Source: Armatimonadota bacterium (lineage in GTDB: Bacteria; Armatimonadota; Fimbriimonadia; Fimbriimonadales; Fimbriimonadaceae). Taken from it: DNA of 64,000 nucleotides. The position numbers and the translations under genes are program-made. The notes below the pieces were generated by a model, which had not been told where the DNA came from, made no database searches, and saw only the letters and a program-made list of their open reading frames with translations. Numbering within the stretch: position 1 is the stretch's first letter; each line of letters opens with the position of its first letter. This document shows positions 1-64,000 of this stretch, in pieces. The stretch is from the NCBI GenBank assembly GCA_018268395.1, contig JAFDWQ010000001.1, forward strand, positions 520,306 through 584,305. The letters run 5' to 3'.

Positions 1-399
1 CTCAAGGTCAACTACGCCTTCGCCTACGGCGGCTACATCAACCACAACGTGTACTTCGAGACGATCGGAGGTCAGGGCGGGCCGGCTGTCGGCGACGTGG
101 CCGGACTGATCACGGACGCCTATGGAAGTTTCGACGCCTGGGTCTCGGACTGGAAGTCCACCGGGATGGCGGGCCGCGGTTGGGCGTTCTTGGGCTATGA
201 CCTGGCCGAAGGACGCGTCTTCAACTACATCGGCGACTCGCAGGACACCTTCCCCGCCTGGAACCATAAGGTGCTCCTCGCGATGGACGTTTACGAGCAC
301 GCTTACTACTTGGACTTCCAGACGGCGCGCATGAAGTACATCGAGGCGTTCCTGCAGGTCGTCGACTGGGACGCCGTGGACCGCCGCCTGGCCAAGTGA
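1..399 (+). CDS. Superoxide dismutase (Fe/Mn family), C-terminal part
   Basis: The reading frame is open from the first base and ends at 399, so the N-terminus lies outside the window. It encodes the C-terminal domain of an Fe/Mn superoxide dismutase, which converts superoxide to peroxide and oxygen. Visible family marks are NHNVYFE, the GRGWAFLGYD stretch and DVYEHAYYLDFQ, which carries the Asp and His metal ligands. The canonical motif reads DVWEHAYY, so Tyr replaces the usual Trp. Iron versus manganese cannot be decided here. No signal peptide can be judged because the start is missing. The next gene, a redoxin, lies 75 nt downstream on the same strand, so both may serve oxidative stress. 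Confidence 0.93.
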   Translation, partial: LKVNYAFAYGGYINHNVYFETIGGQGGPAVGDVAGLITDAYGSFDAWVSDWKSTGMAGRGWAFLGYDLAEGRVFNYIGDSQDTFPAWNHKVLLAMDVYEHAYYLDFQTARMKYIEAFLQVVDWDAVDRRLAK

Positions 400-474
400 C
401 CTAGGCCGCGTCAAAAACTTCTTACGGATTCCGACCGCAGGAGGCGGGGGGCGTCGTGGATGGCGGAGGCGTTT

Positions 475-1086
475 ATGAAAACGATGCGCACTTTCACCTT
501 GACCGCCCTCAGCGTCCTGACGGCCGTGGCCGCGTTCGCCCAGACCACCTCGCCGCCCCTGAGCGCGCCGGGCTTTAAGCTCAAAGACGCGATGGGGAAC
601 GACGTCCAACTCTCCTCTTTCCTCGGAAAGTACGTCGTCCTCGAATGGACGAACAAGGATTGCGACTACGTGAAGAAATGGTACGACGCGAAGAAGATGC
701 AGGGCGTCCAAAAGGACGCCATGGACAAAGGCGTCGTCTGGCTCGTCATCGACTCGACCCCGATGACGGCGGGCGGGTACATGACCATGGACCAGGCCAA
801 AGACCACTACAGGACCGCCGGCTCCACCCCGAGCTACATGTTGTGGGACAGCGACGGTGCGGTGGCCAAGATGTACGGCGTGAAATTCGCGCCGACGGCC
901 GTGGTCATCGACAAGGCTGGGAAGATCATTTACCAAGGGGCGTTCGACGACAAATCGCGCTCGTTGGACGCGGACTCGCTCGATAGGGCCCACAACTACG
1001 TGATGACCGCCCTCGAGGAATCCATGTCCGGCAAGATGGTCACGCGCCCGAGCACCGAAGCCTACGGTTGCCCGATCGGCGGCTGA
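475..1086 (+). CDS. Exported redoxin/thioredoxin-fold protein, paralogue 1
   Basis: This 203-residue protein has a thioredoxin-fold (AhpC/TSA-like redoxin) domain behind a signal peptide ending AAFAQ, so it probably acts in the periplasm. The active-site region reads EWTNKDCDYVKKWYD and holds one Cys rather than a CxxC pair. A second Cys sits in a C-terminal YGC motif. A single active-site Cys suggests peroxidase-like or one-Cys chemistry, but the substrate is unknown. I chose the ATG at 475 because GGAGGCG precedes it; the in-frame ATG at 460 would put extra residues before the signal. A close paralogue lies convergently at 1166-1783, across the hairpin at 1111-1140. Confidence 0.85.
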   Translation: MKTMRTFTLTALSVLTAVAAFAQTTSPPLSAPGFKLKDAMGNDVQLSSFLGKYVVLEWTNKDCDYVKKWYDAKKMQGVQKDAMDKGVVWLVIDSTPMTAGGYMTMDQAKDHYRTAGSTPSYMLWDSDGAVAKMYGVKFAPTAVVIDKAGKIIYQGAFDDKSRSLDADSLDRAHNYVMTALEESMSGKMVTRPSTEAYGCPIGG

Positions 1087-1110
1087 CGGGACGTAAGGAC
1101 CGACGACGCG

Positions 1111-1140
1111 ACGGCCGCCTGAGCCCGCTCAGGCGGCCGT
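1111..1140. terminator. Bidirectional hairpin between convergent redoxin genes
   Basis: A perfect 12-bp inverted repeat with a 6-nt loop (arms 1111-1122 and 1129-1140; arm core GGCCGCCTGA) lies between the stops of two convergent genes at 1086 and 1166. The stem is very GC-rich, but neither side has a clear T-run. It would fit a hairpin terminator serving both strands; the function is inferred from position. Confidence 0.7.
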
Positions 1141-1165
1141 TCGACGTCAGCGGAGCCACCCGAGC

Positions 1166-1783
1166 TCAGTACTTGACGTTACAGCCGTAGGGCCGGGTCG
1201 AGGAGGTCGTGACCGTCCGTCCCGCCATCGACTCTTCCAAGGCGAGAAGGGCGAAGTTCTTCGGCGGGGACGTCGCGCCCCTCGGGTTCGGTTGGTCGTC
1301 GATGGCCCCGTGGTATACGACTCTGCCTTGGGGGTCGATGACCACGATCTGCGGCGTGTTGCGGGCGCCATAGGCCCGTCCGACCTTACCGTCGGGATCC
1401 AAAAGGCAGGCGGTAGCGTTCGATCCGACTTCGGAAGAATGGGCTTTGGCCTGAGGCCCGGTCAGGTGGCCCTGCTTGCCCGGGGCGGACGAAACGACCG
1501 TGAGCCACACCGCACCCATGCCCGTCGCCTTCTTCTGGGTCGCTTGCATGTTGCCGCTGCGATAGTGCCGGACCACGTACGGGCAGTCCTTGTTCGTCCA
1601 TTCAAGGACGACGTACTTGCCCTTAAAATCCGTGAGCGAGCGGGCCTGACCGTCCGCATCCGGCAAAGAAAAAGCCGGGGCGTCCGTCCCAGGAGCGGCC
1701 ATTTGCGGAGCCGAAACTTGGGCGTCGACGGCGATGGCGGCTAGAAAGACCGCCGAAAGCGAGAGCACCGTTGCTGTTTTCAT
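1166..1783 (-). CDS. Exported redoxin/thioredoxin-fold protein, paralogue 2
   Basis: This 205-residue homologue of the 475-1086 product has a signal peptide (residues 1 to about 22, ending VDAQ), the single-Cys active-site stretch EWTNKDCPYVVRHY around residues 61-74, and a C-terminal PYGCNVKY. The CPYV form is closer to the usual redoxin motif than paralogue 1, which has CDYV. The ATG at 1783 overlaps the stop of the upstream DsbD-N-like gene by 4 nt, so the two are probably translationally coupled. The partner suggests that it receives or gives electrons in the periplasm. Specific substrates cannot be read from the sequence. Confidence 0.86.
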   Translation of the reverse strand: MKTATVLSLSAVFLAAIAVDAQVSAPQMAAPGTDAPAFSLPDADGQARSLTDFKGKYVVLEWTNKDCPYVVRHYRSGNMQATQKKATGMGAVWLTVVSSAPGKQGHLTGPQAKAHSSEVGSNATACLLDPDGKVGRAYGARNTPQIVVIDPQGRVVYHGAIDDQPNPRGATSPPKNFALLALEESMAGRTVTTSSTRPYGCNVKY

Positions 1784-2613
1784 CGCGACACTTCCGTCAG
1801 CTTTGACGCTTCGATCGGCACATCGATCACCAGCCCGGGGGTTTTCTTTAGAAAAAGATAAGAATCGGGGACGGCCAAGACTCCCCGGAGCCTGTGAGGA
1901 GGTGCCGAACCGAACGTCGACGGCTTGAGCGTCAAGCTCAAAAGCCGACCTGAGACGGCGACGCCTTGACCGTCCGAGTGGTCGAGCGCGTCCTTGTCCG
2001 CCGGAAAGAAGTACGAACGCGCCACGTCCGCCGTCCAGGGGACGGGACCGGTCACGTCCAAGCGGATGCGTCCACCGCTCCTGAACGATCGGAGCCCGAT
2101 CTTGGGGAGGGCGGACGGCATCCGCTTTTCGGCGGCCTCGATGACCTCGGAGGCCACCGGGTCCCGTTCCCCGCCGCCGGGGCGCAACGTGATCTTGAGG
2201 GTCGACGAACCGGCGACGCACTCCTCGCGACAGGCGACCCAGGAGACTGTCACCGTGAGTTCAGAAGGTTCCTTACCGGCCGTCACAGGCGGCGTCAATC
2301 GTTGGAGCAAGACGTTCGGGGCTTCGTAACCGAACGAAAACAGCCCCTCTCCCGTCGGGATCCTCTTCGGGACGGGAAAGCGCACGGCGGCCGCAGACCA
2401 GCCTCGCGGCAGCTTCCAGTCTAGGGCGGGGGGCGAACCGCTGTCACCCGGATTGACCCAATAGGTGTGCCATCCCTTATCCGGGGTCAGACGGACGGCC
2501 ACGGTCACGGGGTTTCCAGGTCGGTAGGTCTTCGAACCTGCCCACGCTTCGACCCGGCAGGGATCGGCCGGCGGCAACGCGGAAAAGGCAAGCAGGACGG
2601 GCGACATCGTCAC
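1780..2613 (-). CDS. DsbD N-terminal-domain-like periplasmic protein
   Basis: The 277-residue product resembles the N-terminal (alpha) domain of the thiol:disulfide interchange protein DsbD. Visible signs are a short hydrophobic N-terminus, GWHTYWVNPGDSG, and the cysteine-bearing WVACREECVAG near the middle. In DsbD this domain passes electrons from the membrane to periplasmic partners. No CcdA-like membrane domain follows here, so the electron donor must be elsewhere. It starts with GTG at 2613, overlapping the upstream stop (GTGA), and ends overlapping the redoxin start. An ATG at 2607 is an alternative start. The operon order suggests a redox relay with the redoxin downstream. Confidence 0.75.
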   Translation of the reverse strand: MTMSPVLLAFSALPPADPCRVEAWAGSKTYRPGNPVTVAVRLTPDKGWHTYWVNPGDSGSPPALDWKLPRGWSAAAVRFPVPKRIPTGEGLFSFGYEAPNVLLQRLTPPVTAGKEPSELTVTVSWVACREECVAGSSTLKITLRPGGGERDPVASEVIEAAEKRMPSALPKIGLRSFRSGGRIRLDVTGPVPWTADVARSYFFPADKDALDHSDGQGVAVSGRLLSLTLKPSTFGSAPPHRLRGVLAVPDSYLFLKKTPGLVIDVPIEASKLTEVSR

Positions 2614-3638
2614 CTGCGTAGACGGATCGAAGCGCCTCCCGGTTCTGCGACGTCTGTACGCGCCTCACGGGGCTCGCGGGGCTCCCGGCGCGCGATGTGA
2701 AGGACACCGTCTCCCCGGCTGACCAAGGGGTTGCAGGCCATGCCGATGATCATGCCGTCGTAGGGTGCGACGGTCTTGCTCCTGGAGCGGCCATAGATAT
2801 CGGTCGTCATGCCGAGGGTTTCACCCTTCTTGACAAGGTCGCCCGGATAGGCCGTCGCGTGAAAGACGCCTCCCCGAGCGGTCCGGAGCCACGAAGACCC
2901 TTCGGCGACGAACGGCTTCTTGGGCGGCGGATCGTTGTGCCCGGCCTTCATGCCCAGGTACGTCATGACCCTGAGGATCCCTTGGCTGCCCACCCGGATG
3001 GCGGCCTGGTCGAAGCGGAGGGCTTCCCCGCCTTCGAACAGGAGCATGGGAAGCCCACGGGACGCCGCCACGGCCCGGAGAGAGTTCGCCCTTTCGCGAG
3101 CCTGGACGATGATCGGTGCCCCGAATTCAAGGGCGGCGGCACGGGTCTTGGGGTCTTGGAGGTTGCAGCGGATCTGGGGCGCGTTCGTCCTTCCGCCTGA
3201 TCCGGTGTGAAGGTCGATGCCGAAATCGGCCCGGCCGACGATCTTCGTGAGGAAGAGGTTTGCGAGCTGCGAGGCGAGGGATCCGGACTTAGAGCCAGGG
3301 AACGAGCGGTTCAGGTCCCGACGGTCGGGCAGGTACCGGGACTGCATCAGATAGCCGAAGACGTTGACGACGGGCACGGCGATCACCGTGCCGCGCAAGG
3401 AGCGGGGATCGGTGTCGTCGAGCACCCTTCGCACGATCTCGATCCCGTTGAGTTCGTCACCATGGAGGGCTGCGCTCAGAACGAGCTTCGGGCCGGCGTA
3501 TTTTCCGTTGACGACCGTGACGGGGATCGAAAACTGCGTCCCGAGGGACAGCGTCGAAAAAGGGATCTCGATCCTGGCCGTTTTGGAGGGCTGTACCTGG
3601 ACGCCGTTAAAGACGAGGGGACCGTTCGGCTCAGGCAT
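2610..3638 (-). CDS. Succinylglutamate desuccinylase/aspartoacylase-family hydrolase
   Basis: This 342-residue predicted zinc carboxypeptidase-fold enzyme belongs to the AstE/AspA family. Zinc-ligand motif HGDELNG appears near residue 59, with DRRDLNRSFPG and DLHTGSGG downstream, all as expected. The C-terminal half (GGVFHATAYPGDLVKKGETLG) looks like the beta-barrel, lipoyl-like domain of the family. Such enzymes deacylate N-acylated amino acids, but the substrate is not predictable. The last residues are rich in Arg, Glu and Pro and look unstructured. It is the first gene of the run that continues into the DsbD-N and redoxin genes, with a 4-nt overlap. Confidence 0.85.
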   Translation of the reverse strand: MPEPNGPLVFNGVQVQPSKTARIEIPFSTLSLGTQFSIPVTVVNGKYAGPKLVLSAALHGDELNGIEIVRRVLDDTDPRSLRGTVIAVPVVNVFGYLMQSRYLPDRRDLNRSFPGSKSGSLASQLANLFLTKIVGRADFGIDLHTGSGGRTNAPQIRCNLQDPKTRAAALEFGAPIIVQARERANSLRAVAASRGLPMLLFEGGEALRFDQAAIRVGSQGILRVMTYLGMKAGHNDPPPKKPFVAEGSSWLRTARGGVFHATAYPGDLVKKGETLGMTTDIYGRSRSKTVAPYDGMIIGMACNPLVSRGDGVLHIARREPREPREARTDVAEPGGASIRLRR

Positions 3639-3809
3639 GGCTCTCGTTAAGGACGAAAGCGGGACTCGAGAGGGATTGCGGAACCAGGGCCGAAAGGGAA
3701 AATGGCGGGAGGAGCGTCCGTGCTCCGTCCTCCGTTACCACCTTCCTTGGTGACTTCCGCTCTTCGATTCTAGACGCACGCCGCTCAGACCTGCTAGTCG
3801 ACCAGGGAC

Positions 3810-4802
3810 TCAAGGCCCCCCGAGTTCCTTATAAACGTGGGCCATGTCCCGGACATAGCGGCTGAATTTGAACCGGGCCTCGGCCCTCAGGCGGCCCGAC
3901 CGGGCGACGGTCTCCCGGGTCATGGCCATATCGAGGGCCGCCCTGACCTGGTCCGCAAGGTCGGCGTCGGAGTCGAAAAAGAACGCGTTGGCACCGGACT
4001 CGGCCATGTCCTGGAGCCCGGCCTCGTTGCGCAACAAGACCGGGACCCCGCTCCACATCGCCTCGGCCGCCACGAGGCTGAAGCCGCACCTCCGGTCGGG
4101 AACGACGACGAGGTCGGCGGCAGCATAGGCTTCCCAGACGTCCGAAAGCGGGCCGCGGATATCGACCCCGTCCTGGTGCAAGGGCGGCGGGAAGGGCCCG
4201 GCTCCCGAAACGAGCAAACGGGCCTCCGGAGCCTCCCGTCGGACGTCTTGGAACGCCTCGACGAGCTCAGGGTAGCCCTTGTCCCGATCGAAGCGGCCCA
4301 AGGCCAGGACGAGCGCTGCGTCTTCCCGGACACCGAGGTTCGCCCGTGCCGTATCGCGATCGGGCAGGGGCCCTGGCGGCACGGGGACTCCGGGGACGAC
4401 GGTCTCTAAGTTGAGCGCGTCGGCCCGGTCCAGTTCCGCCTTGATCGTCGGCGAGCTGCAGACGCCTCGATGGGCGGCGTTCAAGCGGTCGATGAGGTCG
4501 CTGTGAAGCGTCTTCGGCATGTCGTACGCCGTGTACAGCCAAGGGGAGCGGACATAGAAAGCTTCCGAGCACGCCCACGCGGCGCGATAGCCCCAGGCGT
4601 GGACGACGTCGAAGCCCTGGGCCGCCCTCTTGACGGCTTTGGTGACGTCCTTGTCGACGGAGAAGCCGGTCTGGTCCGGGATCCACCCCTCGGCGTCGTC
4701 GACGACCGCCTCGACGCCTTCGTCGTCCAGAGCCAAGGCGAGGGCGTCAAGAAGCGTCTTCGCCGAGCCGAAGTGCCGGCGTCTGAGGATCAACACCCTC
4801 AT
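3810..4802 (-). CDS. Glycosyltransferase, GT4-like (GT-B fold)
   Basis: This 330-residue protein has the two-domain layout of GT-B glycosyltransferases. The C-terminal nucleotide-sugar half is clear: LALGRFDRDKGYPELVEAF, then LLVSGAGPFPP, and a CGFSLVAAEAMWSGVPVL stretch equivalent to the family E-x7-E region. The N-terminal acceptor domain (HAWGYRAAW) is weaker. The sugar donor and acceptor are unknown. The ATG at 4802 overlaps the MoxR stop (ATGA), which suggests coupling. MoxR genes usually precede DUF58 or von Willebrand genes, so a glycosyltransferase partner is unusual. No membrane segment is seen. Confidence 0.83.
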   Translation of the reverse strand: MRVLILRRRHFGSAKTLLDALALALDDEGVEAVVDDAEGWIPDQTGFSVDKDVTKAVKRAAQGFDVVHAWGYRAAWACSEAFYVRSPWLYTAYDMPKTLHSDLIDRLNAAHRGVCSSPTIKAELDRADALNLETVVPGVPVPPGPLPDRDTARANLGVREDAALVLALGRFDRDKGYPELVEAFQDVRREAPEARLLVSGAGPFPPPLHQDGVDIRGPLSDVWEAYAAADLVVVPDRRCGFSLVAAEAMWSGVPVLLRNEAGLQDMAESGANAFFFDSDADLADQVRAALDMAMTRETVARSGRLRAEARFKFSRYVRDMAHVYKELGGP

Positions 4803-5746
4803 CGGGGGACGACTTGCTGTTCGAGCATGGACGAGGTGACCATATCGACCGTGACGCCTTCGATCTCAGCTTCCGGCCGTAGAAGGACGCGGTGTCTGAG
4901 GACAGGGACGGCCAGTTCCTTGACGTCGTCGGGGATCACGAAGTCCCTTCCTCGAAGGGCCGCGATGGCTTTGCTGCACGAAAGCAGGGCCAGTCCGGCG
5001 CGCGGCGAGGCTCCGTAGAGGAGGTCCGGGTGGTCCCGAGTGGCGGAAACGATCCCGTAGATGTAGTCGAAGACCTTGTCCTCGACCGTGACCGCCCCGA
5101 CTTGTCCCCTGAGCTCCCTGAGAGTCTCGGGCGACAAGACGGCTTCGATCCCGGCATCCTCCAACCTCTGCGACCGGAAACCGCCATGGAACCGGCGGAA
5201 GACGTCTTTTTCAGCCTCGGCAGGCTGGTATCCGAGCACGATCTTCAGCAAGAAGCGGTCTTGCTGGGCCTCGGGCAGGGGGTAGGTGCCTTCCAGTTCG
5301 ATCGGGTTCTGAGTCGCGAAGACCAAGAAGGGCCACGGAAGTTCGTGACGGACGCCGCCGATCGTCGCATGTCGCTCTTCCATCGCTTCCAGGAGGGCCG
5401 ATTGGGTCTTCGGCGGCGTCCGGTTGATCTCGTCTGCAAGGAGGACGGACGTGAAGACGGGTCCGCGCCGGAGCTTGAAGTCGACGTCGCGCTGATCGAA
5501 GACTTCGGTGCCGATAACGTCGGTCGGCATCAGGTCCGGTGTGAACTGGATTCGGGCGAAGTCAAGGTCGAGGGCTTTCGCCAGCGACCGGACGAGCAGC
5601 GTCTTCCCGAGACCCGGGACGCTCTCGAGGAGTACGTGCCCGTCAGCGAGGACCGCGGCCAGGACCTGTTCGACGACCTCGTCCTGACCGACGACGGCCT
5701 TGGCCATTTCAGCCTTGACGCGGCCCATCGCTTCGACCAGGTTCAT
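4799..5746 (-). CDS. MoxR-family AAA+ ATPase
   Basis: The 315-residue product has all hallmarks of a MoxR ATPase: Walker A VPGLGKTLL near residue 43, Walker B LLADEINR, sensor stretch FATQNPIELEGTYPLPEAQ, and GASPRAGLAL with the arginine near the C-terminus. These chaperone-like ATPases help metal-enzyme or membrane-complex maturation. The expected DUF58/VWA partners are absent, and the coupled gene is a glycosyltransferase. A TAGGAT box (5753-5758) lies 6 nt before the ATG with no Shine-Dalgarno sequence, so the mRNA is probably leaderless. The divergent neighbour is the ABC transporter ATPase at 5798. Confidence 0.93.
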   Translation of the reverse strand: MNLVEAMGRVKAEMAKAVVGQDEVVEQVLAAVLADGHVLLESVPGLGKTLLVRSLAKALDLDFARIQFTPDLMPTDVIGTEVFDQRDVDFKLRRGPVFTSVLLADEINRTPPKTQSALLEAMEERHATIGGVRHELPWPFLVFATQNPIELEGTYPLPEAQQDRFLLKIVLGYQPAEAEKDVFRRFHGGFRSQRLEDAGIEAVLSPETLRELRGQVGAVTVEDKVFDYIYGIVSATRDHPDLLYGASPRAGLALLSCSKAIAALRGRDFVIPDDVKELAVPVLRHRVLLRPEAEIEGVTVDMVTSSMLEQQVVPR

Positions 5747-5752
5747 GTGCCG

Positions 5753-5758
5753 ATCCTA
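5753..5758 (-). promoter_or_regulatory. -10-like box, leaderless start of moxR gene
   Basis: TAGGAT on the minus strand ends 6 nt before the ATG at 5746. The usual distance from a -10 box to the transcription start puts +1 at or next to the start codon. No ribosome-binding site is visible. The same spacing recurs at several other genes in the window, which supports the call. Confidence 0.5.
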
Positions 5759-5797
5759 CCTCTGACGGGCGAGGGTGGTACAAATCGGAACACGCGC

Positions 5798-6550
5798 ATG
5801 CTCCAGATCGAAAACCTGGTCAAGGACTACCGGAAGTTCAGGGCCGTCAAAGGTGTGTCCTTCTCGGCCCGACCTGGCGAGATCGTCGGCCTGCTCGGGC
5901 CGAACGGAGCGGGCAAGACCACGTTGCTTCGGTGCTGTGCGGGGATTTTGAGGCCGACGGAGGGCCGGATCTTGGTGTCGGGAGCGGACATCGTGCGGGA
6001 GCAAGCGCCTGCGAAGTCCAAGCTCGCCTACGTCCCCGAAGTCCCTAGCCTTTATGAGTTGTTGACCGTTGACGAACACTTGAAGTTCGTCGCGATGTGC
6101 TACGACACGATGGAGCGTTACGATCAACTTCGGGACGAGCTCCTGGAGCGCTACGACCTGGCATCGAAGCGCCGTGACCTCGTCGCGACGTTGAGCAAGG
6201 GGATGCGGCAGAAGCTGGCCGTAGCCTGCGCGATGGTCCACAACGCCGAGGTCTTCCTCTTCGACGAACCGATGATCGGCATCGACCCGGCGGGCGTCGC
6301 CGAGTTCAAGAGGGAGTTAGGCGGCATCCGTGCGAACGGTGGCGCGATCTTGGTCTCGACCCACCTCCTCGACACGGCCGAGCGGTTGTGCGACCGGGTC
6401 GTCATCATGGCCAAGGGGGCGATCGTGGCCGAAGGCACGTTGGACGAGCTCAGGGCGTCCAGCCACATGGAGGGAGCCGACCTCGAGCAGGTCTTTTTGT
6501 CGTTGACCGAGGAGGCGGACGCTGCGACCTCTACTGTTCCTGTACGTTAG
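5798..6550 (+). CDS. ABC transporter ATP-binding protein (exporter)
   Basis: This 250-residue ABC ATPase has a full motif set: Walker A GPNGAGKTT, Q-loop region YVPEVPSLYELL, signature LSKGMRQKLA, Walker B VFLFDEPMIGIDP and the H-loop STHLL. The signature has Lys-Gly in place of Gly-Gly, as is common in ABC-2 type exporters. The ATG at 5798 begins MLQIENLVKDYRKF, the usual family start; the open frame continues far upstream only as antisense of the MoxR gene. Its end overlaps the permease gene that follows, so the two form one exporter. The substrate is unknown. Confidence 0.94.
   Translation: MLQIENLVKDYRKFRAVKGVSFSARPGEIVGLLGPNGAGKTTLLRCCAGILRPTEGRILVSGADIVREQAPAKSKLAYVPEVPSLYELLTVDEHLKFVAMCYDTMERYDQLRDELLERYDLASKRRDLVATLSKGMRQKLAVACAMVHNAEVFLFDEPMIGIDPAGVAEFKRELGGIRANGGAILVSTHLLDTAERLCDRVVIMAKGAIVAEGTLDELRASSHMEGADLEQVFLSLTEEADAATSTVPVR
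6510..6524 (+). promoter_or_regulatory. Shine-Dalgarno and CTG start codon of permease
   Basis: AGGAGG at 6510-6515 is followed after 6 nt by CTG at 6522. It lies inside the ATPase coding sequence. Because the permease frame has no other start codon for more than 200 nt of clearly coding sequence, this site decides the start. Confidence 0.65.
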
Positions 6551-8204
6551 GTCGATCGTCAACGGGGTCAGAAGGGCGTTCTCGACCCCGGTCCGTACGA
6601 TCGGCGTCCTGTTCTTCGTCGTCAGCCAGCTTTGGTGGGTCCCACGCGTCGCGTTCAACCCCACCACGTTCGACGACCTGCCCACGACCTTTCCTAAGCT
6701 GCCGTTTCCGCCCGTAGCCGTCATCGACGCGGTCGTCTTCGCCTTGTTCGCCGTCGTTTCCGCCCTTTCCACTTTCACGCTGTTCGGATACACGGGCACG
6801 TACCGTTCGGCCGACGTCGACGTCCTCTTCCCCACCCCGGTCAGCCCGAAGTCCGTGGTCGTATTCCGAGTCTTGAGGGACGTCTGGATCCAGACCGTCT
6901 TGCCGCTTGTCCTGGCCCTCGTCTTCTATCGCCCCGTCAAGATCGGATGGACGGGGCTGTTCACCGGAGTGCAGCACCCGGAATCCGCCAACTCAGTGTT
7001 CCGGGTGGGGATGATCGCTTACTTCATGTCCGCGATCGCGTTCGTGTGGCTGGGACACGGACTGTCGTTGGCCATGAGCCGGCCGGACGATCGGACGGAC
7101 CGGCTGCGGACACTGCTGACATGGGGTTGCGTGGCCCTGGTCTTGGTCCCTGCACTGATCGTCAACCTTCAAGCCCGGAACGTGTACCTACCGGACGGGC
7201 TCGTCCCGATCGCTCAGCAGGCCTGGTTGCGGACGGTCTTCCCACTTGCGACGGCCGCGACTTGGATCACGATGTCCGCGTTTACGGGCGATCCGACCGG
7301 AGCCTTCGTCGGGGCCAGCGTCCTGATCGGTTTCATGGTCCTTGGAGCCTGGCTGGCCACTCGGAGCACGGATTGGATGTACGAGCAAGCCGCGATGAAA
7401 GCCCAGGTCACGGAGGGCATCCGGGCCGCGGCGCGATCGGGCGGGGGCATGTTCGCGATGGCGTCCCTCCGGGCCCAGTCCGGCAAGCTCAAGGCCGGCA
7501 AATGGGGATGGTTCCAACGCCTGACCGTCCGCGGGCCGCTCGCGATGCTCTGGAAGGAGCTCTTGGTCTTCCGCCGGTCGGGGGTCTGGATGTTCGTCTT
7601 CAACCTGGCCCTCAGCCTCTTGATGGCCGGGCTGGCCTGCACCCTCATGGACAGACGGCCTCGGACGGCCGGCGTCTTGCTGCTGGTCATGGAGGCGGCG
7701 ATCATGATCGGCCCTGCCCTAGGGCAGTCCCAGGCCGGCTTCATCGAGAGCTTAAGGCGTATCGACCTTCTCAAGCCGCTGCCGTTCTCGTCGATGAGGG
7801 TCGTCCTTGTCGAGGTCGTCTCCAAAGCCGCGCCGCCGATCGTAGCGGCGCTGGGAGGGCTGATCGTGACCCCGTTCGTACGGTCGAGCATGGCGCCTGC
7901 GGCGATCGCAGGGCTCATCGTGTTCCCTCCGTTGACGCTAGCCCTTAGCGCGGTGTCGTTGCTGTTCGTCGTGTTGCTTCCGGACATCGAGGATCCGACC
8001 CAGCGCGGGTTCCGGGGGCTGGCGACGCTCTTGGGCATGGTCGCGGCCAGCGGCCCCAGCATCGCCGTGTTCTCGGCGCTTGTGGCCTTCAAGACCCCTT
8101 TACCGCTCGCCGCACTGCCCGCAGCCGTCTTGGCCCTCGGCGCGACCGTGCTCGTCGCCTGGCTGGCGGGCCGGGTCTACGAGACGTTCAACCCGTCCGA
8201 ATAG
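6522..8204 (+). CDS. ABC exporter permease, predicted CTG start
   Basis: This protein of about 560 residues has many membrane segments and partners the preceding ATPase. It resembles the putative ABC exporter family, whose members start with RxLLxLxxRS and a basic RxxR stretch. The frame is coding well upstream of the first standard start (TTG 6744), back to a stop at 6504, with no ATG, GTG or TTG in between. A CTG at 6522 gives MRPLLFLYVRSIVNGVRRAF and has a perfect AGGAGG (6510-6515) 6 nt before it. I therefore place the start at CTG, inside the ATPase gene. Membrane helices include residues near 30-45, 75-90 and 130-150. Confidence 0.85.
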   Translation: MRPLLFLYVRSIVNGVRRAFSTPVRTIGVLFFVVSQLWWVPRVAFNPTTFDDLPTTFPKLPFPPVAVIDAVVFALFAVVSALSTFTLFGYTGTYRSADVDVLFPTPVSPKSVVVFRVLRDVWIQTVLPLVLALVFYRPVKIGWTGLFTGVQHPESANSVFRVGMIAYFMSAIAFVWLGHGLSLAMSRPDDRTDRLRTLLTWGCVALVLVPALIVNLQARNVYLPDGLVPIAQQAWLRTVFPLATAATWITMSAFTGDPTGAFVGASVLIGFMVLGAWLATRSTDWMYEQAAMKAQVTEGIRAAARSGGGMFAMASLRAQSGKLKAGKWGWFQRLTVRGPLAMLWKELLVFRRSGVWMFVFNLALSLLMAGLACTLMDRRPRTAGVLLLVMEAAIMIGPALGQSQAGFIESLRRIDLLKPLPFSSMRVVLVEVVSKAAPPIVAALGGLIVTPFVRSSMAPAAIAGLIVFPPLTLALSAVSLLFVVLLPDIEDPTQRGFRGLATLLGMVAASGPSIAVFSALVAFKTPLPLAALPAAVLALGATVLVAWLAGRVYETFNPSE

Positions 8205-8249
8205 GCCGGAACCAGAGCGGGCGGTAGACTGTTCAGCGGTACCAGACGC

Positions 8250-9377
8250 ATGCGCATCAGGGTTTCGTGGCCGTTCGTGGCGAGTCTGGCGGTCGTTTTG
8301 GGCGGTGCCTGGGGTGCCAAGCGGCTGTACACGGAATCCCGGCTCAGGGACTACCGGCCGACGCTCGTCACGCCGGGAAGGGTCTGCCTGGCGGCCGTGT
8401 TGCCGGAATCCCGGTACCGGATCATCATCTCGAACGGTATCGCCCATCTCGCTGAAATGACCGGCGACCAAGAGTTCGGCGCTCCCGACCAAGACGACAA
8501 GGAAGCGCTGGACACCAAGGCAAAACTCCCGATGAAGGAGACCTTGGCCGCCCTGCAGGGCGACCGCGGAGCCCTCGGAAAACTGGTCATGGCCGTCAAC
8601 AAGATGAAGTCGGAGGACCTCCCGACGACGCTCGTGGTCTGGACTTCCGAGGACGTCCAGAAGGCCCTGGACGGCGACACGGCCCTCCGGGCGAAGCTCG
8701 AAGACGACTTGAACACGCGTCTGGACGGCACTCCGTTGGAGTCCGTCAGGATCGGATCGATCGTGAATGGGATCGTGCTCGACTTGCCCGTCGACGTGAA
8801 AGTTCCGTTGCCGGACGGCGAGAAGACCTTGACGTGCCGGATCCAGCAACCTTATAAGACCCTGTTCGCCGGAGCCGTGAACGGGGAGATCGACAAGGTC
8901 TTCAACGTCGGCAAGGAGGCGTTGCTGGGCATGTACCGGGAACAGGCGAGGCAGGTCTTGGAGGGCGGCCGGCGCGAGGACGTCGCCGGGTCCTTGCGGT
9001 CGCGGATCGATCCGAAAGGGCGGGCCCACCTGTCCGAAGCCCCCGAGAGGATCCTGAAGAATTTCAAGATCCTGGTGAACGAAAGTCACATGTCCGGTGC
9101 ATCTTCTGTCAGCTATGAGGGGCCGAACCGCGCCATACTTGCCGATGTCACTTTGAAGCTGACTCAAGACGGACGGATGCGGCTCTGGAAGTACAGCCAT
9201 GAGAAGCCTGGTTTCCAGTTGTTGCTGATCGCGGACAACGTCGCGATCGCAGCCCCGAAAATCCGGACGGAGCTTGCAGGAGACGACGTGAAACTGACCG
9301 GCGTCCCAGCAGGGGAACGAACCGACGACGCCGTCCGGTTCATAAATGAGGCGGCAAAGGGATCGAAGGGAAAATGA
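8250..9377 (+). CDS. Membrane-anchored protein of unknown function
   Basis: I do not recognise this 375-residue protein. It has one N-terminal hydrophobic segment (residues about 7-25, PFVASLAVVLGGAWGA), likely an anchor or uncleaved signal, followed by a soluble domain of alternating charged and hydrophobic stretches. No catalytic motif is evident. A TAGACT -10-like box lies near 8224, about 20 nt before the ATG, and starts a run of co-directional genes. Its stop overlaps the next lipoprotein gene by 4 nt (ATGA). The tight coupling through to rodA suggests an envelope role, but this is inference only. Confidence 0.72.
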   Translation: MRIRVSWPFVASLAVVLGGAWGAKRLYTESRLRDYRPTLVTPGRVCLAAVLPESRYRIIISNGIAHLAEMTGDQEFGAPDQDDKEALDTKAKLPMKETLAALQGDRGALGKLVMAVNKMKSEDLPTTLVVWTSEDVQKALDGDTALRAKLEDDLNTRLDGTPLESVRIGSIVNGIVLDLPVDVKVPLPDGEKTLTCRIQQPYKTLFAGAVNGEIDKVFNVGKEALLGMYREQARQVLEGGRREDVAGSLRSRIDPKGRAHLSEAPERILKNFKILVNESHMSGASSVSYEGPNRAILADVTLKLTQDGRMRLWKYSHEKPGFQLLLIADNVAIAAPKIRTELAGDDVKLTGVPAGERTDDAVRFINEAAKGSKGK

Positions 9378-10141
9378 AGGACATGAAGCTCACTGTGGTG
9401 GCCCTGGGGGCCCTGACTCTGGCGTTGGCCGGCTGCAATTCCGGCGGCGGCAAGGGTTCGGCCTATAAGCCGAAGGCCGGCGAAAAGGTCGCCCCGGCCA
9501 CGGTCGCGGCAGGACAAGAAGCGGACCTGTTCCCGATGAAAGTCGGCAACACGTGGGTCTACGAGGTCAATGCGACGACCAACGGCCCGTCGGGCAACCG
9601 GAACAGCTCCGGCGAGATCACGTTCCGGATCACGGACGTCAAGGAAGTCCCGGACGGAAAGGAAGCCAAGATCGACGTCTCGACCGATGGAAAGCCGACC
9701 GACAAGCTGGTTTGGCGCCTGGACAAGGCGGGGCTCTATCAGGTCTCTGCTTCGGTCCGCGATCCGAAGACGGGCGCGATCCGTGAAGTCGCCTATGAGC
9801 CGCCGCTCCGCATTTTGAAGTTCCCGCTGAAAGAAGGCGGCGTCGAGACGCAGGACGTCTCGGGCGTGAGGGCCGGGGCCCAGCCGGGCCCGGACCATAA
9901 AACCGTCTCGTACCTCGGCTCTCAAGAGACGGACACCCTGATGGGGCGCATGTCCGCCGTCGTCGCTGAAGAGGAAGGCTCGTTCAAAGACAAGGACATC
10001 CAGTTCAAGTCTCTCTCGACCACCTACTGGGCACCGAAAGTAGGCCTGGTCCGGTATATCCAAGAGGCTTCGGCCGTCAACAAAGACGGGCGCCAGATCG
10101 TGTCCAACACGACCTTGAAGCTGAAGAGCCACCAGCCTTGA
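9374..10141 (+). CDS. Lipoprotein, tandem-family member 1
   Basis: This 255-residue predicted lipoprotein has lipobox LAGC with the lipidated Cys at residue 21. After a low-complexity spacer the mature part begins DLFPMKVGNTWVYEV, then a beta-rich region ending in YWAPKVGLVRYIQ. The same plan, with an early W-x-Y/W, a central hydrophobic strand and a late K-x-x-G-x-V-K/R, occurs in the next three gene products, which points to tandem duplication. ATG 9374 overlaps the previous stop; a second ATG at 9383 is also possible. The function is unknown; the tie to rodA suggests envelope or cell-wall work. Confidence 0.75.
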   Translation: MKDMKLTVVALGALTLALAGCNSGGGKGSAYKPKAGEKVAPATVAAGQEADLFPMKVGNTWVYEVNATTNGPSGNRNSSGEITFRITDVKEVPDGKEAKIDVSTDGKPTDKLVWRLDKAGLYQVSASVRDPKTGAIREVAYEPPLRILKFPLKEGGVETQDVSGVRAGAQPGPDHKTVSYLGSQETDTLMGRMSAVVAEEEGSFKDKDIQFKSLSTTYWAPKVGLVRYIQEASAVNKDGRQIVSNTTLKLKSHQP

Positions 10142-10872
10142 TGACCATGAAGACACTCCCGTTCCTTTTGGCCTTGGCCGCGTTTGCGGTCGGGTGCAAC
10201 AACGGCCCTACCGCCAAGATCGTAGGCTCGGGCGGTCAGGCGAAGGCAGACCCTTCCGCAGACGGCAAGCCCGCGGTGCCGACGGTGCCCGCCGACTACA
10301 AGCACGACGCTTACGAGTTGAACGGGTTCGAAAGGACGAAGCCGCTGAAGTACAACTTCGTCCAAGTCTTGGGCGAGAGCCCGAAGTCCGGGACGCAAGA
10401 GAGCGTCTTGAAGACGGTCGACGAAAAGGGTGCGCATTACACGGTGAAACGGGGAGCGGCCCTTGACGCGATCGGCGACGAAGAACTCCTTGTCAACGCG
10501 GGAGGCGTCTACCTGGTCTCGACGAGCCTCGGATCGCCGAAGGAACCCGTCCTGCTGATGCCGGCCAAAGTGACGGTCGGAACGGTCTGGGACTACGACT
10601 ACGTCCTCACGATGCAGTCGGGCGACACGCTGACGTTCAAAGGTAAGGCCAAGGTCGAGAAGGAGGAGAAGGTCAAAGTCCCGGGCGGCGAGTACGACTG
10701 CCTGCTCGTCAGCGAAACGGCGTCGATGGACCGCGGCGGCAATAAGGGAACGGTCTCGAGCAAGACGTGGTGGTCGAAAGGGACCGGCGTCGTCAAAATG
10801 AAGATGGAAGTCAAGGACGCGAAAGGCAAGATCGTCGCGTCGACGATCGATCTGGCCGGCACCGGAGAATGA
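10141..10872 (+). CDS. Lipoprotein, tandem-family member 2
   Basis: This predicted lipoprotein of about 243 residues has its lipobox ending AVGC at Cys19. Like its neighbours it carries an early VGTVWDYDY motif, a GGEYDCLLV strand with one Cys and a late WWSKGTGVVKMKME. The stop of the previous gene and this ATG share one base (TGATG), so reinitiation is likely. An ATG two codons later (10147) is an alternative. The spacer after the lipid anchor is rich in Gly, Ala and Pro. No known enzymatic motif is present. The function is unknown and is inferred from context to concern the envelope. Confidence 0.74.
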   Translation: MTMKTLPFLLALAAFAVGCNNGPTAKIVGSGGQAKADPSADGKPAVPTVPADYKHDAYELNGFERTKPLKYNFVQVLGESPKSGTQESVLKTVDEKGAHYTVKRGAALDAIGDEELLVNAGGVYLVSTSLGSPKEPVLLMPAKVTVGTVWDYDYVLTMQSGDTLTFKGKAKVEKEEKVKVPGGEYDCLLVSETASMDRGGNKGTVSSKTWWSKGTGVVKMKMEVKDAKGKIVASTIDLAGTGE

Positions 10873-10873
10873 C

Positions 10874-11482
10874 ATGTTGTCCGCCGTGCTCCTTGCGACG
10901 CTGAAGGGACAGACCGACGCTTCGGACTACTTTCCGCTGACGAAGGGCGTGTCCTGGACGTACGAAGTCTCGGGCTCGGGAACCTCGACCCGGTACGTGG
11001 ACTCCGTCGGTAACACGCAAACGATCGACGGACAGGATGCGACGCCGATCGTTTCGAAGGTCGGAGCAAAGGTCGACGGGAGCACGTTCTACCGGGTGAC
11101 CGCAGACACCGTCTACGTCGTCGCGTTCGAGCAGAACAAGCCGCTCGGCTCGCCGTATCCCATCCTCAAGTTCGGCTCAGGGTCGAACGACTGGACGTTC
11201 GATGGCGAGACGCAATGGCTCGGTACGTCGGCGCCGTTGTCGATGAAGGGCCGGGTCAAGAAGATCGGGCAACGCGACGTCCTGGGAACGAAGCGCGATG
11301 CGATCGAAGTGACCATTGACGCCATTATCGGTGCGAAAGACCAGCCCAACCTGAAGTCCAGCCAGGTTTACGTCTATGCGCGCGGCATCGGCCTCGTCGA
11401 GATGAAGGACACGATGAAGGTCAAGGACGTCAAACAGGTGACGGTCAAGAAACTCGTCGCGTACTCCGGGGGCAACGGGTGA
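10874..11482 (+). CDS. Exported or membrane-associated protein, tandem-family member 3
   Basis: This 202-residue protein belongs to the same tandem set: DYFPLTKGVSWTYEVSGSG near the N-terminus and YARGIGLVEMKD near the end parallel the neighbouring lipoproteins. Its first residues (MLSAVLLATLKGQ) form only a short hydrophobic stretch with no lipobox Cys, so export is less certain than for members 1, 2 and 4. GGAG precedes the ATG at 10874, one base after the previous stop. The end overlaps the next start by 4 nt (GTGA). I do not assign a function. Confidence 0.72.
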   Translation: MLSAVLLATLKGQTDASDYFPLTKGVSWTYEVSGSGTSTRYVDSVGNTQTIDGQDATPIVSKVGAKVDGSTFYRVTADTVYVVAFEQNKPLGSPYPILKFGSGSNDWTFDGETQWLGTSAPLSMKGRVKKIGQRDVLGTKRDAIEVTIDAIIGAKDQPNLKSSQVYVYARGIGLVEMKDTMKVKDVKQVTVKKLVAYSGGNG

Positions 11483-12120
11483 AGCTGTTCCCCGCCGTAG
11501 CCCTGGCTGCGGCGGTCGTGGCCATGGTCGGTTGCCTCAAAGGCGCGGCCAAGCTCCCGGATGAAGCCGGTGTCCAGGCCAAGGGCCCGAAGTACGAAAA
11601 CGCCGAGGCTTTAAAGCCGGACGTCTTGCCGTATGAAGCGACCCGCCTTCTCTTGGGAGGCACCGAAGTCCCCGTGACGATGTCGCGGAAGCAATCGGGC
11701 GAAACGGTCACGTTCGTCCTGGCCGCCCATTCGGAGACGCTCGAAGAGGAGCACTATGAAGCCAACGCGACCGGGTTCCGGTTCCTAGGAGCGACCGGCG
11801 AAACCTTCAAGCCTGCGATCCCGTTGGTCAGCTATCCCTTCCAAGTCGGAGAATCCTGGGAATGGACCGGAACGGCCAGCCTCGGGCCGAACACGAAGTC
11901 GGCGAGCGCCAAACTGGTCTCGTCCACGGAAACGCTGAATTTGGCGACGGGCGTGGCCGAGTGCGTCAAGGTCAACGCCTCGCTGACGATCGACACGGGG
12001 CAGGGCGGAGTCAGCAAACGCGAGCTCAAGTTTTGGTTCGAACCGAAAAAAGGGATGGTCCGCCGTGAGTTCGTCATGAGCTCGGCCCGGGAACCGAGAC
12101 CGCAGACAGAAGGCTCATGA
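11479..12120 (+). CDS. Lipoprotein, tandem-family member 4
   Basis: This 213-residue predicted lipoprotein has lipobox MVGC at Cys19. The mature domain has FQVGESWEWTG, ATGVAECVKVNASL and a late FWFEPKKGMVRREFVM, matching the plan of the three preceding genes. It starts with GTG at 11479, overlapping the previous stop, and ends in an ATGA overlap with rodA. It is the family member closest to the elongation-machinery gene, and this coupling is the main clue to its role. No catalytic residues are recognisable. Confidence 0.75.
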   Translation: MKLFPAVALAAAVVAMVGCLKGAAKLPDEAGVQAKGPKYENAEALKPDVLPYEATRLLLGGTEVPVTMSRKQSGETVTFVLAAHSETLEEEHYEANATGFRFLGATGETFKPAIPLVSYPFQVGESWEWTGTASLGPNTKSASAKLVSSTETLNLATGVAECVKVNASLTIDTGQGGVSKRELKFWFEPKKGMVRREFVMSSAREPRPQTEGS

Positions 12121-13223
12121 TCGTCGCGCCCGACGCGCGCGGCCCGTTCGCATCCGACATCAACCGGCCCGGCCGGGGACTGGACGTCTGGCTTATCGCA
12201 GGCATGGTCGTCCTGATCCTGGTCGGATTGGCGCTTCAGCACAGCATCGACCTCTCCCGCCAATCGGGCTACATGTTCCGCCAAGGTCTGTTCGCGGTCG
12301 TCGGCGTGATCGTCTTCCTGATCTGTGCAGCAGCACGGCCAGAGCGCCTCGAGCGCTTCGCTCCGATGCTCTATGGTGTCAGCCTCGTCGGCTTGCTCGC
12401 TGTCCTCGTGATCGGCGAAAACGTGAAAGGAGCCACCCGGTGGATCGACCTTGGGCCCTTCCAGTTCCAGCCGAGCGAGGTCGCCAAGGTCATTCTCATC
12501 GTCACTCTGTCGACGTACTACGCCCGACGCTGGGACCAGACGCACGAACTCCGGACGTACGTGGGATCGATCGCCCACGTGGCGCCGATCGTCGGCCTCG
12601 TCCTCGTCCAACCTCACCTGGCCGGAGCGATGTCCTTGATCGTGACGTGGCTCGCCATTTCGCTGTACGCCCGCGTCCCCTGGAAGTTCGTGTTCGCGAC
12701 CGTACTCGTCATCGCCGCCCTCGGCGCTTTCGCTTGGTTCACGCCCCGCGTCATGCCGCCGTACATGCGGTCGCGCATCGAGGCCAAGCTCAATCCAGAC
12801 CCGAAAGGGAACGCCTATCAGCAAGAGCGGGCGAAGATCGCGTTCGGAGTCGGAGGGGCGTTCGGCGTCGGTTACGGCAAAGGCGAGCAAAAAGCCGCGC
12901 GCAACATTCCCGAGCAGCAGAACGACTTCATTTTCACCGTCGTGGGCGAGGAAGGAGGCCTTGTCGGGGGCATCCTTGTACTGGGAGCCTTCCTGTTCTT
13001 CTTCACGAGGGTCTGGCTCGTCGGTTACCGGGCGGCCGAGCCGTTCGGGCAAATGGCCTCGGCCGGGGTCTTGGCCGTCCTTGGCTTCCATACGGTGGTC
13101 AACCTCGGCATGAACGTCGGTGTCCTGCCTGTGGCGGGACTATGGTTACCGTTTCTGAGCTACGGAGGCACCGCGCTGTGGATGTGCATGGCCTGCGTGG
13201 GCCTGCTCGTCGGGGTGAAATAG
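12117..13223 (+). CDS. rodA: RodA/FtsW-family (SEDS) peptidoglycan polymerase
   Basis: This 368-residue SEDS-family protein is a multi-pass membrane glycosyltransferase that polymerises peptidoglycan with a class B penicillin-binding protein. Signs are the ENVKGATRWIDLGPFQFQPS stretch near residues 100-120, QPHLAGAM, and the C-terminal NLGMNVGVLPVAGLWLPFLS with SYGG. These fit RodA (elongation) as well as FtsW; the length and lack of an FtsW-type tail favour RodA. The ATG overlaps the stop of the lipoprotein gene upstream. The last 78 nt overlap the convergent methyltransferase gene. No penicillin-binding protein gene is adjacent. Confidence 0.9.
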   Translation: MIVAPDARGPFASDINRPGRGLDVWLIAGMVVLILVGLALQHSIDLSRQSGYMFRQGLFAVVGVIVFLICAAARPERLERFAPMLYGVSLVGLLAVLVIGENVKGATRWIDLGPFQFQPSEVAKVILIVTLSTYYARRWDQTHELRTYVGSIAHVAPIVGLVLVQPHLAGAMSLIVTWLAISLYARVPWKFVFATVLVIAALGAFAWFTPRVMPPYMRSRIEAKLNPDPKGNAYQQERAKIAFGVGGAFGVGYGKGEQKAARNIPEQQNDFIFTVVGEEGGLVGGILVLGAFLFFFTRVWLVGYRAAEPFGQMASAGVLAVLGFHTVVNLGMNVGVLPVAGLWLPFLSYGGTALWMCMACVGLLVGVK

Positions 13224-14330
13224 CGCTCCGTCCTCCGACAATGAAACGATGACCGCCCTCCCGAGGGCAGTGGCGAGGCGCACGGGCACGGCGTTCCCGA
13301 TCATCCGGCCGATACCCACGAGGCTCTGCCGCCCCGCGCAGACGAACCGCCACTCTTCCGGGAAAGACTGAAGTACGGCCATTTCCAACGTACTCAGACC
13401 GCGGTTCTCCGTGGGATGAATGTAGCGGCCCTTCGTCGGATTGTACGAACTGGTGCGGACCGTGACCGACGGGCGGTCGAGCCGGAGCCTGCCGAACGTG
13501 TCCGCGCCCTGGTGCTTCCCGGACCGCCAGCACGGCGGCCGCAGTCGGTCGGGCAAGACCTTGAAGTTTTCGCCCGGGCCGATATGCCGCATCCGTTCCT
13601 TCACGGTCGCACCGATCCCCATGACGACGTTGTCCGGACGGTCGGGAGACCAGCGGCGCACGTCTTCCAACGCTTCCGCGACCGTACGGTGCCGCCCTGC
13701 ATGGGTCGGAGTCGGGAGCCGGGCCTCGCCGCACCGGGCGCCGATCAGGACGAACCGCCTTCGGTTCTGGGGGTCGCCGAAGTCGGCTGCGTTCAGGACC
13801 CCGGCGGCGAGCGAAAACCCCAGCGACTCGAGTCCTCGGATCAGGCGGTCGCGAGCTTCACCGTGTTTGGGCTGGTTGAACCCCTCGACGTTTTCGAAGA
13901 GGACCGACCGCGGAAAGATCTCCTCGACGAGCCGAAGATAGTGCCCCGCGAGATCGCCGTTGTGCGGGTCGCTTTCGCCGAGCCCCAGACCAAGGTTCGA
14001 ATACGATTGGCAGGGCGGACCGCCTGCGACCAGATCGAGGTCCCCGCGCCTCAGGCCCACGGTCTTCAAAACGTCGCTGCCGTCCAAGTCGCGGACGTCG
14101 CCGCAACCGCTTGACGATCGGCCCCCCACAAGACGCCATTCCGGACGGTTCGCCTTGAGCGTCGCCGCACAGTCCGCGTCCTTTTCAACGCAGGCCAAGG
14201 TCTGGAATCCAGCCCGTTCGAGACCCAAGTCAAGACCGCCCGCTCCGGAGAACAGGCTGACGGCGGTCCATGTCTGCTGAGGGGCCGGTTGCGGGGCCCT
14301 TCCGATGGTTCTTAGGTTCAAGGCGCACAT
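13146..14330 (-). CDS. Orphan DNA (cytosine-5) methyltransferase
   Basis: This 394-residue C5 cytosine methyltransferase transfers a methyl group from S-adenosylmethionine to cytosine in a DNA target. Motif I is SLFSGAGGLDLGLERAGF, motif IV GGPPCQSYS holds the catalytic Cys107, motif VI is ENV at 146-148, motif VIII QNRRRF is near 188, and motif X GNAVPV lies near the end. The target-recognition region (about 200-330) gives no clue to the site. I chose the ATG at 14330, just before motif I. No restriction endonuclease gene is adjacent, so it is either an orphan or a partner lies elsewhere. The 3-prime 78 nt run antisense to rodA. Confidence 0.93.
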   Translation of the reverse strand: MCALNLRTIGRAPQPAPQQTWTAVSLFSGAGGLDLGLERAGFQTLACVEKDADCAATLKANRPEWRLVGGRSSSGCGDVRDLDGSDVLKTVGLRRGDLDLVAGGPPCQSYSNLGLGLGESDPHNGDLAGHYLRLVEEIFPRSVLFENVEGFNQPKHGEARDRLIRGLESLGFSLAAGVLNAADFGDPQNRRRFVLIGARCGEARLPTPTHAGRHRTVAEALEDVRRWSPDRPDNVVMGIGATVKERMRHIGPGENFKVLPDRLRPPCWRSGKHQGADTFGRLRLDRPSVTVRTSSYNPTKGRYIHPTENRGLSTLEMAVLQSFPEEWRFVCAGRQSLVGIGRMIGNAVPVRLATALGRAVIVSLSEDGALFHPDEQAHAGHAHPQRGASVAQKR

Positions 14331-14468
14331 GAGCAGACGGGCGGGACGACCGGTTCGACGCTCGACCCGGTCCGACGGCCCTCCTACCTTCCGCCCTGCG
14401 TGGACCTGGACGACTTCATACTGGTAGACTCCCCGAACGCAACGCCCACGGACGGGCAGACGTGACTC

Positions 14469-16748
14469 ATGAACGAGCGAGGCTCCACAAGGGCCGTCAG
14501 AGACAGCAGGATGCCAAAGGCAACGCCCCGACGCCGGACGGGCGCGGCGGCCACGCGCCCCGTGCCGAAGAACCCCCACCGCAACACCGACGCGTTAGGC
14601 ATCGTCCTGATCGCGGTCGCCCTTGCGACGGGGCTCGCCCTCTGGGCAGGAAACGGCGGCATCATCGGCGACGGTCTGGCGGGAATGTTCCGGACGCTGG
14701 TCGGACAAGCCGCGTGGCTCGTCCCCGTCTGCATCGGGTTTGCGGGCGTCTCGATGTTGGCGGGCCGGACCAAAGTCCAGGTCGGGCGCGTTACGCTGGG
14801 CGCGTTCCTCGTCTTTTGCGGCGTCGTGGCCTTTTTCGCCCGAGCCTGGGAGGGAGACTGGTTCGACCCGGAGACCGTCAGTCTGAGCGGCGGGTACGTC
14901 GGAGCCGTCGTCGCTTGGGCGTTCCAGAAGCTCCTGGGCGGAGGTATGGCGATCGGGTTCGTCGCTACGTCCTTGGTCGGCCTTGTCCTGTGCCTGGATT
15001 CCCCCGTCCACACGTTCCTCGCCGCGCTCGAAGAGCAACGGCGGCAGGCTGCGATCGAACGGCAGAAGCGCGCGGCCCTGGCCAAACCCGTGAAGACCGT
15101 GGGCGACGATGGCAAGGTCACCGCCAAACGCGCGATCGTCAACCTCCCTGAAGACGACGACGAACCTGAGCCCGCTCCCGCCGTCCCGGAGGCCCCGCGC
15201 AAACCGGAGCGGCCCAAGGTGAACCTTGAACCCGTCGTACCCAAGGCGACCGAGGCCGAACTCAATTTCCAAACCTCGCGAGAAGGCTATGAGCTCCCGC
15301 CGATGAACCTGCTGACGGAGCCGAACAACAAGGCGAAGCGCAGTAAGGAAGAGATGGAGCGCAACATCCGGACTCTGGAGCAGACGCTCGAGCAGTTCGG
15401 TATCGACGCCAACGTGGTCGAAGTCGCGACCGGTCCGACCATCACGCGCTACGAGCTTCAACTCGGTCCAGGCATCCGGGTCAACCGCATCACCGCGCTT
15501 GGAGACAACATCGCGATGAACCTGGCCGCGAGCCACGTCCGCGTCGAAGCCCCGATACCCGGAAAGAACGCGATCGGCGTCGAAGTGCCGAACGCGGCCC
15601 GGGCGATGGTGACCTTGCGCGAAATGTGCGAGTCGCTCGAGTTCCACTCCGACGACCTCAAGCTCGGCGTAGCGTTAGGCAAGGACGTCAGCGGCACGCC
15701 CAAATACGCAGACTTGACCCGCATGCCCCACGTCCTCGTGGCGGGCGCGACCAACAGCGGTAAGTCGATCTGCCTGGCCACGATGATCATGTCCCTCATC
15801 CTGAGGCACACCCCGAAAGAAGTGCGCCTTGTGATGATCGACCCCAAGCGCGTCGAACTCGCCCTCTTCGAGAACCTGCCCCACTTAATGTGCCCGGTCG
15901 TCAAGGACGTCAAAGAAGCAGCGGGCGTCTTGCGCGCGGTCGTGCGGGAGATGGAGCGGCGCATCGAGAAGTTCTCGGACGTCGGTGTCCGCAACATCGA
16001 CGGCTGGAACAACAAGGTCAACTTCGAGGACAAGCTTCCGTACATCGTCGTCATCCTCGACGAGATGGCCGATTTGATGGTGCAGGCCCAGGCCGAAGTC
16101 GAAACGAGCATCATGCGCCTCGCGCAGCTCGCCCGGGCGACCGGCATCCACCTCGTCCTTGCGACCCAACGGCCCTCGGTCGACGTCATCACGGGCACGG
16201 TCAAGAACAACATCCCCTCGCGGATCGCCTTCGCCGTCTCGTCGCAGGTGGACTCAAGGACGATCCTGGACCAAGGCGGCGCGGACAAGCTCATCGGCAA
16301 AGGCGACATGCTCTTCATGCCGATCGACATGAACAAGCCCGTGCGCCTGCAGGGCTGCTATGTCAGCGAGAAAGAGATCGAGGACGTGTGCGATTTCTGG
16401 CGACGCCAGGGCCGCCCGCAATACGTTCTCAACCCAGTCCAGATCGCCATCGAGGAGAAGGAGACCGCGATGCGCGAGGAAGAGGAGTCGGACGAGCATT
16501 GGGAAGACGCCGTCCGCTTCGTCGTCTCGCGCGGCGAGGCCTCGACCTCGATGCTCCAGCGCAAGTTCTCGATCGGCTTCCAGCGAGCTTCGCGACTTTT
16601 GGACTTGATGGAGTCGCGGTCGATCGTCGGGCCTCGCGACGGCCCACGTCCCCGCGAAGTCCTGATCGACGCGCTGCAGGTCGAACACATGTTCAGCGGA
16701 GGTTCGGCTGCGCCGTTCGATCCGGACGAGTGGATCGACGAAGAGTAG
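14469..16748 (+). CDS. ftsK: DNA translocase FtsK/SpoIIIE
   Basis: This 759-residue DNA translocase acts in chromosome segregation at the division septum. Four N-terminal membrane segments lie in residues 35-175. A fairly short linker follows, then the motor: Walker A GATNSGKS near residue 423, Walker B YIVVILDEMADLM near 523, and the ATQRPS stretch. A C-terminal winged-helix gamma domain (DAVRFVVSRGEASTSMLQRK) would read KOPS-like sequences. A TAGACT -10-like box near 14426 precedes the ATG. No strong Shine-Dalgarno sequence is seen. It is divergent from the methyltransferase gene. Confidence 0.96.
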   Translation: MNERGSTRAVRDSRMPKATPRRRTGAAATRPVPKNPHRNTDALGIVLIAVALATGLALWAGNGGIIGDGLAGMFRTLVGQAAWLVPVCIGFAGVSMLAGRTKVQVGRVTLGAFLVFCGVVAFFARAWEGDWFDPETVSLSGGYVGAVVAWAFQKLLGGGMAIGFVATSLVGLVLCLDSPVHTFLAALEEQRRQAAIERQKRAALAKPVKTVGDDGKVTAKRAIVNLPEDDDEPEPAPAVPEAPRKPERPKVNLEPVVPKATEAELNFQTSREGYELPPMNLLTEPNNKAKRSKEEMERNIRTLEQTLEQFGIDANVVEVATGPTITRYELQLGPGIRVNRITALGDNIAMNLAASHVRVEAPIPGKNAIGVEVPNAARAMVTLREMCESLEFHSDDLKLGVALGKDVSGTPKYADLTRMPHVLVAGATNSGKSICLATMIMSLILRHTPKEVRLVMIDPKRVELALFENLPHLMCPVVKDVKEAAGVLRAVVREMERRIEKFSDVGVRNIDGWNNKVNFEDKLPYIVVILDEMADLMVQAQAEVETSIMRLAQLARATGIHLVLATQRPSVDVITGTVKNNIPSRIAFAVSSQVDSRTILDQGGADKLIGKGDMLFMPIDMNKPVRLQGCYVSEKEIEDVCDFWRRQGRPQYVLNPVQIAIEEKETAMREEEESDEHWEDAVRFVVSRGEASTSMLQRKFSIGFQRASRLLDLMESRSIVGPRDGPRPREVLIDALQVEHMFSGGSAAPFDPDEWIDEE

Positions 16749-17030
16749 GCCGGCGGAGACCGCCTTCTCGTCTGTAGCGGATGGTTCGTGCCTCGAAAAT
16801 GAGGAAGGGGTCGGGGGTGGAGACGAGAACTCTGACCCTCTTCACTTTGAGACAGAAGAATGGCCTGCGGTCGAGCTGTAACTCTTGCTCCAGGCAGACG
16901 TTTTCGATCCGGAGGCGTTGTGAGATCGAGCTCAAGGACCGATTCCGTCATGAACAGTCTTAGAGCGGCGGAGCTGGAACGGTCGTTACCCGACGATCGA
17001 CGCCCGACCCGCCGATCTTGAGGGCCCCGT
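16749..17030. other. Intergenic stretch without a recognisable gene
   Basis: This is the longest stretch (282 nt) without a supported gene. Short open frames exist on both strands, but none has a start signal, family resemblance or this genome's usual codon pattern. No tRNA-like T-arm or strong hairpin is seen. It separates convergent ftsK and the TfoX-N gene, so it may hold terminators that I cannot define. Confidence 0.5.
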
Positions 17031-17414
17031 CTAGACGACCTTGGACTTGTATCGGGGCGGACGTTTCGGCCCTGTGAGCATGCGCGCCCTCACGTAACCG
17101 GCGCTACGACCTGCCCATTCGAGGACTTGTCCTTCAGTATGCCAGCCTGTTCGAGGGACGTATGCGAAGTTACGCATCGGCTTACCCGTGAAGTCCATCG
17201 GCCCGGCCGTCCCGTCGGCGAGCGCAGCCTCCAACTCGTCATCGGACAATCGGACCATCAACCGCTCCTTTTCGACCCCGAGCAACATCTTCCCGTTCTG
17301 AAGGAAGCAAAGCCCACCGAACATTTTCTTCTCGCTCGTCACTTCACCGTGCAGCAAGGGCAGGCGGGAGAGCGCCCGTTTCACGCGTTCCGCGTCTTGA
17401 GGGTCGAACGGCAT
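17031..17414 (-). CDS. TfoX N-terminal-domain protein
   Basis: This protein of about 127 residues is made of a TfoX/Sxy N-terminal domain: the EKKMFGGLCFLQNGKMLLGV region and the basic-aromatic C-terminus (GRSAGYVRARML) are typical. In gamma-proteobacteria, full-length TfoX acts with CRP in competence, but stand-alone N-domain proteins are widespread and mostly uncharacterised. I chose the ATG at 17414 (MPFDPQD); the longer open frame adds a non-conserved, Gly/Thr-rich start. The comEA homologue elsewhere in the window keeps a competence link possible, though unproved. Confidence 0.85.
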   Translation of the reverse strand: MPFDPQDAERVKRALSRLPLLHGEVTSEKKMFGGLCFLQNGKMLLGVEKERLMVRLSDDELEAALADGTAGPMDFTGKPMRNFAYVPRTGWHTEGQVLEWAGRSAGYVRARMLTGPKRPPRYKSKVV

Positions 17415-17543
17415 CGGTGTCGTCCGGTTTACCTCACCTACAAGTTGCGTTCCGGAGCCATGGCAAGACACCGACCAAGAAAGAAAGTTCTTGGATTATT
17501 CGATAACATCCTGTAGACTGGGCCCGTTCGGGAGTGATCGGAG

Positions 17544-18563
17544 ATGACATTTGCCCTGTTTTTCGCCCTTGCCGCGGCACCGCCGTCCCTCTCGTTCGCC
17601 CAGTGCGACATCGACTTCGACGGCAGCACCGCGCAGGACTCCTCGTACGGCTTCGTCGTGTTGGACCATCAAGGTTTCAACGACGATATGTATCTGAACG
17701 TGAACGTCGACGGCCGATGGGAGGTCGAAAACGCTTTGGTCGTCGTCTCTCCACCGTTCGGCCAACAGCAGCGGCAAGGCTTCCACTTCAGTCTCGGCGT
17801 CCCGGACGGGACCGACGTCACGACCGTCATGACGGGGTACTCCGTGACGCCTGGCCCCGTCGCCGTTCCTCCGCCGTTAGCGACCGCCGCCCCTGTCGGG
17901 AGCAAGCTCGAAAGCGTGCGCGGGACCGCCGGCTCCGTCATCTTTCACACCCCTGCCAAGCCTTGGGTCGGTAAGACGAAGAAACTGCCCGTCGGATCGA
18001 AGGGCGAGATTACGGGCGTCCCCAACCAGCCGTGCGGCCCGAACCAGTGCGTCCCGACGGCGATCTCCAACCTGTTGAAGTGGCTCAAGTCCAAGTTTCC
18101 GGGCTGGAAGCTCCCTGACGACAAGACATCGATCCCCGCCATCGCCGCCGCGCTCGGTTGGGGGGCTACCGGCGTGCCCTTCAACCAGTGGGTGGAGGCC
18201 AAGCGTACGTTTCTCAAGCCCTTCGGCATCAAGACGACGAAGCACAACCAGAACGAAGGCGACGTCGACAAGATGATCATGGGCCTGAACTCGGGCATGT
18301 GCGTGATCGAGATGGAGGTCGGGATGGAGGACCAGGACGGTGGGCACTGCGTGGCCGTGACCTCGATGACCAAGCTCGAAGGAGGCAAGTGTCAAGTCAC
18401 GGTCGTTCATGATCCGGTCCAGAAGAACGGCGCGACCGACCCGGTCACGGAGACGATCACGTTCGAAATGAGCACCGGAAAAGTCACGGACGGGCCGCCT
18501 TGGGCGAAGGACAAAAAGGTCCACGGGTTCGCGATGGAATGCATGCCGATGGTGAAAAAGTAG
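17544..18563 (+). CDS. Secreted papain-like (C39-type) cysteine peptidase candidate
   Basis: This 339-residue protein has a signal peptide (residues 1-20). An N-terminal region of about 130 residues leads to a domain with the marks of a papain-like fold: NQPCGPNQCVPTAISN with candidate nucleophile Cys169 (or Cys164), GGHCVAV with His268 and VVHDPV with Asp290. The order Cys, His, Asp fits C39-like and related bacterial cysteine peptidases. No transporter lies next to it, so a free secreted hydrolase is more likely than a bacteriocin-leader peptidase. A TAGACT box near 17515 and GGAG close to the ATG suggest its own promoter. Confidence 0.7.
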   Translation: MTFALFFALAAAPPSLSFAQCDIDFDGSTAQDSSYGFVVLDHQGFNDDMYLNVNVDGRWEVENALVVVSPPFGQQQRQGFHFSLGVPDGTDVTTVMTGYSVTPGPVAVPPPLATAAPVGSKLESVRGTAGSVIFHTPAKPWVGKTKKLPVGSKGEITGVPNQPCGPNQCVPTAISNLLKWLKSKFPGWKLPDDKTSIPAIAAALGWGATGVPFNQWVEAKRTFLKPFGIKTTKHNQNEGDVDKMIMGLNSGMCVIEMEVGMEDQDGGHCVAVTSMTKLEGGKCQVTVVHDPVQKNGATDPVTETITFEMSTGKVTDGPPWAKDKKVHGFAMECMPMVKK

Positions 18564-18636
18564 CGGAGCGGACCGACGTCCTGGCCGCATCCGGTCGCGC
18601 GCCGGCCCTTAGGTCAAAATGCGGCCAGGAGTCGTC

Positions 18637-19092
18637 GTGAATTCCGAGTTCGACCGTCATGTCCTAGACCATATTTCGGCGATCGAACTATCGCCAGAGG
18701 AGGTCCGCTCCGTCCTTGAGCGCTTGGGCCGAGTCGAGTTCGGACTAGAGGATAAGTCCACGGTCGGCGACATCGTCGAAGCGACCAGTGCCGATCCGAC
18801 CGATGTCCTGACCGCCCTCCAACTGGTGAGGGGGACAGACCTTACCGAACACTACGGCGCGAGGTTGGACGATCACGAGAGCAGGCTGACGGGCCTCGAG
18901 TCGTCTCGAACCCACGGGCCGTCGCCCCACCCGCTCGAAAAGAAGACCGACGCGATGCTTGGCCTGTTGAAAATGCAGGAAGTCGAGTCGCTTCAGAGGC
19001 AGAAGCAGGCCGCGACGTACTTGGTCGTCCTCGTCGTCATCGGTGCGGTCTTCGCTTTGCTCGTGCTCGTCCAGTTCGCAGGCCGGGTCTGA
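18637..19092 (+). CDS. Small tail-anchored membrane protein, unknown
   Basis: I do not recognise this protein of about 151 residues. The N-terminal half is acidic and helical and could be a winged-helix-like or coiled domain (SPEEVRSVLERLGRVE). The end has one strong membrane helix, YLVVLVVIGAVFALLVLV, leaving a very short tail, so it is probably tail-anchored with the bulk in the cytoplasm. The GTG at 18637 has AGGAG 5 nt before it and is preferred to the ATG at 18619. It lies between the secreted protease candidate and the CsgG-like gene, both on the same strand. Confidence 0.65.
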   Translation: MNSEFDRHVLDHISAIELSPEEVRSVLERLGRVEFGLEDKSTVGDIVEATSADPTDVLTALQLVRGTDLTEHYGARLDDHESRLTGLESSRTHGPSPHPLEKKTDAMLGLLKMQEVESLQRQKQAATYLVVLVVIGAVFALLVLVQFAGRV

Positions 19093-19131
19093 AGCGCCCG
19101 GTCTGTCCGTGAGCCTGTCCGAACCTCCTGC

Positions 19132-19137
19132 TACACT
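19132..19137 (+). promoter_or_regulatory. -10-like box, leaderless start of csgG-like gene
   Basis: TACACT ends 6 nt before the ATG at 19144, with no Shine-Dalgarno sequence in between. This is the same spacing as at the xylulokinase, exopolyphosphatase, rimO and moxR genes. Confidence 0.5.
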
Positions 19138-19143
19138 CGAAGC

Positions 19144-20055
19144 ATGAAGAGGACGCTCGCCCTCGCCTTCCTGTTGTCCGCGTCGCTGCTCACCGCGACC
19201 GCACACGGACAGGAGAAACGGCTCAAGTTGCGGCTCGCGGTCGCACCGATCGACTGGTCGTTCGCGGAATCGTGGAACGTGCCGCAAGGCTTCCAAACCG
19301 GCATCTACGAGAAACTCGTCAAGAAGCTGCTCGATACGGGCCGCTTCATCGTGCTCGAACGGGAAGCACTCGACGCTCTGCTGAAGGAGCAGGCGATCAA
19401 GGAAGAGAACACGGGTCAGAGTCAAAAGGGCAAGATCGTTCCGGCGCAAGCCCTTGTCCAAGGCAAGATCACAGACTTTGAGGTCGCGAACAAGGGCGGT
19501 GGGGGCGGGGTCAGCATCGGCGGCGTCCGGGTCGGCGCGAGCGCGAGTGAAGCGATCGTCAAGATCAACGTCCGGCTGTTCGACGTCGACACGAGCGAAG
19601 TCTTGATCAGCGATACGGCCGACGGCCATGCGGCCGCCGGCGGCGTCCGGATCGGCGCGAACATCGGCAACGCCTATACGGACTTCGAATCCTTCCAGAA
19701 GTCCCCTCTTGGAAAGGCGACGACGACGGCCATCGACAAGACCGTAGAAATGGTCGTCAAAAAGCTCGAAAAACGGCCCTGGTCGTGCAAGATCGCCGAC
19801 GTCGACACGTCGGCGAAAGAGATTTCGATCAACGCCGGCTCCGAATCTGGCGTCCAGGTCGGCGACACGTTCGAAGTCCGTCGGGTGACCAAGGTCATCA
19901 AGGATCCCGAGACGGGCGAAATCATCGGCAAGAAGACGCAGAAGGTCGGTCTCGTCAAGGTCACCGACGTCGAAAAGAAGATCTCGACCTGCACGATCGT
20001 CGAAGGCGACGCGTTCGAAGTCGGGGACGTCGTCTCTGAAGCCACGAAAGGCTGA
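19144..20055 (+). CDS. CsgG-like protein with FlgT-like C-terminal domain
   Basis: This 303-residue exported protein has a signal peptide ending AHGQ. Residues about 27-210 look like a CsgG/curli-assembly-type domain: KLRLAVAPIDWS, IYEKLVKKLLDTGRFIVLER, ALVQGKITDFEV, and a Gly-rich IGGVRVG. The C-terminal 90 residues (AGSESGVQVGDTFEVRR, EGDAFEVGDVV) resemble the SH3-like end of flagellar FlgT. Without a lipobox Cys it is unlikely to form a CsgG pore in the usual way. A second protein with the same two-domain plan is encoded at 33971-35866. The TACACT box 6 nt before the ATG suggests a leaderless mRNA. Confidence 0.78.
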   Translation: MKRTLALAFLLSASLLTATAHGQEKRLKLRLAVAPIDWSFAESWNVPQGFQTGIYEKLVKKLLDTGRFIVLEREALDALLKEQAIKEENTGQSQKGKIVPAQALVQGKITDFEVANKGGGGGVSIGGVRVGASASEAIVKINVRLFDVDTSEVLISDTADGHAAAGGVRIGANIGNAYTDFESFQKSPLGKATTTAIDKTVEMVVKKLEKRPWSCKIADVDTSAKEISINAGSESGVQVGDTFEVRRVTKVIKDPETGEIIGKKTQKVGLVKVTDVEKKISTCTIVEGDAFEVGDVVSEATKG

Positions 20056-20061
20056 TGCGCC

Positions 20062-21123
20062 TTAGCGGCCGCCTTCGCGCGGGCGCAAGATCCATCCTGC
20101 TTCCTGGCGGACGGCCTTCAACAGGCCGCCGGCCAGTGTCACGAGGGGGTCAGAAGCCGTGAACGCGCTCAAGACGGCCATGAGCGTCCGAGGGCTGAAC
20201 CTACGCTCCCGGCTGATGACATAGATCGGCTCCCAGGCGTCCGGCCGGAACTTCGACTTGAATCTGTCCAGCCCGTCGAAGTCATAGAACCGCTTCAAAT
20301 GGGCCCTGGACCAAGCGGACAGGCCCCTGAGCCAAGCCGGATTGACTGTCGCTGCGACCCCCGCGTGGGTCGAGAGCGGCACCATGCCCATCGTTACGAA
20401 GGCGGCGCCGTCGGCTGCCACCGCCTCGACCGCCGTGGTCAACGCCAGTTCGACCGTGCCGTTCACCGCACCGTTGCCTCGGACGAACATTTCTGTCAGC
20501 CAGCCGTTCCGAGAGGGTACGGGCGCCATCGCTACGAACCCGACCGGTCGGCTGTCGCGCAGGGCCACGAACACCCTACGGCCGACCGGATCGTCGAGAA
20601 TGGCGGGCTCGACCAAGAAGTGAAGAGGCGGCAAACCCCGCGTCGACAGCCAGTCTTCGAGGCACGCCTGTAAGTCCGGATTGCCGGCGACTTCCGAGAT
20701 CGGCCACTCCTCAACGGTCACGCCTTTGTTCCGGGCACGGGAAAGCTGGGCACGCAAGGTGCCGTGTCCGAGCAGGGCCGCTGACCAGGATTCCGGCCGC
20801 CAAACGGGCTGGGCGCCCATGACGACGATGCTGCTGTCCCCTCGTCCCGCGAAGTACCCGTGCAACCTCGCTTCCGCTCCGAAATAGCAGGTCGGAGACC
20901 GGCCGTCGGCCGCTTCCCACTCTTGGACGACCTTGTCGAGGTCTGCCAACGGGCAGACGGGGGCTCCGGCCACGACCCGGACGCCCTTCCGCCTGACGAA
21001 CCCGACGGCCGCATCGGTGCGTCCTGAAGTCCAGGTCGACATTCCCGGGTTCAGGATCTGCCAGCAAGTCGTGTTCCAACCGTGCGTGGAAACGATTTCG
21101 CGAACGTGCGGGTCGGCGGCCAC
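20062..21123 (-). CDS. DUF2156 / phosphatidylglycerol lysyltransferase C-terminal-like protein
   Basis: This protein of about 353 residues resembles the DUF2156 (GNAT-type) domain found at the C-terminus of MprF phosphatidylglycerol lysyltransferases: CYFGAEARLHG, QLSRARNKGVTVEEW, GFVAMAPVPSRNGWLTEMF, FVTMGMVPLSTH, and a final KSKFRPDAWEPIYV. It lacks the MprF membrane domain, so it may be a soluble aminoacyl or acyl transferase. The GTG at 21123 comes 2 nt after the stop of a small membrane-protein gene, which suggests coupled translation. A longer open frame upstream is antisense-like and rejected. Confidence 0.8.
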   Translation of the reverse strand: MAADPHVREIVSTHGWNTTCWQILNPGMSTWTSGRTDAAVGFVRRKGVRVVAGAPVCPLADLDKVVQEWEAADGRSPTCYFGAEARLHGYFAGRGDSSIVVMGAQPVWRPESWSAALLGHGTLRAQLSRARNKGVTVEEWPISEVAGNPDLQACLEDWLSTRGLPPLHFLVEPAILDDPVGRRVFVALRDSRPVGFVAMAPVPSRNGWLTEMFVRGNGAVNGTVELALTTAVEAVAADGAAFVTMGMVPLSTHAGVAATVNPAWLRGLSAWSRAHLKRFYDFDGLDRFKSKFRPDAWEPIYVISRERRFSPRTLMAVLSAFTASDPLVTLAGGLLKAVRQEAGWILRPREGGR

Positions 21124-21125
21124 AG

Positions 21126-21296
21126 TCAGCCTGACGCCCTGCCGATGGTGGTTTGCAGAACCGCGGGGCCAAGGGCCGAAACGCCGTCCCGCCGTGGCGC
21201 GGGCTTGTTCGCCTCCGACGTCGCGACCATGCCCGCCCATACGAGCAGGACGGCGCAAACGACCACGATCAGGATCGACACCGTCCTCCTCGACAT
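21126..21296 (-). CDS. Small single-pass membrane protein
   Basis: This 56-residue protein has a basic start (MSRRT), one clear membrane helix (VSILIVVVCAVLLVWAGMVA) and a short polar tail. It is supported by a consensus TATAAT 7 nt before the ATG and by its 2-nt spacing to the DUF2156 gene. The family is unknown. It may anchor or regulate the neighbouring transferase. Coding status is likely but not certain because of its size. Confidence 0.5.
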   Translation of the reverse strand: MSRRTVSILIVVVCAVLLVWAGMVATSEANKPAPRRDGVSALGPAVLQTTIGRASG

Positions 21297-21303
21297 GTCC
21301 ACG

Positions 21304-21309
21304 ATTATA
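21304..21309 (-). promoter_or_regulatory. Consensus TATAAT box for the small membrane protein/DUF2156 pair
   Basis: A perfect TATAAT on the minus strand ends 7 nt before the ATG at 21296. There is no Shine-Dalgarno sequence, so transcription should start at or next to the ATG. Confidence 0.55.
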
Positions 21310-21379
21310 GATGGCCCGGTCAAGGGGCTCACGGAACCTCACATCGTAAGGCGCTACGGACAGGACGCTTCGGCCGCGC

Positions 21380-22132
21380 TCAGTGCCGACGGTGCGTTTT
21401 AAAGAACTCGGCGATCAGTTTTGGCCCCTCGGCCCTGGGGTACTCGTGACCGCCAGGGTGGAAATAAGCGACGACGTCGTTCCCGTCCTTGCCCTTGAAC
21501 ATCGTCGCGTACGTTCCGACCTTCTCGCCTTGGCCCTGACAGCCGTTCTTCCGCTTGACGGCGTCGACCGTCAGGCGCTGCCCGGTGAAATTGACGATCG
21601 GGTCCTTCTGTCCGGCAATGTGGAACAGGGGCTTCGGCGTCGATGCCAGAAGGGCTCCTGGCGATCCACTGGGAGCAAAGGCGGCGAAGAGCTCGCCGCG
21701 TTCTGACCAGAGGACATATGTAAAGCGTCCTCCGTTCGAATGGCCCATGCTGTAGACCCTGTCGAGGTCGACCGCGAAGCGCTTCGTCACGTCGGCATAG
21801 ACGGCATCGAAGAAGGCGACGTCACGGCCGTTCTCGTCCGAGGGTTTCTGCTGCCATCCGTTCTTTTTCCCTTCGGGGTCGGTCATCCCGGCCGTGGGGA
21901 GGCCCTGCATATAGACCACGACCGCTTCCGGCCAGACCTCGTGCATTTGGAAGGAGTTCGCCGCGTTCCTCATATTGCCTCCGTGGCCGTGGAATCCGAA
22001 GACGAGAGGAGGGTGGGCGCCAGGACGTGACGGTGCGAAGACCGTCGCGATCCGGGACACGCCGCCGACGGTGTAGGTCTTGACCTCAGGGGCCGAGGTC
22101 GTCAAGAGCGACAGCAGCGCACAGCACAGCAT
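21380..22132 (-). CDS. Secreted alpha/beta-hydrolase (LpqC/PHB depolymerase-like esterase)
   Basis: This protein of about 250 residues has a short signal peptide and an alpha/beta-hydrolase fold of the LpqC / polyhydroxybutyrate depolymerase-like class. The nucleophile elbow reads GHSNGG, the oxyanion region FGFHGHGGN, the acidic residue follows in AGQKDPIVNF, and the catalytic His is likely in HPGGHEYP. Substrates of this group include feruloyl or acetyl esters and polyesters; which applies is not clear. The ATG at 22132 was chosen; a GTG at 22144 is also in frame. Confidence 0.83.
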   Translation of the reverse strand: MLCCALLSLLTTSAPEVKTYTVGGVSRIATVFAPSRPGAHPPLVFGFHGHGGNMRNAANSFQMHEVWPEAVVVYMQGLPTAGMTDPEGKKNGWQQKPSDENGRDVAFFDAVYADVTKRFAVDLDRVYSMGHSNGGRFTYVLWSERGELFAAFAPSGSPGALLASTPKPLFHIAGQKDPIVNFTGQRLTVDAVKRKNGCQGQGEKVGTYATMFKGKDGNDVVAYFHPGGHEYPRAEGPKLIAEFFKTHRRH

Positions 22133-22167
22133 TTCGGAAAGCACAAACGGCTAACGGCGCGCTTTGT

Positions 22168-23148
22168 TCACCGGACTTTGGGCGTTTCTCCAGGGCTGCC
22201 GAGAACGGCGGCAGTCTCTGGAACCCAGACCATGTCGTTGGCGCCCAGTTCGGACGGAAGCGATAAGGGCTGTCGCAACCAATCGGGGTCCGGTTCGACT
22301 TTGCGGAGCTCCATGATCTCCGAAAGGCCCGCCAAAAAGGCGTCGACGACCCGCGGATCGAAGTGCTTCCCGCTAAAGCCCACGATGAAACCGCAAGCAC
22401 GGTCGGCCGTCCAGGCGCTCTTGTACGACCTTTCGGACGTCAGGGCGTCGAACACGTCGCAAACGGCGACGATCCGCCCTTCCAGAGGGATCTCCTCGCC
22501 TTGGAGGGCGTACGGATAGCCCGTCCCGTCCCATTTTTCGTGGTGGTACAGGGAGACCGACCTCGCCATCATCAGGAGCGGGTGGTCAGAACCACTGAGG
22601 AGGTGAGCGCCGTAGAGCACGTGCTTCTCCATGATCCGACGTTCTTCCGGCGTCAGGGAGCCCTCCTTGGACAGGATCGAGTCGGGTATCCCGATCTTGC
22701 CGATGTCGTGGAGGACGGCCGCGTGGCCGAGAAGCTCGCACTGATCGGTGTTCAGACCCATCCGGCGTGCTATGATCTCGCTGCTCTTTCCGATCCGGTA
22801 GTTGTGCCCTCCCTGAAGGTCGTCTTTGTACTCGGCGGCCAATGCCAACCGGTTGACGAGGTCGAGCTTCGCTTGCATCTCCGCCTCGTGGGTATCGGCG
22901 ATGTCCGTCAGGATCCGCCGGACGTACAAGTACAGGAGGACGCCGATCGCGGCGATGAAGGCGAAGCCTTTGAGGATCTCGACCGCGAAACGCCGCGCAT
23001 CGTCGGCAGGGGCAAACCACATGACCAGGCTAGTGGCCGATATCCAGACCACGCCACCGACGAACGCCCAAAAAGCCACCTTCGCGGCCGTAGCGGCCGG
23101 AGAGTGCGGCCTCTTACGGACCTTCGTCGCCTTCGGAACCCTTGCCAA
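22168..23148 (-). CDS. Membrane-anchored HD-GYP domain phosphodiesterase
   Basis: This 326-residue protein has two membrane segments (about 23-46 and 60-77) followed by an HD-GYP domain, which typically hydrolyses cyclic di-GMP. The signature is complete: HAAVLHDIGKIGIPDSIL, then HHEKWDGTGYPYAL. No sensor domain other than the membrane hairpin is present. The start is TTG at 23148 (MARVPKATKVRKR), which gives a basic cytoplasmic N-terminus; the region has no strong Shine-Dalgarno sequence. It probably controls motility or surface traits; a flagellin gene occurs at the end of the window. Confidence 0.9.
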   Translation of the reverse strand: MARVPKATKVRKRPHSPAATAAKVAFWAFVGGVVWISATSLVMWFAPADDARRFAVEILKGFAFIAAIGVLLYLYVRRILTDIADTHEAEMQAKLDLVNRLALAAEYKDDLQGGHNYRIGKSSEIIARRMGLNTDQCELLGHAAVLHDIGKIGIPDSILSKEGSLTPEERRIMEKHVLYGAHLLSGSDHPLLMMARSVSLYHHEKWDGTGYPYALQGEEIPLEGRIVAVCDVFDALTSERSYKSAWTADRACGFIVGFSGKHFDPRVVDAFLAGLSEIMELRKVEPDPDWLRQPLSLPSELGANDMVWVPETAAVLGSPGETPKVR

Positions 23149-23206
23149 GTGGAACCTACTTCAAGATACGTTCCGGCCGGCCCGAACGGTTCAGGCCGTG
23201 ATCGTT

Positions 23207-24874
23207 TCAGGTGCGCCGAGCCAGGAGTTCGGCCGCATTGGCCACTGCCGACTCTCCGACGCGTTCGCCCGCAAGCATCCTCGCGATCTCAAGGACTCGT
23301 CCTTCGCCTTCGAGACGATGGACGTTCGTGATCGTTCGGCCGCCCTCGACCCGCTTCTCGATGTGGAACTGGACGTCGGCCTGCGCCGCGATCTGCGGCA
23401 GGTGAGTGATGACGATGACTTGGTAGTGCTCTGCGAGCCGGGACAGCTTGACGGCCGTGACGGCGGCCGCTTTGCCGCTCAGGCCGGTATCGACCTCGTC
23501 GAATATCAGAGTGGGGACACCCGCCCGACCCGCCCCTGCGACTTTGACCGCCAGCATGAGGCGTGAAATCTCGCCCCCGCTCGCGACTTTGATCAAGGGC
23601 TTGAGCGGTTCGCCCGGGTTCGCGGTGAACAGGAACGTCACCAGGTCTGCACCCGAGGCGTCGACCGCTTTGGGCTCGATCGCGACCGTGAACTCTGCCT
23701 TCTCCATGGCCAATTCACGGACTTCGGCCGTCACGAGAGAGGCGAACTCGACCGCTTTCGCCCTGCGAACGGCCGTTAGCCGGACCGCTGCTTCGGCCAA
23801 TGACGATTCCGCCTCATCGAGCTGTCTTACGACCTCGTCGACGCTGACCGACGTGTCGCCCAGTTCGGCAAGTTCCGCCTTCGCCGCTTCGCAATGGTCC
23901 AGCACTGCGGATTCGTCGTCCCCGTACTTCCGTAAGAGCCTTTTGACGGCGTCCATCCTCTCGACCGCCCGCTCGAGCCCGGCCGGATCGATGTCAAGGG
24001 AGTCGAAGTACTCGGAGAGCCCGTTGCCCGATTCTTGCAGGTAGATCAATGCGTCGCGGACCGGTTTGGCCACGTCCTCGGCCCCAGGATCAAGCGTGGC
24101 GAGCTGTTCCAACTCCTTCAAGGCCTGACCCGTCCTGTCGAGTGCAGAACCTTCTTCCGTCACGAGCAGACCAAGGGCGGCTTGAGTGCCCTGCTTGAGC
24201 CGTTCCGCATGCCTCATCCGTTCGATCGACGCTTCCAGTTCCAGCGACTCTCCCGGGCGCGGCGAGACGCTTTCGATCTCTTCGACTTGGAACGCGAGGA
24301 GGTCTAGTCGCTGCTCACGGTCGCGCTGCCCGGCCCTCAAAGCTTGAAGGCGGCGCTTCAGGGATTCGGCCTTAAGGTACGAATCGGCCACGACGGCGCA
24401 GGCCTGAGAGGCTTCTTCACCGATCCATTCGTCCAGAAATTCGATCTGCCTTTCAGGGGCTAACAGGGCTTGATGATCGTGCTGGCCATGGATGTCGGCC
24501 AACAACGTCCCGACTTCCCGAAGCGTACTGACTGACACCAGTCTACCGTTTAACCGGACGGTGGAACGGCCCTCTTGGCTCACGTCGCGCTGGACTGCGA
24601 GCCTTCCGTCTTCAAGGTCGACGCCGAGTTCGGCACAACGGACAAGGGCAGGCGCGTTGCCCGCAAGATCGGCCAAGAGCGAGACGTTCCCTTTCGACGC
24701 GCCCGTCCGGACGAGCGACGAATCCGCCCTGTCGCCGAGCGCCAACGAGATCGAATCGGACAAGAGCGACTTGCCGGCGCCCGTTTCTCCCGTGAGGGCG
24801 GTGAAGCCGGGGCCCAACGACAAGGACGCCCTCTCGATGATCGCTATGTCTTCGACGCCGAGCTCCAGAAGCAT
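23207..24874 (-). CDS. recN: DNA repair protein RecN
   Basis: This 555-residue SMC-like ATPase of double-strand-break repair starts MLLELGVEDIAIIERASLSL, with Walker A TGETGAGKSLL near residue 34. It has a long central coiled coil and the C-terminal SGGEISRLMLA signature with Walker B LIFDEVDTGLSGKAA. Length and order fit RecN well. The open frame extends upstream only as antisense of the cation efflux gene; the ATG at 24874 is the conserved start. It diverges from the cation efflux gene across a 30-nt gap. Confidence 0.97.
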   Translation of the reverse strand: MLLELGVEDIAIIERASLSLGPGFTALTGETGAGKSLLSDSISLALGDRADSSLVRTGASKGNVSLLADLAGNAPALVRCAELGVDLEDGRLAVQRDVSQEGRSTVRLNGRLVSVSTLREVGTLLADIHGQHDHQALLAPERQIEFLDEWIGEEASQACAVVADSYLKAESLKRRLQALRAGQRDREQRLDLLAFQVEEIESVSPRPGESLELEASIERMRHAERLKQGTQAALGLLVTEEGSALDRTGQALKELEQLATLDPGAEDVAKPVRDALIYLQESGNGLSEYFDSLDIDPAGLERAVERMDAVKRLLRKYGDDESAVLDHCEAAKAELAELGDTSVSVDEVVRQLDEAESSLAEAAVRLTAVRRAKAVEFASLVTAEVRELAMEKAEFTVAIEPKAVDASGADLVTFLFTANPGEPLKPLIKVASGGEISRLMLAVKVAGAGRAGVPTLIFDEVDTGLSGKAAAVTAVKLSRLAEHYQVIVITHLPQIAAQADVQFHIEKRVEGGRTITNVHRLEGEGRVLEIARMLAGERVGESAVANAAELLARRT

Positions 24875-24904
24875 CTCTATGAAAGACGATACCGGAGTGC
24901 CAAA

Positions 24905-25855
24905 ATGACCTTGTTGGACACGGCCCTCCCGACCCGTACGGCCCAAAGGGCGGCCGTCATAGCGGTGACGTCCGCGACCGTGATCGTCGCCTTCAAGCTC
25001 GTGGCGGCAGCGATAAGCGGCAGTATCGCCGTCCTCGCCGAAGCGCTCCAATCGACGCTCGACGTCGCGATGTCCCTGAGCGCCCTTTGGGCGATCCGGA
25101 TCGGCTCGAAGCCCGCCGACGAGGACCACCCGTTCGGCCACGGAAAAGCCGAAGTCCTACTCAGTGCCTTTCAAATGGTCATGGTCGTCGTGACCGCCCT
25201 CGTGATCTCCTGGCAAGCCGCCCTGCGGCTTCACGAGCCGCGCGAGGTCCAGCCACTTTGGGGCATGGCTGCGATGGGCTATTCGATCGCGGCCAACGCC
25301 GGCATGATCGTCTATCTGCGCCGCATCGCCCGCCAGACGGGGTCGACGGCCCTCCTGGGGGAGGCTTCGCACCTCATCGGTGACTCATTGGCCTGCGCGG
25401 GGGTGCTCGCCGGTTTAGCCGCCTATGCCCTGACGGGTTGGTCCCCGATCGACCCCTTGCTCGCGATCGGCTTTACGCTCCTCGGCGCCTTTTTCGCCGT
25501 CCGTCAACTCCGGTCCTTGGTTCACGCCCTCATGGACGGAGCTTTGCCTCCTCACGAACTGGAACTGATCGCCACGACTTTGGAGCGCCATCCGGAATCG
25601 CGAGGCTTCCACAACGTCCGGACACGGAGCATCGGTTCCCGCCGAGACGTCAACCTCCATGTCCTTCTCGACGACGATCTCAGCTTCGTCCGGGCCCACG
25701 AGATCGCCGAGCACATCGAAAGCGAACTCGGCAGGGCCCTCGGAAGCGCCGTCGTGACCGTCCATTACGAACCTTATGAGGCGGAGATGGAGCACAGGCG
25801 GACAGTCCACGGCGACGGACCCGCCCGCCCCCCGTCCGGTACCATCCCCTCGTGA
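24905..25855 (+). CDS. Cation diffusion facilitator family transporter
   Basis: This 316-residue CDF-family divalent-metal exporter has about six membrane segments and a cytoplasmic C-terminal domain ending in HYEP-type metal ligands. Marker motifs are DEDHPFGHGKAEV and, in the fifth helix, EASHLIGDSLA with the H-x3-D site. In the second helix the usual metal-site residue is Gln (LQSTLD), so the site is partly altered. The metal is not predictable. It is preceded by GGAG and ends with a 4-nt overlap into nadB, an unexpected operon partner. Confidence 0.9.
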   Translation: MTLLDTALPTRTAQRAAVIAVTSATVIVAFKLVAAAISGSIAVLAEALQSTLDVAMSLSALWAIRIGSKPADEDHPFGHGKAEVLLSAFQMVMVVVTALVISWQAALRLHEPREVQPLWGMAAMGYSIAANAGMIVYLRRIARQTGSTALLGEASHLIGDSLACAGVLAGLAAYALTGWSPIDPLLAIGFTLLGAFFAVRQLRSLVHALMDGALPPHELELIATTLERHPESRGFHNVRTRSIGSRRDVNLHVLLDDDLSFVRAHEIAEHIESELGRALGSAVVTVHYEPYEAEMEHRRTVHGDGPARPPSGTIPS

Positions 25856-27390
25856 CGTCCGAATCGTTCGACTATCTGGTGATCGGGAGCGGGCTAGCGG
25901 GTCTGACGTTCGCCTTGTCTGCGGCCGAGCACGGTAGCGTGTGCGTCCTGACCAAGGCCCAGATCACCGAATCGAACACGAACTATGCCCAGGGAGGGAT
26001 CGCCGCCGCTGTCGGCGAAGCCGACGACTGGCAGTTGCACGAGCAGGACACCCTGACGGCGGGAGCAGGACTCTGCGATCCAGAAGCCGTCCGGCACCTC
26101 GTGCGACAAGCCCCAGCCGCGATCGAGTGGCTCAAGGGATTGGGCGCCCGGTTCGATCTGGAACTCGGACGGGAGGGCGGGCACAGCCGGAGCCGTATCG
26201 TCCATCACGCCGATAAGACCGGGTGGGAAGTCGAAAGGGTCGTCAGCGACGCAGTCCGGCGCAACCGGGCCATCACGGTCTATGAGAACACGTTCGTGAC
26301 GTCGCTGGTCAAGGGGGACGGGCGGATCGTCGGAGCGGTCGCAAACGTCTCTGACCGCGGTTTCAAGCAATTTTCGGGCCGAGGCACGCTCCTGGCTACC
26401 GGCGGTGTCGGGATGCTCTACTCCCGGACGACGAATCCGAAGGTCGCGACCGCGGACGGCATCGCACTCGCCGAGGAGGCCGGGGCCGAGATCGTGGACA
26501 TGGAATTCATGCAGTTCCATCCGACCGTCCTCTATCACAACCAGCTCAAGTCGTTCCTGGTTTCCGAAGCGGTCCGAGGAGCCGGCGGGACGCTCCGCAA
26601 CCACCATGGGCGGAGGTTCATGTACGACTACGACGCCCGCCTTGAGCTCGCGCCCCGCGACGTGGTCGCGCGCGCTATCGAGCGTGAGATCCAGAGACTC
26701 CAGACGTGGTGCGTTTATCTCGACACGACGCACCTGACTCCCGAGCGGCTCGAAGAGGAGTTCCCCACGATCTGGAACAGGTTGAGACAGATCGGTCTGG
26801 AAATGGAGAAGGACTGGATGCCTGTCACCCCGGGCCAGCACTATTCGTGCGGCGGGGTCAAAACCGACCTTTCGGGCCGGACGACCGTCCCCGGGCTCTG
26901 GGCTGCGGGCGAGGTCGCCCGAACCGGCGTCCACGGTGCCAACCGCCTGGCCAGTAACAGCCTTCTCGAAGCGATCGTGTTCGCGACGGCGGCCGCCTCT
27001 GACGTCCGTTCGGCACCGCCCGCCGGAACCGGACAACCCGTCGCCGCACCTTCCAGTGTGCCAGAAAGTGAAGCCGTCCGTATCCGGCACGGCGTCCAAC
27101 GCACGATGACGGACTGTGCCGGAGTCTTCCGGACGGACGCCGGCCTTACGACCGCTGCGGAGCGGATCCGCTCCCTCCGAAACGATTACGACCGGCAACC
27201 GGAAGCGACGTTCTCCACGTACTCGCTCGAGACGCGGAACCTCTTGATCACGGCCCGACTGACGGTCGACTCCGCGATCGCGCGCAAAGAGAACGTCGGC
27301 CTCCACTACAATGCCGATCAGGCTAAGGCTGAGGAAAAAGCACCGTGTCGGTCAAATCCGGAAGCGGTTGCGCCCACTTCGGCGGTTTGA
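25852..27390 (+). CDS. nadB: L-aspartate oxidase
   Basis: This 512-residue FAD enzyme oxidises L-aspartate to iminoaspartate, the first step of de novo NAD synthesis. It has the N-terminal dinucleotide site VIGSGLAGLTFALSAAEHG, the NYAQGGIAAAVGE loop, the EFMQFHPTVLY stretch and HYSCGGVKTD, and it ends with the family C-terminal helical domain. The GTG at 25852 overlaps the stop of the cation efflux gene. nadA and nadC are not in the window. Its final 68 nt overlap the convergent gene at 27323-29038. Confidence 0.95.
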   Translation: MTSESFDYLVIGSGLAGLTFALSAAEHGSVCVLTKAQITESNTNYAQGGIAAAVGEADDWQLHEQDTLTAGAGLCDPEAVRHLVRQAPAAIEWLKGLGARFDLELGREGGHSRSRIVHHADKTGWEVERVVSDAVRRNRAITVYENTFVTSLVKGDGRIVGAVANVSDRGFKQFSGRGTLLATGGVGMLYSRTTNPKVATADGIALAEEAGAEIVDMEFMQFHPTVLYHNQLKSFLVSEAVRGAGGTLRNHHGRRFMYDYDARLELAPRDVVARAIEREIQRLQTWCVYLDTTHLTPERLEEEFPTIWNRLRQIGLEMEKDWMPVTPGQHYSCGGVKTDLSGRTTVPGLWAAGEVARTGVHGANRLASNSLLEAIVFATAAASDVRSAPPAGTGQPVAAPSSVPESEAVRIRHGVQRTMTDCAGVFRTDAGLTTAAERIRSLRNDYDRQPEATFSTYSLETRNLLITARLTVDSAIARKENVGLHYNADQAKAEEKAPCRSNPEAVAPTSAV

Positions 27391-29038
27391 GGACGACGGA
27401 ACATTCCCCTGGCGCCTTGGGAACGTACCGGACGGTCATCAGACCGAACGTATCGGTCGCCTCGACGCTCTCGACGTTGTCACCTGGGAACACCGAGCAG
27501 GGCGCGCTGACGGACAACACCAGCACGGCGCGGTCGGACGCTGAATGCGGCCAAGCCAAGCGGTATCCGACGGGCAGCGCCGTCGTCGTCACCGGCTGGG
27601 CCGACAAGAGCCGGACCGGGCTCGACAGGCCCTTCACGTACGGGCAAGCCTCGAGAGCTTTGTCGTCTTCGGAATAGAGGGCTCGGAGTAGTGGCCTATA
27701 AGGGTCGAAGGCTGACGTCGACGGTGCCGTCAAGGGCAGGTCTTTTCCCTTACAGAAGACGGTATAGCCGGTCTTGGCGTCAAGGCCGGCGCACAAGAGC
27801 GCACCGTACAGCTCGGAACGGCCGTCGGGCTCCAAGGCCGCTGCCAACGCCGTCATAGCCGACGCCCGATCGGCGACCGAAGGATCGGCGTCGGTCAACC
27901 GCCAGTCGACAGGGTTCCACTTTCGAAGCAACTTTGGGACGGTGTCCGAATCGGGCCGAGGCCCGTACGCGCGGTTCTGGGCGGTGTGGCCCAGTAGCCT
28001 GGCGGCCTGTAAGTCCAGGGCGCCCAGCGAATCGCCTCCGACCTCATGGGCCGGATCGGGGCGTGGAGGGGCCACTGGTGCCAAGAGCCCGGACAGGCCT
28101 TGGAACGCCGTCAGATCGGAGGGCGTGGGAGGAGTGCCAGACTTGAGGCCGTCGACCGTCAGTCCGCGTCCAGCAGGGAGTCGGCGGAGAGGAAACCTGA
28201 GTTCGATCTTGCTTCCGGCCGAGAACGCAAGGGGACCGGCCTCCGTATGACGGGAGGGATCGGTCACAGGACTGAGGGTGCGGAGAGGGTTTCCGCCGAT
28301 CTTGGCAAGGACGGCGACCGGCGGCACGAGCGCACCCGCGTGGTCGAACGTGTAGGACAGCGTGACGTGCGAGTCTCCTTGTGCCGATTCGGTCGAAAGG
28401 AGCCGCGGTCGAGGCGAACACCAGAGCCCCTCTTGCCGGGACACGACCGATGCGAAGCGTCCCAAAGTCGCGACGTTGTTGCCCGTCAACGGCTTGATGC
28501 CGAACGGAAGGCAGACCCGGATGCGGCCCCTGTAGCGCCCCGTCGTCCGAAGTTTCCATTCACCTGCCGCGCCCTCGACCGTCAACTGCCCAGGTTCGCC
28601 TAAGAAGACGAACAAGAGCGGAGGCTGGGCGTCGGCAAACGTCAGCAATACCCATTTCGAGGTCGGGGTCGGCTTGCCCGGACCATAGCTCGCGTCCTTG
28701 ACCGTCAAATTGGGACCGACTAAGCTCGTGAGCCCGAGTTCGAGCCCATAGGGAACGTAGAGTTCGAAACCTGGGGACCAAGCGCCGAACCAAACACTTT
28801 TCGGATTGGGAGCGAAGAGCCGGCAAGTCAGTTCGGTTTCGTACTTCTCCTGTTTGTCCAACTTGGCTTGAAGCGGATGTGCGAACCGGAACGTGTCGGA
28901 GGCGCCGAAGGTCGACCGGAAACCTGCGTCGTCGATGACGAAGCCCGGCGTCGTCCAGCCGGCGTTGCTGAAAGTGGACAAGTTTACGGCCGCAAAGAAG
29001 AGGGCCGCCCTAGTCAAAGCGCGTTCCCAGCAGTTCAA
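27323..29038 (-). CDS. Large exported protein, unknown
   Basis: This protein of about 571 residues is not a family I recognise. A hydrophobic N-terminus (TRAALFFAAVNLSTFSNA) suggests a signal peptide. The rest is rich in Pro, Leu and short beta-like stretches with scattered Cys and no repeats or catalytic motif. The TTG at 29038 is used here; another TTG at 29017 would start directly at the signal peptide. It overlaps the end of the beta-barrel gene upstream, so it likely belongs to the same transcript and perhaps works with that outer-membrane protein. Its 3-prime end overlaps nadB antisense. Confidence 0.62.
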   Translation of the reverse strand: MNCWERALTRAALFFAAVNLSTFSNAGWTTPGFVIDDAGFRSTFGASDTFRFAHPLQAKLDKQEKYETELTCRLFAPNPKSVWFGAWSPGFELYVPYGLELGLTSLVGPNLTVKDASYGPGKPTPTSKWVLLTFADAQPPLLFVFLGEPGQLTVEGAAGEWKLRTTGRYRGRIRVCLPFGIKPLTGNNVATLGRFASVVSRQEGLWCSPRPRLLSTESAQGDSHVTLSYTFDHAGALVPPVAVLAKIGGNPLRTLSPVTDPSRHTEAGPLAFSAGSKIELRFPLRRLPAGRGLTVDGLKSGTPPTPSDLTAFQGLSGLLAPVAPPRPDPAHEVGGDSLGALDLQAARLLGHTAQNRAYGPRPDSDTVPKLLRKWNPVDWRLTDADPSVADRASAMTALAAALEPDGRSELYGALLCAGLDAKTGYTVFCKGKDLPLTAPSTSAFDPYRPLLRALYSEDDKALEACPYVKGLSSPVRLLSAQPVTTTALPVGYRLAWPHSASDRAVLVLSVSAPCSVFPGDNVESVEATDTFGLMTVRYVPKAPGECSVVLKPPKWAQPLPDLTDTVLFPQP

Positions 29039-31010
29039 TGCCGAGCCGCTTCGTCCGCGTCGAATAGCTGAGGCCGATTTCGCGGAAACCGAGTCGGTAG
29101 CCGAGGACGATGTTCTGTTCGAGGAACGTCTCGCCGCTGTAGCGGTCCAGCAGGTAGCCCGTGCTCAGCCTCCACAATTTGCCGAGCTTGTAATCGACGT
29201 TCATGTTGGCCGTCATGCGGTCAAGGTCAAGCCCTTTGCTGACGTAACCACGCAGGTTCAACGCGCCCGCCGAATAGATCCCGTCCATCGTCAGGCGGTG
29301 CCGGCCCAGGATGGACTCTGTGAAGCCGTCCTGACCGTATTCGTACGCGGTCTGAATGTAAAGGCCGGGAATCCAGTTCGAAGTGAGGTTGACGCTTCCC
29401 ACTTGGGTCATCGGGCTCGAGAGGTCCGTCCCGACCCATCGGGTCATCGTGTACGAAAACGACAGGGCGTCCCGACTGTCAAGAAAGATCGAACGGGAGT
29501 CCAACCGTGTCTGAAGTCCGGCGCCTTGCTGCGAGCTGGACCCGAGCCCGGAGATCCGGCGCTGCTGCGCCGTGAGTCCGAACGTCATGGACAGGGGCGA
29601 CTTGCCGAGCGCGATGGGATCGGTATCGAGGTTCAGGTGGAGCTCGTCGTTCTGGAAGCGCGATCCGCTCAAAGACCGACCGTGCTGGGCCGAGAGGTTC
29701 GCTTGCCAGCCGTCGAACCGCCGCGAAACGCCGATGTTGGTGAACAGGCTTCGGTGGGCGGGCACGTCGAGTTGGGCCGTCACCGAGGTCTGCGAATCGG
29801 GTTGCCAGAACTGGCGGACGTTGGCGCCCCAGTCGTCACGCGCGAGGCCGCTGAGAGTCAGTCCTCCGTCCATTCTCGGGCCCTTGTTCCAGTTGTATTC
29901 GTAGTCCAGGTACGTCCCGCCTGTCGCGCCAAGACCGGACGAGTAACGGTTACCGTACCGGAACCGGAGGGCGCTCGTCTGTCCCGGTCCGAGCGAGAGG
30001 TAGTAGGGATAGTTGACCGCGAGGGAGCTGTTGGAGACGTCGACGAACTGCTCCGTGATGATCGGGCTCGACGTGTTGAGGTCGATCTGGAACAGCGGCA
30101 TCGTCAGAACGGTCTGACCACCGACCCTGACGGACGCCTTCTGGAACTGGACGCCACGACCGATGTTGACGACGGCACGCTTGGCTTCGACGGTCGAGAG
30201 CGAGTTCGAGATATCGGTGAAGGTGAGTTGACCGAGGTTGACTTCGCCGACGTGCGGTTTGGATTCGGAACTCGAAATGTCGCAGACGATGATCTCGGCC
30301 GTCTCTTTCGGTTCGACCGTCGCGCCGAATCCTGCCCGGTGGACGACGTACGTGGTCTTCGTTTCTGACCGGAGCCCAAGGCCCTTTCGCTGGCCAAGCT
30401 TCATGTAGAGCTCGCGATACGACTCGGATCTCTTACCGATCGTGATCTGGGCTCCACGGGCGCGGACTTCGTTGACGGAGGCCTTCAATTGGAGGTCTTC
30501 GGCCTTGATCGTAATGTCCCGGTACTTGAGGACGACGCCCTTGTTCTTGCCCGTAGCCTCAAGAATACGGTCCTGGTTGGCATAGACGAGATTGCCGTTG
30601 GTCGAGACCTCGACGTACTCCTTCGCCATGTCAAGGATCGACCGATCGTTGACGAAGTCGATGTCGATGGTCGCCGAAGCGTTGAGGCTAAAAACGCTGG
30701 CTCGGACCTTCGCCGTCCCGGGAATGCCGGGCGCCGTCAGGATCGCCCGTGCAAAGCCGTTCTGAGTTTCGAAGACGTTTTTCGACCGGAAGGTGCCTTT
30801 GTCGGTCTCGAACACGACGGGCGTGCCGTCTCGGACGAGGCCGCCGTTCAGATCGCGGACTTCGACCGTGATCGTCACCGGGCTTCTGCCGTCCGCGACG
30901 CTGAGCGAAGGGAAGCTCGAAATCTGGAGGGAGGCTTTTTGGGCGAACGCGAGAGCCGTCAGCAACAGGGCGCTGAGGAGGGCGAAGGTTCGTGTGAGCG
31001 CGTTCGACAT
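29010..31010 (-). CDS. Outer-membrane protein: Ig-like, OstA-like and beta-barrel regions
   Basis: This 666-residue protein has a signal peptide ending ALAFAQ. Residues about 24-120 look like an invasin/Big_1-type Ig domain (VTITVEVRDLNGGLVRDGTP). Residues 130-200 contain an OstA/LptA-like stretch (LVYANQDRILEATGKN, KAEDLQLKASVNEVRARGA). The remainder is alternating beta strands ending FREIGLSYSTRTKRLGIELL, as in an outer-membrane barrel. The overall plan recalls LptD, with an added Ig domain and without a visible disulfide set. Role in lipopolysaccharide insertion is possible, not shown. Confidence 0.68.
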   Translation of the reverse strand: MSNALTRTFALLSALLLTALAFAQKASLQISSFPSLSVADGRSPVTITVEVRDLNGGLVRDGTPVVFETDKGTFRSKNVFETQNGFARAILTAPGIPGTAKVRASVFSLNASATIDIDFVNDRSILDMAKEYVEVSTNGNLVYANQDRILEATGKNKGVVLKYRDITIKAEDLQLKASVNEVRARGAQITIGKRSESYRELYMKLGQRKGLGLRSETKTTYVVHRAGFGATVEPKETAEIIVCDISSSESKPHVGEVNLGQLTFTDISNSLSTVEAKRAVVNIGRGVQFQKASVRVGGQTVLTMPLFQIDLNTSSPIITEQFVDVSNSSLAVNYPYYLSLGPGQTSALRFRYGNRYSSGLGATGGTYLDYEYNWNKGPRMDGGLTLSGLARDDWGANVRQFWQPDSQTSVTAQLDVPAHRSLFTNIGVSRRFDGWQANLSAQHGRSLSGSRFQNDELHLNLDTDPIALGKSPLSMTFGLTAQQRRISGLGSSSQQGAGLQTRLDSRSIFLDSRDALSFSYTMTRWVGTDLSSPMTQVGSVNLTSNWIPGLYIQTAYEYGQDGFTESILGRHRLTMDGIYSAGALNLRGYVSKGLDLDRMTANMNVDYKLGKLWRLSTGYLLDRYSGETFLEQNIVLGYRLGFREIGLSYSTRTKRLGIELLGTRFD

Positions 31011-31021
31011 GGTTTTAGACC

Positions 31022-31055
31022 GGTGGCCGGCCCCTACGTTGTGGGGCCGGCCACC
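31022..31055. terminator. 13-bp hairpin between two exported-protein genes
   Basis: A perfect inverted repeat (arms 31022-31034 and 31043-31055, core GGTGGCCGGCCCC, 8-nt loop) lies between the stop at 31063 and the start at 31010, both on the minus strand. It lacks a T-run. It may be a terminator or mRNA-stabilising hairpin separating the two genes. Confidence 0.6.
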
Positions 31056-31062
31056 TGGCCTT

Positions 31063-33879
31063 TTATCTGGTCACCGTGACCGGAACGATCCGGCGCACGC
31101 GCTCGCCGTCCGGAGTCTCGGCGAGGATCTCGATGCGGTACACGCCCGGAGCGACGGCCCGGTTCGCCGAGTCCCGCATCGCCCACTTGGCGCTGTTCTG
31201 TCCTGCGCTGTCGGCGCGTCCACGAGTGACTGTGAAGACCTCCTTGCCGGTCCCGCTCAAAACGCGGACGGTGACAAGGGCGTCGGCCGAGAGCGAGTAG
31301 CTCACGTTCACGGGCGAGTCGGCTGCGCGGCCCGGCCTCGTGACGAGGACGTTACCGATGACGGGCCTGGACGAGCCGCCCGGTTCCATCGTCAGTTTCA
31401 GCTTGCGGACGCCGGCCGCGTTCATGCGGAACGTGTAGCCGGAGACCGAACGCAGGTCGTGGTTTTCGCCCGTCGCGAGGTCGGTGACGCGGAACCGCAT
31501 CTTGCGCGGCGTCGAGGGCAGGTTCGGCCACGTCACGGTGACTTCTCCCGGCTCGGCGACCTTGACGTTCACGTTCCACTCGGTCTTACCGCTGCGGTCG
31601 GTGATCGCCTGGGCCAGTTTCGCGGTCTTACCGTCGACTTGGCTCTCGATCGAGAGTTCGACCGGTTGCTGAGGCGCGCTCGGGGCCTTGCGCAGTGTCA
31701 GTTGCGGGATCTTCTTCTTGTCGGTGGTGACACCGACGAAGTTGTAGGAGTCCATCGCGTTGACGGTGCGGGCCGAGAGTTGAAGCCTCCACTGGCGGTC
31801 ACTCTTGTTCCATTCCTCGTCTACCGATCGTCCCGAGTTCGGGAGGCCTTCGGCGTAGACCGCGGGCCACGAAATCCGGACGGGCTTGAAGGTCGAAACG
31901 TAGACCCAATAGCCGAAGTGCGGCTGCAGGACGTCTTCGACGCCTTGCGTGTAGACGTAGCTGCCGCCCGCCGCAGAGTTGTCTCGCTGCCAGTAGATCA
32001 AGCTCGACTGGACGAAGTTGTTCTGCACGGCTTCGATCCAGGTGTAGCTGTCCTTCGGGCTGTCTTCAGCGACGAGGACCAACTGGCTGAGGGGCACCGG
32101 GAACGTGTACGGGTTCCCGATCAGGTTCCAACCCTGGTGCAAGTTGACGAGCAGGCCGCCGGTGTTCTGGTCGGTCGGCATTTGCGCGCCTTCCAGCACC
32201 TTCGATCCCAGGTTCGTCTTTGGCAGGATCCAGTAGGCCGAACCGCGGTCGACGGTGATCGCCGGGATGTACGCCGACTGGTCAGGGTCGTAGCGGTAGG
32301 CCACGTAGTCTTGACCGGCCTTCAGTTTCAAGATGTCGTCCATCGACGTGTCCTGGAACTTGTAGGGGATCGTGACGAGGCTGGCGCCCGTCGGCAGGTC
32401 CATTCTCGGTGTGGCCGAAACGAGCACGTTTGCGGACAAGGTCTTCGTCGGCCCCGGGTTCGGGGAGATCGTGACCTGGTACGGGAGCTTGCCGAACGTT
32501 TTGCCGTCCGACACGACGCGCCAGTCCACCGAACGGATAGCGTTCGCACTGACCACGTCGAGCGTCTTCTGTTGCGATTCTCCCGGCGCGAGGCTCAGGC
32601 CCTTCGGCAGAAAGATCGTCAGCCGGACCTGCTGTAGGTCGACTTCGCGGTCGAGAGTCGCGTACTGGTTGTCGACATAGGCGCGGACCGTGAACGGATT
32701 CGGCGTGAGGCCGTTCTGACCGTTCGAATCGGTCGCGATCAGGCTCGGGCCGTCCAGAACGGCGGTGTACGGGTCTTCGTAGTTCGCGACGCCCCAGGTC
32801 GAACGGACATAGTGGATCACGTCCCTCGACTCGCCCGGAGCGACGGTCTCGGCCGGGAACCGCTGAGCGATCGTCGTTTCACGGATGAACGTGTCGAACT
32901 CCTCGCCGGTCGAACCGTCCGGAAGCGTCGTCGAAATATTGTTGCCTGCGGCGAGGGCACCGACACCGATGAAACCGTGGTTCCCGAGGAGCCACAGGTC
33001 GGTCGAGTTCGCGTCAGGGGTCTCGGGCCCAGGCAAGTTGTCGAACCGGATACCGAAGTTGTCGCTTTGGCCGAACATGAGCTTCACGTTCGAAGGGAAC
33101 TTCGGGTTCGTGATGTCGTACCGGCGCCAGTTCCGGATCGGTTTACCGGTCGGGATGATCGACCATCCGATGTAGCCTTCCGGAGTCAGTTTCGGCGTCC
33201 CGGTCTTCGTCCCGAGGAGGCTGTGCGCCTGCGTCGCGCCGGTGGAGTCGGCCTGAGCGGAGATCATGCCCGTGTAGCTGGCCCAAAGGATGCCAAGGCG
33301 CTGAGGGTCGGCCTTGAGGTTCCGCATACGCCAGCGAAGGCGGACCGCGTCGCCCAAGACTTTGATCTGGCATTCGACGTCGACGTCGGCGTCGCCCCAT
33401 GCCGTGATGGCATAGCGCTTACTCGCACCGACATAGGCGACTCGGAGGCCCTGGTCGCCGTAAAGGACCGAAGCGCCGTTATCGTCGCCGTCCTTCAGGA
33501 TCTTCGCGTACGTGAAGTCGCCGACAGGGTCCGTCGGGGCGCCCGTCGTCAGGGCCAGGCCGTCGTCGAACGTCGACTGGACCGAACCCGTGTTCCCCAC
33601 GAAGAACGCGAACCGTCCGGACGCGTCGAGAGTGCGGGACGGCGAGTAGCAGAAACCGTTCTGACCGCCCCAAGTCGAAGTGCCGGACACGCCCATGGAC
33701 ACGCCGATCAAGGCGTCCTGGATGCGCATCGTCCCGTAGTCCGGGGAGTACTGCGGCGGCGGCGGCGGCGTCTCCGGGTTCTCTTCACACTCGGTGAACC
33801 ACCCCGGGACGGCCCAAGCCCCGGCGACGGCGCCGAGTGCGGCAAGGCCGAGGAAGGAAAATCTGGTCCAATTACTCAT
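31063..33879 (-). CDS. Large secreted protein with FlgD Ig-like C-terminal domain
   Basis: This 938-residue protein has a signal peptide (FSFLGLAALGAVAGAWA). A Pro run follows at about residues 37-41 (NPETPPPPPQYS). The body is beta-rich, with GWNLIGNPYTFPVPLSQLV in the middle, a stretch seen in many secreted proteins with T9SS-like or cell-surface roles. The last 80-100 residues (LVTVRVLSGTGKEVFTV, VAPGVYRIEI) look like a FlgD-type Ig domain. I chose the ATG at 33879 over an earlier in-frame start because it puts the signal at the N-terminus. It lies between two hairpins, so it may be its own unit. Function unknown. Confidence 0.75.
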   Translation of the reverse strand: MSNWTRFSFLGLAALGAVAGAWAVPGWFTECEENPETPPPPPQYSPDYGTMRIQDALIGVSMGVSGTSTWGGQNGFCYSPSRTLDASGRFAFFVGNTGSVQSTFDDGLALTTGAPTDPVGDFTYAKILKDGDDNGASVLYGDQGLRVAYVGASKRYAITAWGDADVDVECQIKVLGDAVRLRWRMRNLKADPQRLGILWASYTGMISAQADSTGATQAHSLLGTKTGTPKLTPEGYIGWSIIPTGKPIRNWRRYDITNPKFPSNVKLMFGQSDNFGIRFDNLPGPETPDANSTDLWLLGNHGFIGVGALAAGNNISTTLPDGSTGEEFDTFIRETTIAQRFPAETVAPGESRDVIHYVRSTWGVANYEDPYTAVLDGPSLIATDSNGQNGLTPNPFTVRAYVDNQYATLDREVDLQQVRLTIFLPKGLSLAPGESQQKTLDVVSANAIRSVDWRVVSDGKTFGKLPYQVTISPNPGPTKTLSANVLVSATPRMDLPTGASLVTIPYKFQDTSMDDILKLKAGQDYVAYRYDPDQSAYIPAITVDRGSAYWILPKTNLGSKVLEGAQMPTDQNTGGLLVNLHQGWNLIGNPYTFPVPLSQLVLVAEDSPKDSYTWIEAVQNNFVQSSLIYWQRDNSAAGGSYVYTQGVEDVLQPHFGYWVYVSTFKPVRISWPAVYAEGLPNSGRSVDEEWNKSDRQWRLQLSARTVNAMDSYNFVGVTTDKKKIPQLTLRKAPSAPQQPVELSIESQVDGKTAKLAQAITDRSGKTEWNVNVKVAEPGEVTVTWPNLPSTPRKMRFRVTDLATGENHDLRSVSGYTFRMNAAGVRKLKLTMEPGGSSRPVIGNVLVTRPGRAADSPVNVSYSLSADALVTVRVLSGTGKEVFTVTRGRADSAGQNSAKWAMRDSANRAVAPGVYRIEILAETPDGERVRRIVPVTVTR

Positions 33880-33928
33880 TGACTTAGTTCTCGTCGATAT
33901 GCCTGTCCTAATCAAACGTCACAGAGCC

Positions 33929-33960
33929 GGCGGGCGCCAGACTTCGGCCTGACGCCCGCC
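33929..33960. terminator. Hairpin downstream of the CsgG-like gene
   Basis: An inverted repeat with one mismatch (arms 33929-33940 and 33949-33960; core GGCGGGCG) sits after the stop at 33971 of the minus-strand gene and before the next start at 33879. It would act as a terminator by position. No T-run is evident. Confidence 0.55.
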
Positions 33961-33970
33961 GAACGTCCCT

Positions 33971-35866
33971 CTAGGGGATCGTCGGTCTCCGGAAGTGGCG
34001 TTTGCCGCTGAAGATGTAGCGCTGACCCGACGCGTCGGCGACGGGGCCAGGATTGTCTTCAGGGTTCCTCGCACCGACCCTCCAGTAGAGCGTCTGGGCC
34101 GTTGGGAAGATCGTCGACGTGTCGATCGTCGGAGAACTCACCGTCTGCCCGCCTGCCAACACTAGTTCGACGAACGAGTCCGTGGTGAAAGTTCGATTGA
34201 CCGGAAAATCCGTCCGGTCGGAGAACTGGACCACGTACTGGATCGGCACGCTCTGGACGGAGCCGCGAACGGACGTGAAGCTGAACACGAGCGGGGCGTT
34301 GACCACGGCCCCGTCGTCCGGGAACCTCAACGAGGACCGGTTCAGCGGAGTCGCCTGGCCGACCGCCGGGACGCGGGACGAGGCGAAGTAGCAGAACGTT
34401 CCGCCGCCGGTCGTGCCGCCTGTGGTGTTGCCGCCCGTCGTGTTACCGCCGGTGTTGTTGCCGCCCGTCGTGTTGCCGCCTGTCGTATTGCCGCCCGTCG
34501 TGTTACCGCCGGTGTTGTTGCCGCCGTTCGAACAGTTGCTGGTGTCGGGGAGGTCGAAACAGCTCACGCGGTAGACGACTTCGACCGAGTACCGGTACGG
34601 GACGCCGACGACCGATCCGACGCCGGCCTGGCCGTCGCCTTCGGGCGGGTCTTCGTTGTCACAGGTGTTGCCACCGATGACGCCGCCGAAGTCGTACCAC
34701 GTACCGCCGTACGAGTTGTCCCGGTCGTTGTAGACGAAGGACTGGGTCGACGCGGCGACTGCGACGGGCGTCGTGCCCGCGCCGTCCCGATAGACCTGGT
34801 ACTGGTAAGGGCCGAACTGGTTGCCACGGAAGAAGGCGTCCCGCGTCCAACTGATGCGGACGGCGGGGACGTCGTTGGCCAGGACGGTCGCTTCGGCGAG
34901 GACGTTGCCGACGGCGTCTTGGTTGGAACCGCGGCCGTTACCGAGAAGGAACGCGAGCACGGCCAAGACGAGGATGAGCGAGACGAGGCCGGAGTTGCTT
35001 CCGCCGCTCTTCGAGCGCTTCACGATCGGCTTGCCGTCTTTGCCGAATTCCGACCGGACGGTCGGGACGTCGAAGACGACGCGGATCTTGTCGCCGGGCT
35101 GGATGCCGCGGTAGCTGCGCGTCGTTTCGATGAACGACGAATCCGGGTCGACCTCGCGGACGATGCCCTCGGCGACCTGGCTCTTGCCACGGATGACGAT
35201 GACGCGCTGGTCCTTCAGGAAGCCGGCGCGGGTGCCCCGGTTGATCAGGGCGCGGTTGTTGACCGTGTTCAGAACGGTCGCGGACGGGAGCGTCCGGGAC
35301 GCGATCTCGCCCATCGCCTGGAAGGCGCCCTGGGCCAAAGCGTTCTTCAACAGGTCGGCGTCAGACGTGTCGCCGCCCTTCGAGTCGGAACTCGCGCTCA
35401 GCGCGGCTCCGTTGACGGTCAGACCGGACGCGACGTCCCAGACGACGACGCGAAGGATGACTTGCGCCTGTCGGCCGTCGCCCTGGTTCACGATGCGGTA
35501 GTTGACGACTTCGCCCGAGACGACCGTCACGGCCTTCAGCTCGGTCCCGAGCCTCTGGATCTCGGCCGGTTTCGTCAGCGGCTCCTGATATCCCAGGTCA
35601 GAGGCTTGGCGGGCGGTCGTTTCGGCCGGGATCGGGTCGACTTTGCCTTGTCGGCGAAGTTCTTCGATCACGGCGTCTTGCGCCATCTTCCCCATGGGGA
35701 CCTTGGCGTCACCGTTGTTGGTGAACAACAAGACCGCCCACGAGGGCTGCGCTTCGATCTGCGCCGCCGCGGGTCGGACGGCCAACGCCGTCATGGCCAC
35801 AAGGGCCGCCACAAATACCTTGGCCGCTAAAGCGACTCTCCCGAACGGGGTTCTGTCTCGTCTCAC
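33971..35866 (-). CDS. CsgG-like exported protein with Asn/Thr/Gly repeat
   Basis: This protein of about 631 residues starts with a signal or anchor (AAKVFVAALVAMTALAV). Residues about 37-190 resemble a CsgG-type domain (WAVLLFTNNGD, VTVVSGEVVNYRI), followed by an SH3-like part (INRGTRAGFLKDQRVIVIRG) as in FlgT. A membrane helix (LVSLILVLAVLAFLLG) follows, then fibronectin-like sequence and an NTTGG repeat. GTG 35866 has GGAGGA before it and fixes the start better than an earlier in-frame start. A TATAAT box lies at 36022-36027, giving a long leader. The two-domain front half is shared with 19144-20055. Confidence 0.7.
   Translation of the reverse strand: MRRDRTPFGRVALAAKVFVAALVAMTALAVRPAAAQIEAQPSWAVLLFTNNGDAKVPMGKMAQDAVIEELRRQGKVDPIPAETTARQASDLGYQEPLTKPAEIQRLGTELKAVTVVSGEVVNYRIVNQGDGRQAQVILRVVVWDVASGLTVNGAALSASSDSKGGDTSDADLLKNALAQGAFQAMGEIASRTLPSATVLNTVNNRALINRGTRAGFLKDQRVIVIRGKSQVAEGIVREVDPDSSFIETTRSYRGIQPGDKIRVVFDVPTVRSEFGKDGKPIVKRSKSGGSNSGLVSLILVLAVLAFLLGNGRGSNQDAVGNVLAEATVLANDVPAVRISWTRDAFFRGNQFGPYQYQVYRDGAGTTPVAVAASTQSFVYNDRDNSYGGTWYDFGGVIGGNTCDNEDPPEGDGQAGVGSVVGVPYRYSVEVVYRVSCFDLPDTSNCSNGGNNTGGNTTGGNTTGGNTTGGNNTGGNTTGGNTTGGTTGGGTFCYFASSRVPAVGQATPLNRSSLRFPDDGAVVNAPLVFSFTSVRGSVQSVPIQYVVQFSDRTDFPVNRTFTTDSFVELVLAGGQTVSSPTIDTSTIFPTAQTLYWRVGARNPEDNPGPVADASGQRYIFSGKRHFRRPTIP
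34401..34526. repeat. 15-nt coding tandem repeat (NTTGG/NNTGG)
   Basis: About eight near-copies of a 15-nt unit (minus strand, encoding N-T-T-G-G or N-N-T-G-G) lie inside the CsgG-like gene. Some 35 nt of sequence recur exactly 60 nt apart (near 34431 and 34491), which suggests recent duplication of a four-unit block. It encodes a flexible linker between two structured parts of the protein. Copy number may vary between strains. Confidence 0.85.
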
Positions 35867-36021
35867 TATCGCGCGTCCTCCATGCGATCCTTCTCGTCTC
35901 TTGCGTTCTGCGTCATTCACGCACTTCCGTGTCCGCCGTCGGGCAGGGCCAAACGGCGAGTGCCAAGCATAGCCGATCACCGTTCGATGAATCAACGGTT
36001 ATCAGCCCGCACGGCCGGACG

Positions 36022-36027
36022 ATTATA
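36022..36027 (-). promoter_or_regulatory. TATAAT box upstream of the CsgG-like gene
   Basis: A consensus TATAAT on the minus strand lies about 155 nt before the preferred GTG start at 35866. It would give a long 5-prime leader. It may instead point to an earlier start, but the frame there does not look coding. Confidence 0.4.
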
Positions 36028-36038
36028 GCACCGTGGCT

Positions 36039-36623
36039 TCAGACCAGACCGTGTGCGCGTGCAGTCCGCTCGACAGCAGTCAGGACGGAAGAAGGGCTCC
36101 CGTTGGTTCGGACGACCGCATCGGCGAACGGCACTTTCGCACGGGTGGGCAGTTGCGCCCTCACGGCACGGGCCGCGGCCGCCCCGTCGCCCAGCCGTTC
36201 GGTCAGCCTGCGCAGTTGCTCGTCCGGACCGCACGTGACGACCCACACCCTCCTGAAGAGCCCCATGAGGCACGTTTCGACGAGCAGCGGGACTTCGACG
36301 GCTTCGGCCCCCGTTTCGGCGAGCCGGGCCATCACGAGCCCGTGCGTGGCCGCGTTGACGGCGCGCCGGACCCGCGGATCGGACGACAGTGCGTCCAGAA
36401 CTTCTTTTTTAGAAACTTTGCGTCCGCCGAACAACGGCCCCAACGACTCGGGGATCGAGCCGTCGTCCCACAAGTTTCTTACGATTTCGTCGGCCGACGC
36501 CGTGCGGACGCCGAGCCCTCTTAAGCCGGAGAGGACGGTCGACTTCCCTTCCGCGATCCCGCCCGTGACCCCCAGACGGAAAACGGGGCCGACGCAAACG
36601 GTGTCGCGTCGGCCCCAGTCCAT
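36039..36623 (-). CDS. coaE: Dephospho-CoA kinase
   Basis: This 194-residue P-loop kinase phosphorylates dephospho-CoA at the 3-prime hydroxyl, the last step of CoA synthesis. Walker A is GVTGGIAEGKST, with the Ala-Glu variant of the common GSGKS. SADEIVRNLW gives the conserved Asp and VEVPLLVET the lid-side Leu-Leu-Glu. The ATG at 36623 is the only usable start; no Shine-Dalgarno sequence is seen. It lies 17 nt after the S1-domain gene on the same strand. An 11-bp hairpin falls within its first 13 codons. Confidence 0.9.
   Translation of the reverse strand: MDWGRRDTVCVGPVFRLGVTGGIAEGKSTVLSGLRGLGVRTASADEIVRNLWDDGSIPESLGPLFGGRKVSKKEVLDALSSDPRVRRAVNAATHGLVMARLAETGAEAVEVPLLVETCLMGLFRRVWVVTCGPDEQLRRLTERLGDGAAAARAVRAQLPTRAKVPFADAVVRTNGSPSSVLTAVERTARAHGLV
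36585..36616. terminator. Perfect 11-bp hairpin inside the 5-prime end of coaE
   Basis: Arms 36585-36595 and 36606-36616 (core GGGGCCGACGC, 10-nt loop) are perfectly complementary and lie just after the S1-domain gene stop at 36641 and within the first codons of coaE. This could attenuate or terminate transcription into coaE. It may equally be chance in GC-rich DNA. Confidence 0.45.
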
Positions 36624-36640
36624 GTCGCAGGTCCGTGGGT

Positions 36641-38221
36641 TTACTCGCCCGACTTGTCTTCGGAGGCCGAGGCATCGGCCACCGGCTCTTCCGGCTCCGG
36701 ACGGAGCATGCCTTTGAGCATTCCCAGACGTTCGCCGATCGTCGCGCCGCCGGAAGGGGCGCGCATCGTGGCCGCAGGGGCGTCGAAAGCCGTGTCCTGG
36801 CGCATCGGCCTCTTGCCGCCCATGCCGCCCGGCCGACGTTTGCCGCCACGGTCGTAACTGTAGTCGGCTCCTGGCTGCGCACCGTCACGAAGGCTCAAGA
36901 CCATGCGGCGGTCGTCGGGGCGAAGGTCGATGATCGTCGGTTCGATCTCTTGGCCCTCTTCGAGAACTTCGTTCGCCTTCTTGACGCGCTTGTTCGAGCA
37001 CTCGCTCAGCGGCAAGAACGCTTCCGCGCCTTCAGGCAACCGGACGAACGCGCCGCTCTGGACGATGCGGCCGACCGTGCACTTGATCTTCTGGCCCTGC
37101 TGATAGGTCTGCTTGATGATGTTCCAAGGATCAGGCAGGACCTGGCGCAGGCCAAGGCTGACACGGCCGCTGTTCGAATCGAGCCGCAGGACTTGGACGT
37201 TGATCTCGTCGCCTTCTTTGAGGACTTCGCGCGGGTGGTCGATCCGGTACCAGCTCATCTCGCTGATATGGAGCAGCCCGTCGATCCCGCCCAAGTCGAC
37301 GAAGGCGCCGTAATCGGTCAACCTCCGAACGACGCCCGGAAGGACGTCACCCGTCTTAACGTTCTCGAAGATCTCCTTCTTGACTTCTTCTTTCCGCTCG
37401 CCTTCGGCCGCCTTGTTCGAGAGCACGACTTTCTTGCGCTCGCGGTCGACCTCGATGATCTTGACGTTGAGCGTCTGTCCGACGTACTTTTCGATGTTGC
37501 GGAGCTTGCCGTTGCCGACGTGCGTCGCAGGCACGAAGCCACGGACGCCGATGTCGACCACAAGGCCGCCTTTGACGCGGTCCAAGACCTGTGCCTCGAA
37601 GACCTTCCCTTCATCGAAAGCGTCGAGCACCCTTTGCCACGTCTGATCGAAGTCGGCCTTCCTCTTCGAGACGATCGCGGCACCTTCGGCGCTCGCGGTC
37701 TTGAGGACGATGACTTCGAACGTGTCGCCAGGCTGCACGAGCCCGATCGCGGTCTCGCTGCGGGCGTCGGTCAGTTCGCTCAGCGGCAAGACGGCTTCGG
37801 CCTTCGTCCCTAGGTCGACGAAGACTTTGTCCTTCTCGACCTGGATGACTTTGGCTTCGACCCTGTCGCCCCGGCTGATACCGGACGAGGTCTCGCGCTT
37901 CGGGTCGTCGCTCTCCAGGCTGGCGAGCGCGGCTTCGAAGAGTTCGGCGTCGCTCTGTCCGCCAGAGGCAGGCTCGGGCGCGGACGCGGTCGGCGCGGGC
38001 TCTGCGGCCTCCGCCTGAGGGGCGTCGGTCACCGGCGCGGCCGGTTCCGTTCCGTCGTGAGGGGCGGTCGCGGCCGGGGCGTCGGCATCGGTCGGAACTT
38101 CCGTCCGTGCTTCGGGACTGGTCGCGACGCCACTGTCCGTTCCGGACTCCTCCACCACGGGAGTGCTCGTGACCGAGCCTTCTTCTGCGGTGGCGGTGGT
38201 CGTCATGTTGTCGTCAATCAT
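36641..38221 (-). CDS. rpsA: S1-domain RNA-binding protein (ribosomal protein S1-like)
   Basis: This protein of about 526 residues has an acidic, Ala/Thr/Pro-rich N-terminal tail of about 110 residues and then four S1 domains: GDRVEAKVIQVEKDKVFVDL, FEAQVLDRVKGGLVVDIG, GVVRRLTDYGAFVDLGG and CTVGRIVQSGAFVRLPEG. The C-terminal 80 residues are basic and disordered. Four domains is typical of short S1 forms in several phyla, so it likely binds mRNA on the 30S subunit. The ATG at 38221 is taken; 38206 is also in frame. A TAAAAT box at 38255-38260 gives a leader of roughly 30 nt. Confidence 0.86.
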   Translation of the reverse strand: MIDDNMTTTATAEEGSVTSTPVVEESGTDSGVATSPEARTEVPTDADAPAATAPHDGTEPAAPVTDAPQAEAAEPAPTASAPEPASGGQSDAELFEAALASLESDDPKRETSSGISRGDRVEAKVIQVEKDKVFVDLGTKAEAVLPLSELTDARSETAIGLVQPGDTFEVIVLKTASAEGAAIVSKRKADFDQTWQRVLDAFDEGKVFEAQVLDRVKGGLVVDIGVRGFVPATHVGNGKLRNIEKYVGQTLNVKIIEVDRERKKVVLSNKAAEGERKEEVKKEIFENVKTGDVLPGVVRRLTDYGAFVDLGGIDGLLHISEMSWYRIDHPREVLKEGDEINVQVLRLDSNSGRVSLGLRQVLPDPWNIIKQTYQQGQKIKCTVGRIVQSGAFVRLPEGAEAFLPLSECSNKRVKKANEVLEEGQEIEPTIIDLRPDDRRMVLSLRDGAQPGADYSYDRGGKRRPGGMGGKRPMRQDTAFDAPAATMRAPSGGATIGERLGMLKGMLRPEPEEPVADASASEDKSGE

Positions 38222-38254
38222 GGGGCTGTCCAATAATGGGATGCGAAGAATCCG

Positions 38255-38260
38255 ATTTTA
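38255..38260 (-). promoter_or_regulatory. -10-like box of the S1-domain gene
   Basis: TAAAAT on the minus strand, 33 nt before the ATG at 38221. The region upstream is AT-richer than its surroundings. No clear -35 box was identified. Confidence 0.4.
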
Positions 38261-38314
38261 CCAGAAAGTCACCGGGCCTTCCGGACTTGGGACGACGGTA
38301 AGGATTGTCCGCCT

Positions 38315-39718
38315 TTAAACGCGGAGGGCACGTCTGTTCCGGTACCGCTGGACAAGTCCAGAAGGGTCGTGTCCATGGGGCTGCCGACACCCGCGCTCTT
38401 GGGCCGTGACCTTGACGGCGGACGCGACGTCGTCCCATACGCCGACCCCTACGCCGGCCAGCACGGCGGCCCCGACGCACGGCCCTTCGTCGGACCGCAT
38501 CGTCGCGCATTCCATGCCGCTCGTGTCGCTCAAGAGCGACGTCCAAAACGGGCTCTGTGCGCCGCCGCCCGTCACCCTGATCCGGCACGGTCGAGGGGCG
38601 AAACGTTCCAAAGCGGCGAGGCATTCGACGATCCCGACCGTCACGCCCTCCATCACCGCACGAGCGATCTGATCGCGGCCCGTCGATAAGGAGAGCCCGC
38701 ACAGAGCCCCCCTCGCCTCCGGATCGACAAAAGGACACCGTTCTCCGGCCAAGTAAGGGTCGAAGAAGACGCCGCCGGCCCCGGGGTCGCACCGTTCGGC
38801 CGCCTCGTCCCACTCCTGAAAGGTCGCGCCCGGGAAGAACGTGTCCCTGGCCCAGCGGACGGCTCCGCCGCACGAGAGCATGACGCCCATCGCGTGCCAG
38901 CCTCCGTCGGCGTGGCAGAAGACGTGCACCGACCCCTCCGGATCGGCCTTTGGCGCGTCGACCGGTGCGAAAGCGACCCCGCTCGTCCCTAAACTGACGC
39001 TCACGTTCCCGACGCCGACCGCGCCGACCCCGACAGCGCCTGCGGCCTGGTCGCCCGCGCCGGCGACGACCGGGATCCCGTCCTTCGTCGAACCGATCAC
39101 GGCGGTCGAGTCGTGGACGTCCGGGAGCCATTCGAGAGGGACGTCGACGGCTTGGGCCACTTCCGTGCTCCACCTCTTGCGCGGCACGTCGAGCAGGCCT
39201 GTCCCGGACGCGTCGCTGAAGTCGCTCGAAAACGCACCCGTGAGTCTCCGGACGACGTAGTCCTTGGGAAGTAGGACGCGACGGACCTGGCTGTACGCCT
39301 CGGGCTCATGGTTCCGCAGCCAGACGGTCTTCGGAAGCTGGAAACCGGTCAACATCGGGTTGCACGTGACCTGCCGCAGCCGTCCAGGCCCGACGGCCGA
39401 TTCGATCCAGCGACATTCGGCGGCCGTCCTCTGGTCGCACCAGAGCAGGGCCGGGCGTATCACACGGTCGTCACCGTCCAGGAAGACCGAACCGTGCATC
39501 TGACCGGTCACCCCGATCGCGTCGAACGGCGGCTCGAGTCGCCCCAAGCACCGTTCGACGGCCGCCCACCACGTTTCCGGGTCTTGTTCGGCCCACCCTG
39601 GCCGGGGCGCGGCCAAGGGGTAGTCGGAGGCGGTCTGGCCGAGGATCAAGCCGGTCTCGTCGATCACGACCGCCTTGGCGCAGGAGGTGCCGACGTCGAT
39701 CCCCAAGAGCCTGGCCAC
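38315..39718 (-). CDS. xylB: Xylulokinase (FGGY family)
   Basis: This 467-residue FGGY sugar kinase most resembles xylulokinase, which phosphorylates D-xylulose for the pentose phosphate pathway. It shows LLGIDVGTSCAKAVVID, GVTGQMHGSVFLD (GQMH is typical of xylulokinase), LLWCDQR, VSLGTSGVAFAPV, PYLAGERCPF and VTGGGAQSPFW. The GTG at 39718 is right at the conserved MARLLGIDVGTS start and lies 6 nt after a TACACT box, so the mRNA is probably leaderless. No xylose isomerase or transporter gene is adjacent. Confidence 0.93.
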   Translation of the reverse strand: MARLLGIDVGTSCAKAVVIDETGLILGQTASDYPLAAPRPGWAEQDPETWWAAVERCLGRLEPPFDAIGVTGQMHGSVFLDGDDRVIRPALLWCDQRTAAECRWIESAVGPGRLRQVTCNPMLTGFQLPKTVWLRNHEPEAYSQVRRVLLPKDYVVRRLTGAFSSDFSDASGTGLLDVPRKRWSTEVAQAVDVPLEWLPDVHDSTAVIGSTKDGIPVVAGAGDQAAGAVGVGAVGVGNVSVSLGTSGVAFAPVDAPKADPEGSVHVFCHADGGWHAMGVMLSCGGAVRWARDTFFPGATFQEWDEAAERCDPGAGGVFFDPYLAGERCPFVDPEARGALCGLSLSTGRDQIARAVMEGVTVGIVECLAALERFAPRPCRIRVTGGGAQSPFWTSLLSDTSGMECATMRSDEGPCVGAAVLAGVGVGVWDDVASAVKVTAQERGCRQPHGHDPSGLVQRYRNRRALRV

Positions 39719-39740
39719 GGGCCGAGTGTACACTCGGCCC
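39719..39740. promoter_or_regulatory. Palindromic divergent leaderless promoter (xylB/ppx)
   Basis: The whole 22 nt is a perfect palindrome; its left half is GGGCCGAGTGT. It holds one TACACT on each strand, 6 nt before the GTG of xylB (39718) and 7 nt before the GTG of the exopolyphosphatase gene (39742). Thus both genes seem to start transcription at their start codons from one symmetric element, which may also bind a dimeric regulator. Confidence 0.65.
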
Positions 39741-39741
39741 C

Positions 39742-40665
39742 GTGACGAAGGCCGTCGTCGACGTAGGCTCGAACTCGGTCCTGCTTAGCGTCGGCACGCT
39801 CGAAGACGGAGTCCTCAAGACCGTCCTCGAAACCTCCGCCGTAACGGGCCTGGGGAGGGGGACGAAAGAGACCGGGGTCCTTTCCGAAGAAGGCATGTCC
39901 GACACCTTGGTGGCCTTACGGGCGGCTTTCCGTGCAGCGGACGGTCTCGGCTCGGCCGAAACGGTCGCGGCGGCGACCATGGCCGCCCGTATCGCTCACA
40001 ACGCGGGGGAGTTCCTGGAACGAGCCCGGTCGCAGGGCACCCCGGTCAGCGTCCTGAGCGGAGACGACGAAGCCGCGTTCGGATTCTTGGCCGTCGCCCA
40101 AGATCCTCACTTTGCAGAAGCGCGACGGCTTTCGATCATCGACGTCGGCGGGCATAGCACCGAAGTTTCGACCTCCGCCCGGACGGACGACGCATGGCGG
40201 TGCGAACACCGGAAGAGCTACGCGGTCGGGGCGCTCGGACTCCGTGGTTCCCTGCTCAAGGCCGATCCGGCCGGGCCTGGTGACCTCTTGGCCGCCGCCG
40301 TCGAGGTCGACGATACGTTCGGCTTCCGGGCTTTGCCCCATTCTTGCGGAACGGTCGTGACGCTCGGCGCGACGGGCACGAACCTGGTCACCGTACGGAA
40401 GCAGATGGCGCGTTGGGATCCGGCGGCGGTCCACGGCGCCTGGTTGGGCTATGAGGACGTCAGCCGTGCCGTCGATACGCTGTGTTCGCTGGACGACGCC
40501 GGACGCGCCGCCTTGGTGGGCCTCGAAAAGGGCCGCGAACACACGGTCCATGCCGGTGCCTTGATCCTCGAGCGCGCCTTGTTCGCGCTTGGAGCCGAAG
40601 GATGTTACGTCAGCGTGAACGGTTGGCGGTCAGGGCTCCTCATGACTAGACTTCTGGCCGAATGA
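39742..40665 (+). CDS. ppx: Exopolyphosphatase / Ppx-GppA family phosphatase
   Basis: This 307-residue member of the Ppx/GppA family belongs to the ASKHA fold and cleaves polyphosphate or guanosine pentaphosphate. Motifs: [13 protein letters not shown] at the start, [27 protein letters not shown], and [10 protein letters not shown]. At about 300 residues it is the short form without a C-terminal HD domain. Which substrate it prefers cannot be told from sequence. The GTG start follows TACACT by 7 nt with no Shine-Dalgarno sequence. comEA follows at 29 nt. Confidence 0.88.
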
Positions 40666-40693
40666 TCGGCCAATATCGCCCCAGGAGACAGCC

Positions 40694-41101
40694 ATGAATT
40701 TGCTCCAAGGGCTCAATGTCCGTCAAAGGTTCGCCGCGACCGGCCTGTGCGCCGTCGCTCTACTGGGCGTCGGTTCGGTCGGCAACACGTATCTTCAGCA
40801 GACCAAGTCGAAAGGGGGGTTGAAGGTCGTGAACGAGCAGGCTCTGCCGAAAGCGTCCGGTGCCGGCAAAGCCCGGACGTCAAAGCCTGCGCGGACCAGG
40901 CCGGCGTTCGCCTCCATCGACATCAACACCGCGACCGAGGCCGAGCTTGACGTCCTGCCGGGCGTCGGCCCCGCGACGGCAAGGAAGATCATCGATTACC
41001 GGACGGCGAACGGCGGGTTCAAGAGCGTCGACGAGCTCGAACAGGTGAAGGGGATCGGGCCCAAGAAAATGGCCGACATCCGCCCTTACTGCCGAGTCTG
41101 A
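40694..41101 (+). CDS. comEA: ComEA-like helix-hairpin-helix DNA-binding protein
   Basis: This 135-residue protein has one N-terminal membrane or signal segment ([21 protein letters not shown]), a basic linker and a C-terminal helix-hairpin-helix pair: [27 protein letters not shown] and [19 protein letters not shown]. ComEA binds DNA at the cell surface or in the periplasm for natural transformation. The SLBB domain of some homologues is absent. AGGAG precedes the ATG at 40694. Its last 16 nt overlap the convergent PEP-CTERM gene. No other com gene is in the window. Confidence 0.9.
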
Positions 41102-41685
41102 CGACGCTTACGGACGACAGCGAGGGCCGCGCCACCCAATACCGCCATCGAACCCGGTTCCGGAACGGCCTGTAGTCCGACCCCGTCGAGGATCGCACCA
41201 TAACCGTCGCTGGTGCCCCTGCCCCTGAACGTCACCGTGTTCGTCCCGGCCGTCGCGAGGACGTTCAGGTGCATCCGCGTCATCGTCGAATCCGTGGGTG
41301 TGACGTAAGCGACCGAACCGCCGTTCCACAGCACGTCGAAGTCGCACGTGTCGGTAGGTTTATATTCGAGGTTGACGCCGCGTTTGGCGAAGAGGAACGA
41401 CAAGTCGTAAGTGCCTGCCGCCAAATCGACCGACTGAGTGATCGCCGTGTTCCGATCTGAGTCGAGTTCGGTGACGTTGATCCCGTCGGCCCCTGTCACG
41501 CCGTAACACACGGATTTTCCGATTTCAGCCTTGCTTCCGCCTCCGATCGACCAGTTCGCGACTTGGCCGTTCGAAAAATAGTCCCATGCTCCCACCGGGG
41601 GGTTTTCGAAGCTTCCGTTCTGGATCGACTGCGCGTGGGCGACGGCGACGGCGACGACCGCGAGGGCGGTGAATGCTGTTCTCAT
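41086..41685 (-). CDS. PEP-CTERM exported protein (DUF642-like)
   Basis: This 199-residue secreted protein has a signal peptide ([14 protein letters not shown]) and a DUF642-like beta-sandwich ([35 protein letters not shown]). The C-terminal sorting tail [18 protein letters not shown] followed by basic KRR is typical of PEP-CTERM, which directs handling by an exosortase at the outer surface. No exosortase gene is in the window. GGAGGG lies before the ATG. It is convergent with comEA with a 16-nt overlap. Confidence 0.9.
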
Positions 41686-41798
41686 GACCCGACTCCCTCC
41701 TCTTCAGGAAGATGTCGGGGACGCTCGCAAGGCCCTGACCGTTCAGCTCCACGGGCCTCGATTCAGGTCGAAGTACCAGGCGTTCCGCCCGCCGGCAT

Positions 41799-43115
41799 TC
41801 AGCAGCGCACGCCGGTCAGGTCGTGCTCTTGGAACCCCGTCACCGTCACGGGCACGATTTCGCCGGGCTTCGCCTCGCCCGTGCAGCGGACGACCCCGTC
41901 GATCTCGGGAGCGTCCCGGAACGAGCGTCCGACGAACGCGCCGCCTTCTGCCGTGTCCACCAGGACGTAGAGCCGTTTCGAAACCCAGCCCTTGTTCTTT
42001 TCGGTCGAGACAGAGGACTGGAGCCGCATCAGGCGGTCATAGCGTTCTCTTTTGACCCGGAAAGGCACTTGGTCCGGCATATCGTGGGACGGCGTACCCG
42101 CTTCACGGCTGTAAGTGAACGCGCCGACGCGGTCGAGCCTGGCCGCCTTGACGAAGTCGCACATCGCCTGGAACTCTGCTTCCGTCTCTCCGGGGAACCC
42201 GACGATGAACGTCGTCCGGATCGCGACGTCCGGCATCGCCGCTCGGACTTTCTCGAACAGTCGAAGGTAACGGTCACCGTCCCAGGGACGCTTCATGCGT
42301 CGCAAGGTGTCCGGGTGGACGTGTTGGAGGGGGATGTCCACGTACGGCAAGACCGAAGGGAGGGTCGCCATCGCTTCGATGACTTCGTCGGTCAGACGGT
42401 TAGGATAGAAGTACAGAAGACGGATCCAGTCGATGCCTTCGACGGAATCGAGTTCGCGCAGCAACCGGGGCAGCGTGAACTCTTTGTAAAGGTCGTATCC
42501 GTATTGGGTGACGTCTTGGGCGATAAGGTTCAGTTCCCGGCACCCGGTCGAGGCAAGATGGACGGCTTCCTCTCGAAGCCTTTCGACCGGTTTGCTCTGG
42601 TGCGCGCCCCGAAAGCTCGGGATCGTGCAGAACGTGCACTTATGGTCGCAGCCTTCGCTGACTTTTAGGTAGGCGCTCCAGGGCTTGCCCGTCCGGCTCC
42701 GGGTCGCGACGTCCGCCCACAGATGGTGGGGAGGAGCGACTTCAAGGGTCGGGCTGAGTTCCACCATCGTCCCTTTGACCACGGCGTCGAACCGCCCCAT
42801 TTGGCCGACCCCGACGTAAGCGTCGGCCCCTGGCGCCAGCCGGGTCAGTTCTTCTCCGAGCCGTTGGGCCAAGCATCCGGCGACGACGACCTTTCCCGTC
42901 CCTTTCTCGGCCACGGCCTTTTTGATCGCGGCTATCGATTCGGCTTTGGCCGATTCCAGGAAGCCGCACGTGTTGACGACCGTGACGTCGGCCCGTTGCG
43001 ATGCGTCGACACTGAACCCCGCGGATTGAAGGACGCCTGCGATCTCCTCGCTGTCGACGTCGTTCTTAGCACAGCCAAGGGTCACGATACGAACGTTCTT
43101 TTGAAGCCCGGGCAC
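41799..43115 (-). CDS. rimO: Ribosomal protein S12 methylthiotransferase
   Basis: This 438-residue radical SAM methylthiotransferase modifies Asp of ribosomal protein S12. The UPF0004 domain begins RIVTLGCAKNDVDSEEIAG and includes VVNTCGFLESAK and VVAGCLAQR, giving the three N-terminal cluster Cys. The radical SAM motif is CDHKCTFCTIP, and a TRAM domain follows (VLVDTAEGGAFVGR). The GTG at 43115 lies 6 nt after CATAAT with no Shine-Dalgarno sequence, suggesting a leaderless mRNA. Length is normal. Confidence 0.95.
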   Translation of the reverse strand: MPGLQKNVRIVTLGCAKNDVDSEEIAGVLQSAGFSVDASQRADVTVVNTCGFLESAKAESIAAIKKAVAEKGTGKVVVAGCLAQRLGEELTRLAPGADAYVGVGQMGRFDAVVKGTMVELSPTLEVAPPHHLWADVATRSRTGKPWSAYLKVSEGCDHKCTFCTIPSFRGAHQSKPVERLREEAVHLASTGCRELNLIAQDVTQYGYDLYKEFTLPRLLRELDSVEGIDWIRLLYFYPNRLTDEVIEAMATLPSVLPYVDIPLQHVHPDTLRRMKRPWDGDRYLRLFEKVRAAMPDVAIRTTFIVGFPGETEAEFQAMCDFVKAARLDRVGAFTYSREAGTPSHDMPDQVPFRVKRERYDRLMRLQSSVSTEKNKGWVSKRLYVLVDTAEGGAFVGRSFRDAPEIDGVVRCTGEAKPGEIVPVTVTGFQEHDLTGVRC

Positions 43116-43121
43116 CGGAGG

Positions 43122-43127
43122 ATTATG
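43122..43127 (-). promoter_or_regulatory. -10-like box, leaderless start of rimO
   Basis: CATAAT on the minus strand ends 6 nt before the GTG start at 43115. Between them lies only CCTCCG, which is not a Shine-Dalgarno sequence. Confidence 0.55.
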
Positions 43128-43150
43128 GCAGTCGGCCCGCGCGGCGCCGG

Positions 43151-43438
43151 TCACGCGTGGGGCGGTTCGACAGGACCGGCACCGGACACAGGTTCGACCC
43201 TCTCGATCACGAGCGTAAAGTCGTTGGCCACGCCGACCAGGGCCGCGACGGCCGCCCAAAACGGTAACAGGATGACGCCCACCGCTCCGACGACGAGCGG
43301 CATGTCCAAAAGGGTCTTCCCTTCTTTGTTCTTGATCTTGACGTGCCGGACGTTCCCTTCATGGACGAGCCTTTTCACCTCGTCGAGCAGTTCGTGTCCG
43401 CTGACCTCGAATTCTTCGGTTTTGGCCCGGTCTTCCAT
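43151..43438 (-). CDS. DUF4342-domain protein
   Basis: This protein of about 95 residues matches the DUF4342 pattern: VSGHELLDEVKRLVHEGN, VRHVKIKNKEGKTLLDMPL, and a hydrophobic VGAVGVILLPFWAAVAALVG segment before FTLVIER. The family is often described as membrane-associated and of unknown function. I chose the ATG at 43438 (MEDRAKTEEF); an upstream ATG at 43456 is possible. It is co-directional with rimO and divergent from the M42 peptidase gene. Confidence 0.85.
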   Translation of the reverse strand: MEDRAKTEEFEVSGHELLDEVKRLVHEGNVRHVKIKNKEGKTLLDMPLVVGAVGVILLPFWAAVAALVGVANDFTLVIERVEPVSGAGPVEPPHA

Positions 43439-43517
43439 GATCCCGCTGACGTGCATCCGGTCGCGTTGCGCAGAGTTTGCGCGCGTCCCGACCCTCTGCG
43501 GCTAAACTACCTGATCC

Positions 43518-44564
43518 ATGCCGCGCTTCGATATTTCAACCGAGTACTTGGTGCGCTTCCTTCAGGACCTGGTCAACACGCCCAGCCCGACCGGGGACAC
43601 GGACTGGGCGATCAGTTTCGTCGAGGCGGAGCTCGAGTCGCTCGGGATTCATAGCGTGCGGACGACCAAAGGTGCGCTGATCGCTTACGACGACGGTTTG
43701 CGCAACGACAAGCCACGGGCCCTGACCGCCCACGTCGACACCCTCGGCGCTATGGTCAGCGAGATCAAGGACAACGGTCGATTGAAGCTGACGGCCCTGA
43801 ACGGCGTCATGTGGCCCTCGGTCGAAAGCGAGGGGGTCACGGTCAGCACCCGCCGTGGGACGCAGGTCCGGGGCTCGATCGTGTTCGCGAACGGATCGGT
43901 CCACGTGAACAAGGAGGCCAAGACGAAGGAGCGCAACGCCGAGACTCTCGAAGTCCGCCTGGACGAGCGCACGGCCACCGCCGACGAAACCCGGTTGCTC
44001 GGCATCGACGTCGGCGACTTCGTCGCTTTCGACCCTCGGTTCGAAAACGGCCCTGCCGGCTTCGTCCGGTCGCGTTTCCTGGACGATAAGGCCTGCGTGG
44101 CCTGTGTGGTCGCCGCCTTTAAGGCCCTCAAGGACGCCGGTGTCAGCCCGGCGCAACGGACGCACGTCCTCTTCAGCAATTACGAAGAAGTCGGGCACGG
44201 GGGAATGGACGGCATACCGGACGACGTGGTCGACCTCTTGGTCGTCGACATGGCCTGTGTCGGCGATGGTCAGAACGGAGACGAGTTCCATTGCTCGATC
44301 TGCCTGAAGGACAGCGGAGGGCCCTATAGCCGCGACCTGACGGAGCGGATCCGCGGACTCGCCGACCGGAACGGGATCGAATTGCGTCCGGACGTCTATC
44401 CGCACTACGGTTCGGACGGAACGGCCTATTGGCAAGCCGGAGGCAGGGCCCAAGTCGGCCTGATCGGCCCTGGGGTCGACACGAGCCACGGATATGAGCG
44501 GACACACGTCGACGCCCTCCGTGACACCGCCGCCCTCATCGCCGAGTTCCTCATCGAAGACTAG
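43518..44564 (+). CDS. M42-family metallopeptidase (glutamyl aminopeptidase-like)
   Basis: This 348-residue dizinc aminopeptidase of family M42 shows LTAHVDTLGAMVSEI for the first metal His and Asp, FDPRFENGPAGFVRSRFLDDKACVA with the bridging Asp, FSNYEEVGHGG with the catalytic Glu pair, DMACVGDG, and DTSHGYERTHVDAL for the last His. These enzymes act as large tetrahedral peptidases in the cytoplasm. A TAAACT box lies 9 nt before the ATG. A strong hairpin at 44581-44617 follows its stop. Confidence 0.88.
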   Translation: MPRFDISTEYLVRFLQDLVNTPSPTGDTDWAISFVEAELESLGIHSVRTTKGALIAYDDGLRNDKPRALTAHVDTLGAMVSEIKDNGRLKLTALNGVMWPSVESEGVTVSTRRGTQVRGSIVFANGSVHVNKEAKTKERNAETLEVRLDERTATADETRLLGIDVGDFVAFDPRFENGPAGFVRSRFLDDKACVACVVAAFKALKDAGVSPAQRTHVLFSNYEEVGHGGMDGIPDDVVDLLVVDMACVGDGQNGDEFHCSICLKDSGGPYSRDLTERIRGLADRNGIELRPDVYPHYGSDGTAYWQAGGRAQVGLIGPGVDTSHGYERTHVDALRDTAALIAEFLIED

Positions 44565-44580
44565 GGCCTGACGAGAGATG

Positions 44581-44617
44581 CAAAGGCCGGGACGCCGACG
44601 AGACGGCCCGGCCTTTG
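44581..44617. terminator. Bidirectional hairpin after the M42 peptidase gene
   Basis: Perfect 11-bp arms (44581-44591, CAAAGGCCGGG; 44607-44617) with a 15-nt loop lie between convergent stops at 44564 and 44623. TTTG in the right arm, and the complement of the left arm, give short T-tracts in both directions. It is a good candidate for a shared terminator. Confidence 0.72.
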
Positions 44618-44622
44618 TCCTG

Positions 44623-45609
44623 TCAGCGCTTCTTGCGCACGACTTTGGTCGCCCCAGCCTGTGCGGGGGAGACGCTATAGACCGACAGTCCGTCGGAGAC
44701 CGTCGTGGCGATGAAGTACTTGCCGTCACCGGTGAAGGCCATCGGCGCACCGACGGCCGAAGTGTCCTTGATCCGGGTCAGCAACTGTCCCGTCACGAGG
44801 CTCCAAATGGCGACGCTCCGGTCGGTCGAACTGCTCGCACCGACGCGGCCGTTCGGAGAGACCGCGGCGTTGATCGCCCAATCCGTATGCCCGTTCATGA
44901 CGCGGACTTTGGACTTCTTCGCGACGCTCCATTGAACGAGACGGCCCTCCCGGTCGGCCGAGACGACGACGTCGCCGTCCTTGGTCGCGGCGATCCCGTT
45001 GATGCCCTTTGCCGGGAGTTTCGTCGCCAACGCGAAGGTCTTCCCGTTGTACACCCGGAACCCGTCGTTCAACGTGCCCGTCACGATCGAGCCGGCCGAA
45101 GTGAAGGACACGCCATAGAAGTCGGCACCCTTTCCGTGAATGGTCCCGACCGGGTTTCCGCCGTCCTTTTTCCAAATGCAGATCGTGTCGTCGTTCCCGA
45201 CCGTGGCGATCCTGGAACCGTCGGCATTGAACGCAATGGCCGAGATCCCCCGCTTGTGGCCCCTGTCCCGAGAGAACTCACGGACCTTCTTGCCCGTCTT
45301 GACGTCCCACAGATAAAGCCGCGCCGTCGCGTCCCCCGTCGCAAGTAACGTCCCGGCGCGGTTGAAGGCGATAGCGCCGACCGTCTGTGGATGCCCGACG
45401 AGTTGGAACCGGGTCTGCATTTTGACCGGGTCATAAATGCGGACCGTGTTGTCGTTGGTCGCGAACGCGAAGAGCGAACCGCTGAAGGCCGCCGCGACGG
45501 CGGTCACCTGAAACTGGTCGATGGTCTTGACGCGCGTCACGGCGACGTCCCCGAACGACGCGGCCGACAGTGCACCTGCCAGGGCGAAAGCGAGCATCCT
45601 TACTCTCAT
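44623..45609 (-). CDS. Exported WD40-repeat beta-propeller protein
   Basis: This 328-residue protein has a signal peptide (FALAGALSAASFG) followed by about seven WD40-like blades, for example TVRIYDP, LYLWDVKTGK, ICIWKKDGG, LVQWSVAKK and VAIWSLVTGQ, forming a single beta-propeller. Such proteins act as periplasmic or surface scaffolds. No enzymatic domain is attached. GAGGA precedes the ATG at 45609; the earlier in-frame start is not needed. It is convergent with the M42 peptidase gene. Confidence 0.88.
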   Translation of the reverse strand: MRVRMLAFALAGALSAASFGDVAVTRVKTIDQFQVTAVAAAFSGSLFAFATNDNTVRIYDPVKMQTRFQLVGHPQTVGAIAFNRAGTLLATGDATARLYLWDVKTGKKVREFSRDRGHKRGISAIAFNADGSRIATVGNDDTICIWKKDGGNPVGTIHGKGADFYGVSFTSAGSIVTGTLNDGFRVYNGKTFALATKLPAKGINGIAATKDGDVVVSADREGRLVQWSVAKKSKVRVMNGHTDWAINAAVSPNGRVGASSSTDRSVAIWSLVTGQLLTRIKDTSAVGAPMAFTGDGKYFIATTVSDGLSVYSVSPAQAGATKVVRKKR

Positions 45610-45663
45610 GGATTTCCTCAGGGTTTTGGACGTTCCCACCCGCTCATCGGTGCGGTGACCGGC

Positions 45664-46635
45664 TTAAGGTCCCGGTCGCTCGGCCACGGACGCCGCCACT
45701 CCCGGCACTCTGAACTCCTTCGCCTCGAAGGTCCCTCCGAACTGCCATGCCGCCGACCACATCCGCTTGTCCGACTGTCCGTCTGCCGTCTTCGTCACGG
45801 TCCGGACGAGGATCGGAAGATTGCGCATGCCGTCGACATGGATCTCGGTCTGCGAGCCGTCCTTGCCCGTTCCGACGATCCTGAAAAACCGTCGGTTGTC
45901 CTTCATGTTTGCGGTCCGTTCCTCGACCGTGACGGTGAACCCGTTCCTCTGCCAATACCGGACGAGCGGCCCCCAGACCGTGTGCCCCGAGTCGTAGGCG
46001 GCGAACATCGACCTCATGAACGCTTGCGGCCACGCTTTCAGCGTCGGATCGTCGACGGGCGACCTGTCCGGCTTTTGCGGCGGCGCCGGCGGCGTCCACT
46101 TTTCTTCCGAAAACGACGATTTGTGCGCTCCGTCGGAAATGATCCGGTTCAAGGTCGCACGGCTCTCCGGCGTGTAGTATTCGACGGCGTACGTCTTGGC
46201 GTCCTTGATCTTGACCGTCGATTTGCCCGCGAGGGTCGCACCGCCGACGTCGAAATTGGTGTCGGCGAGCGCGATCATGGGCACGGGTTCGGACATCGCC
46301 CTGTCGACCGCGTCCATGATCTCGGACGCGGGCTTCGAGGCTTTCCGCCAGTCCCCAGAGCCAGGTTTCTTGACTTCGAAAGTGTCCTTGGAGAACGTGA
46401 TTTTGGGAACTTCGGTCTTACCGAGACCATGAGGTTTCGAGGGGTCGGCGCCCCCTTCTGGGGTCGAGCCCGGACCACCGGTCTCCGGAACGGCCTTCGT
46501 GTCGAGGCCCGTGACCTTTGTCGGCGTTTGGGGTGGGTTACAGGCCGCGACGAGCAATGCGACGACGACAAGGAGCATGCCCCGCATGGCCATTGAGACG
46601 TTCGTCGGTGTCAAAGAAGTTTGCATTCGGTTCAT
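45664..46635 (-). CDS. Lipoprotein, unknown
   Basis: This protein of about 323 residues is a predicted lipoprotein with the lipobox VAAC at Cys32. A Pro/Gly-rich linker is followed by a soluble domain; sequence such as DAKTYAVEYYTPESR and TEIHVDGMRNLPILVRTVTK suggests a LolA/outer-membrane-carrier-like beta fold, but this is weak. The ATG at 46635 overlaps the stop of the glycoside hydrolase gene (ATGA); a start at the MAMRGM codon would place the signal closer to the N-terminus. The function is unknown. Confidence 0.68.
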   Translation of the reverse strand: MNRMQTSLTPTNVSMAMRGMLLVVVALLVAACNPPQTPTKVTGLDTKAVPETGGPGSTPEGGADPSKPHGLGKTEVPKITFSKDTFEVKKPGSGDWRKASKPASEIMDAVDRAMSEPVPMIALADTNFDVGGATLAGKSTVKIKDAKTYAVEYYTPESRATLNRIISDGAHKSSFSEEKWTPPAPPQKPDRSPVDDPTLKAWPQAFMRSMFAAYDSGHTVWGPLVRYWQRNGFTVTVEERTANMKDNRRFFRIVGTGKDGSQTEIHVDGMRNLPILVRTVTKTADGQSDKRMWSAAWQFGGTFEAKEFRVPGVAASVAERPGP

Positions 46636-48335
46636 GCCGGGGTCGGTTCGGTCGGGACAGGTCGCTTCTTCCAGTGGTCCAGCCGGAGGTCGGGGAACGG
46701 AGCGTCCTTCTGACGGCACTCGGCTAGAAACTCGGTCTCCTCGTCGCTCAAGCGGCCGCCATAGTGGACGCGCTCGGCCATGCCCGCCAGCCGTTCGAAG
46801 CGATCGATGTGGTCGGTGAAGCGGGCTTCGGCGTAGTCTCTGGCCGCCCACGTCGAAATCAAGAACTGCCAGTCGCTGGCTTCGGCCAACAGCAGTTCGC
46901 GGGCGCACTGTTCGGCGATTTCGCGGGCCGGGCCGTCGCCGTACGACTGGGCCATCTCTCTCAGTTTCAGCTCGGCCGGATACAGGCGTTTCCACGTCCA
47001 GAAGTTGTCGTCGTTCAGCCAGACGCTGTGATAGCCGCCTTCGCCCCAAGAGCCTTCCGGAAGGTCGATCACGTGACGGGCCGGGTCTTCGTCGACCACG
47101 TCTCCTCCGCTGCACGGTCGGACCTCGCCGTCGCGGGCCATTTCGAGCGCGACCTGGTAGAGGAACTCGGGGCCCTCCCACCACCAGTGTCCGAACAGCT
47201 CCGTGTCGTACATGGCGACGACCGTACCGTCGCGGTCTGACGCTCCGCGGTAGCCGGCCAGGGTCGACTTGACGAGCCGGACGAAGTCCTTCGAGTGCGC
47301 TTCGATGTGGTCGAACGCGACCCACGGGTCGTAAGGCTGCTTTGCGCCGAGGTCTTGCTTGTTCGGGCTGATCCGCCAATAGCGGTGGCGACCCGGATAA
47401 AGCTGTTTATGGAATTCGAGGTACCACTCGTCGCCGGGATACCCGACGTCGCCCGACCAGACTTTCACCGTCGTCTGAGGGTCGCGGGCAAAGATGTTCG
47501 TGCCCCCTGGGATCGCATAGTGTTCGTACTCGCTCCTGGCCTCGACAGGAGGGTTGAACAAGTGTCGCGTCCGCGCGAAGAGCTCGGCCAACTGAGGGAA
47601 CTTCTGCCAGTACGTCCCCAAGGGTTCGCCGCCCCGGATCATGTGCGAGTCGACGAAGAAGTACCCGATCTCCGACTCGCCCAGGATTTGCTCGACTCCG
47701 GCCCGAGGGAAAGGCGGAGCGTCGCCGGTCGGCGGTTTCCATTCGTAGGACGGCCTGTACGCGCACTCGGGCAGCCAGATTCCCCGTGGCTTCTTGCCGA
47801 AGCGGGCCGTGTGGGTCTCGACCGCTAACCGGACTTGGGCCTGGACGCTTTCGTCGGTCCTGAGAAGCGGAAAGTAGCCGTGGGTCGCGCCGCACGTGAT
47901 CAACTCGACCAGACCGTCGTCCTGGAACTGCCGCCACGCGTCGTTGATCGACCGTCCCCACTTTTCCTTGAACTGTCTCAGTTCCCGGGAATAGATCCGG
48001 GCCCACATCGCCGACAGTCCCTCCATCCGGAGGTCGCCGTCGGCCGCAAACCTCTCCCGGTCCATCTTCGCGTAAGCGACCTTTTCCTGGCAGTAGTCCT
48101 CGAAACCGTCCTTAAAGGCGGGATCGTCGAGCTGTTCGGCCAGGATCGGCGTGACGTTGATCGTCCAGCGCGGTTTGATCCCTTGGGCCCGAAGCCTGTC
48201 GAGGGCGTCCAGGAGCGGAAGATAGCATTCGGCCGCGCTTTCGAAGAGCCAGTCCGTTCCGTGCGGAGATTTACCGTGCGACAGCACGTACGGCATGTGG
48301 GAGTGCAGCACGAGCATGAAACGGCCGATCGCCAT
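46632..48335 (-). CDS. GH57-family 1,4-alpha-glucan branching enzyme homologue
   Basis: This 567-residue GH57 enzyme resembles the branching enzymes of the DUF1957-containing subgroup. Family points: LVLHSHMPYVLSHGK at the start, GIWLPECAY with the likely nucleophile Glu190, and YDTELFGHWWWEG with the acid/base Asp377. A helical C-terminal domain follows. It would introduce alpha-1,6 branches into glycogen-like glucan in the cytoplasm; no signal peptide is present. No glgA, glgC or other glycogen genes are adjacent. A TATCCT box lies 8 nt before the ATG. Confidence 0.9.
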   Translation of the reverse strand: MAIGRFMLVLHSHMPYVLSHGKSPHGTDWLFESAAECYLPLLDALDRLRAQGIKPRWTINVTPILAEQLDDPAFKDGFEDYCQEKVAYAKMDRERFAADGDLRMEGLSAMWARIYSRELRQFKEKWGRSINDAWRQFQDDGLVELITCGATHGYFPLLRTDESVQAQVRLAVETHTARFGKKPRGIWLPECAYRPSYEWKPPTGDAPPFPRAGVEQILGESEIGYFFVDSHMIRGGEPLGTYWQKFPQLAELFARTRHLFNPPVEARSEYEHYAIPGGTNIFARDPQTTVKVWSGDVGYPGDEWYLEFHKQLYPGRHRYWRISPNKQDLGAKQPYDPWVAFDHIEAHSKDFVRLVKSTLAGYRGASDRDGTVVAMYDTELFGHWWWEGPEFLYQVALEMARDGEVRPCSGGDVVDEDPARHVIDLPEGSWGEGGYHSVWLNDDNFWTWKRLYPAELKLREMAQSYGDGPAREIAEQCARELLLAEASDWQFLISTWAARDYAEARFTDHIDRFERLAGMAERVHYGGRLSDEETEFLAECRQKDAPFPDLRLDHWKKRPVPTEPTPA

Positions 48336-48506
48336 CGGTCACCAGGATACCGGGCCGTGTCGCAGTGCCGAAGTCCGAGCGGCCCGCGTTTAGATTCTCA
48401 TAAGAAAACGGCCTACTCCCTGAAAAATGCAGGGCCATCTTAGCCGTCCGTCTCTCCATACTGGAACGTCGGGAGCTTGGCCCGCACATTGCATTCGGAG
48501 GAACAT

Positions 48507-49196
48507 GTGAGAACACTTAGCTTGCTGTCCTCGTGCGCGGCGCTAGTCGCGGGAGCGGTCGTCATCGGCTGCAGTCCCTCGATCGCTGCGAGCGAGACTC
48601 AAGGAGGGGCCAAACCCCTCGTCAATCCCAAGGAAAAGCTCGAAGAACAGCGCATGGAACAGGCGACGGCCGGACTCGACCTCTCGGGTCCGACGGTCAA
48701 GGTTGTAGCGAAAGGGGTCACGCCGGACAAGGCGAGGGCCGCGAAACTAAGAGCCCTTGCCGATGCCGAACTGTCGTCCAGGAACGTGTGGTTCTTGGCG
48801 GTGGGAGCCTATCGTGACGCGGTCTTGGCCGATCCCGCCGACCCACGGCCCTATGTCGGGCTGGCGAAGGCTTTCCTGATCGAAAGCGAGACAGTCCCGG
48901 CCGAAAAGGCATTGCGCACGGCCGTGACCCTCGATCCCAAGGCGAAGGAGGCCCGGTTCATGCTCGGCACCCTCCGCCAAGGAGCCGCCGACTATGAAGG
49001 GGCCCTTGCCGAGTGGCGGACCCTGGCCGGCATCGATCCTGACTATCCTCAAGTGCTCGCACGGCTGGCCGTGGCAAGCTACTACACCGAAGACTACCGG
49101 TCTGCTTGGGGATACGTAGACCAGGCCGAAGCCAGGAAACAACCCGTACCGCCCCAGTTCAAATCCCTTCTGAAGGAGGCTGCACCCCGACCATGA
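48507..49196 (+). CDS. TPR-containing lipoprotein
   Basis: This 229-residue predicted lipoprotein has the lipobox VIGC at Cys22. The mature part includes tetratricopeptide-like helices (AVLADPADPRPYVGLAKAFL, ALRTAVTLDPKAKEARFMLG and ALAEWRTLAGIDPDYPQVLA), which mediate protein-protein contacts. GTG 48507 has GGAGG 5 nt before it and is preferred to the longer frame. Its stop overlaps the start of the sialidase-like gene (ATGA), so the two products may work together at the cell surface. Confidence 0.82.
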   Translation: MRTLSLLSSCAALVAGAVVIGCSPSIAASETQGGAKPLVNPKEKLEEQRMEQATAGLDLSGPTVKVVAKGVTPDKARAAKLRALADAELSSRNVWFLAVGAYRDAVLADPADPRPYVGLAKAFLIESETVPAEKALRTAVTLDPKAKEARFMLGTLRQGAADYEGALAEWRTLAGIDPDYPQVLARLAVASYYTEDYRSAWGYVDQAEARKQPVPPQFKSLLKEAAPRP

Positions 49197-50932
49197 CCAC
49201 GACCTCTAGACTCGCGATCGTGGGCCTAGCCTCGCTGGGCCTCGCTTTGAACGCTTTGGCCCAAGACCCGGTCGTCGGGCCTCAACTCCGCATGTCCGTC
49301 GACAATCTGAGCCGTAGCGGCAACGAGACCAGCGGATCGGCGTCGGCCAACGGACTTGAGATCATCGGCGGGTTCAACGATTATCGGACGGACGGCTCGA
49401 TCAAGAGCAGCTTCGGCGTATCGAGCGACGGAGGGGCTTCTTGGGCCCATGTCCTTGTCCGACCGCCCGCTGCCCAGCAAAGTTCGGTCGAAGGCGACCC
49501 GATGGCCTGCTATGACGCACGGACGGGCACCCTCTTCGCCGGGGCCATGAGTTTCGCCGGAAACGGCGGGATCTACGTGGCCAAGAAGACGCCGGGATCG
49601 AACACCTTCGGCGCTTCGGTCATGGCGCGGACGTTCAGCGGCGTCGATAAAGGCTGGATGTGCGCGGGCCCGATCCCGGGTAACGCGAACACGACCCGCC
49701 TTTACATCGCCTACAACGAGGGGATCGTCTGGTCCGACAACCTCGGATCCACGTGGACGGCGCCCAAGAGCCTCGGCTCAGGCATTGGCTTCCTTCCCAG
49801 GATCGGCCCGAACGGCGAACTATACGTGACGTATTGGGATTTCGGCTTCGGGGTCATGTTCCGGCGGAGCATGGACGGAGGGGCGACGTGGAGCGCGGCC
49901 CAAACGGCCGCGACCCGTATGGACCAGTGGGGCATCGCGAACGGCCGCGTGCCGGGCAACTTCCGGACCCCTCAGTTGCACACGATGGCGGTCAACCCGG
50001 TCAACGGCGCGATCTCGATCGTGTACTTCGACACGACGAACACCCTAGGCACCAACAAGAACCTGGACCTCTATCTGGTCCGGTCGACGAACCAAGGATC
50101 GACGTGGTCCGCGCCCATAAGACTGCCGTATAGGCCGCTCACGACGGTAGGAGACATGATCTTCCCTTGGGCGGAGTACACCCGCGAGGGGCGTCTGAAC
50201 ATCCTGAGTTTCGACTCGTCCTACACGACCCAGAACGATGGGATCGCCCATGGTTTTTGGGATCAGATCTACGTGTACTCGGACGATGACGGTGCGACCT
50301 GGTCGAACAAGTTCCGGCTGACTCCGGCGTCCTTCGACAGTTACAACGACGGACGCGGGACGACGACGTCCTTCATGGGGGACTATAGCGGTCTCGGGTT
50401 CTCGGACCAACAGGTCTATCCGGTCTACCTGGATACGACTACGGCCCAAGCCGAGGTCTACACGAACACGGTCTACAATCCGATCGAAATCCCATCGGCT
50501 CTGACCATGTTCCGTGGTTCGCTCGTCAGTGGCGGACGGACGTCCTTGTTCTTGCACGAAGGGACATCGGCTGTTGGGAAGAAGGGCATCGTCGCCAACG
50601 CGAGCGAGGCCCCCATCCAGTTCGAGACGACCTATTCGGACGTGCCCGCGAACCCGAGTTCGTTGAAAGTCCACGTTTGGGCCTCGGTGAACACGGTAGG
50701 GCTCGAGCAAAGGATCCTCTTGCTCAATAAGAACACCGGACAGTGGGACCAAGTCGACGCTCGGCCCGCTACGACGTCGCCGTCGAACGCGTCGGTCACG
50801 GTCGCGAACCCGTCCGACTACGTGAACGGCACCGTGGTCAAGGCCCGACTGGCGTACAAGCAAGTCGGCGTGGTCGCGACCAACGCTTGGACGGCCACCG
50901 TCGACCAAGACGTGCTCCTCGCGATGCCCTGA
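49193..50932 (+). CDS. Secreted sialidase-fold (BNR-repeat) protein
   Basis: This 579-residue protein has a signal peptide (LAIVGLASLGLALNALAQ). Repeated SxDGGxxW-type motifs (VSSDGGASWAHV, SMDGGATWSAA, SDDDGATWSNK, and NQGSTWSAP) mark a six-bladed sialidase-type beta-propeller of the BNR type. I do not see the arginine triad needed to call it a true sialidase. The C-terminal 130 residues form a separate beta domain. The ATG at 49193 shares 4 nt with the previous stop. Confidence 0.78.
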   Translation: MTTTSRLAIVGLASLGLALNALAQDPVVGPQLRMSVDNLSRSGNETSGSASANGLEIIGGFNDYRTDGSIKSSFGVSSDGGASWAHVLVRPPAAQQSSVEGDPMACYDARTGTLFAGAMSFAGNGGIYVAKKTPGSNTFGASVMARTFSGVDKGWMCAGPIPGNANTTRLYIAYNEGIVWSDNLGSTWTAPKSLGSGIGFLPRIGPNGELYVTYWDFGFGVMFRRSMDGGATWSAAQTAATRMDQWGIANGRVPGNFRTPQLHTMAVNPVNGAISIVYFDTTNTLGTNKNLDLYLVRSTNQGSTWSAPIRLPYRPLTTVGDMIFPWAEYTREGRLNILSFDSSYTTQNDGIAHGFWDQIYVYSDDDGATWSNKFRLTPASFDSYNDGRGTTTSFMGDYSGLGFSDQQVYPVYLDTTTAQAEVYTNTVYNPIEIPSALTMFRGSLVSGGRTSLFLHEGTSAVGKKGIVANASEAPIQFETTYSDVPANPSSLKVHVWASVNTVGLEQRILLLNKNTGQWDQVDARPATTSPSNASVTVANPSDYVNGTVVKARLAYKQVGVVATNAWTATVDQDVLLAMP

Positions 50933-50940
50933 ACAATGCG

Positions 50941-50970
50941 GGCGCCCCGTCCTCCAACGGACGGGGCGCC
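50941..50970. terminator. Bidirectional hairpin after the sialidase-like gene
   Basis: A perfect 12-bp stem (arms 50941-50952, GGCGCCCCGTCC, and 50959-50970) with a 6-nt loop lies between convergent stops at 50932 and 50995. This matches the hairpins seen at other convergent pairs in the window. No T-run is seen. Confidence 0.68.
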
Positions 50971-50994
50971 GCAGTCAGCAGAGCGTCGAACCGA

Positions 50995-51603
50995 TCAACC
51001 CGAGAACGAGCGTTCAAGGATCTTGACCGCGACCAGGCTGCTCGGGATCTCGGAATACTGTGCGACGCGCTCGATGCAACGGGCGTAGCTTCGTTCGGCC
51101 AGATCGTCCGTGATCGGTGTGGACAAAAGTGCCTCGACGATGATGTCGACCGCTTCCAAGAAGAACTTCGCCCGGTTCTGCGGTAGCGAGCGGTTCGGCG
51201 TTTCCGCATACTTGCGGCTCAGCTTTTCGTATACGCCGTCCCAAGACACGCCCGCCTTGAGTTCGGCCTTCGCCCGTGCCAGGGCCTGCTCGTTCAGCTT
51301 TCGCTTTTCGGCGTCCCGGATCTTTTCGGTCGTCCAGTCTTCGGCGGACGTCCCTTCGATGATTCGCAACGTTAACGGAGCGTCAAAGTGCCGCCCGACT
51401 TCGGTTTCGATGAGCCTTCTGGTCTGCGCCATGCGCAGGTGCCCCGCCAGTTCGTTCTCCGAGTGGGGCAGACCAAGGACGAGGTGCCCGTCTTCGATGA
51501 CGATCGGTCGGGCCGCATTAAGGGCCGCCCAGACGCCGACGCCCGTCACGGCCTTGCGCAGATCAGGAAGGACTTCCGACCAAACCTCAGACAGCTCCGG
51601 CAT
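50995..51603 (-). CDS. Stand-alone DnaA domain-I-like (DnaA_N) protein
   Basis: The first about 90 residues of this 202-residue protein look like DnaA domain I: VWSEVLPDLRKAV, LNAARPIVIEDGHLVLGLP, and an amphipathic LAGHLRMAQTRRLIETEVG ending in a beta strand. The rest is helical and has no AAA+ or DNA-binding part; instead there is a Lys/Glu-rich region and an EAVDIIVEALL helix. It could bind replication proteins that normally meet DnaA domain I, or be related to DnaX C-terminal domains. CATAAT at 51612-51617 lies 8 nt before the ATG. Confidence 0.55.
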   Translation of the reverse strand: MPELSEVWSEVLPDLRKAVTGVGVWAALNAARPIVIEDGHLVLGLPHSENELAGHLRMAQTRRLIETEVGRHFDAPLTLRIIEGTSAEDWTTEKIRDAEKRKLNEQALARAKAELKAGVSWDGVYEKLSRKYAETPNRSLPQNRAKFFLEAVDIIVEALLSTPITDDLAERSYARCIERVAQYSEIPSSLVAVKILERSFSG

Positions 51604-51611
51604 TCCCGTGG

Positions 51612-51617
51612 ATTATG
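51612..51617 (-). promoter_or_regulatory. -10-like box, leaderless start of the DnaA_N-like gene
   Basis: CATAAT on the minus strand ends 8 nt before the ATG at 51603. There is no Shine-Dalgarno sequence in the interval. The arrangement matches rimO and the asparaginase-family gene. Confidence 0.5.
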
Positions 51618-51646
51618 GCCCGAAAGGGGTGCTCATGGACAGCCGT

Positions 51647-52150
51647 TCAACGGATCCAATGCGTCCGGTCGGCCGTGACGACGGGCTCGAAGGTCACAAG
51701 GCGGTCGCCGGAATACACCAGTGTCCCCGTCATCCCTTCGGCCAGCGTTCCAAGATGTGCGACGTCGGCCACGAGCTCGAGGGTGCCTGTAGGCGTCTGG
51801 AACCGGACGAACCGCTTCACCCCGTCGAAGACCCCTTCGTTCCAAACGGGTTCCTGCCTTTGGTTCAGGGCTGCGACGGACAGGACGTAAGCGCCGTGCT
51901 CGGTGCGTTCCACGGGTTTGGGCCACACGCCCCTGGCCCTCAGCAAACCGAAGACCAATCCGGCCGAGAACGTGAGGACCCCGGCGAGCGTCCCGTAGGA
52001 ATAGAAGAACACGGCGACCGCGTCCGCCGGGAGCCCCCATGCCGAAAGTGCGATCCCAAGGATATGTCCGAAGCCGAGGCTGACCACGACGATGGTCATG
52101 CCAGTGACCAAGAGCCAGAGCACGGCCCTTTCGGAAATCGGTCGCTTCAC
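51647..52150 (-). CDS. Two-helix membrane protein, unknown
   Basis: I do not recognise this 167-residue protein. It has two N-terminal membrane helices (VLWLLVTGMTIVVVSLGFG and FFYSYGTLAGVLTFSAGLVF). A soluble C-terminal beta domain (RFVRFQTPTGTLELVADV, GTLVYSGDRLVTFEP) follows. It starts with GTG at 52150, placed by GGAGG 7 nt upstream. It is next to and on the same strand as the DnaA_N-like gene, which has its own promoter-like box. Confidence 0.7.
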   Translation of the reverse strand: MKRPISERAVLWLLVTGMTIVVVSLGFGHILGIALSAWGLPADAVAVFFYSYGTLAGVLTFSAGLVFGLLRARGVWPKPVERTEHGAYVLSVAALNQRQEPVWNEGVFDGVKRFVRFQTPTGTLELVADVAHLGTLAEGMTGTLVYSGDRLVTFEPVVTADRTHWIR

Positions 52151-52229
52151 TCAGGATCCTCCGTAGCCGTTGACGGGACTCGGGTCGATCGAGGTTCGCT
52201 GAATGTAGAATTCCGGACAGAGGTCAAAG

Positions 52230-53390
52230 ATGCCCCGATACCACAGACTCGGCCACTTACCGGCGAAGAAGCACGTCCAGTTCCGAAAACCGGACGGCGG
52301 ACTTTACGCCGAAGAGCTCTTCAGCACACATGGTTTCAGCGACATGATGTCGACGATGTACCACATCAACCTGCCGACGGACGTCGCGGGTTGGGAAGAC
52401 ATGGGGCCGGCGGCTCCGACGTACCTCAAGGACGAAGCGTTGCGGCACCGCCACCTCAAGACGGCGAAGATGAAACCGTGCGGAGACGCCATCTCCGGAA
52501 GGATCACGCTGATGGGTAACGCCGACTGTTCTTGGAGCCAGGCGCTGGTCGCCGAGCAGATGGATGACTTCTATAAGAACGCCGAAGCCGACGAAGTCCT
52601 GTTCGTCCACGACGGGTCAGGGATCCTCCATTCGAACTACGGTGACGTCCCGTTCAAGCCTGGCGACTACCTCGTGGTCCCCCGGGGAACGATCTGGAAG
52701 ATCGCGTTCGACAAGCTTCCCGTACGGGTGCTGACGATCGAAAGCCACGGACCGATCCAGATCCCGAAGCGGTACCGGAACCAGTACGGGCAACTCGTCG
52801 AAGAAGCGCCCTATTCAGAGCGGGACATCCACCCTCCGGTGGAACTGCGGACGCACGACGAAGCCGGCGACTACTACGTGATCGTCAAGGCCCGTGGACG
52901 GCACACGAAATACCACTACCGGTTCCACCCGTTCGACATCGTCGGATGGGACGGATACGTCTATCCATGGTCGTTCAACATCAACGACTTCCAGCCCATC
53001 ACGGGGCAGTTGCACCTACCGCCGCCGATCCATCAGACCTTCCAGGGCTGGAACTTCGTGATCTGCTCGTTCTGTCCGCGCGTCCTCGACTTCCATCCTG
53101 ACGCCGTCGTCATCCCCTACAACCACTCGAACGTCGACTCGGACGAAGTGCTCTATTACTGCAACGACAAGTTCGGATCGCGGAAAGGGATCGAAGAGGG
53201 CTCGATCACCCTCCATCCGTTAGGGATCCCTCACGGGCCCCAGCCGGGAGCGGTCGAACGCTCTATCGGCGCGACGCACACCGAGGAACTTGCGGTCATG
53301 CTCGACACCTTCCATCCTCTTTGGCTGACGGAAGAGGCCCTGGCGATCGAAGACCCTGAATACTGGAAGAGCTGGAAGACCCACCCGTGA
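52230..53390 (+). CDS. hmgA: Homogentisate 1,2-dioxygenase
   Basis: This 386-residue iron enzyme of the tyrosine/phenylalanine catabolic pathway opens the aromatic ring of homogentisate with O2. It has the cupin-like N-terminal part (DEVLFVHDGSGILHSNYGDV) and the C-terminal metal site with H-x5-E and His residues around FHPFDIVGWDGYVYPW and HGPQPGAVE. The length equals the shorter bacterial forms. The start is the ATG at 52230 with GAGGT upstream and a TAGAAT box near 52206. No maleylacetoacetate isomerase or fumarylacetoacetase is adjacent. Confidence 0.94.
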   Translation: MPRYHRLGHLPAKKHVQFRKPDGGLYAEELFSTHGFSDMMSTMYHINLPTDVAGWEDMGPAAPTYLKDEALRHRHLKTAKMKPCGDAISGRITLMGNADCSWSQALVAEQMDDFYKNAEADEVLFVHDGSGILHSNYGDVPFKPGDYLVVPRGTIWKIAFDKLPVRVLTIESHGPIQIPKRYRNQYGQLVEEAPYSERDIHPPVELRTHDEAGDYYVIVKARGRHTKYHYRFHPFDIVGWDGYVYPWSFNINDFQPITGQLHLPPPIHQTFQGWNFVICSFCPRVLDFHPDAVVIPYNHSNVDSDEVLYYCNDKFGSRKGIEEGSITLHPLGIPHGPQPGAVERSIGATHTEELAVMLDTFHPLWLTEEALAIEDPEYWKSWKTHP

Positions 53391-53400
53391 TCCGTACCGT

Positions 53401-53416
53401 TCGGCCGGCCGGCCGA
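53401..53416. other. 16-nt perfect palindrome between hmgA and exporter
   Basis: Sequence TCGGCCGGCCGGCCGA, wholly self-complementary, lies after the hmgA stop (53390) and 55 nt before the exporter start. It may form a hairpin or just reflect GC-rich sequence; there is no T-run. Confidence 0.4.
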
Positions 53417-53470
53417 CCGGACGGCATCCCACACCGGGACGCCGAGGTGACGTAAACTCGGCGTCCCTGC

Positions 53471-55405
53471 ATGAGGCTCTTCCGCGCGTTCGACAGACGC
53501 ATCGCGGCCGAACTCCGCTCACAAGCCCGGACGATCCGGAAAGGGCTGGTCTGCGTCGGCCTGACGAGCCTGTTGACCGCCGCGACCATTCCGCTGACCA
53601 AAGAGGCGATCCAAGCGATCGAGGACGCGGGGGCAAAGGTCGGATCGACGTTGAGCCCAGCCGCCGGCGAACGCCTCGGACGGCAACTTGGGCGACAGCC
53701 CGAGGAAGTGAGGGACCTCGTGGACAGGAGCGTCCGCGAAGCGAAAGCCGAAGAACGGCGCGCGTTCGCCGGTTCCGCTCCCGGCGCGTTGGCCCGCTTC
53801 TATTCGGCCGAACCGATCGACCGTCTCGGCATCGTCTGCCTGGCCGTCGTCCTGCTTTTCGGACTGAAGTACTTCTTGACCCGTGGCCAGTTCACGTATC
53901 TGAGCAAGGCTTCGGCGGCCCTTGCGAGCGAGCTCCGTCTCCGTCTGTTCACCAAACTGCTGAAACTGCCCGTTTCGACGTTGAACGAAAAACGGGCGGG
54001 GGCCTTGCAAAGCGTCCTGACGAACGACATCAACGTCTATCAGACCGCCGTCACGCTCATTCGCGACAGTATCGACGGCCCGGCGAAAGCCGTCTTCGCC
54101 CTGATCACGATCTTCGCCATCAATTGGCAACTCGCGCTCCTGGCCATGGCGTTCGTGCCCGTGATGGCATGGTTCGTCAACCGGAACGGGCGCCGGATGA
54201 AAGCGGCCCAGGCCCGTGTTCAAGACGACCTGGCCGACCTGACCGCCATGTCCCAAGAGGCTTTGAACGGCACCCGCGTGATCAAGGCGTTCGCCGCCGA
54301 GAACCGTGTCGCGGGCATCTTCCGGAGCCTCGTCCAAAAGCAGCTGGCGAGCCAGCTCAACGCGAACCGCCGGTTCGCTCAACTCCGGCCGATGGTCGAA
54401 CTCATCGGCGCGGTGGCCCTGGCGTGCGTGCTTTACGTCTGCGGCCATATGGCCAAGCTCGGAACGCTCCAGATCGCGCAGATCGTCGCTCTGACCTTGG
54501 CCCTGGACGTGATCAACCAAGGGATGCGCAGCATCGCCAACGTCAACAACACCTATAACCAGGTCCAAGCTGCGGCCGACCGGATCTACGGCGAAATCCT
54601 CGACATCCCGGACGAACCGACCGGCGAGACCGGCGCCCGATTGGACGCCACGAAAGGCAGGCTGGTCTTCGAGGACGTGTCGTTCGAGTATCCGGACGGG
54701 ACGAAGGCGCTGGAGGGGGTCAGCTTCGTCGTCGAGCCGGGCACCTCGTTGGCCCTCGTCGGGCCGAGCGGGGCGGGAAAGAGCACGATCGCCGACCTGA
54801 CTCTGCGCTTCTATGACCCCAGTTCGGGCCGGATCACCTTGGACGGCACCGACGTCCGGGAGTTGGACGTCGCATGGTACCGGTCCCAGTTCGGCGTGGT
54901 CCCACAACAGACCTTCCTTTTCGCGGGGACGATCGCTGACAACCTCCGCCTTGGGACCGAAGACGCGAGCGACGACGATTTAAAACGGTCGGCCGAGCTT
55001 GCCCATGCCGATGGGTTCGTGTCCGCGACCCCTGACGGGTTTCAAACAGTGCTCGGAGAACGAGGCGTCCGATTGAGCGGCGGCGAGGGCCAGAGGCTGG
55101 CCATCGCAAGGGCCCTGGTGCGGGATCCGGCGATCCTTTTGCTCGACGAGGCGACGAGCAACCTGGACGCGGTGAGCGAACGGGCCGTGACCGCCGCCTT
55201 GGACGAACTGATGCACCGAAAGACGACCCTGTTCATTGCCCACCGTCTGACGACCGCGTCCCGGGCCGACAAGATCTTGGTCTTGCGTCGGGGCAAAGCC
55301 CTTGAATCCGGTACGCACGAGGACCTGATGGCCGCCGATGGGGTCTACGCATCGATGTTCCGGGCTTTCGCAGGATCGGACTTCGACGGTGACGGCCTTG
55401 GCTGA
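53471..55405 (+). CDS. ABC transporter, MsbA-like half-transporter
   Basis: This 644-residue half ABC exporter has a six-helix transmembrane domain fused to an ATPase domain: Walker A GPSGAGKST near residue 433, signature LSGGEGQRLAIARALV, Walker B ILLLDEATSNLD and the H-loop IAHRL. It resembles MsbA (lipid A or other lipid export) and homodimerises. Between helices 1 and 2 there is an insert of about 70 residues (TLSPAAGERLGRQLGRQ and following) longer than usual. A TAAACT box lies 12 nt before the ATG. Confidence 0.92.
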   Translation: MRLFRAFDRRIAAELRSQARTIRKGLVCVGLTSLLTAATIPLTKEAIQAIEDAGAKVGSTLSPAAGERLGRQLGRQPEEVRDLVDRSVREAKAEERRAFAGSAPGALARFYSAEPIDRLGIVCLAVVLLFGLKYFLTRGQFTYLSKASAALASELRLRLFTKLLKLPVSTLNEKRAGALQSVLTNDINVYQTAVTLIRDSIDGPAKAVFALITIFAINWQLALLAMAFVPVMAWFVNRNGRRMKAAQARVQDDLADLTAMSQEALNGTRVIKAFAAENRVAGIFRSLVQKQLASQLNANRRFAQLRPMVELIGAVALACVLYVCGHMAKLGTLQIAQIVALTLALDVINQGMRSIANVNNTYNQVQAAADRIYGEILDIPDEPTGETGARLDATKGRLVFEDVSFEYPDGTKALEGVSFVVEPGTSLALVGPSGAGKSTIADLTLRFYDPSSGRITLDGTDVRELDVAWYRSQFGVVPQQTFLFAGTIADNLRLGTEDASDDDLKRSAELAHADGFVSATPDGFQTVLGERGVRLSGGEGQRLAIARALVRDPAILLLDEATSNLDAVSERAVTAALDELMHRKTTLFIAHRLTTASRADKILVLRRGKALESGTHEDLMAADGVYASMFRAFAGSDFDGDGLG

Positions 55406-56174
55406 GGCGTTACTCAAGGCCGAGGGCTTGTGGCTCTCCTACGGACCGTTCGATGCCGTCAAAGGGGTCTCGATCGACGTGCGGACCAACGAGGTCGTCG
55501 CGTTGTTGGGGCCGAACGGGAGCGGGAAGTCCACATTGCTCCGGGGGCTCTGCGGACTCCACAGGCCCAAGGCCGGCCATGTCCGTGTCACAGGCGGAGA
55601 GCTCGATGCGATGCGCCCCGACGAAAGGGCCCGTTCCATAGCGTTCGTCCCCCAAAGCGAAGACCACGCCTTCGGGTTCACGGTCCGAGAGCTTGCCTTG
55701 ATGGGGCGCTACGTCTGGTCCCGAGGCTTGTTCGAATCGGACTCGGACCGAAAGGTCGCGGAATCGGCCATGGCGGACACGGACTGCCTTCAGTTCGCCG
55801 ACCGGCCTTTGACGACGCTGAGCGGAGGCGAGGCGCAACGGGCGCTCATCGCCAGAGCACTCGCCCAACAAGCTCCAGTCCTGCTCTGCGACGAACCGAA
55901 CACCCACCTCGACCCCGGTCACCAGGCCCGGTCTGTCGGGTTGTTCCGGCGGTTGCGCACCGAAGGTCGAGGGATCTTGGTCACCTCGCACGACCTCAAC
56001 TGGGCGTTCGCCGTGTGCGACCGCGCCGTGTTCTTGAAATGCGGAGAGGTCGTCTATGAAGGGACCCCGGAGGAGGCCGTCCAAGCCAAGGCGCACGAGG
56101 ACGCCTTCGACACCACCTTCGACGAGGTGGACGTGAACGGTCGGACGTTCCTCGTCCCGCGCGAGCCGGACTAG
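55389..56174 (+). CDS. ABC ATPase, FecE/BtuD-like (iron/B12 uptake type)
   Basis: This protein of about 261 residues is an ABC ATPase of the FecE/FhuC/BtuD type: Walker A GPNGSGKST, Q-loop FVPQSEDHAFGFTVREL, signature LSGGEAQRALIARAL, Walker B LLCDEPNTHLDPG and H-loop TSHDLNWA. Its typical role is iron-siderophore or cobalamin uptake, with a BtuC-like permease. Here no such permease or binding protein follows. The GTG at 55389 overlaps the exporter gene by 17 nt; a TTG at 55398 is also in frame. It ends overlapping the small anchored-protein gene on the other strand. Confidence 0.88.
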   Translation: MTALAEALLKAEGLWLSYGPFDAVKGVSIDVRTNEVVALLGPNGSGKSTLLRGLCGLHRPKAGHVRVTGGELDAMRPDERARSIAFVPQSEDHAFGFTVRELALMGRYVWSRGLFESDSDRKVAESAMADTDCLQFADRPLTTLSGGEAQRALIARALAQQAPVLLCDEPNTHLDPGHQARSVGLFRRLRTEGRGILVTSHDLNWAFAVCDRAVFLKCGEVVYEGTPEEAVQAKAHEDAFDTTFDEVDVNGRTFLVPREPD

Positions 56175-56599
56175 CCTCGACTCCGGTTCATCTCTTCGGC
56201 ACGTTTGGCCGACCGGGAGTCGCCGTCGTACCAATGGGTCGCCGTTCCCGAATCGTTGGGAGTCGGCTTGTAGCCGGAACTCTTCTCGACGAGGATCGTC
56301 GGCTCCTTGGCGTTTTCGAGGCTCGAAGCGTCAGGTGCGCCGGGTTCGAGAGCCTTATTGACCGACGGTTCGCCGGGTGCTCCGGCCGGGGTCGAGGACG
56401 AAAGTTTGCCCATCAGTTCGGAGGAGCTGCGCTTGCGGTCTTCGGCGGAGACTTCGTGCGACTTGAGTTCCTCTTGCTTGTGCTCTTCGGCGTGCGGGTC
56501 GCCACCCGTCGGCTGGGTCCTCGCGTTCCAGATGAAGACGCTGGCCAGTGCGACGATCACGATCCCGAAGAGGAGCGCCGGGGACTTTTTGTTCTGCAT
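56171..56599 (-). CDS. Small membrane-anchored protein, unknown
   Basis: This 142-residue protein has one N-terminal membrane helix (PALLFGIVIVALASVFIW). The rest is polar, rich in Glu, Lys, Ser, Pro and Ala, and looks unstructured, ending in basic residues. No family is recognised. The ATG at 56599 is used. It lies convergent to the FecE-like gene (4-nt overlap) and divergent from the glycosyltransferase gene at 56660. Confidence 0.65.
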   Translation of the reverse strand: MQNKKSPALLFGIVIVALASVFIWNARTQPTGGDPHAEEHKQEELKSHEVSAEDRKRSSSELMGKLSSSTPAGAPGEPSVNKALEPGAPDASSLENAKEPTILVEKSSGYKPTPNDSGTATHWYDGDSRSAKRAEEMNRSRG

Positions 56600-56659
56600 A
56601 ATGGCTGTTCACCTATTCTGCACCATCGCTCCTTCCACGTTCGGACGGAGCCGACGAAC

Positions 56660-57712
56660 ATGGAACCCACCGTCGCTGTCGACGCCCGCCTCTTGACGCG
56701 GACCATGACCGGCGACACCTCCTACTGGAAGGGGCTCGTCAAGGCTCTGGTCGGACTCGGCGGAGGCGCGAAGTTGCTGCTGTATTCCAACAGCCCGCGA
56801 CCGTCAGGAATTCCCTGGTTGGAAACGGTCGAATGGAAGCACCTTCCGGGCCGCGACCGATGGTGGAGCCTCTACAGGTTCCCGTTGGACGCCCGTAGGT
56901 CGGGAGCAAACGTCCTGCACACCCAGTACTTTCTCTCACCCTTGGCGCTGAACGGCGTGACGACCGTGCACGACGTCTCGTTCGCGATCGGCCCGGAATG
57001 GTTCCGACCTCGCGACCGTGTGCTCCTGAACAGCCAAGTCCCCGCTTCGATGAGGCGCGCGAAACGCGTGCTGGCCGTCTCGCAGACCACGAAAGACGAC
57101 ATCGCCCGCCTTTATCCGGACGTGGCCGCCAAAGTCAGGGTCACGCCGAACGCGGTGGGCGACAACGTCCGCCCGATGCCGGTCGAGGAGGCCAGGAAGC
57201 GGGTCGACGCGCTCGGGGCGCCCGAGACGTACGTTTTGACCGTCGGGACGCGCTGGCCGCGGAAGAACATGTCTCTCGCCATCGAGGCGGCCCTCTCGGC
57301 GGACGTCCCCGTCGTCGTCACGGGCAAGCCAGGTTTTGGGCCGGAACGGTCGGGCGCGGTCGTCACAGGCTACGTATCGGACGAGGACCTGACCGCCCTC
57401 TACCAGTGTGCTTCCTTGTACCTGGCCCCGGCCTTTCACGAGGGGTTCGGCATCCCTCTCCTCGAGGCGTTCTCCTGCTCGTGTCCGGTCCTGTGCTCGC
57501 CAGGAGGCGCCTTGCCTGAGGTCTCGGGCGGGGCAGCGTGCGTCGCACCCGACTTTGAGCCCGAGACATGGGCGGCCCTGATCCGGAGGCTCCTCGCCGA
57601 TTCGAGTAAATTGGAGGAGATGCGGGCACGAGGGCGCGACAGGGTCAAAGACTTCAATTGGCGGTCGACGGCCCGGTTGACGCTCGATGCCTACCGCGAG
57701 GCTTGCGCTTGA
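56660..57712 (+). CDS. Glycosyltransferase family 4 protein
   Basis: This 350-residue GT-B glycosyltransferase of the GT4 type begins with the acceptor-side AVDARLLTRTMTGDTSYW, then TVHDVSFAIGPEWF and RAKRVLAVSQTTKDDI. The donor side has YVLTVGTRWPRKNMSLAIEA and AFHEGFGIPLLEAFSCSCPVL (E-x7-E). GGAG lies before the ATG at 56660. It likely transfers a sugar to a glycan or lipid; the exact substrate is unknown. The Trm112-like gene starts overlapping its stop. Confidence 0.9.
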   Translation: MEPTVAVDARLLTRTMTGDTSYWKGLVKALVGLGGGAKLLLYSNSPRPSGIPWLETVEWKHLPGRDRWWSLYRFPLDARRSGANVLHTQYFLSPLALNGVTTVHDVSFAIGPEWFRPRDRVLLNSQVPASMRRAKRVLAVSQTTKDDIARLYPDVAAKVRVTPNAVGDNVRPMPVEEARKRVDALGAPETYVLTVGTRWPRKNMSLAIEAALSADVPVVVTGKPGFGPERSGAVVTGYVSDEDLTALYQCASLYLAPAFHEGFGIPLLEAFSCSCPVLCSPGGALPEVSGGAACVAPDFEPETWAALIRRLLADSSKLEEMRARGRDRVKDFNWRSTARLTLDAYREACA

Positions 57713-57879
57713 TCCCACCTGACCTTCTCGACATCCTCGCGTGTCCGCGTTGTGACGACCGGCCCAAGCTCGAGTTGAAGGAGGACAAGCTGGTCTGCCC
57801 TTCGTGCGGGTGCTCCTATCCCATCGTCGACGGCGTCCCTCACCTGTTGCCGGAAGACGCCGAGCCGCCGCGAGGCTGA
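57709..57879 (+). CDS. Trm112-like zinc-binding protein
   Basis: This small protein of 56 residues has two CxxC pairs, [14 protein letters not shown] and [20 protein letters not shown], typical of Trm112 / UPF0434. Trm112-type proteins act as activating partners of methyltransferases; the bacterial ones are poorly known. It starts with TTG at 57709, overlapping the previous stop (TTGA), so it relies on coupled translation. aroQ follows 4 nt after the stop. Confidence 0.85.
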
Positions 57880-57883
57880 AGCC

Positions 57884-58333
57884 ATGGAACGCAAGAAAGT
57901 CCTCATCCTGCACGGGCCGAACCTGAACATGACCGGGTTCAGGGAGCCCGAACTGTACGGCAAGAAACCTCTGGCCGAGATCGACGAGGACATCCATCGT
58001 GCGGCCGGAGAGCTCGGGATGGAAGTCCGGGTGCTTCAAAGCAACCACGAAGGCGTCTTGATCGACACGGTGCAGGAGCACCGTCGATGGGCCGACGCCG
58101 TCGTCGTCAACCCTGGCGCTTTGACCCACTACTCGTACGCCCTCAGGGACGCCCTTGCCAGCGTGCGGTTGCCGATCATCGAAGTCCACTTGACGAACAT
58201 CCATGCCCGTGAGGAGTTCCGCCGCCAGTCCGTGATCTCCCCGGTCTGCGTCGGGACCATCGCCGGGTTCGGCAGCAACAGCTATATCCTTGCCCTTCAC
58301 GCCCTCAAGTCCACCGAAGTCGGAGCCATATGA
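57884..58333 (+). CDS. aroQ: 3-dehydroquinate dehydratase, type II
   Basis: This 149-residue type II enzyme of the shikimate pathway dehydrates 3-dehydroquinate. Marks: [51 protein letters not shown], and [21 protein letters not shown]. Length and residues, including the catalytic Tyr in ELYG and the His in EVHL, fit well. It overlaps the peptidase gene that follows by 4 nt (ATGA), an arrangement often seen with aroQ-pepP/Q pairs, and probably shares the transcript of the genes before it. Confidence 0.95.
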
Positions 58334-59397
58334 ACAACGTCCAACGATTGCAGACCCGTCTCGCCAAGTCGGGCGTACCCGCCCTCCTGATCAGCGACAT
58401 TACCAACGTGCAATGGTTGACCGGGTTCACGGGGAGTTCGGGTTTCGTCGTGCTGACGCCGGAGACCGGCCGCTTCTTGACGGACAGCCGGTACACGATC
58501 CAAGCCGGGGAAGAGGTCTCGGACGTCCCGGTCCGGTCGTACGCTAGCCCGAAAAAGTTCACCGAGTTCCTTCGCGAGAACGTCGACGAACTCGGGGTGA
58601 AGACCTTGGCTTTCGAAAAGAGCGTCACGTACGGGACATGGGACGAGTGGCGACAGGCGTTGGACGGCATCGATTTGACGGCCGCTCCCGAAGTCCTCAA
58701 GCCTCTTCGGATGGTCAAGACCGCGGAAGAGGTCGCAAAGATCAAGAGGGCCTGTGCCCTCGCCGACGCTTGCCTCCATCACGTCGTGCCCCGCCTTCAG
58801 GCGGGCGTCACGGAATTCGATATCGGGCTCGAGATCGAGTTCTATTTCCGGCGGAACGGGGCCGAAGTCGGGTTCTCGCCGATCGTTGCGAGCGGACCGA
58901 ACTCCGCCCGGCCGCACGCCAAGCCGAGTGAGCGCAAGTTCGAGCCGGGCGACTTCATCACGCTCGACATCGGGGCCAAGTTGGACGGTTACAACAGCGA
59001 CATCACGAGGACGTTCGTGTTGGGCAAGGCGACCGACCGCCAAAAGGAGGTTTACAGCCAAGTGTTGAAATCCCAGATCGCGTCGATCGGCGCGCTCCGA
59101 CCGGGCGCGACAGGCGTCGGGGTCGACGCGCTGGCCCGGAAAATCCTCGATGAGAAGGGATTGGCCCAGTACTTCGGACACGGTCTCGGACACGGCCTCG
59201 GTAAGGCCGTCCACGATTTGGGGGGCCTGAACACCCGGTCCGAGGACGCCATCGAGCCGGGGCAGGTTTGGACCGTGGAGCCGGGCGTCTACATCGAGGG
59301 TTTCGGCGGAGTCCGGATCGAAGACGACGTGCTCGTGACCACAGGCGAACCGGAAGTCCTGACGTCGTATCCGAAGAGCCTGATCGAACTCGGTTGA
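58330..59397 (+). CDS. pepQ: Xaa-Pro peptidase (M24B family)
   Basis: This 355-residue metallopeptidase of the M24B type cleaves X-Pro bonds. The N-terminal creatinase-like domain begins [20 protein letters not shown]. Metal ligands appear in order in [46 protein letters not shown] and [10 protein letters not shown]. The gene overlaps aroQ and its own stop overlaps the start of the ABC-like gene (TTGA). Whether it is an aminopeptidase (PepP-like) or a dipeptidase (PepQ-like) cannot be settled from the sequence. Confidence 0.92.
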
Positions 59398-60227
59398 GCC
59401 CCACCTTTATCGTCAAGATCACGGATCTAGCGCTGTCACAAGGCGGGCGCTCCTTGAGCCTGACTCTCGGCTCTGGGGACGGCTTTGCGGTCATGGGGCC
59501 CTCAGGTAGCGGAAAGTTCCGGTTCATGGACGTCCTGCTCGGGCGTTCCAAGCCGACGTCCGGCAGTTTCCATTCTGTCTCCGCACCGGTCACGCCGAAC
59601 GAACGGGAGCCCGGACGGCGCGTCACGCCCCAGGCCGCAGCCCGGAGCGTCGCCAAAGGTGCCTCCAGTTCCCGCTTGACCCAAGTCCTCAGCGGACTCG
59701 GTCTTTGGGACGCGCGCCATGTTCCGATCGTCCAGCTCGACACGGAGCAGCAAGCGGCGTGCGAGCTCTTGCCGGTCTTCTTGAAAGATTCCGAGTGGGC
59801 CGTGATCGACGGAGGGCTCGACCGCCTCGACCCTTGGTCGAGGAACAGCGCCTTAGGGCTCGTTCAGGAGGAGCGTGAACAAGGCCGGGTGTTCGTCATC
59901 GGAACGAACCTTTCGACCGTGGCCGAGTCGGTAGGGTCGGTCCTTTTCTTCTCAGGAGGCGAACCCGTGTTCGCAGGTTCCGTTTGGGAGGCGATGCGGG
60001 TCGTCCTTCCGACCGAGATCATCGTCGAAACAGACGACACCTCGACCGTCGCTTCGATGGTCGAGCCTTTCACCTTCTTCGTACAGCCGACGGAGGGCGG
60101 CCTCTTGATCCGTGCCGAAAAAGGCCAGGAACTGGCGGCGCGGCTCTTGACTCAAGGCTATGGGACTGTGAAGAGCATCCTTCTCAAGCAGCCTACGCTC
60201 CTTGAGGCCCTCGAGCATTTGGTGTGA
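59394..60227 (+). CDS. Degenerate ABC ATPase (probable pseudoenzyme)
   Basis: This 277-residue protein keeps the ABC-ATPase fold order, but each key motif is altered. Walker A is GPSGSGKFRF (Phe after Lys in place of Ser/Thr). The signature position reads LDTEQQ. Walker B is WAVIDGGLD with Gly140 where the catalytic Glu should be, and the H-loop has Asn172 in GTNLS. A C-terminal DUF4162-like part remains. The frame is intact, so it is probably expressed, perhaps as a regulatory or structural protein. TTG 59394 overlaps the pepQ stop; 35 nt at its end overlap selB. Confidence 0.7.
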   Translation: MSPTFIVKITDLALSQGGRSLSLTLGSGDGFAVMGPSGSGKFRFMDVLLGRSKPTSGSFHSVSAPVTPNEREPGRRVTPQAAARSVAKGASSSRLTQVLSGLGLWDARHVPIVQLDTEQQAACELLPVFLKDSEWAVIDGGLDRLDPWSRNSALGLVQEEREQGRVFVIGTNLSTVAESVGSVLFFSGGEPVFAGSVWEAMRVVLPTEIIVETDDTSTVASMVEPFTFFVQPTEGGLLIRAEKGQELAARLLTQGYGTVKSILLKQPTLLEALEHLV

Positions 60228-62061
60228 CGAACACCCGGACGTCTCCGCGCCGGACCGTCCATCCCTTGGCGTCGAAGTGCTCCAAGAGCGGGATCGCGTA
60301 TTTGCGGGAGGTTCCGAGGGCCTCCTTGAATCCGCCGGCCGTAAACTCCTGACCTCCAAGGGAGCGTTGGGCCGAGTCCAGGACGTTCGCGAGGCCTTGC
60401 CGCGTGTAGACAAGTCCCTCCGCGACCCGGACGACCTCGCCTGCATCCAGACCGACCTGCATGATGCCGCTGACCGCTTGAGGCGGGACACCGACGGCTT
60501 GGGACAACACCATCGCATCGGGCACGTTGACCCCAGCCTCGTCGAGCAAGGTCTTGACCCTGTCCAGCAGTGATCGTTGTGGAGCACTCAGGACGGCTGT
60601 CCGCCCTTCGAGGCCGACCAGGGTGCCTGACACACGGACGGCTCCTTCGTGCTCGAGCCGGGCGACGATCCGGTCGAGCGGCTTACCTTTCCATGCAAGC
60701 GCTGCTTTCGCCACGACAGCCTCCCGAGGGACCAAGATGCGGGTCGGAGCCTCTTCATGCACGGCCCCCAGGGCTTTCAGAAACCTCGCCCGGGCCTCGT
60801 CCCATTCGTCGTTCCTGAACCAGAGGCCCGCAAAACCCTGGACCGCTCCAGCCGCCAAAAGGGCTTCGAAGACCGAACCCAGGGCCTGGGGCGTCTTCCC
60901 GACGACCCGACAGACGTCCTCGGTCGCAGCCCCTGCCGACCTTGAAGCGAGCGCGGCAAGGACGGCGTCTTCGTCGCTGCCCGTGCCGGTCCTGACGGCC
61001 GTCTCCGAACGACGTCGCTTGACGGCTTGTGGGACGATCACCGTTCCTCCCCCTAGGATCCGTTGCGGGCTGTAAGTCCGGACGATCACGGGCTGCCCCT
61101 TGACGGCGGCGAGGGGCCGGTCGGAACGGAACTGGGCGGACGCCGGATCCTGGTCGTTCAGGAACAGTCTGCCCACCGCTTCGTCCGCTCCGATCGACAG
61201 TCGCGCCCTCTGACCGTGCCGGGGCGGCTCGGCCCAGCGTACGTCGAGATCGAGGACGGTGGTGCTGAAAACGGTGCCTGGTCGTCCGGCGACCATGCCA
61301 CGGACGAGGGTGTCCGACTTCGGCCCCGACAGGTTCAAGGCCGTCCGCTGGCCACTTTCGGCCTCGGAAACGTGGCGGTCGTGGCCCTGGATCTGTCGGA
61401 TGCGAAGGGTCAAACCGCCTGGCTCGACCTGGGCTTCCTCGCCCTCCCGCACCCGTCCCCTCATCAGTGGGCCTGTCACGACCGTCCCGTGGCCCTTGAC
61501 GGTGAACACCCTGTCCACAGGCAAGTACCAAGGCTGGTCGCCGTCAGACCTGGATTCCTCCAGGGACTCCTGAAGGGCCTGCTTGAGTCGCTGCAGGCCC
61601 TCCCCGGTCACCGCGGAAACGGTCACGACCTCGGCTTGAGCGAACCGGGTGCCGGCCAAAAGGTCGCGGACTTCTTCCAACGTGATGTCTCGGACGACAG
61701 GATCGGCAAGGTCGGCCCGGGTCACGGCGACGACCAGCCTTTCGACGGGCAGCAGTTCCAAGACTTGAAGGTGCTCCCGCGTTTGAGGCATGACCGATTC
61801 GTCGGCCGCGACGCAGAGCAGGGCGACGTTTACCCCAAGGGCTCCGACGAGCATGTTGGCGATGAACCGCTCGTGGCCGGGGACGTCGACGATCGAGACG
61901 CGCCCGATGTCCGGGAGTTCAAGGTAGGCGAATCCGACGTCGATCGTCATTCCCCGCCGCTTCTCTTCCGGCAAACGGTCCGCGTCGATCCCGGTCAGCG
62001 CCCGGATAAGACTCGTCTTGCCATGGTCGACGTGACCCGCGGTACCGATCAACTTGGCCAT
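60193..62061 (-). CDS. selB: Selenocysteine-specific elongation factor SelB
   Basis: This 622-residue translation factor delivers selenocysteyl-tRNA to UGA codons with a SECIS signal. It has the G domain (GHVDHGKTS at residues 9-17, [15 protein letters not shown]), EF-Tu-like domains 2 and 3, and a C-terminal set of winged helices (about residues 400-622) that bind SECIS. No selA, selC or selD is in the window, but they may lie elsewhere. GGGAG and AGAAGG lie before the ATG. It follows the glycosylasparaginase-like gene by 18 nt and its end overlaps the ABC pseudoenzyme gene. Confidence 0.96.
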
Positions 62062-62079
62062 TTGGCCTTCTCCCTTCGG

Positions 62080-62955
62080 TTACAGCCCGGCGACGCCGGT
62101 GTATTCCCGGACGTCGATGCGCCCGTCCTGCCACGACCACAGATGGAAGACGCCCTTCGTCGTGCACGCCCCGATCCCGCCTTGTCGGTCGATCGCCAGG
62201 ACGACACAGGCGATGTCGGCGCTTCTCGGCTGCCGCCTGAGCATATGGTGCACCGTCGCCTCGCACGCCTCCTGTGCGCTCGCTCCCGCCTGCATCGCTT
62301 GCGTCGTGCGGAAGGACGCGCACGCCTTCCACAGTTCTTCGCCCCACCCTGTCGCCCCGCAAGCGCCGGCTTCGTCGTCGGCGTAGATGCCTGCCCCGAC
62401 GATCGGCGAGTCCCCAACGCGGCCCGGCTTTTTGAACGACCATCCGCTTGTCGAACTGGCGGCCGTGAACCGCCCGTCGTCCTCGCGCCCGAGCATCGTG
62501 ACCGTGTCCCGGATGCTGTGGACGTATTCCGTCTGGACTTCAGGCGTCCGGAGCCATTCTTCATAGCGTCGGACGGCTTCGTCGGTCATCAAGTTTTGCG
62601 GGCGAAGTCCTTGCTCGATCGCGAACCGCCGGGCTTGCTCGCCCGCGATCATCACGTGAGGCGTACGTTCCATGACCCACCGGGCGACCGAGATCGCGGG
62701 CAGGATCCCCCTCATGGCGCAGACCGCCCCAGCCTTAAGAGTGCGGCCTTCCATAATGCTCGCATCGAGCTCGAGCTCGCCGTCCGAGTTCGGGAGCGAC
62801 CCCCTTCCGATCGCGATGAAGGCCGGATCGTCCTCGACCGCGGTCAAGCCGGCCTCGATGCTGTCGAGCATGTTTCCGGTGGCTTCATACTTTGCGCCGG
62901 CGACTTCGACGGCGACCTTCCCTGGTTCGTTCCAGGTGGCGAGGATCGTGGGCAT
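62080..62955 (-). CDS. Glycosylasparaginase / isoaspartyl peptidase-family Ntn hydrolase
   Basis: This 291-residue Ntn hydrolase of family T2 resembles glycosylasparaginase (aspartylglucosaminidase). The autoprocessing nucleophile is likely Thr in SIRDTVTMLGRED; then FTAASSTSGWSFKKPGRVGD, GAGIYADDEAGACGATGWGE follow, as in the family. No signal peptide is seen, so it is cytoplasmic. It would hydrolyse beta-aspartyl or Asn-linked substrates. CATAAT lies 8 nt before the ATG at 62955, suggesting a leaderless mRNA shared with selB. Confidence 0.88.
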   Translation of the reverse strand: MPTILATWNEPGKVAVEVAGAKYEATGNMLDSIEAGLTAVEDDPAFIAIGRGSLPNSDGELELDASIMEGRTLKAGAVCAMRGILPAISVARWVMERTPHVMIAGEQARRFAIEQGLRPQNLMTDEAVRRYEEWLRTPEVQTEYVHSIRDTVTMLGREDDGRFTAASSTSGWSFKKPGRVGDSPIVGAGIYADDEAGACGATGWGEELWKACASFRTTQAMQAGASAQEACEATVHHMLRRQPRSADIACVVLAIDRQGGIGACTTKGVFHLWSWQDGRIDVREYTGVAGL

Positions 62956-62963
62956 GTCCTCGG

Positions 62964-62969
62964 ATTATG
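62964..62969 (-). promoter_or_regulatory. -10-like box, leaderless start of the T2 hydrolase/selB genes
   Basis: CATAAT on the minus strand ends 8 nt before the ATG at 62955. The pair with the same spacing at 51612-51617 supports a shared promoter style. Confidence 0.5.
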
Positions 62970-63001
62970 AGGGATCACGGGGTCTGGGGGACGGCCCCGG
63001 C

Positions 63002-63418
63002 TTACTCGCGCCGGGTCGCTTGCCGAGGTCCGAACAGTTCGGCGTTGGCCTGCGGTTTCAGGCTTTCAAGGAACTTCGCGACGGCCGTTTCCGCCTCGCT
63101 ATCAAAAACGTGGCTTCCGTCTACGCTCCCTTGCCAGACGTTTTCGACGACCCAGTCGGGAACGGGCAGGTACACGATCCGTTCCGGGGCCGCGACAGTG
63201 ACGGTCAAGACGGTCGCCGAGGAGGCGGTGTCACTGTAAATGAACTCGAACCGGGCTGCCTGAGGGCTGTAAACGGTCGCTCCCATCTGTGGCCTTCCTT
63301 TCGCTTTGGCCTCGGTGAGGACGTTCCGGTCGAACTCTCCCAGAGACGGTTCGAGGCCCTGGGAGAGCTCGTCGAAGAGCGTCCGCTTCCGGTCTGCGGC
63401 CCATCGGTTCAGGCTCAT
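63002..63418 (-). CDS. Hypothetical protein
   Basis: This 138-residue protein is not a family I recognise. It has an acidic-amphipathic N-terminus (LFDELSQGLEPSLGEFD), a basic TEAKAKGRPQMGATVYSPQ stretch and a beta-rich middle with PERIVYLPVPDWVVENVW. No signal peptide or membrane segment is seen. The ATG at 63418 is used. Two possible promoter boxes precede it: TAGGCT 6 nt away and CATAAT at 63501-63506. It is divergent from flagellin. Confidence 0.6.
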   Translation of the reverse strand: MSLNRWAADRKRTLFDELSQGLEPSLGEFDRNVLTEAKAKGRPQMGATVYSPQAARFEFIYSDTASSATVLTVTVAAPERIVYLPVPDWVVENVWQGSVDGSHVFDSEAETAVAKFLESLKPQANAELFGPRQATRRE

Positions 63419-63627
63419 GGGACGAGCCTACTCCATGTCAGAAGGCTCCGATCCCCGTATCGTTGCCGGCCGGTAGGAACGCTGACGGTAACAGTACGGG
63501 ATTATGGACTCTGCCGTCAGAAATACTGGGATTCCTTCCGGCGGAGTGCGGAACGCAGGTTCTGGGACGGGCTTGTGGGACGCAAGCCTCACCCTGTAAG
63601 GCAACGCAAGACTTCACGGAGGAAGAC
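63419..63627. promoter_or_regulatory. Upstream region of flagellin with a small inverted repeat
   Basis: This 209-nt region between divergent genes contains the inverted pair CTGACGG (63482-63488) and CCGTCAG (63514-63520), with CATAAT on the minus strand between them. A short hairpin GCTTG/CAAGC follows near 63570. I see no clear sigma-28 or sigma-54 promoter consensus. It probably holds the flagellin promoter and leader. Confidence 0.4.
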
Positions 63628-64000
63628 ATGTCGTATAGGATCAACACCAATATCACCGCGATGACGGCTTTTCGGAGCTTGGGCTCCACGGGCAACGACC
63701 TGAACAAATCGATCAGCCGCCTGTCAACCGGTCTTCGGATCAATTCTGGCGCGGACGACCCTGCAGGCCTTATCGCCGTCGAGGGTTACCGCAAGCAGAT
63801 CAGCGGTATGGAAGCCGCGCTTCGCAACAACCAGGACGCGATGAACTACGCCAAGACCGCCGACGGCGCCCTTGACGAAGTCAGCCGCCTTCTGCGGGAC
63901 GCCCGCTCTCTGGCGGTCGCCAACGGTAACAGTTCGTTGGACGCGAACCAGAAGCAGGCCAACCAGACGCAGTTGAACAACATTCTTGCGTCCATCGACC
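63628..64000 (+). CDS. fliC: Flagellin, N-terminal part
   Basis: The gene is cut by the window end. The visible 124 codons encode a flagellin N-terminal D0/D1 region: MSYRINTNITAMTAFRSL, SRLSTGLRINSGADDPAGL, and the helical SGMEAALRNNQDAMNYAKTA, as in typical filament proteins. It starts with ATG at 63628 after GGAGG (spacing 5-6), a strong Shine-Dalgarno sequence in contrast to the leaderless genes nearby. It is the only flagellar gene in the window; the rest of the machinery must lie outside. Confidence 0.95.
   Translation, partial: MSYRINTNITAMTAFRSLGSTGNDLNKSISRLSTGLRINSGADDPAGLIAVEGYRKQISGMEAALRNNQDAMNYAKTADGALDEVSRLLRDARSLAVANGNSSLDANQKQANQTQLNNILASID

Follow-up and report, generated by a model that had tools for sequence, protein, structure and literature searches.

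What is rodA, the gene for a SEDS peptidoglycan polymerase, doing at the end of a run of lipoprotein genes in a member of the Fimbriimonadaceae, a family of Armatimonadota (order Fimbriimonadales) from soil and water that has been little studied? The window, the whole stretch of 64,000 nucleotides analysed, is part of contig 1 of a 3.7 Mb genome, and the run within it is on the + strand throughout. It opens with S (8250-9377), encoding an anchored SecD-P1-like protein, and continues with A (9374-10141; lipobox LAGC) and B (10141-10872; TTG at 10138 or ATG at 10147 being possible alternative starts), both encoding lipoproteins of a DUF3108-like family with a predicted YmcC fold; C (10874-11482), encoding a family member that is secreted and not lipidated; D (11479-12120; lipobox MVGC), again encoding a lipoprotein of that family; and rodA (12117-13223; PF01098, E 1e-73). 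Read from the sequence, four of the five junctions overlap: ATGA between S and A (9374-9377), TGATG between A and B (10139-10143), GTGA between C and D (11479-11482) and ATGA between D and rodA (12117-12120); B and C are separated by a 1-nt gap (TGAcATG). The original prediction was accurate in its gene positions and overlaps, and in heading the run with an anchored protein, S, which has one N-terminal TM helix and is colinear with A-B-C-D-rodA. A promoter scan returned 0 sites, and a terminator scan 10 where 5.7 were expected.

The polymerase gene itself has its closest relatives in Armatimonadota/Fimbriimonadaceae and scores 292 bits with the rodA model TIGR02210, under the equivalog cut-off of 336.7, versus 270 with the ftsW model. 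The strongest other SEDS gene of the genome sits between murD-like and murG-like genes, a setting that identifies it as ftsW. The usual partners of rodA are mreBCD and pbp2; here both lie on contigs other than that of rodA, which has therefore parted from them and joined S-A-B-C-D instead. Upstream of S are genes for an ABC transporter ATPase (5792-6550, + strand; PF00005, E 1.7e-31) and an ABC exporter permease (6519-8204, + strand; PF16962 ABC_export, E 1.8e-37), the start of neither being fixed, and downstream is ftsK (14511-16748, + strand; FtsK_SpoIIIE, E 1.2e-59). Between rodA and ftsK the window holds a C5-cytosine DNA methylase gene (13146-14330, - strand; PF00145, E 3.5e-54) that shares about 78 bases with the 3' end of rodA, unlike many relatives, in which ftsK directly follows rodA.

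By sequence comparison A, B, C and D are one homologous family, beyond chance. Pairwise blastp gave E values of 3e-4 to 2e-3; iterative profile searches of 61 rodA neighbourhoods, seeded with each of the four, converged on the same ~190 ORFs; and hhalign group-to-group probabilities among them were 95.3-99.4% (A versus B 99.4%, A versus C 98.7%, A versus D 99.0%), compared with at most 1.7% for S as control. The relatedness originally proposed was borne out on all three counts, and the proposed motif plan in part: a late G-x-V motif is present in all four, one of its glycines being the sole invariant column in 28 aligned sequences, but the early VGxxW-x-Y motif (G-x-x-W-x-Y) occurs in A and C only, its counterpart lying centrally in B and D (VGTVWDYDY and VGESWEW). 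By a simple pattern, a lipobox recurs in orthologues of A (41/48), B (49/53) and D (38/49), and in none of the 40 orthologues of C, which has a signal-like N-terminus.

The fold family to which these proteins belong is already known but functionally obscure. B matches PF21347 (DUF3108-like; E 2e-9, 37.9 bits against a cut-off of 27), and A, C and D join the DUF3108-like/DUF3108 families (PF21347, PF11306) by profile, the matched part being the late G-x-V strand. PF21347 alone gives D 13.5 bits, under the cut-off, finds no match in A or C, and matches 9 of 28 pooled family members at E<=0.01; what further distinguishes this locus from other DUF3108-like proteins is the presence of four paralogues in fixed order with rodA. 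A Foldseek search with the structure modelled for B (pLDDT 88) retrieved the Bacteroidales lipoproteins 4fvs (E 3.6e-7) and 3fzx (7.8e-7) and the E. coli lipoprotein YmcC/GfcB (2in5, 2.2e-4), with TM scores of 0.36-0.58 and identities of ~11-13%. B is thus predicted to have the YmcC/GfcB fold, and a YmcC-like fold for A, C and D would follow from their profile homology to B, so that the common plan expected of the four withstood profile-profile comparison of all four and structural comparison of B. A tree of 100 sequences recovered one supported clade for each of A, B, C and D, every one of them including sequences from a sister family (support 97/97 for A and 100/100 for D), and the duplications are therefore older than the split between the two bacterial families. 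The tandem origin originally proposed is supported, but the duplications are ancient, and recent tandem duplication is ruled out.

S differs from its neighbours. It matches PF22599 (SecDF_P1_head) at E 6e-4, under the cut-off, and its model (pLDDT 81) matches the SecDF P1 structure 3aqo at E 1.3e-4. Like SecD it has a TM1-P1 layout with a C-terminal P1-like domain; unlike SecD its model has a single N-terminal hydrophobic helix (residues 7-34) with no others evident, and lacks the multi-TM RND-type membrane domain. A detached SecD P1 arm of this kind might receive exported proteins, periplasmic domains of the Rod complex among them, and pass them on to the lipoproteins, which would fold them or control their quality. 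The match of S to SecDF P1 in both sequence and fold would suit such a role, as would the lone S homologues found across the phylum, solitary in the loci examined, but S is a weak relative, a better SecDF_P1_head match elsewhere in the genome, a long frame of 867 aa, is presumably the real SecD/SecDF, and no sec genes were seen near lone S genes in the loci examined outside the order. We regard assistance with folding or export as very improbable. Lone S homologues in other Armatimonadota families (L189, L191, L198, L187) often have beside them an aminotransferase-like gene (in L187, of class V according to Pfam) or genes for other enzymes, and in some f3 genomes a lone S precedes an MqnD-like gene.

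We surveyed the neighbourhood of rodA across the Fimbriimonadaceae, and the linkage is kept, as originally expected. Of 54 sampled loci, 53, from 28 genera, have colinear S-A-B-C-D-rodA, some of them lacking A, C or D; L103 (G015), for example, reads S-B-C-D-rodA, S and B being ~200 nt apart with A missing. The cluster is tight, with junctions mostly of <=20 nt and rodA as its last gene; the D-rodA distance is <=20 nt in 45 of 49 loci, 22 of them overlaps of -4/-1. It has stayed colinear while B orthologues diverged to ~20-30% identity. An S orthologue is present in 80 of 85 genomes, and the five genomes that lack it comprise three that are incomplete and two that are reduced (G067 and G068, the latter at L144; 1.5 Mb, 97% complete), which keep rodA and mreC while S and the lipoproteins are absent. 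One of these two is the single exception among the 54 loci; apparent breaks of the run in draft genomes are accounted for, in the cases checked, by contig ends. In G051 rodA is present twice, with a separate S-B-C-D at each copy, and since the nearest relatives of the second-copy rodA and S belong to its own genus (46-48%), co-duplication is a plausible explanation of the second cluster, rather than contamination. The two arrangements, at L208 (C64) and L137 (C46), are ABC-permease-S-B-C-D-rodA and S-A-B-C-D-rodA, and the rodA copies are 46% identical. We conclude that the pairing of S-A-B-C-D with rodA is real and old, and hence that these proteins probably help to coordinate cell-envelope growth.

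Other neighbours are less constant: of 53 loci, 31 have the ABC ATPase upstream of S, 32 the exporter permease directly upstream of S, and 28 ftsK no more than 4 kb downstream of rodA. The exporter's frequency rules it out as an obligatory partner. Its presence nonetheless invites a reading in which the exporter, together with S and the YmcC-fold proteins, carries a cargo of polysaccharide, lipid or lipoprotein from the inner to the outer membrane by a GfcB-like or Lol-like logic, C serving as soluble carrier and A, B and D as outer-membrane acceptors, and in which rodA is merely co-transcribed, since envelope growth needs balance. The fold predicted for B is that of GfcB, which serves group 4 capsule export (PMC8592465); the exporter also adjoins S in G006 and lies near it in G111; and one soluble and three lipidated, beta-rich paralogues recall LolA/LolB, the Pfam model for LolA finding nothing in the window genome. 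Each of these points has its counterpart. The exporter was not found beside S in 21 of 53 loci (the contig being too short in 3 of these), fewer links than rodA has. No capsule genes were seen among the annotated neighbours: homologues of gfcC, gfcD and wza/wzc are missing from the operon, whose neighbours are the ABC exporter, S, the paralogues, rodA and ftsK, and although the gfc operon also encodes a soluble partner, GfcC is a beta-grasp protein (PMC8592465) where C is a paralogue. The LolA model has no match in A, B, C or D, and Foldseek places B with YmcC-fold entries in preference; the apparent absence of LolA from the genome is itself a weak argument, as the model gives just weak matches anywhere in the order, and we considered C as a LolA replacement with that unreliability in mind. 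Envelope transport, the main rival of a role in the Rod system, is in our judgement a rather unlikely explanation of the cluster, though the fold and the exporter neighbour suit it almost as well as they suit that role.

Beyond the family the linkage loosens. In the sister family f2, S-A-B-C-D is present but usually apart from rodA, and linkage to rodA is confined to Fimbriimonadaceae plus one loosely linked sister genome (G001), in which the block is followed by MoxR, a glycosyltransferase, dacB (D-Ala-D-Ala carboxypeptidase), a bcp-like gene and then rodA. Parts of this MoxR-glycosyltransferase-dacB-bcp-like series also occur in further f2 genomes, and in G008 a gene recognised as dacB by sequence resemblance lies near the block. 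In G111, from another family, S-A-C-D stands between a nearby ABC exporter and mreBC, the latter ~5 kb away. Universal rodA linkage across the order is ruled out by the unlinked sister-family blocks and by the reduced genomes without the block, and on both grounds RodA is not the block's strict and sole associate. The family first envisaged as a dedicated companion of rodA keeps that linkage in Fimbriimonadaceae but is mostly unlinked in sister families and absent from two reduced genomes. This distribution might also reflect a neutral or dosage-related operon, in which S-A-B-C-D and rodA have unrelated envelope jobs, were joined once in the family ancestor and were kept together for common expression: being a single state specific to one clade, the linkage strictly calls for one or two joining events, and in sister families the block adjoins different genes (MoxR, glycosyltransferase, bcp-like). 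Such an origin is decidedly unlikely given that the cluster persisted through 28 diverged genera despite turnover of the flanking genes, was apparently co-duplicated in G051, and has a further family member at mreBCD.

That member came from a sensitive whole-genome search with a pooled family profile, which found exactly five members, four of them beside rodA. The fifth DUF3108-like protein (L224:9548-10168; G000:C3, ~382547-383167) is encoded downstream of mreBCD-gdhA, ~3.4 kb from mreD; by simple proportion, the chance that a random gene falls no more than 5 kb from mreBCD, upstream or downstream, is ~0.3%. Family lipoproteins that are related to one another are also encoded downstream of mreBCD-gdhA in one genome from the same genus (G042) and two from the sister family (G002 and G007). 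The arrangement is scattered, being present at 4 of 20 mre loci in addition to the S-A-C-D of G111, and the window genome's copy, different or highly diverged, is no clear orthologue of those in G042, G002 and G007, so that the clue to a Rod role is supportive, not decisive.

In the reading that we tentatively favour, S-A-B-C-D is an accessory to the Rod (elongation) system of diderm Fimbriimonadaceae, a module working on its periplasmic and outer-membrane side; the cultured Fimbriimonas ginsengisoli, of the same order, is rod-shaped with a presumed diderm envelope (PMC4072686). S would be the inner-membrane anchor with a SecD-P1-like arm, C a soluble subunit, and A, B and D lipoproteins, probably of the outer membrane. 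The YmcC-fold proteins would probably hetero-oligomerise, as lipoprotein GfcB does with soluble GfcC at an outer-membrane protein in the GfcB-GfcC-GfcD assembly (PMC8592465), a precedent indicating that a YmcC-fold lipoprotein can work in a hetero-complex. Together with S they would bridge both membranes through the wall, and the module might set when or where RodA-PBP2 is active in synthesis, in response to the condition of the outer membrane, by a logic like that of Lpo on PBP1A/1B. Lpo outer-membrane lipoproteins activate or control PBPs, which are peptidoglycan polymerases (PMC9593243). The likeness to LpoA/LpoB is one of functional analogy, since their targets are class A PBPs and the searches run gave no sequence or fold link; as analogies, the GfcB and Lpo precedents would not prove the case for a Rod module.

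In favour of this Rod-system reading are the 53 colinear loci in 28 genera despite the divergence of B, a linkage to rodA tighter than that to the exporter or ftsK, the paired clusters of G051, the family genes at mreBCD-gdhA in the window genome and in G042, G002 and G007, the S-A-C-D near mreBC in G111, and dacB near the block in G001 and G008. Against it are the sister-family blocks unlinked to rodA, the two reduced genomes that keep rodA and mreC without the block, the exporter neighbour, which points to transport, the characterised YmcC-fold relative, which serves capsule export, and the patchiness of the mre-linked gene with no clear orthologue of the window copy. To our knowledge no YmcC-fold protein touches peptidoglycan synthases. 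The stronger proposal, that a lineage-specific outer-membrane YmcC-fold complex directly regulates RodA in the manner of Lpo while a further member acts at MreBCD, we think unlikely. The original suggestion of an undescribed part of wall synthesis is thus kept as a possible role, helped by the fifth member at mreBCD and by dacB near the sister-family block. We found no description of a four-paralogue block clustered with rodA in the literature searched, which lay largely outside subscription journals.

Class A PBPs have LpoA/LpoB, and we know of no outer-membrane lipoprotein regulator of RodA-PBP2. With a conserved rodA-linked YmcC-fold cluster in diderm bacteria whose phylum is distant from Proteobacteria, outer-membrane control of RodA becomes directly testable. 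The cluster also lends a functional context to the DUF3108/YmcC-fold lipoproteins, whose structures have been solved and for which, as far as we know, almost no activity has been established.
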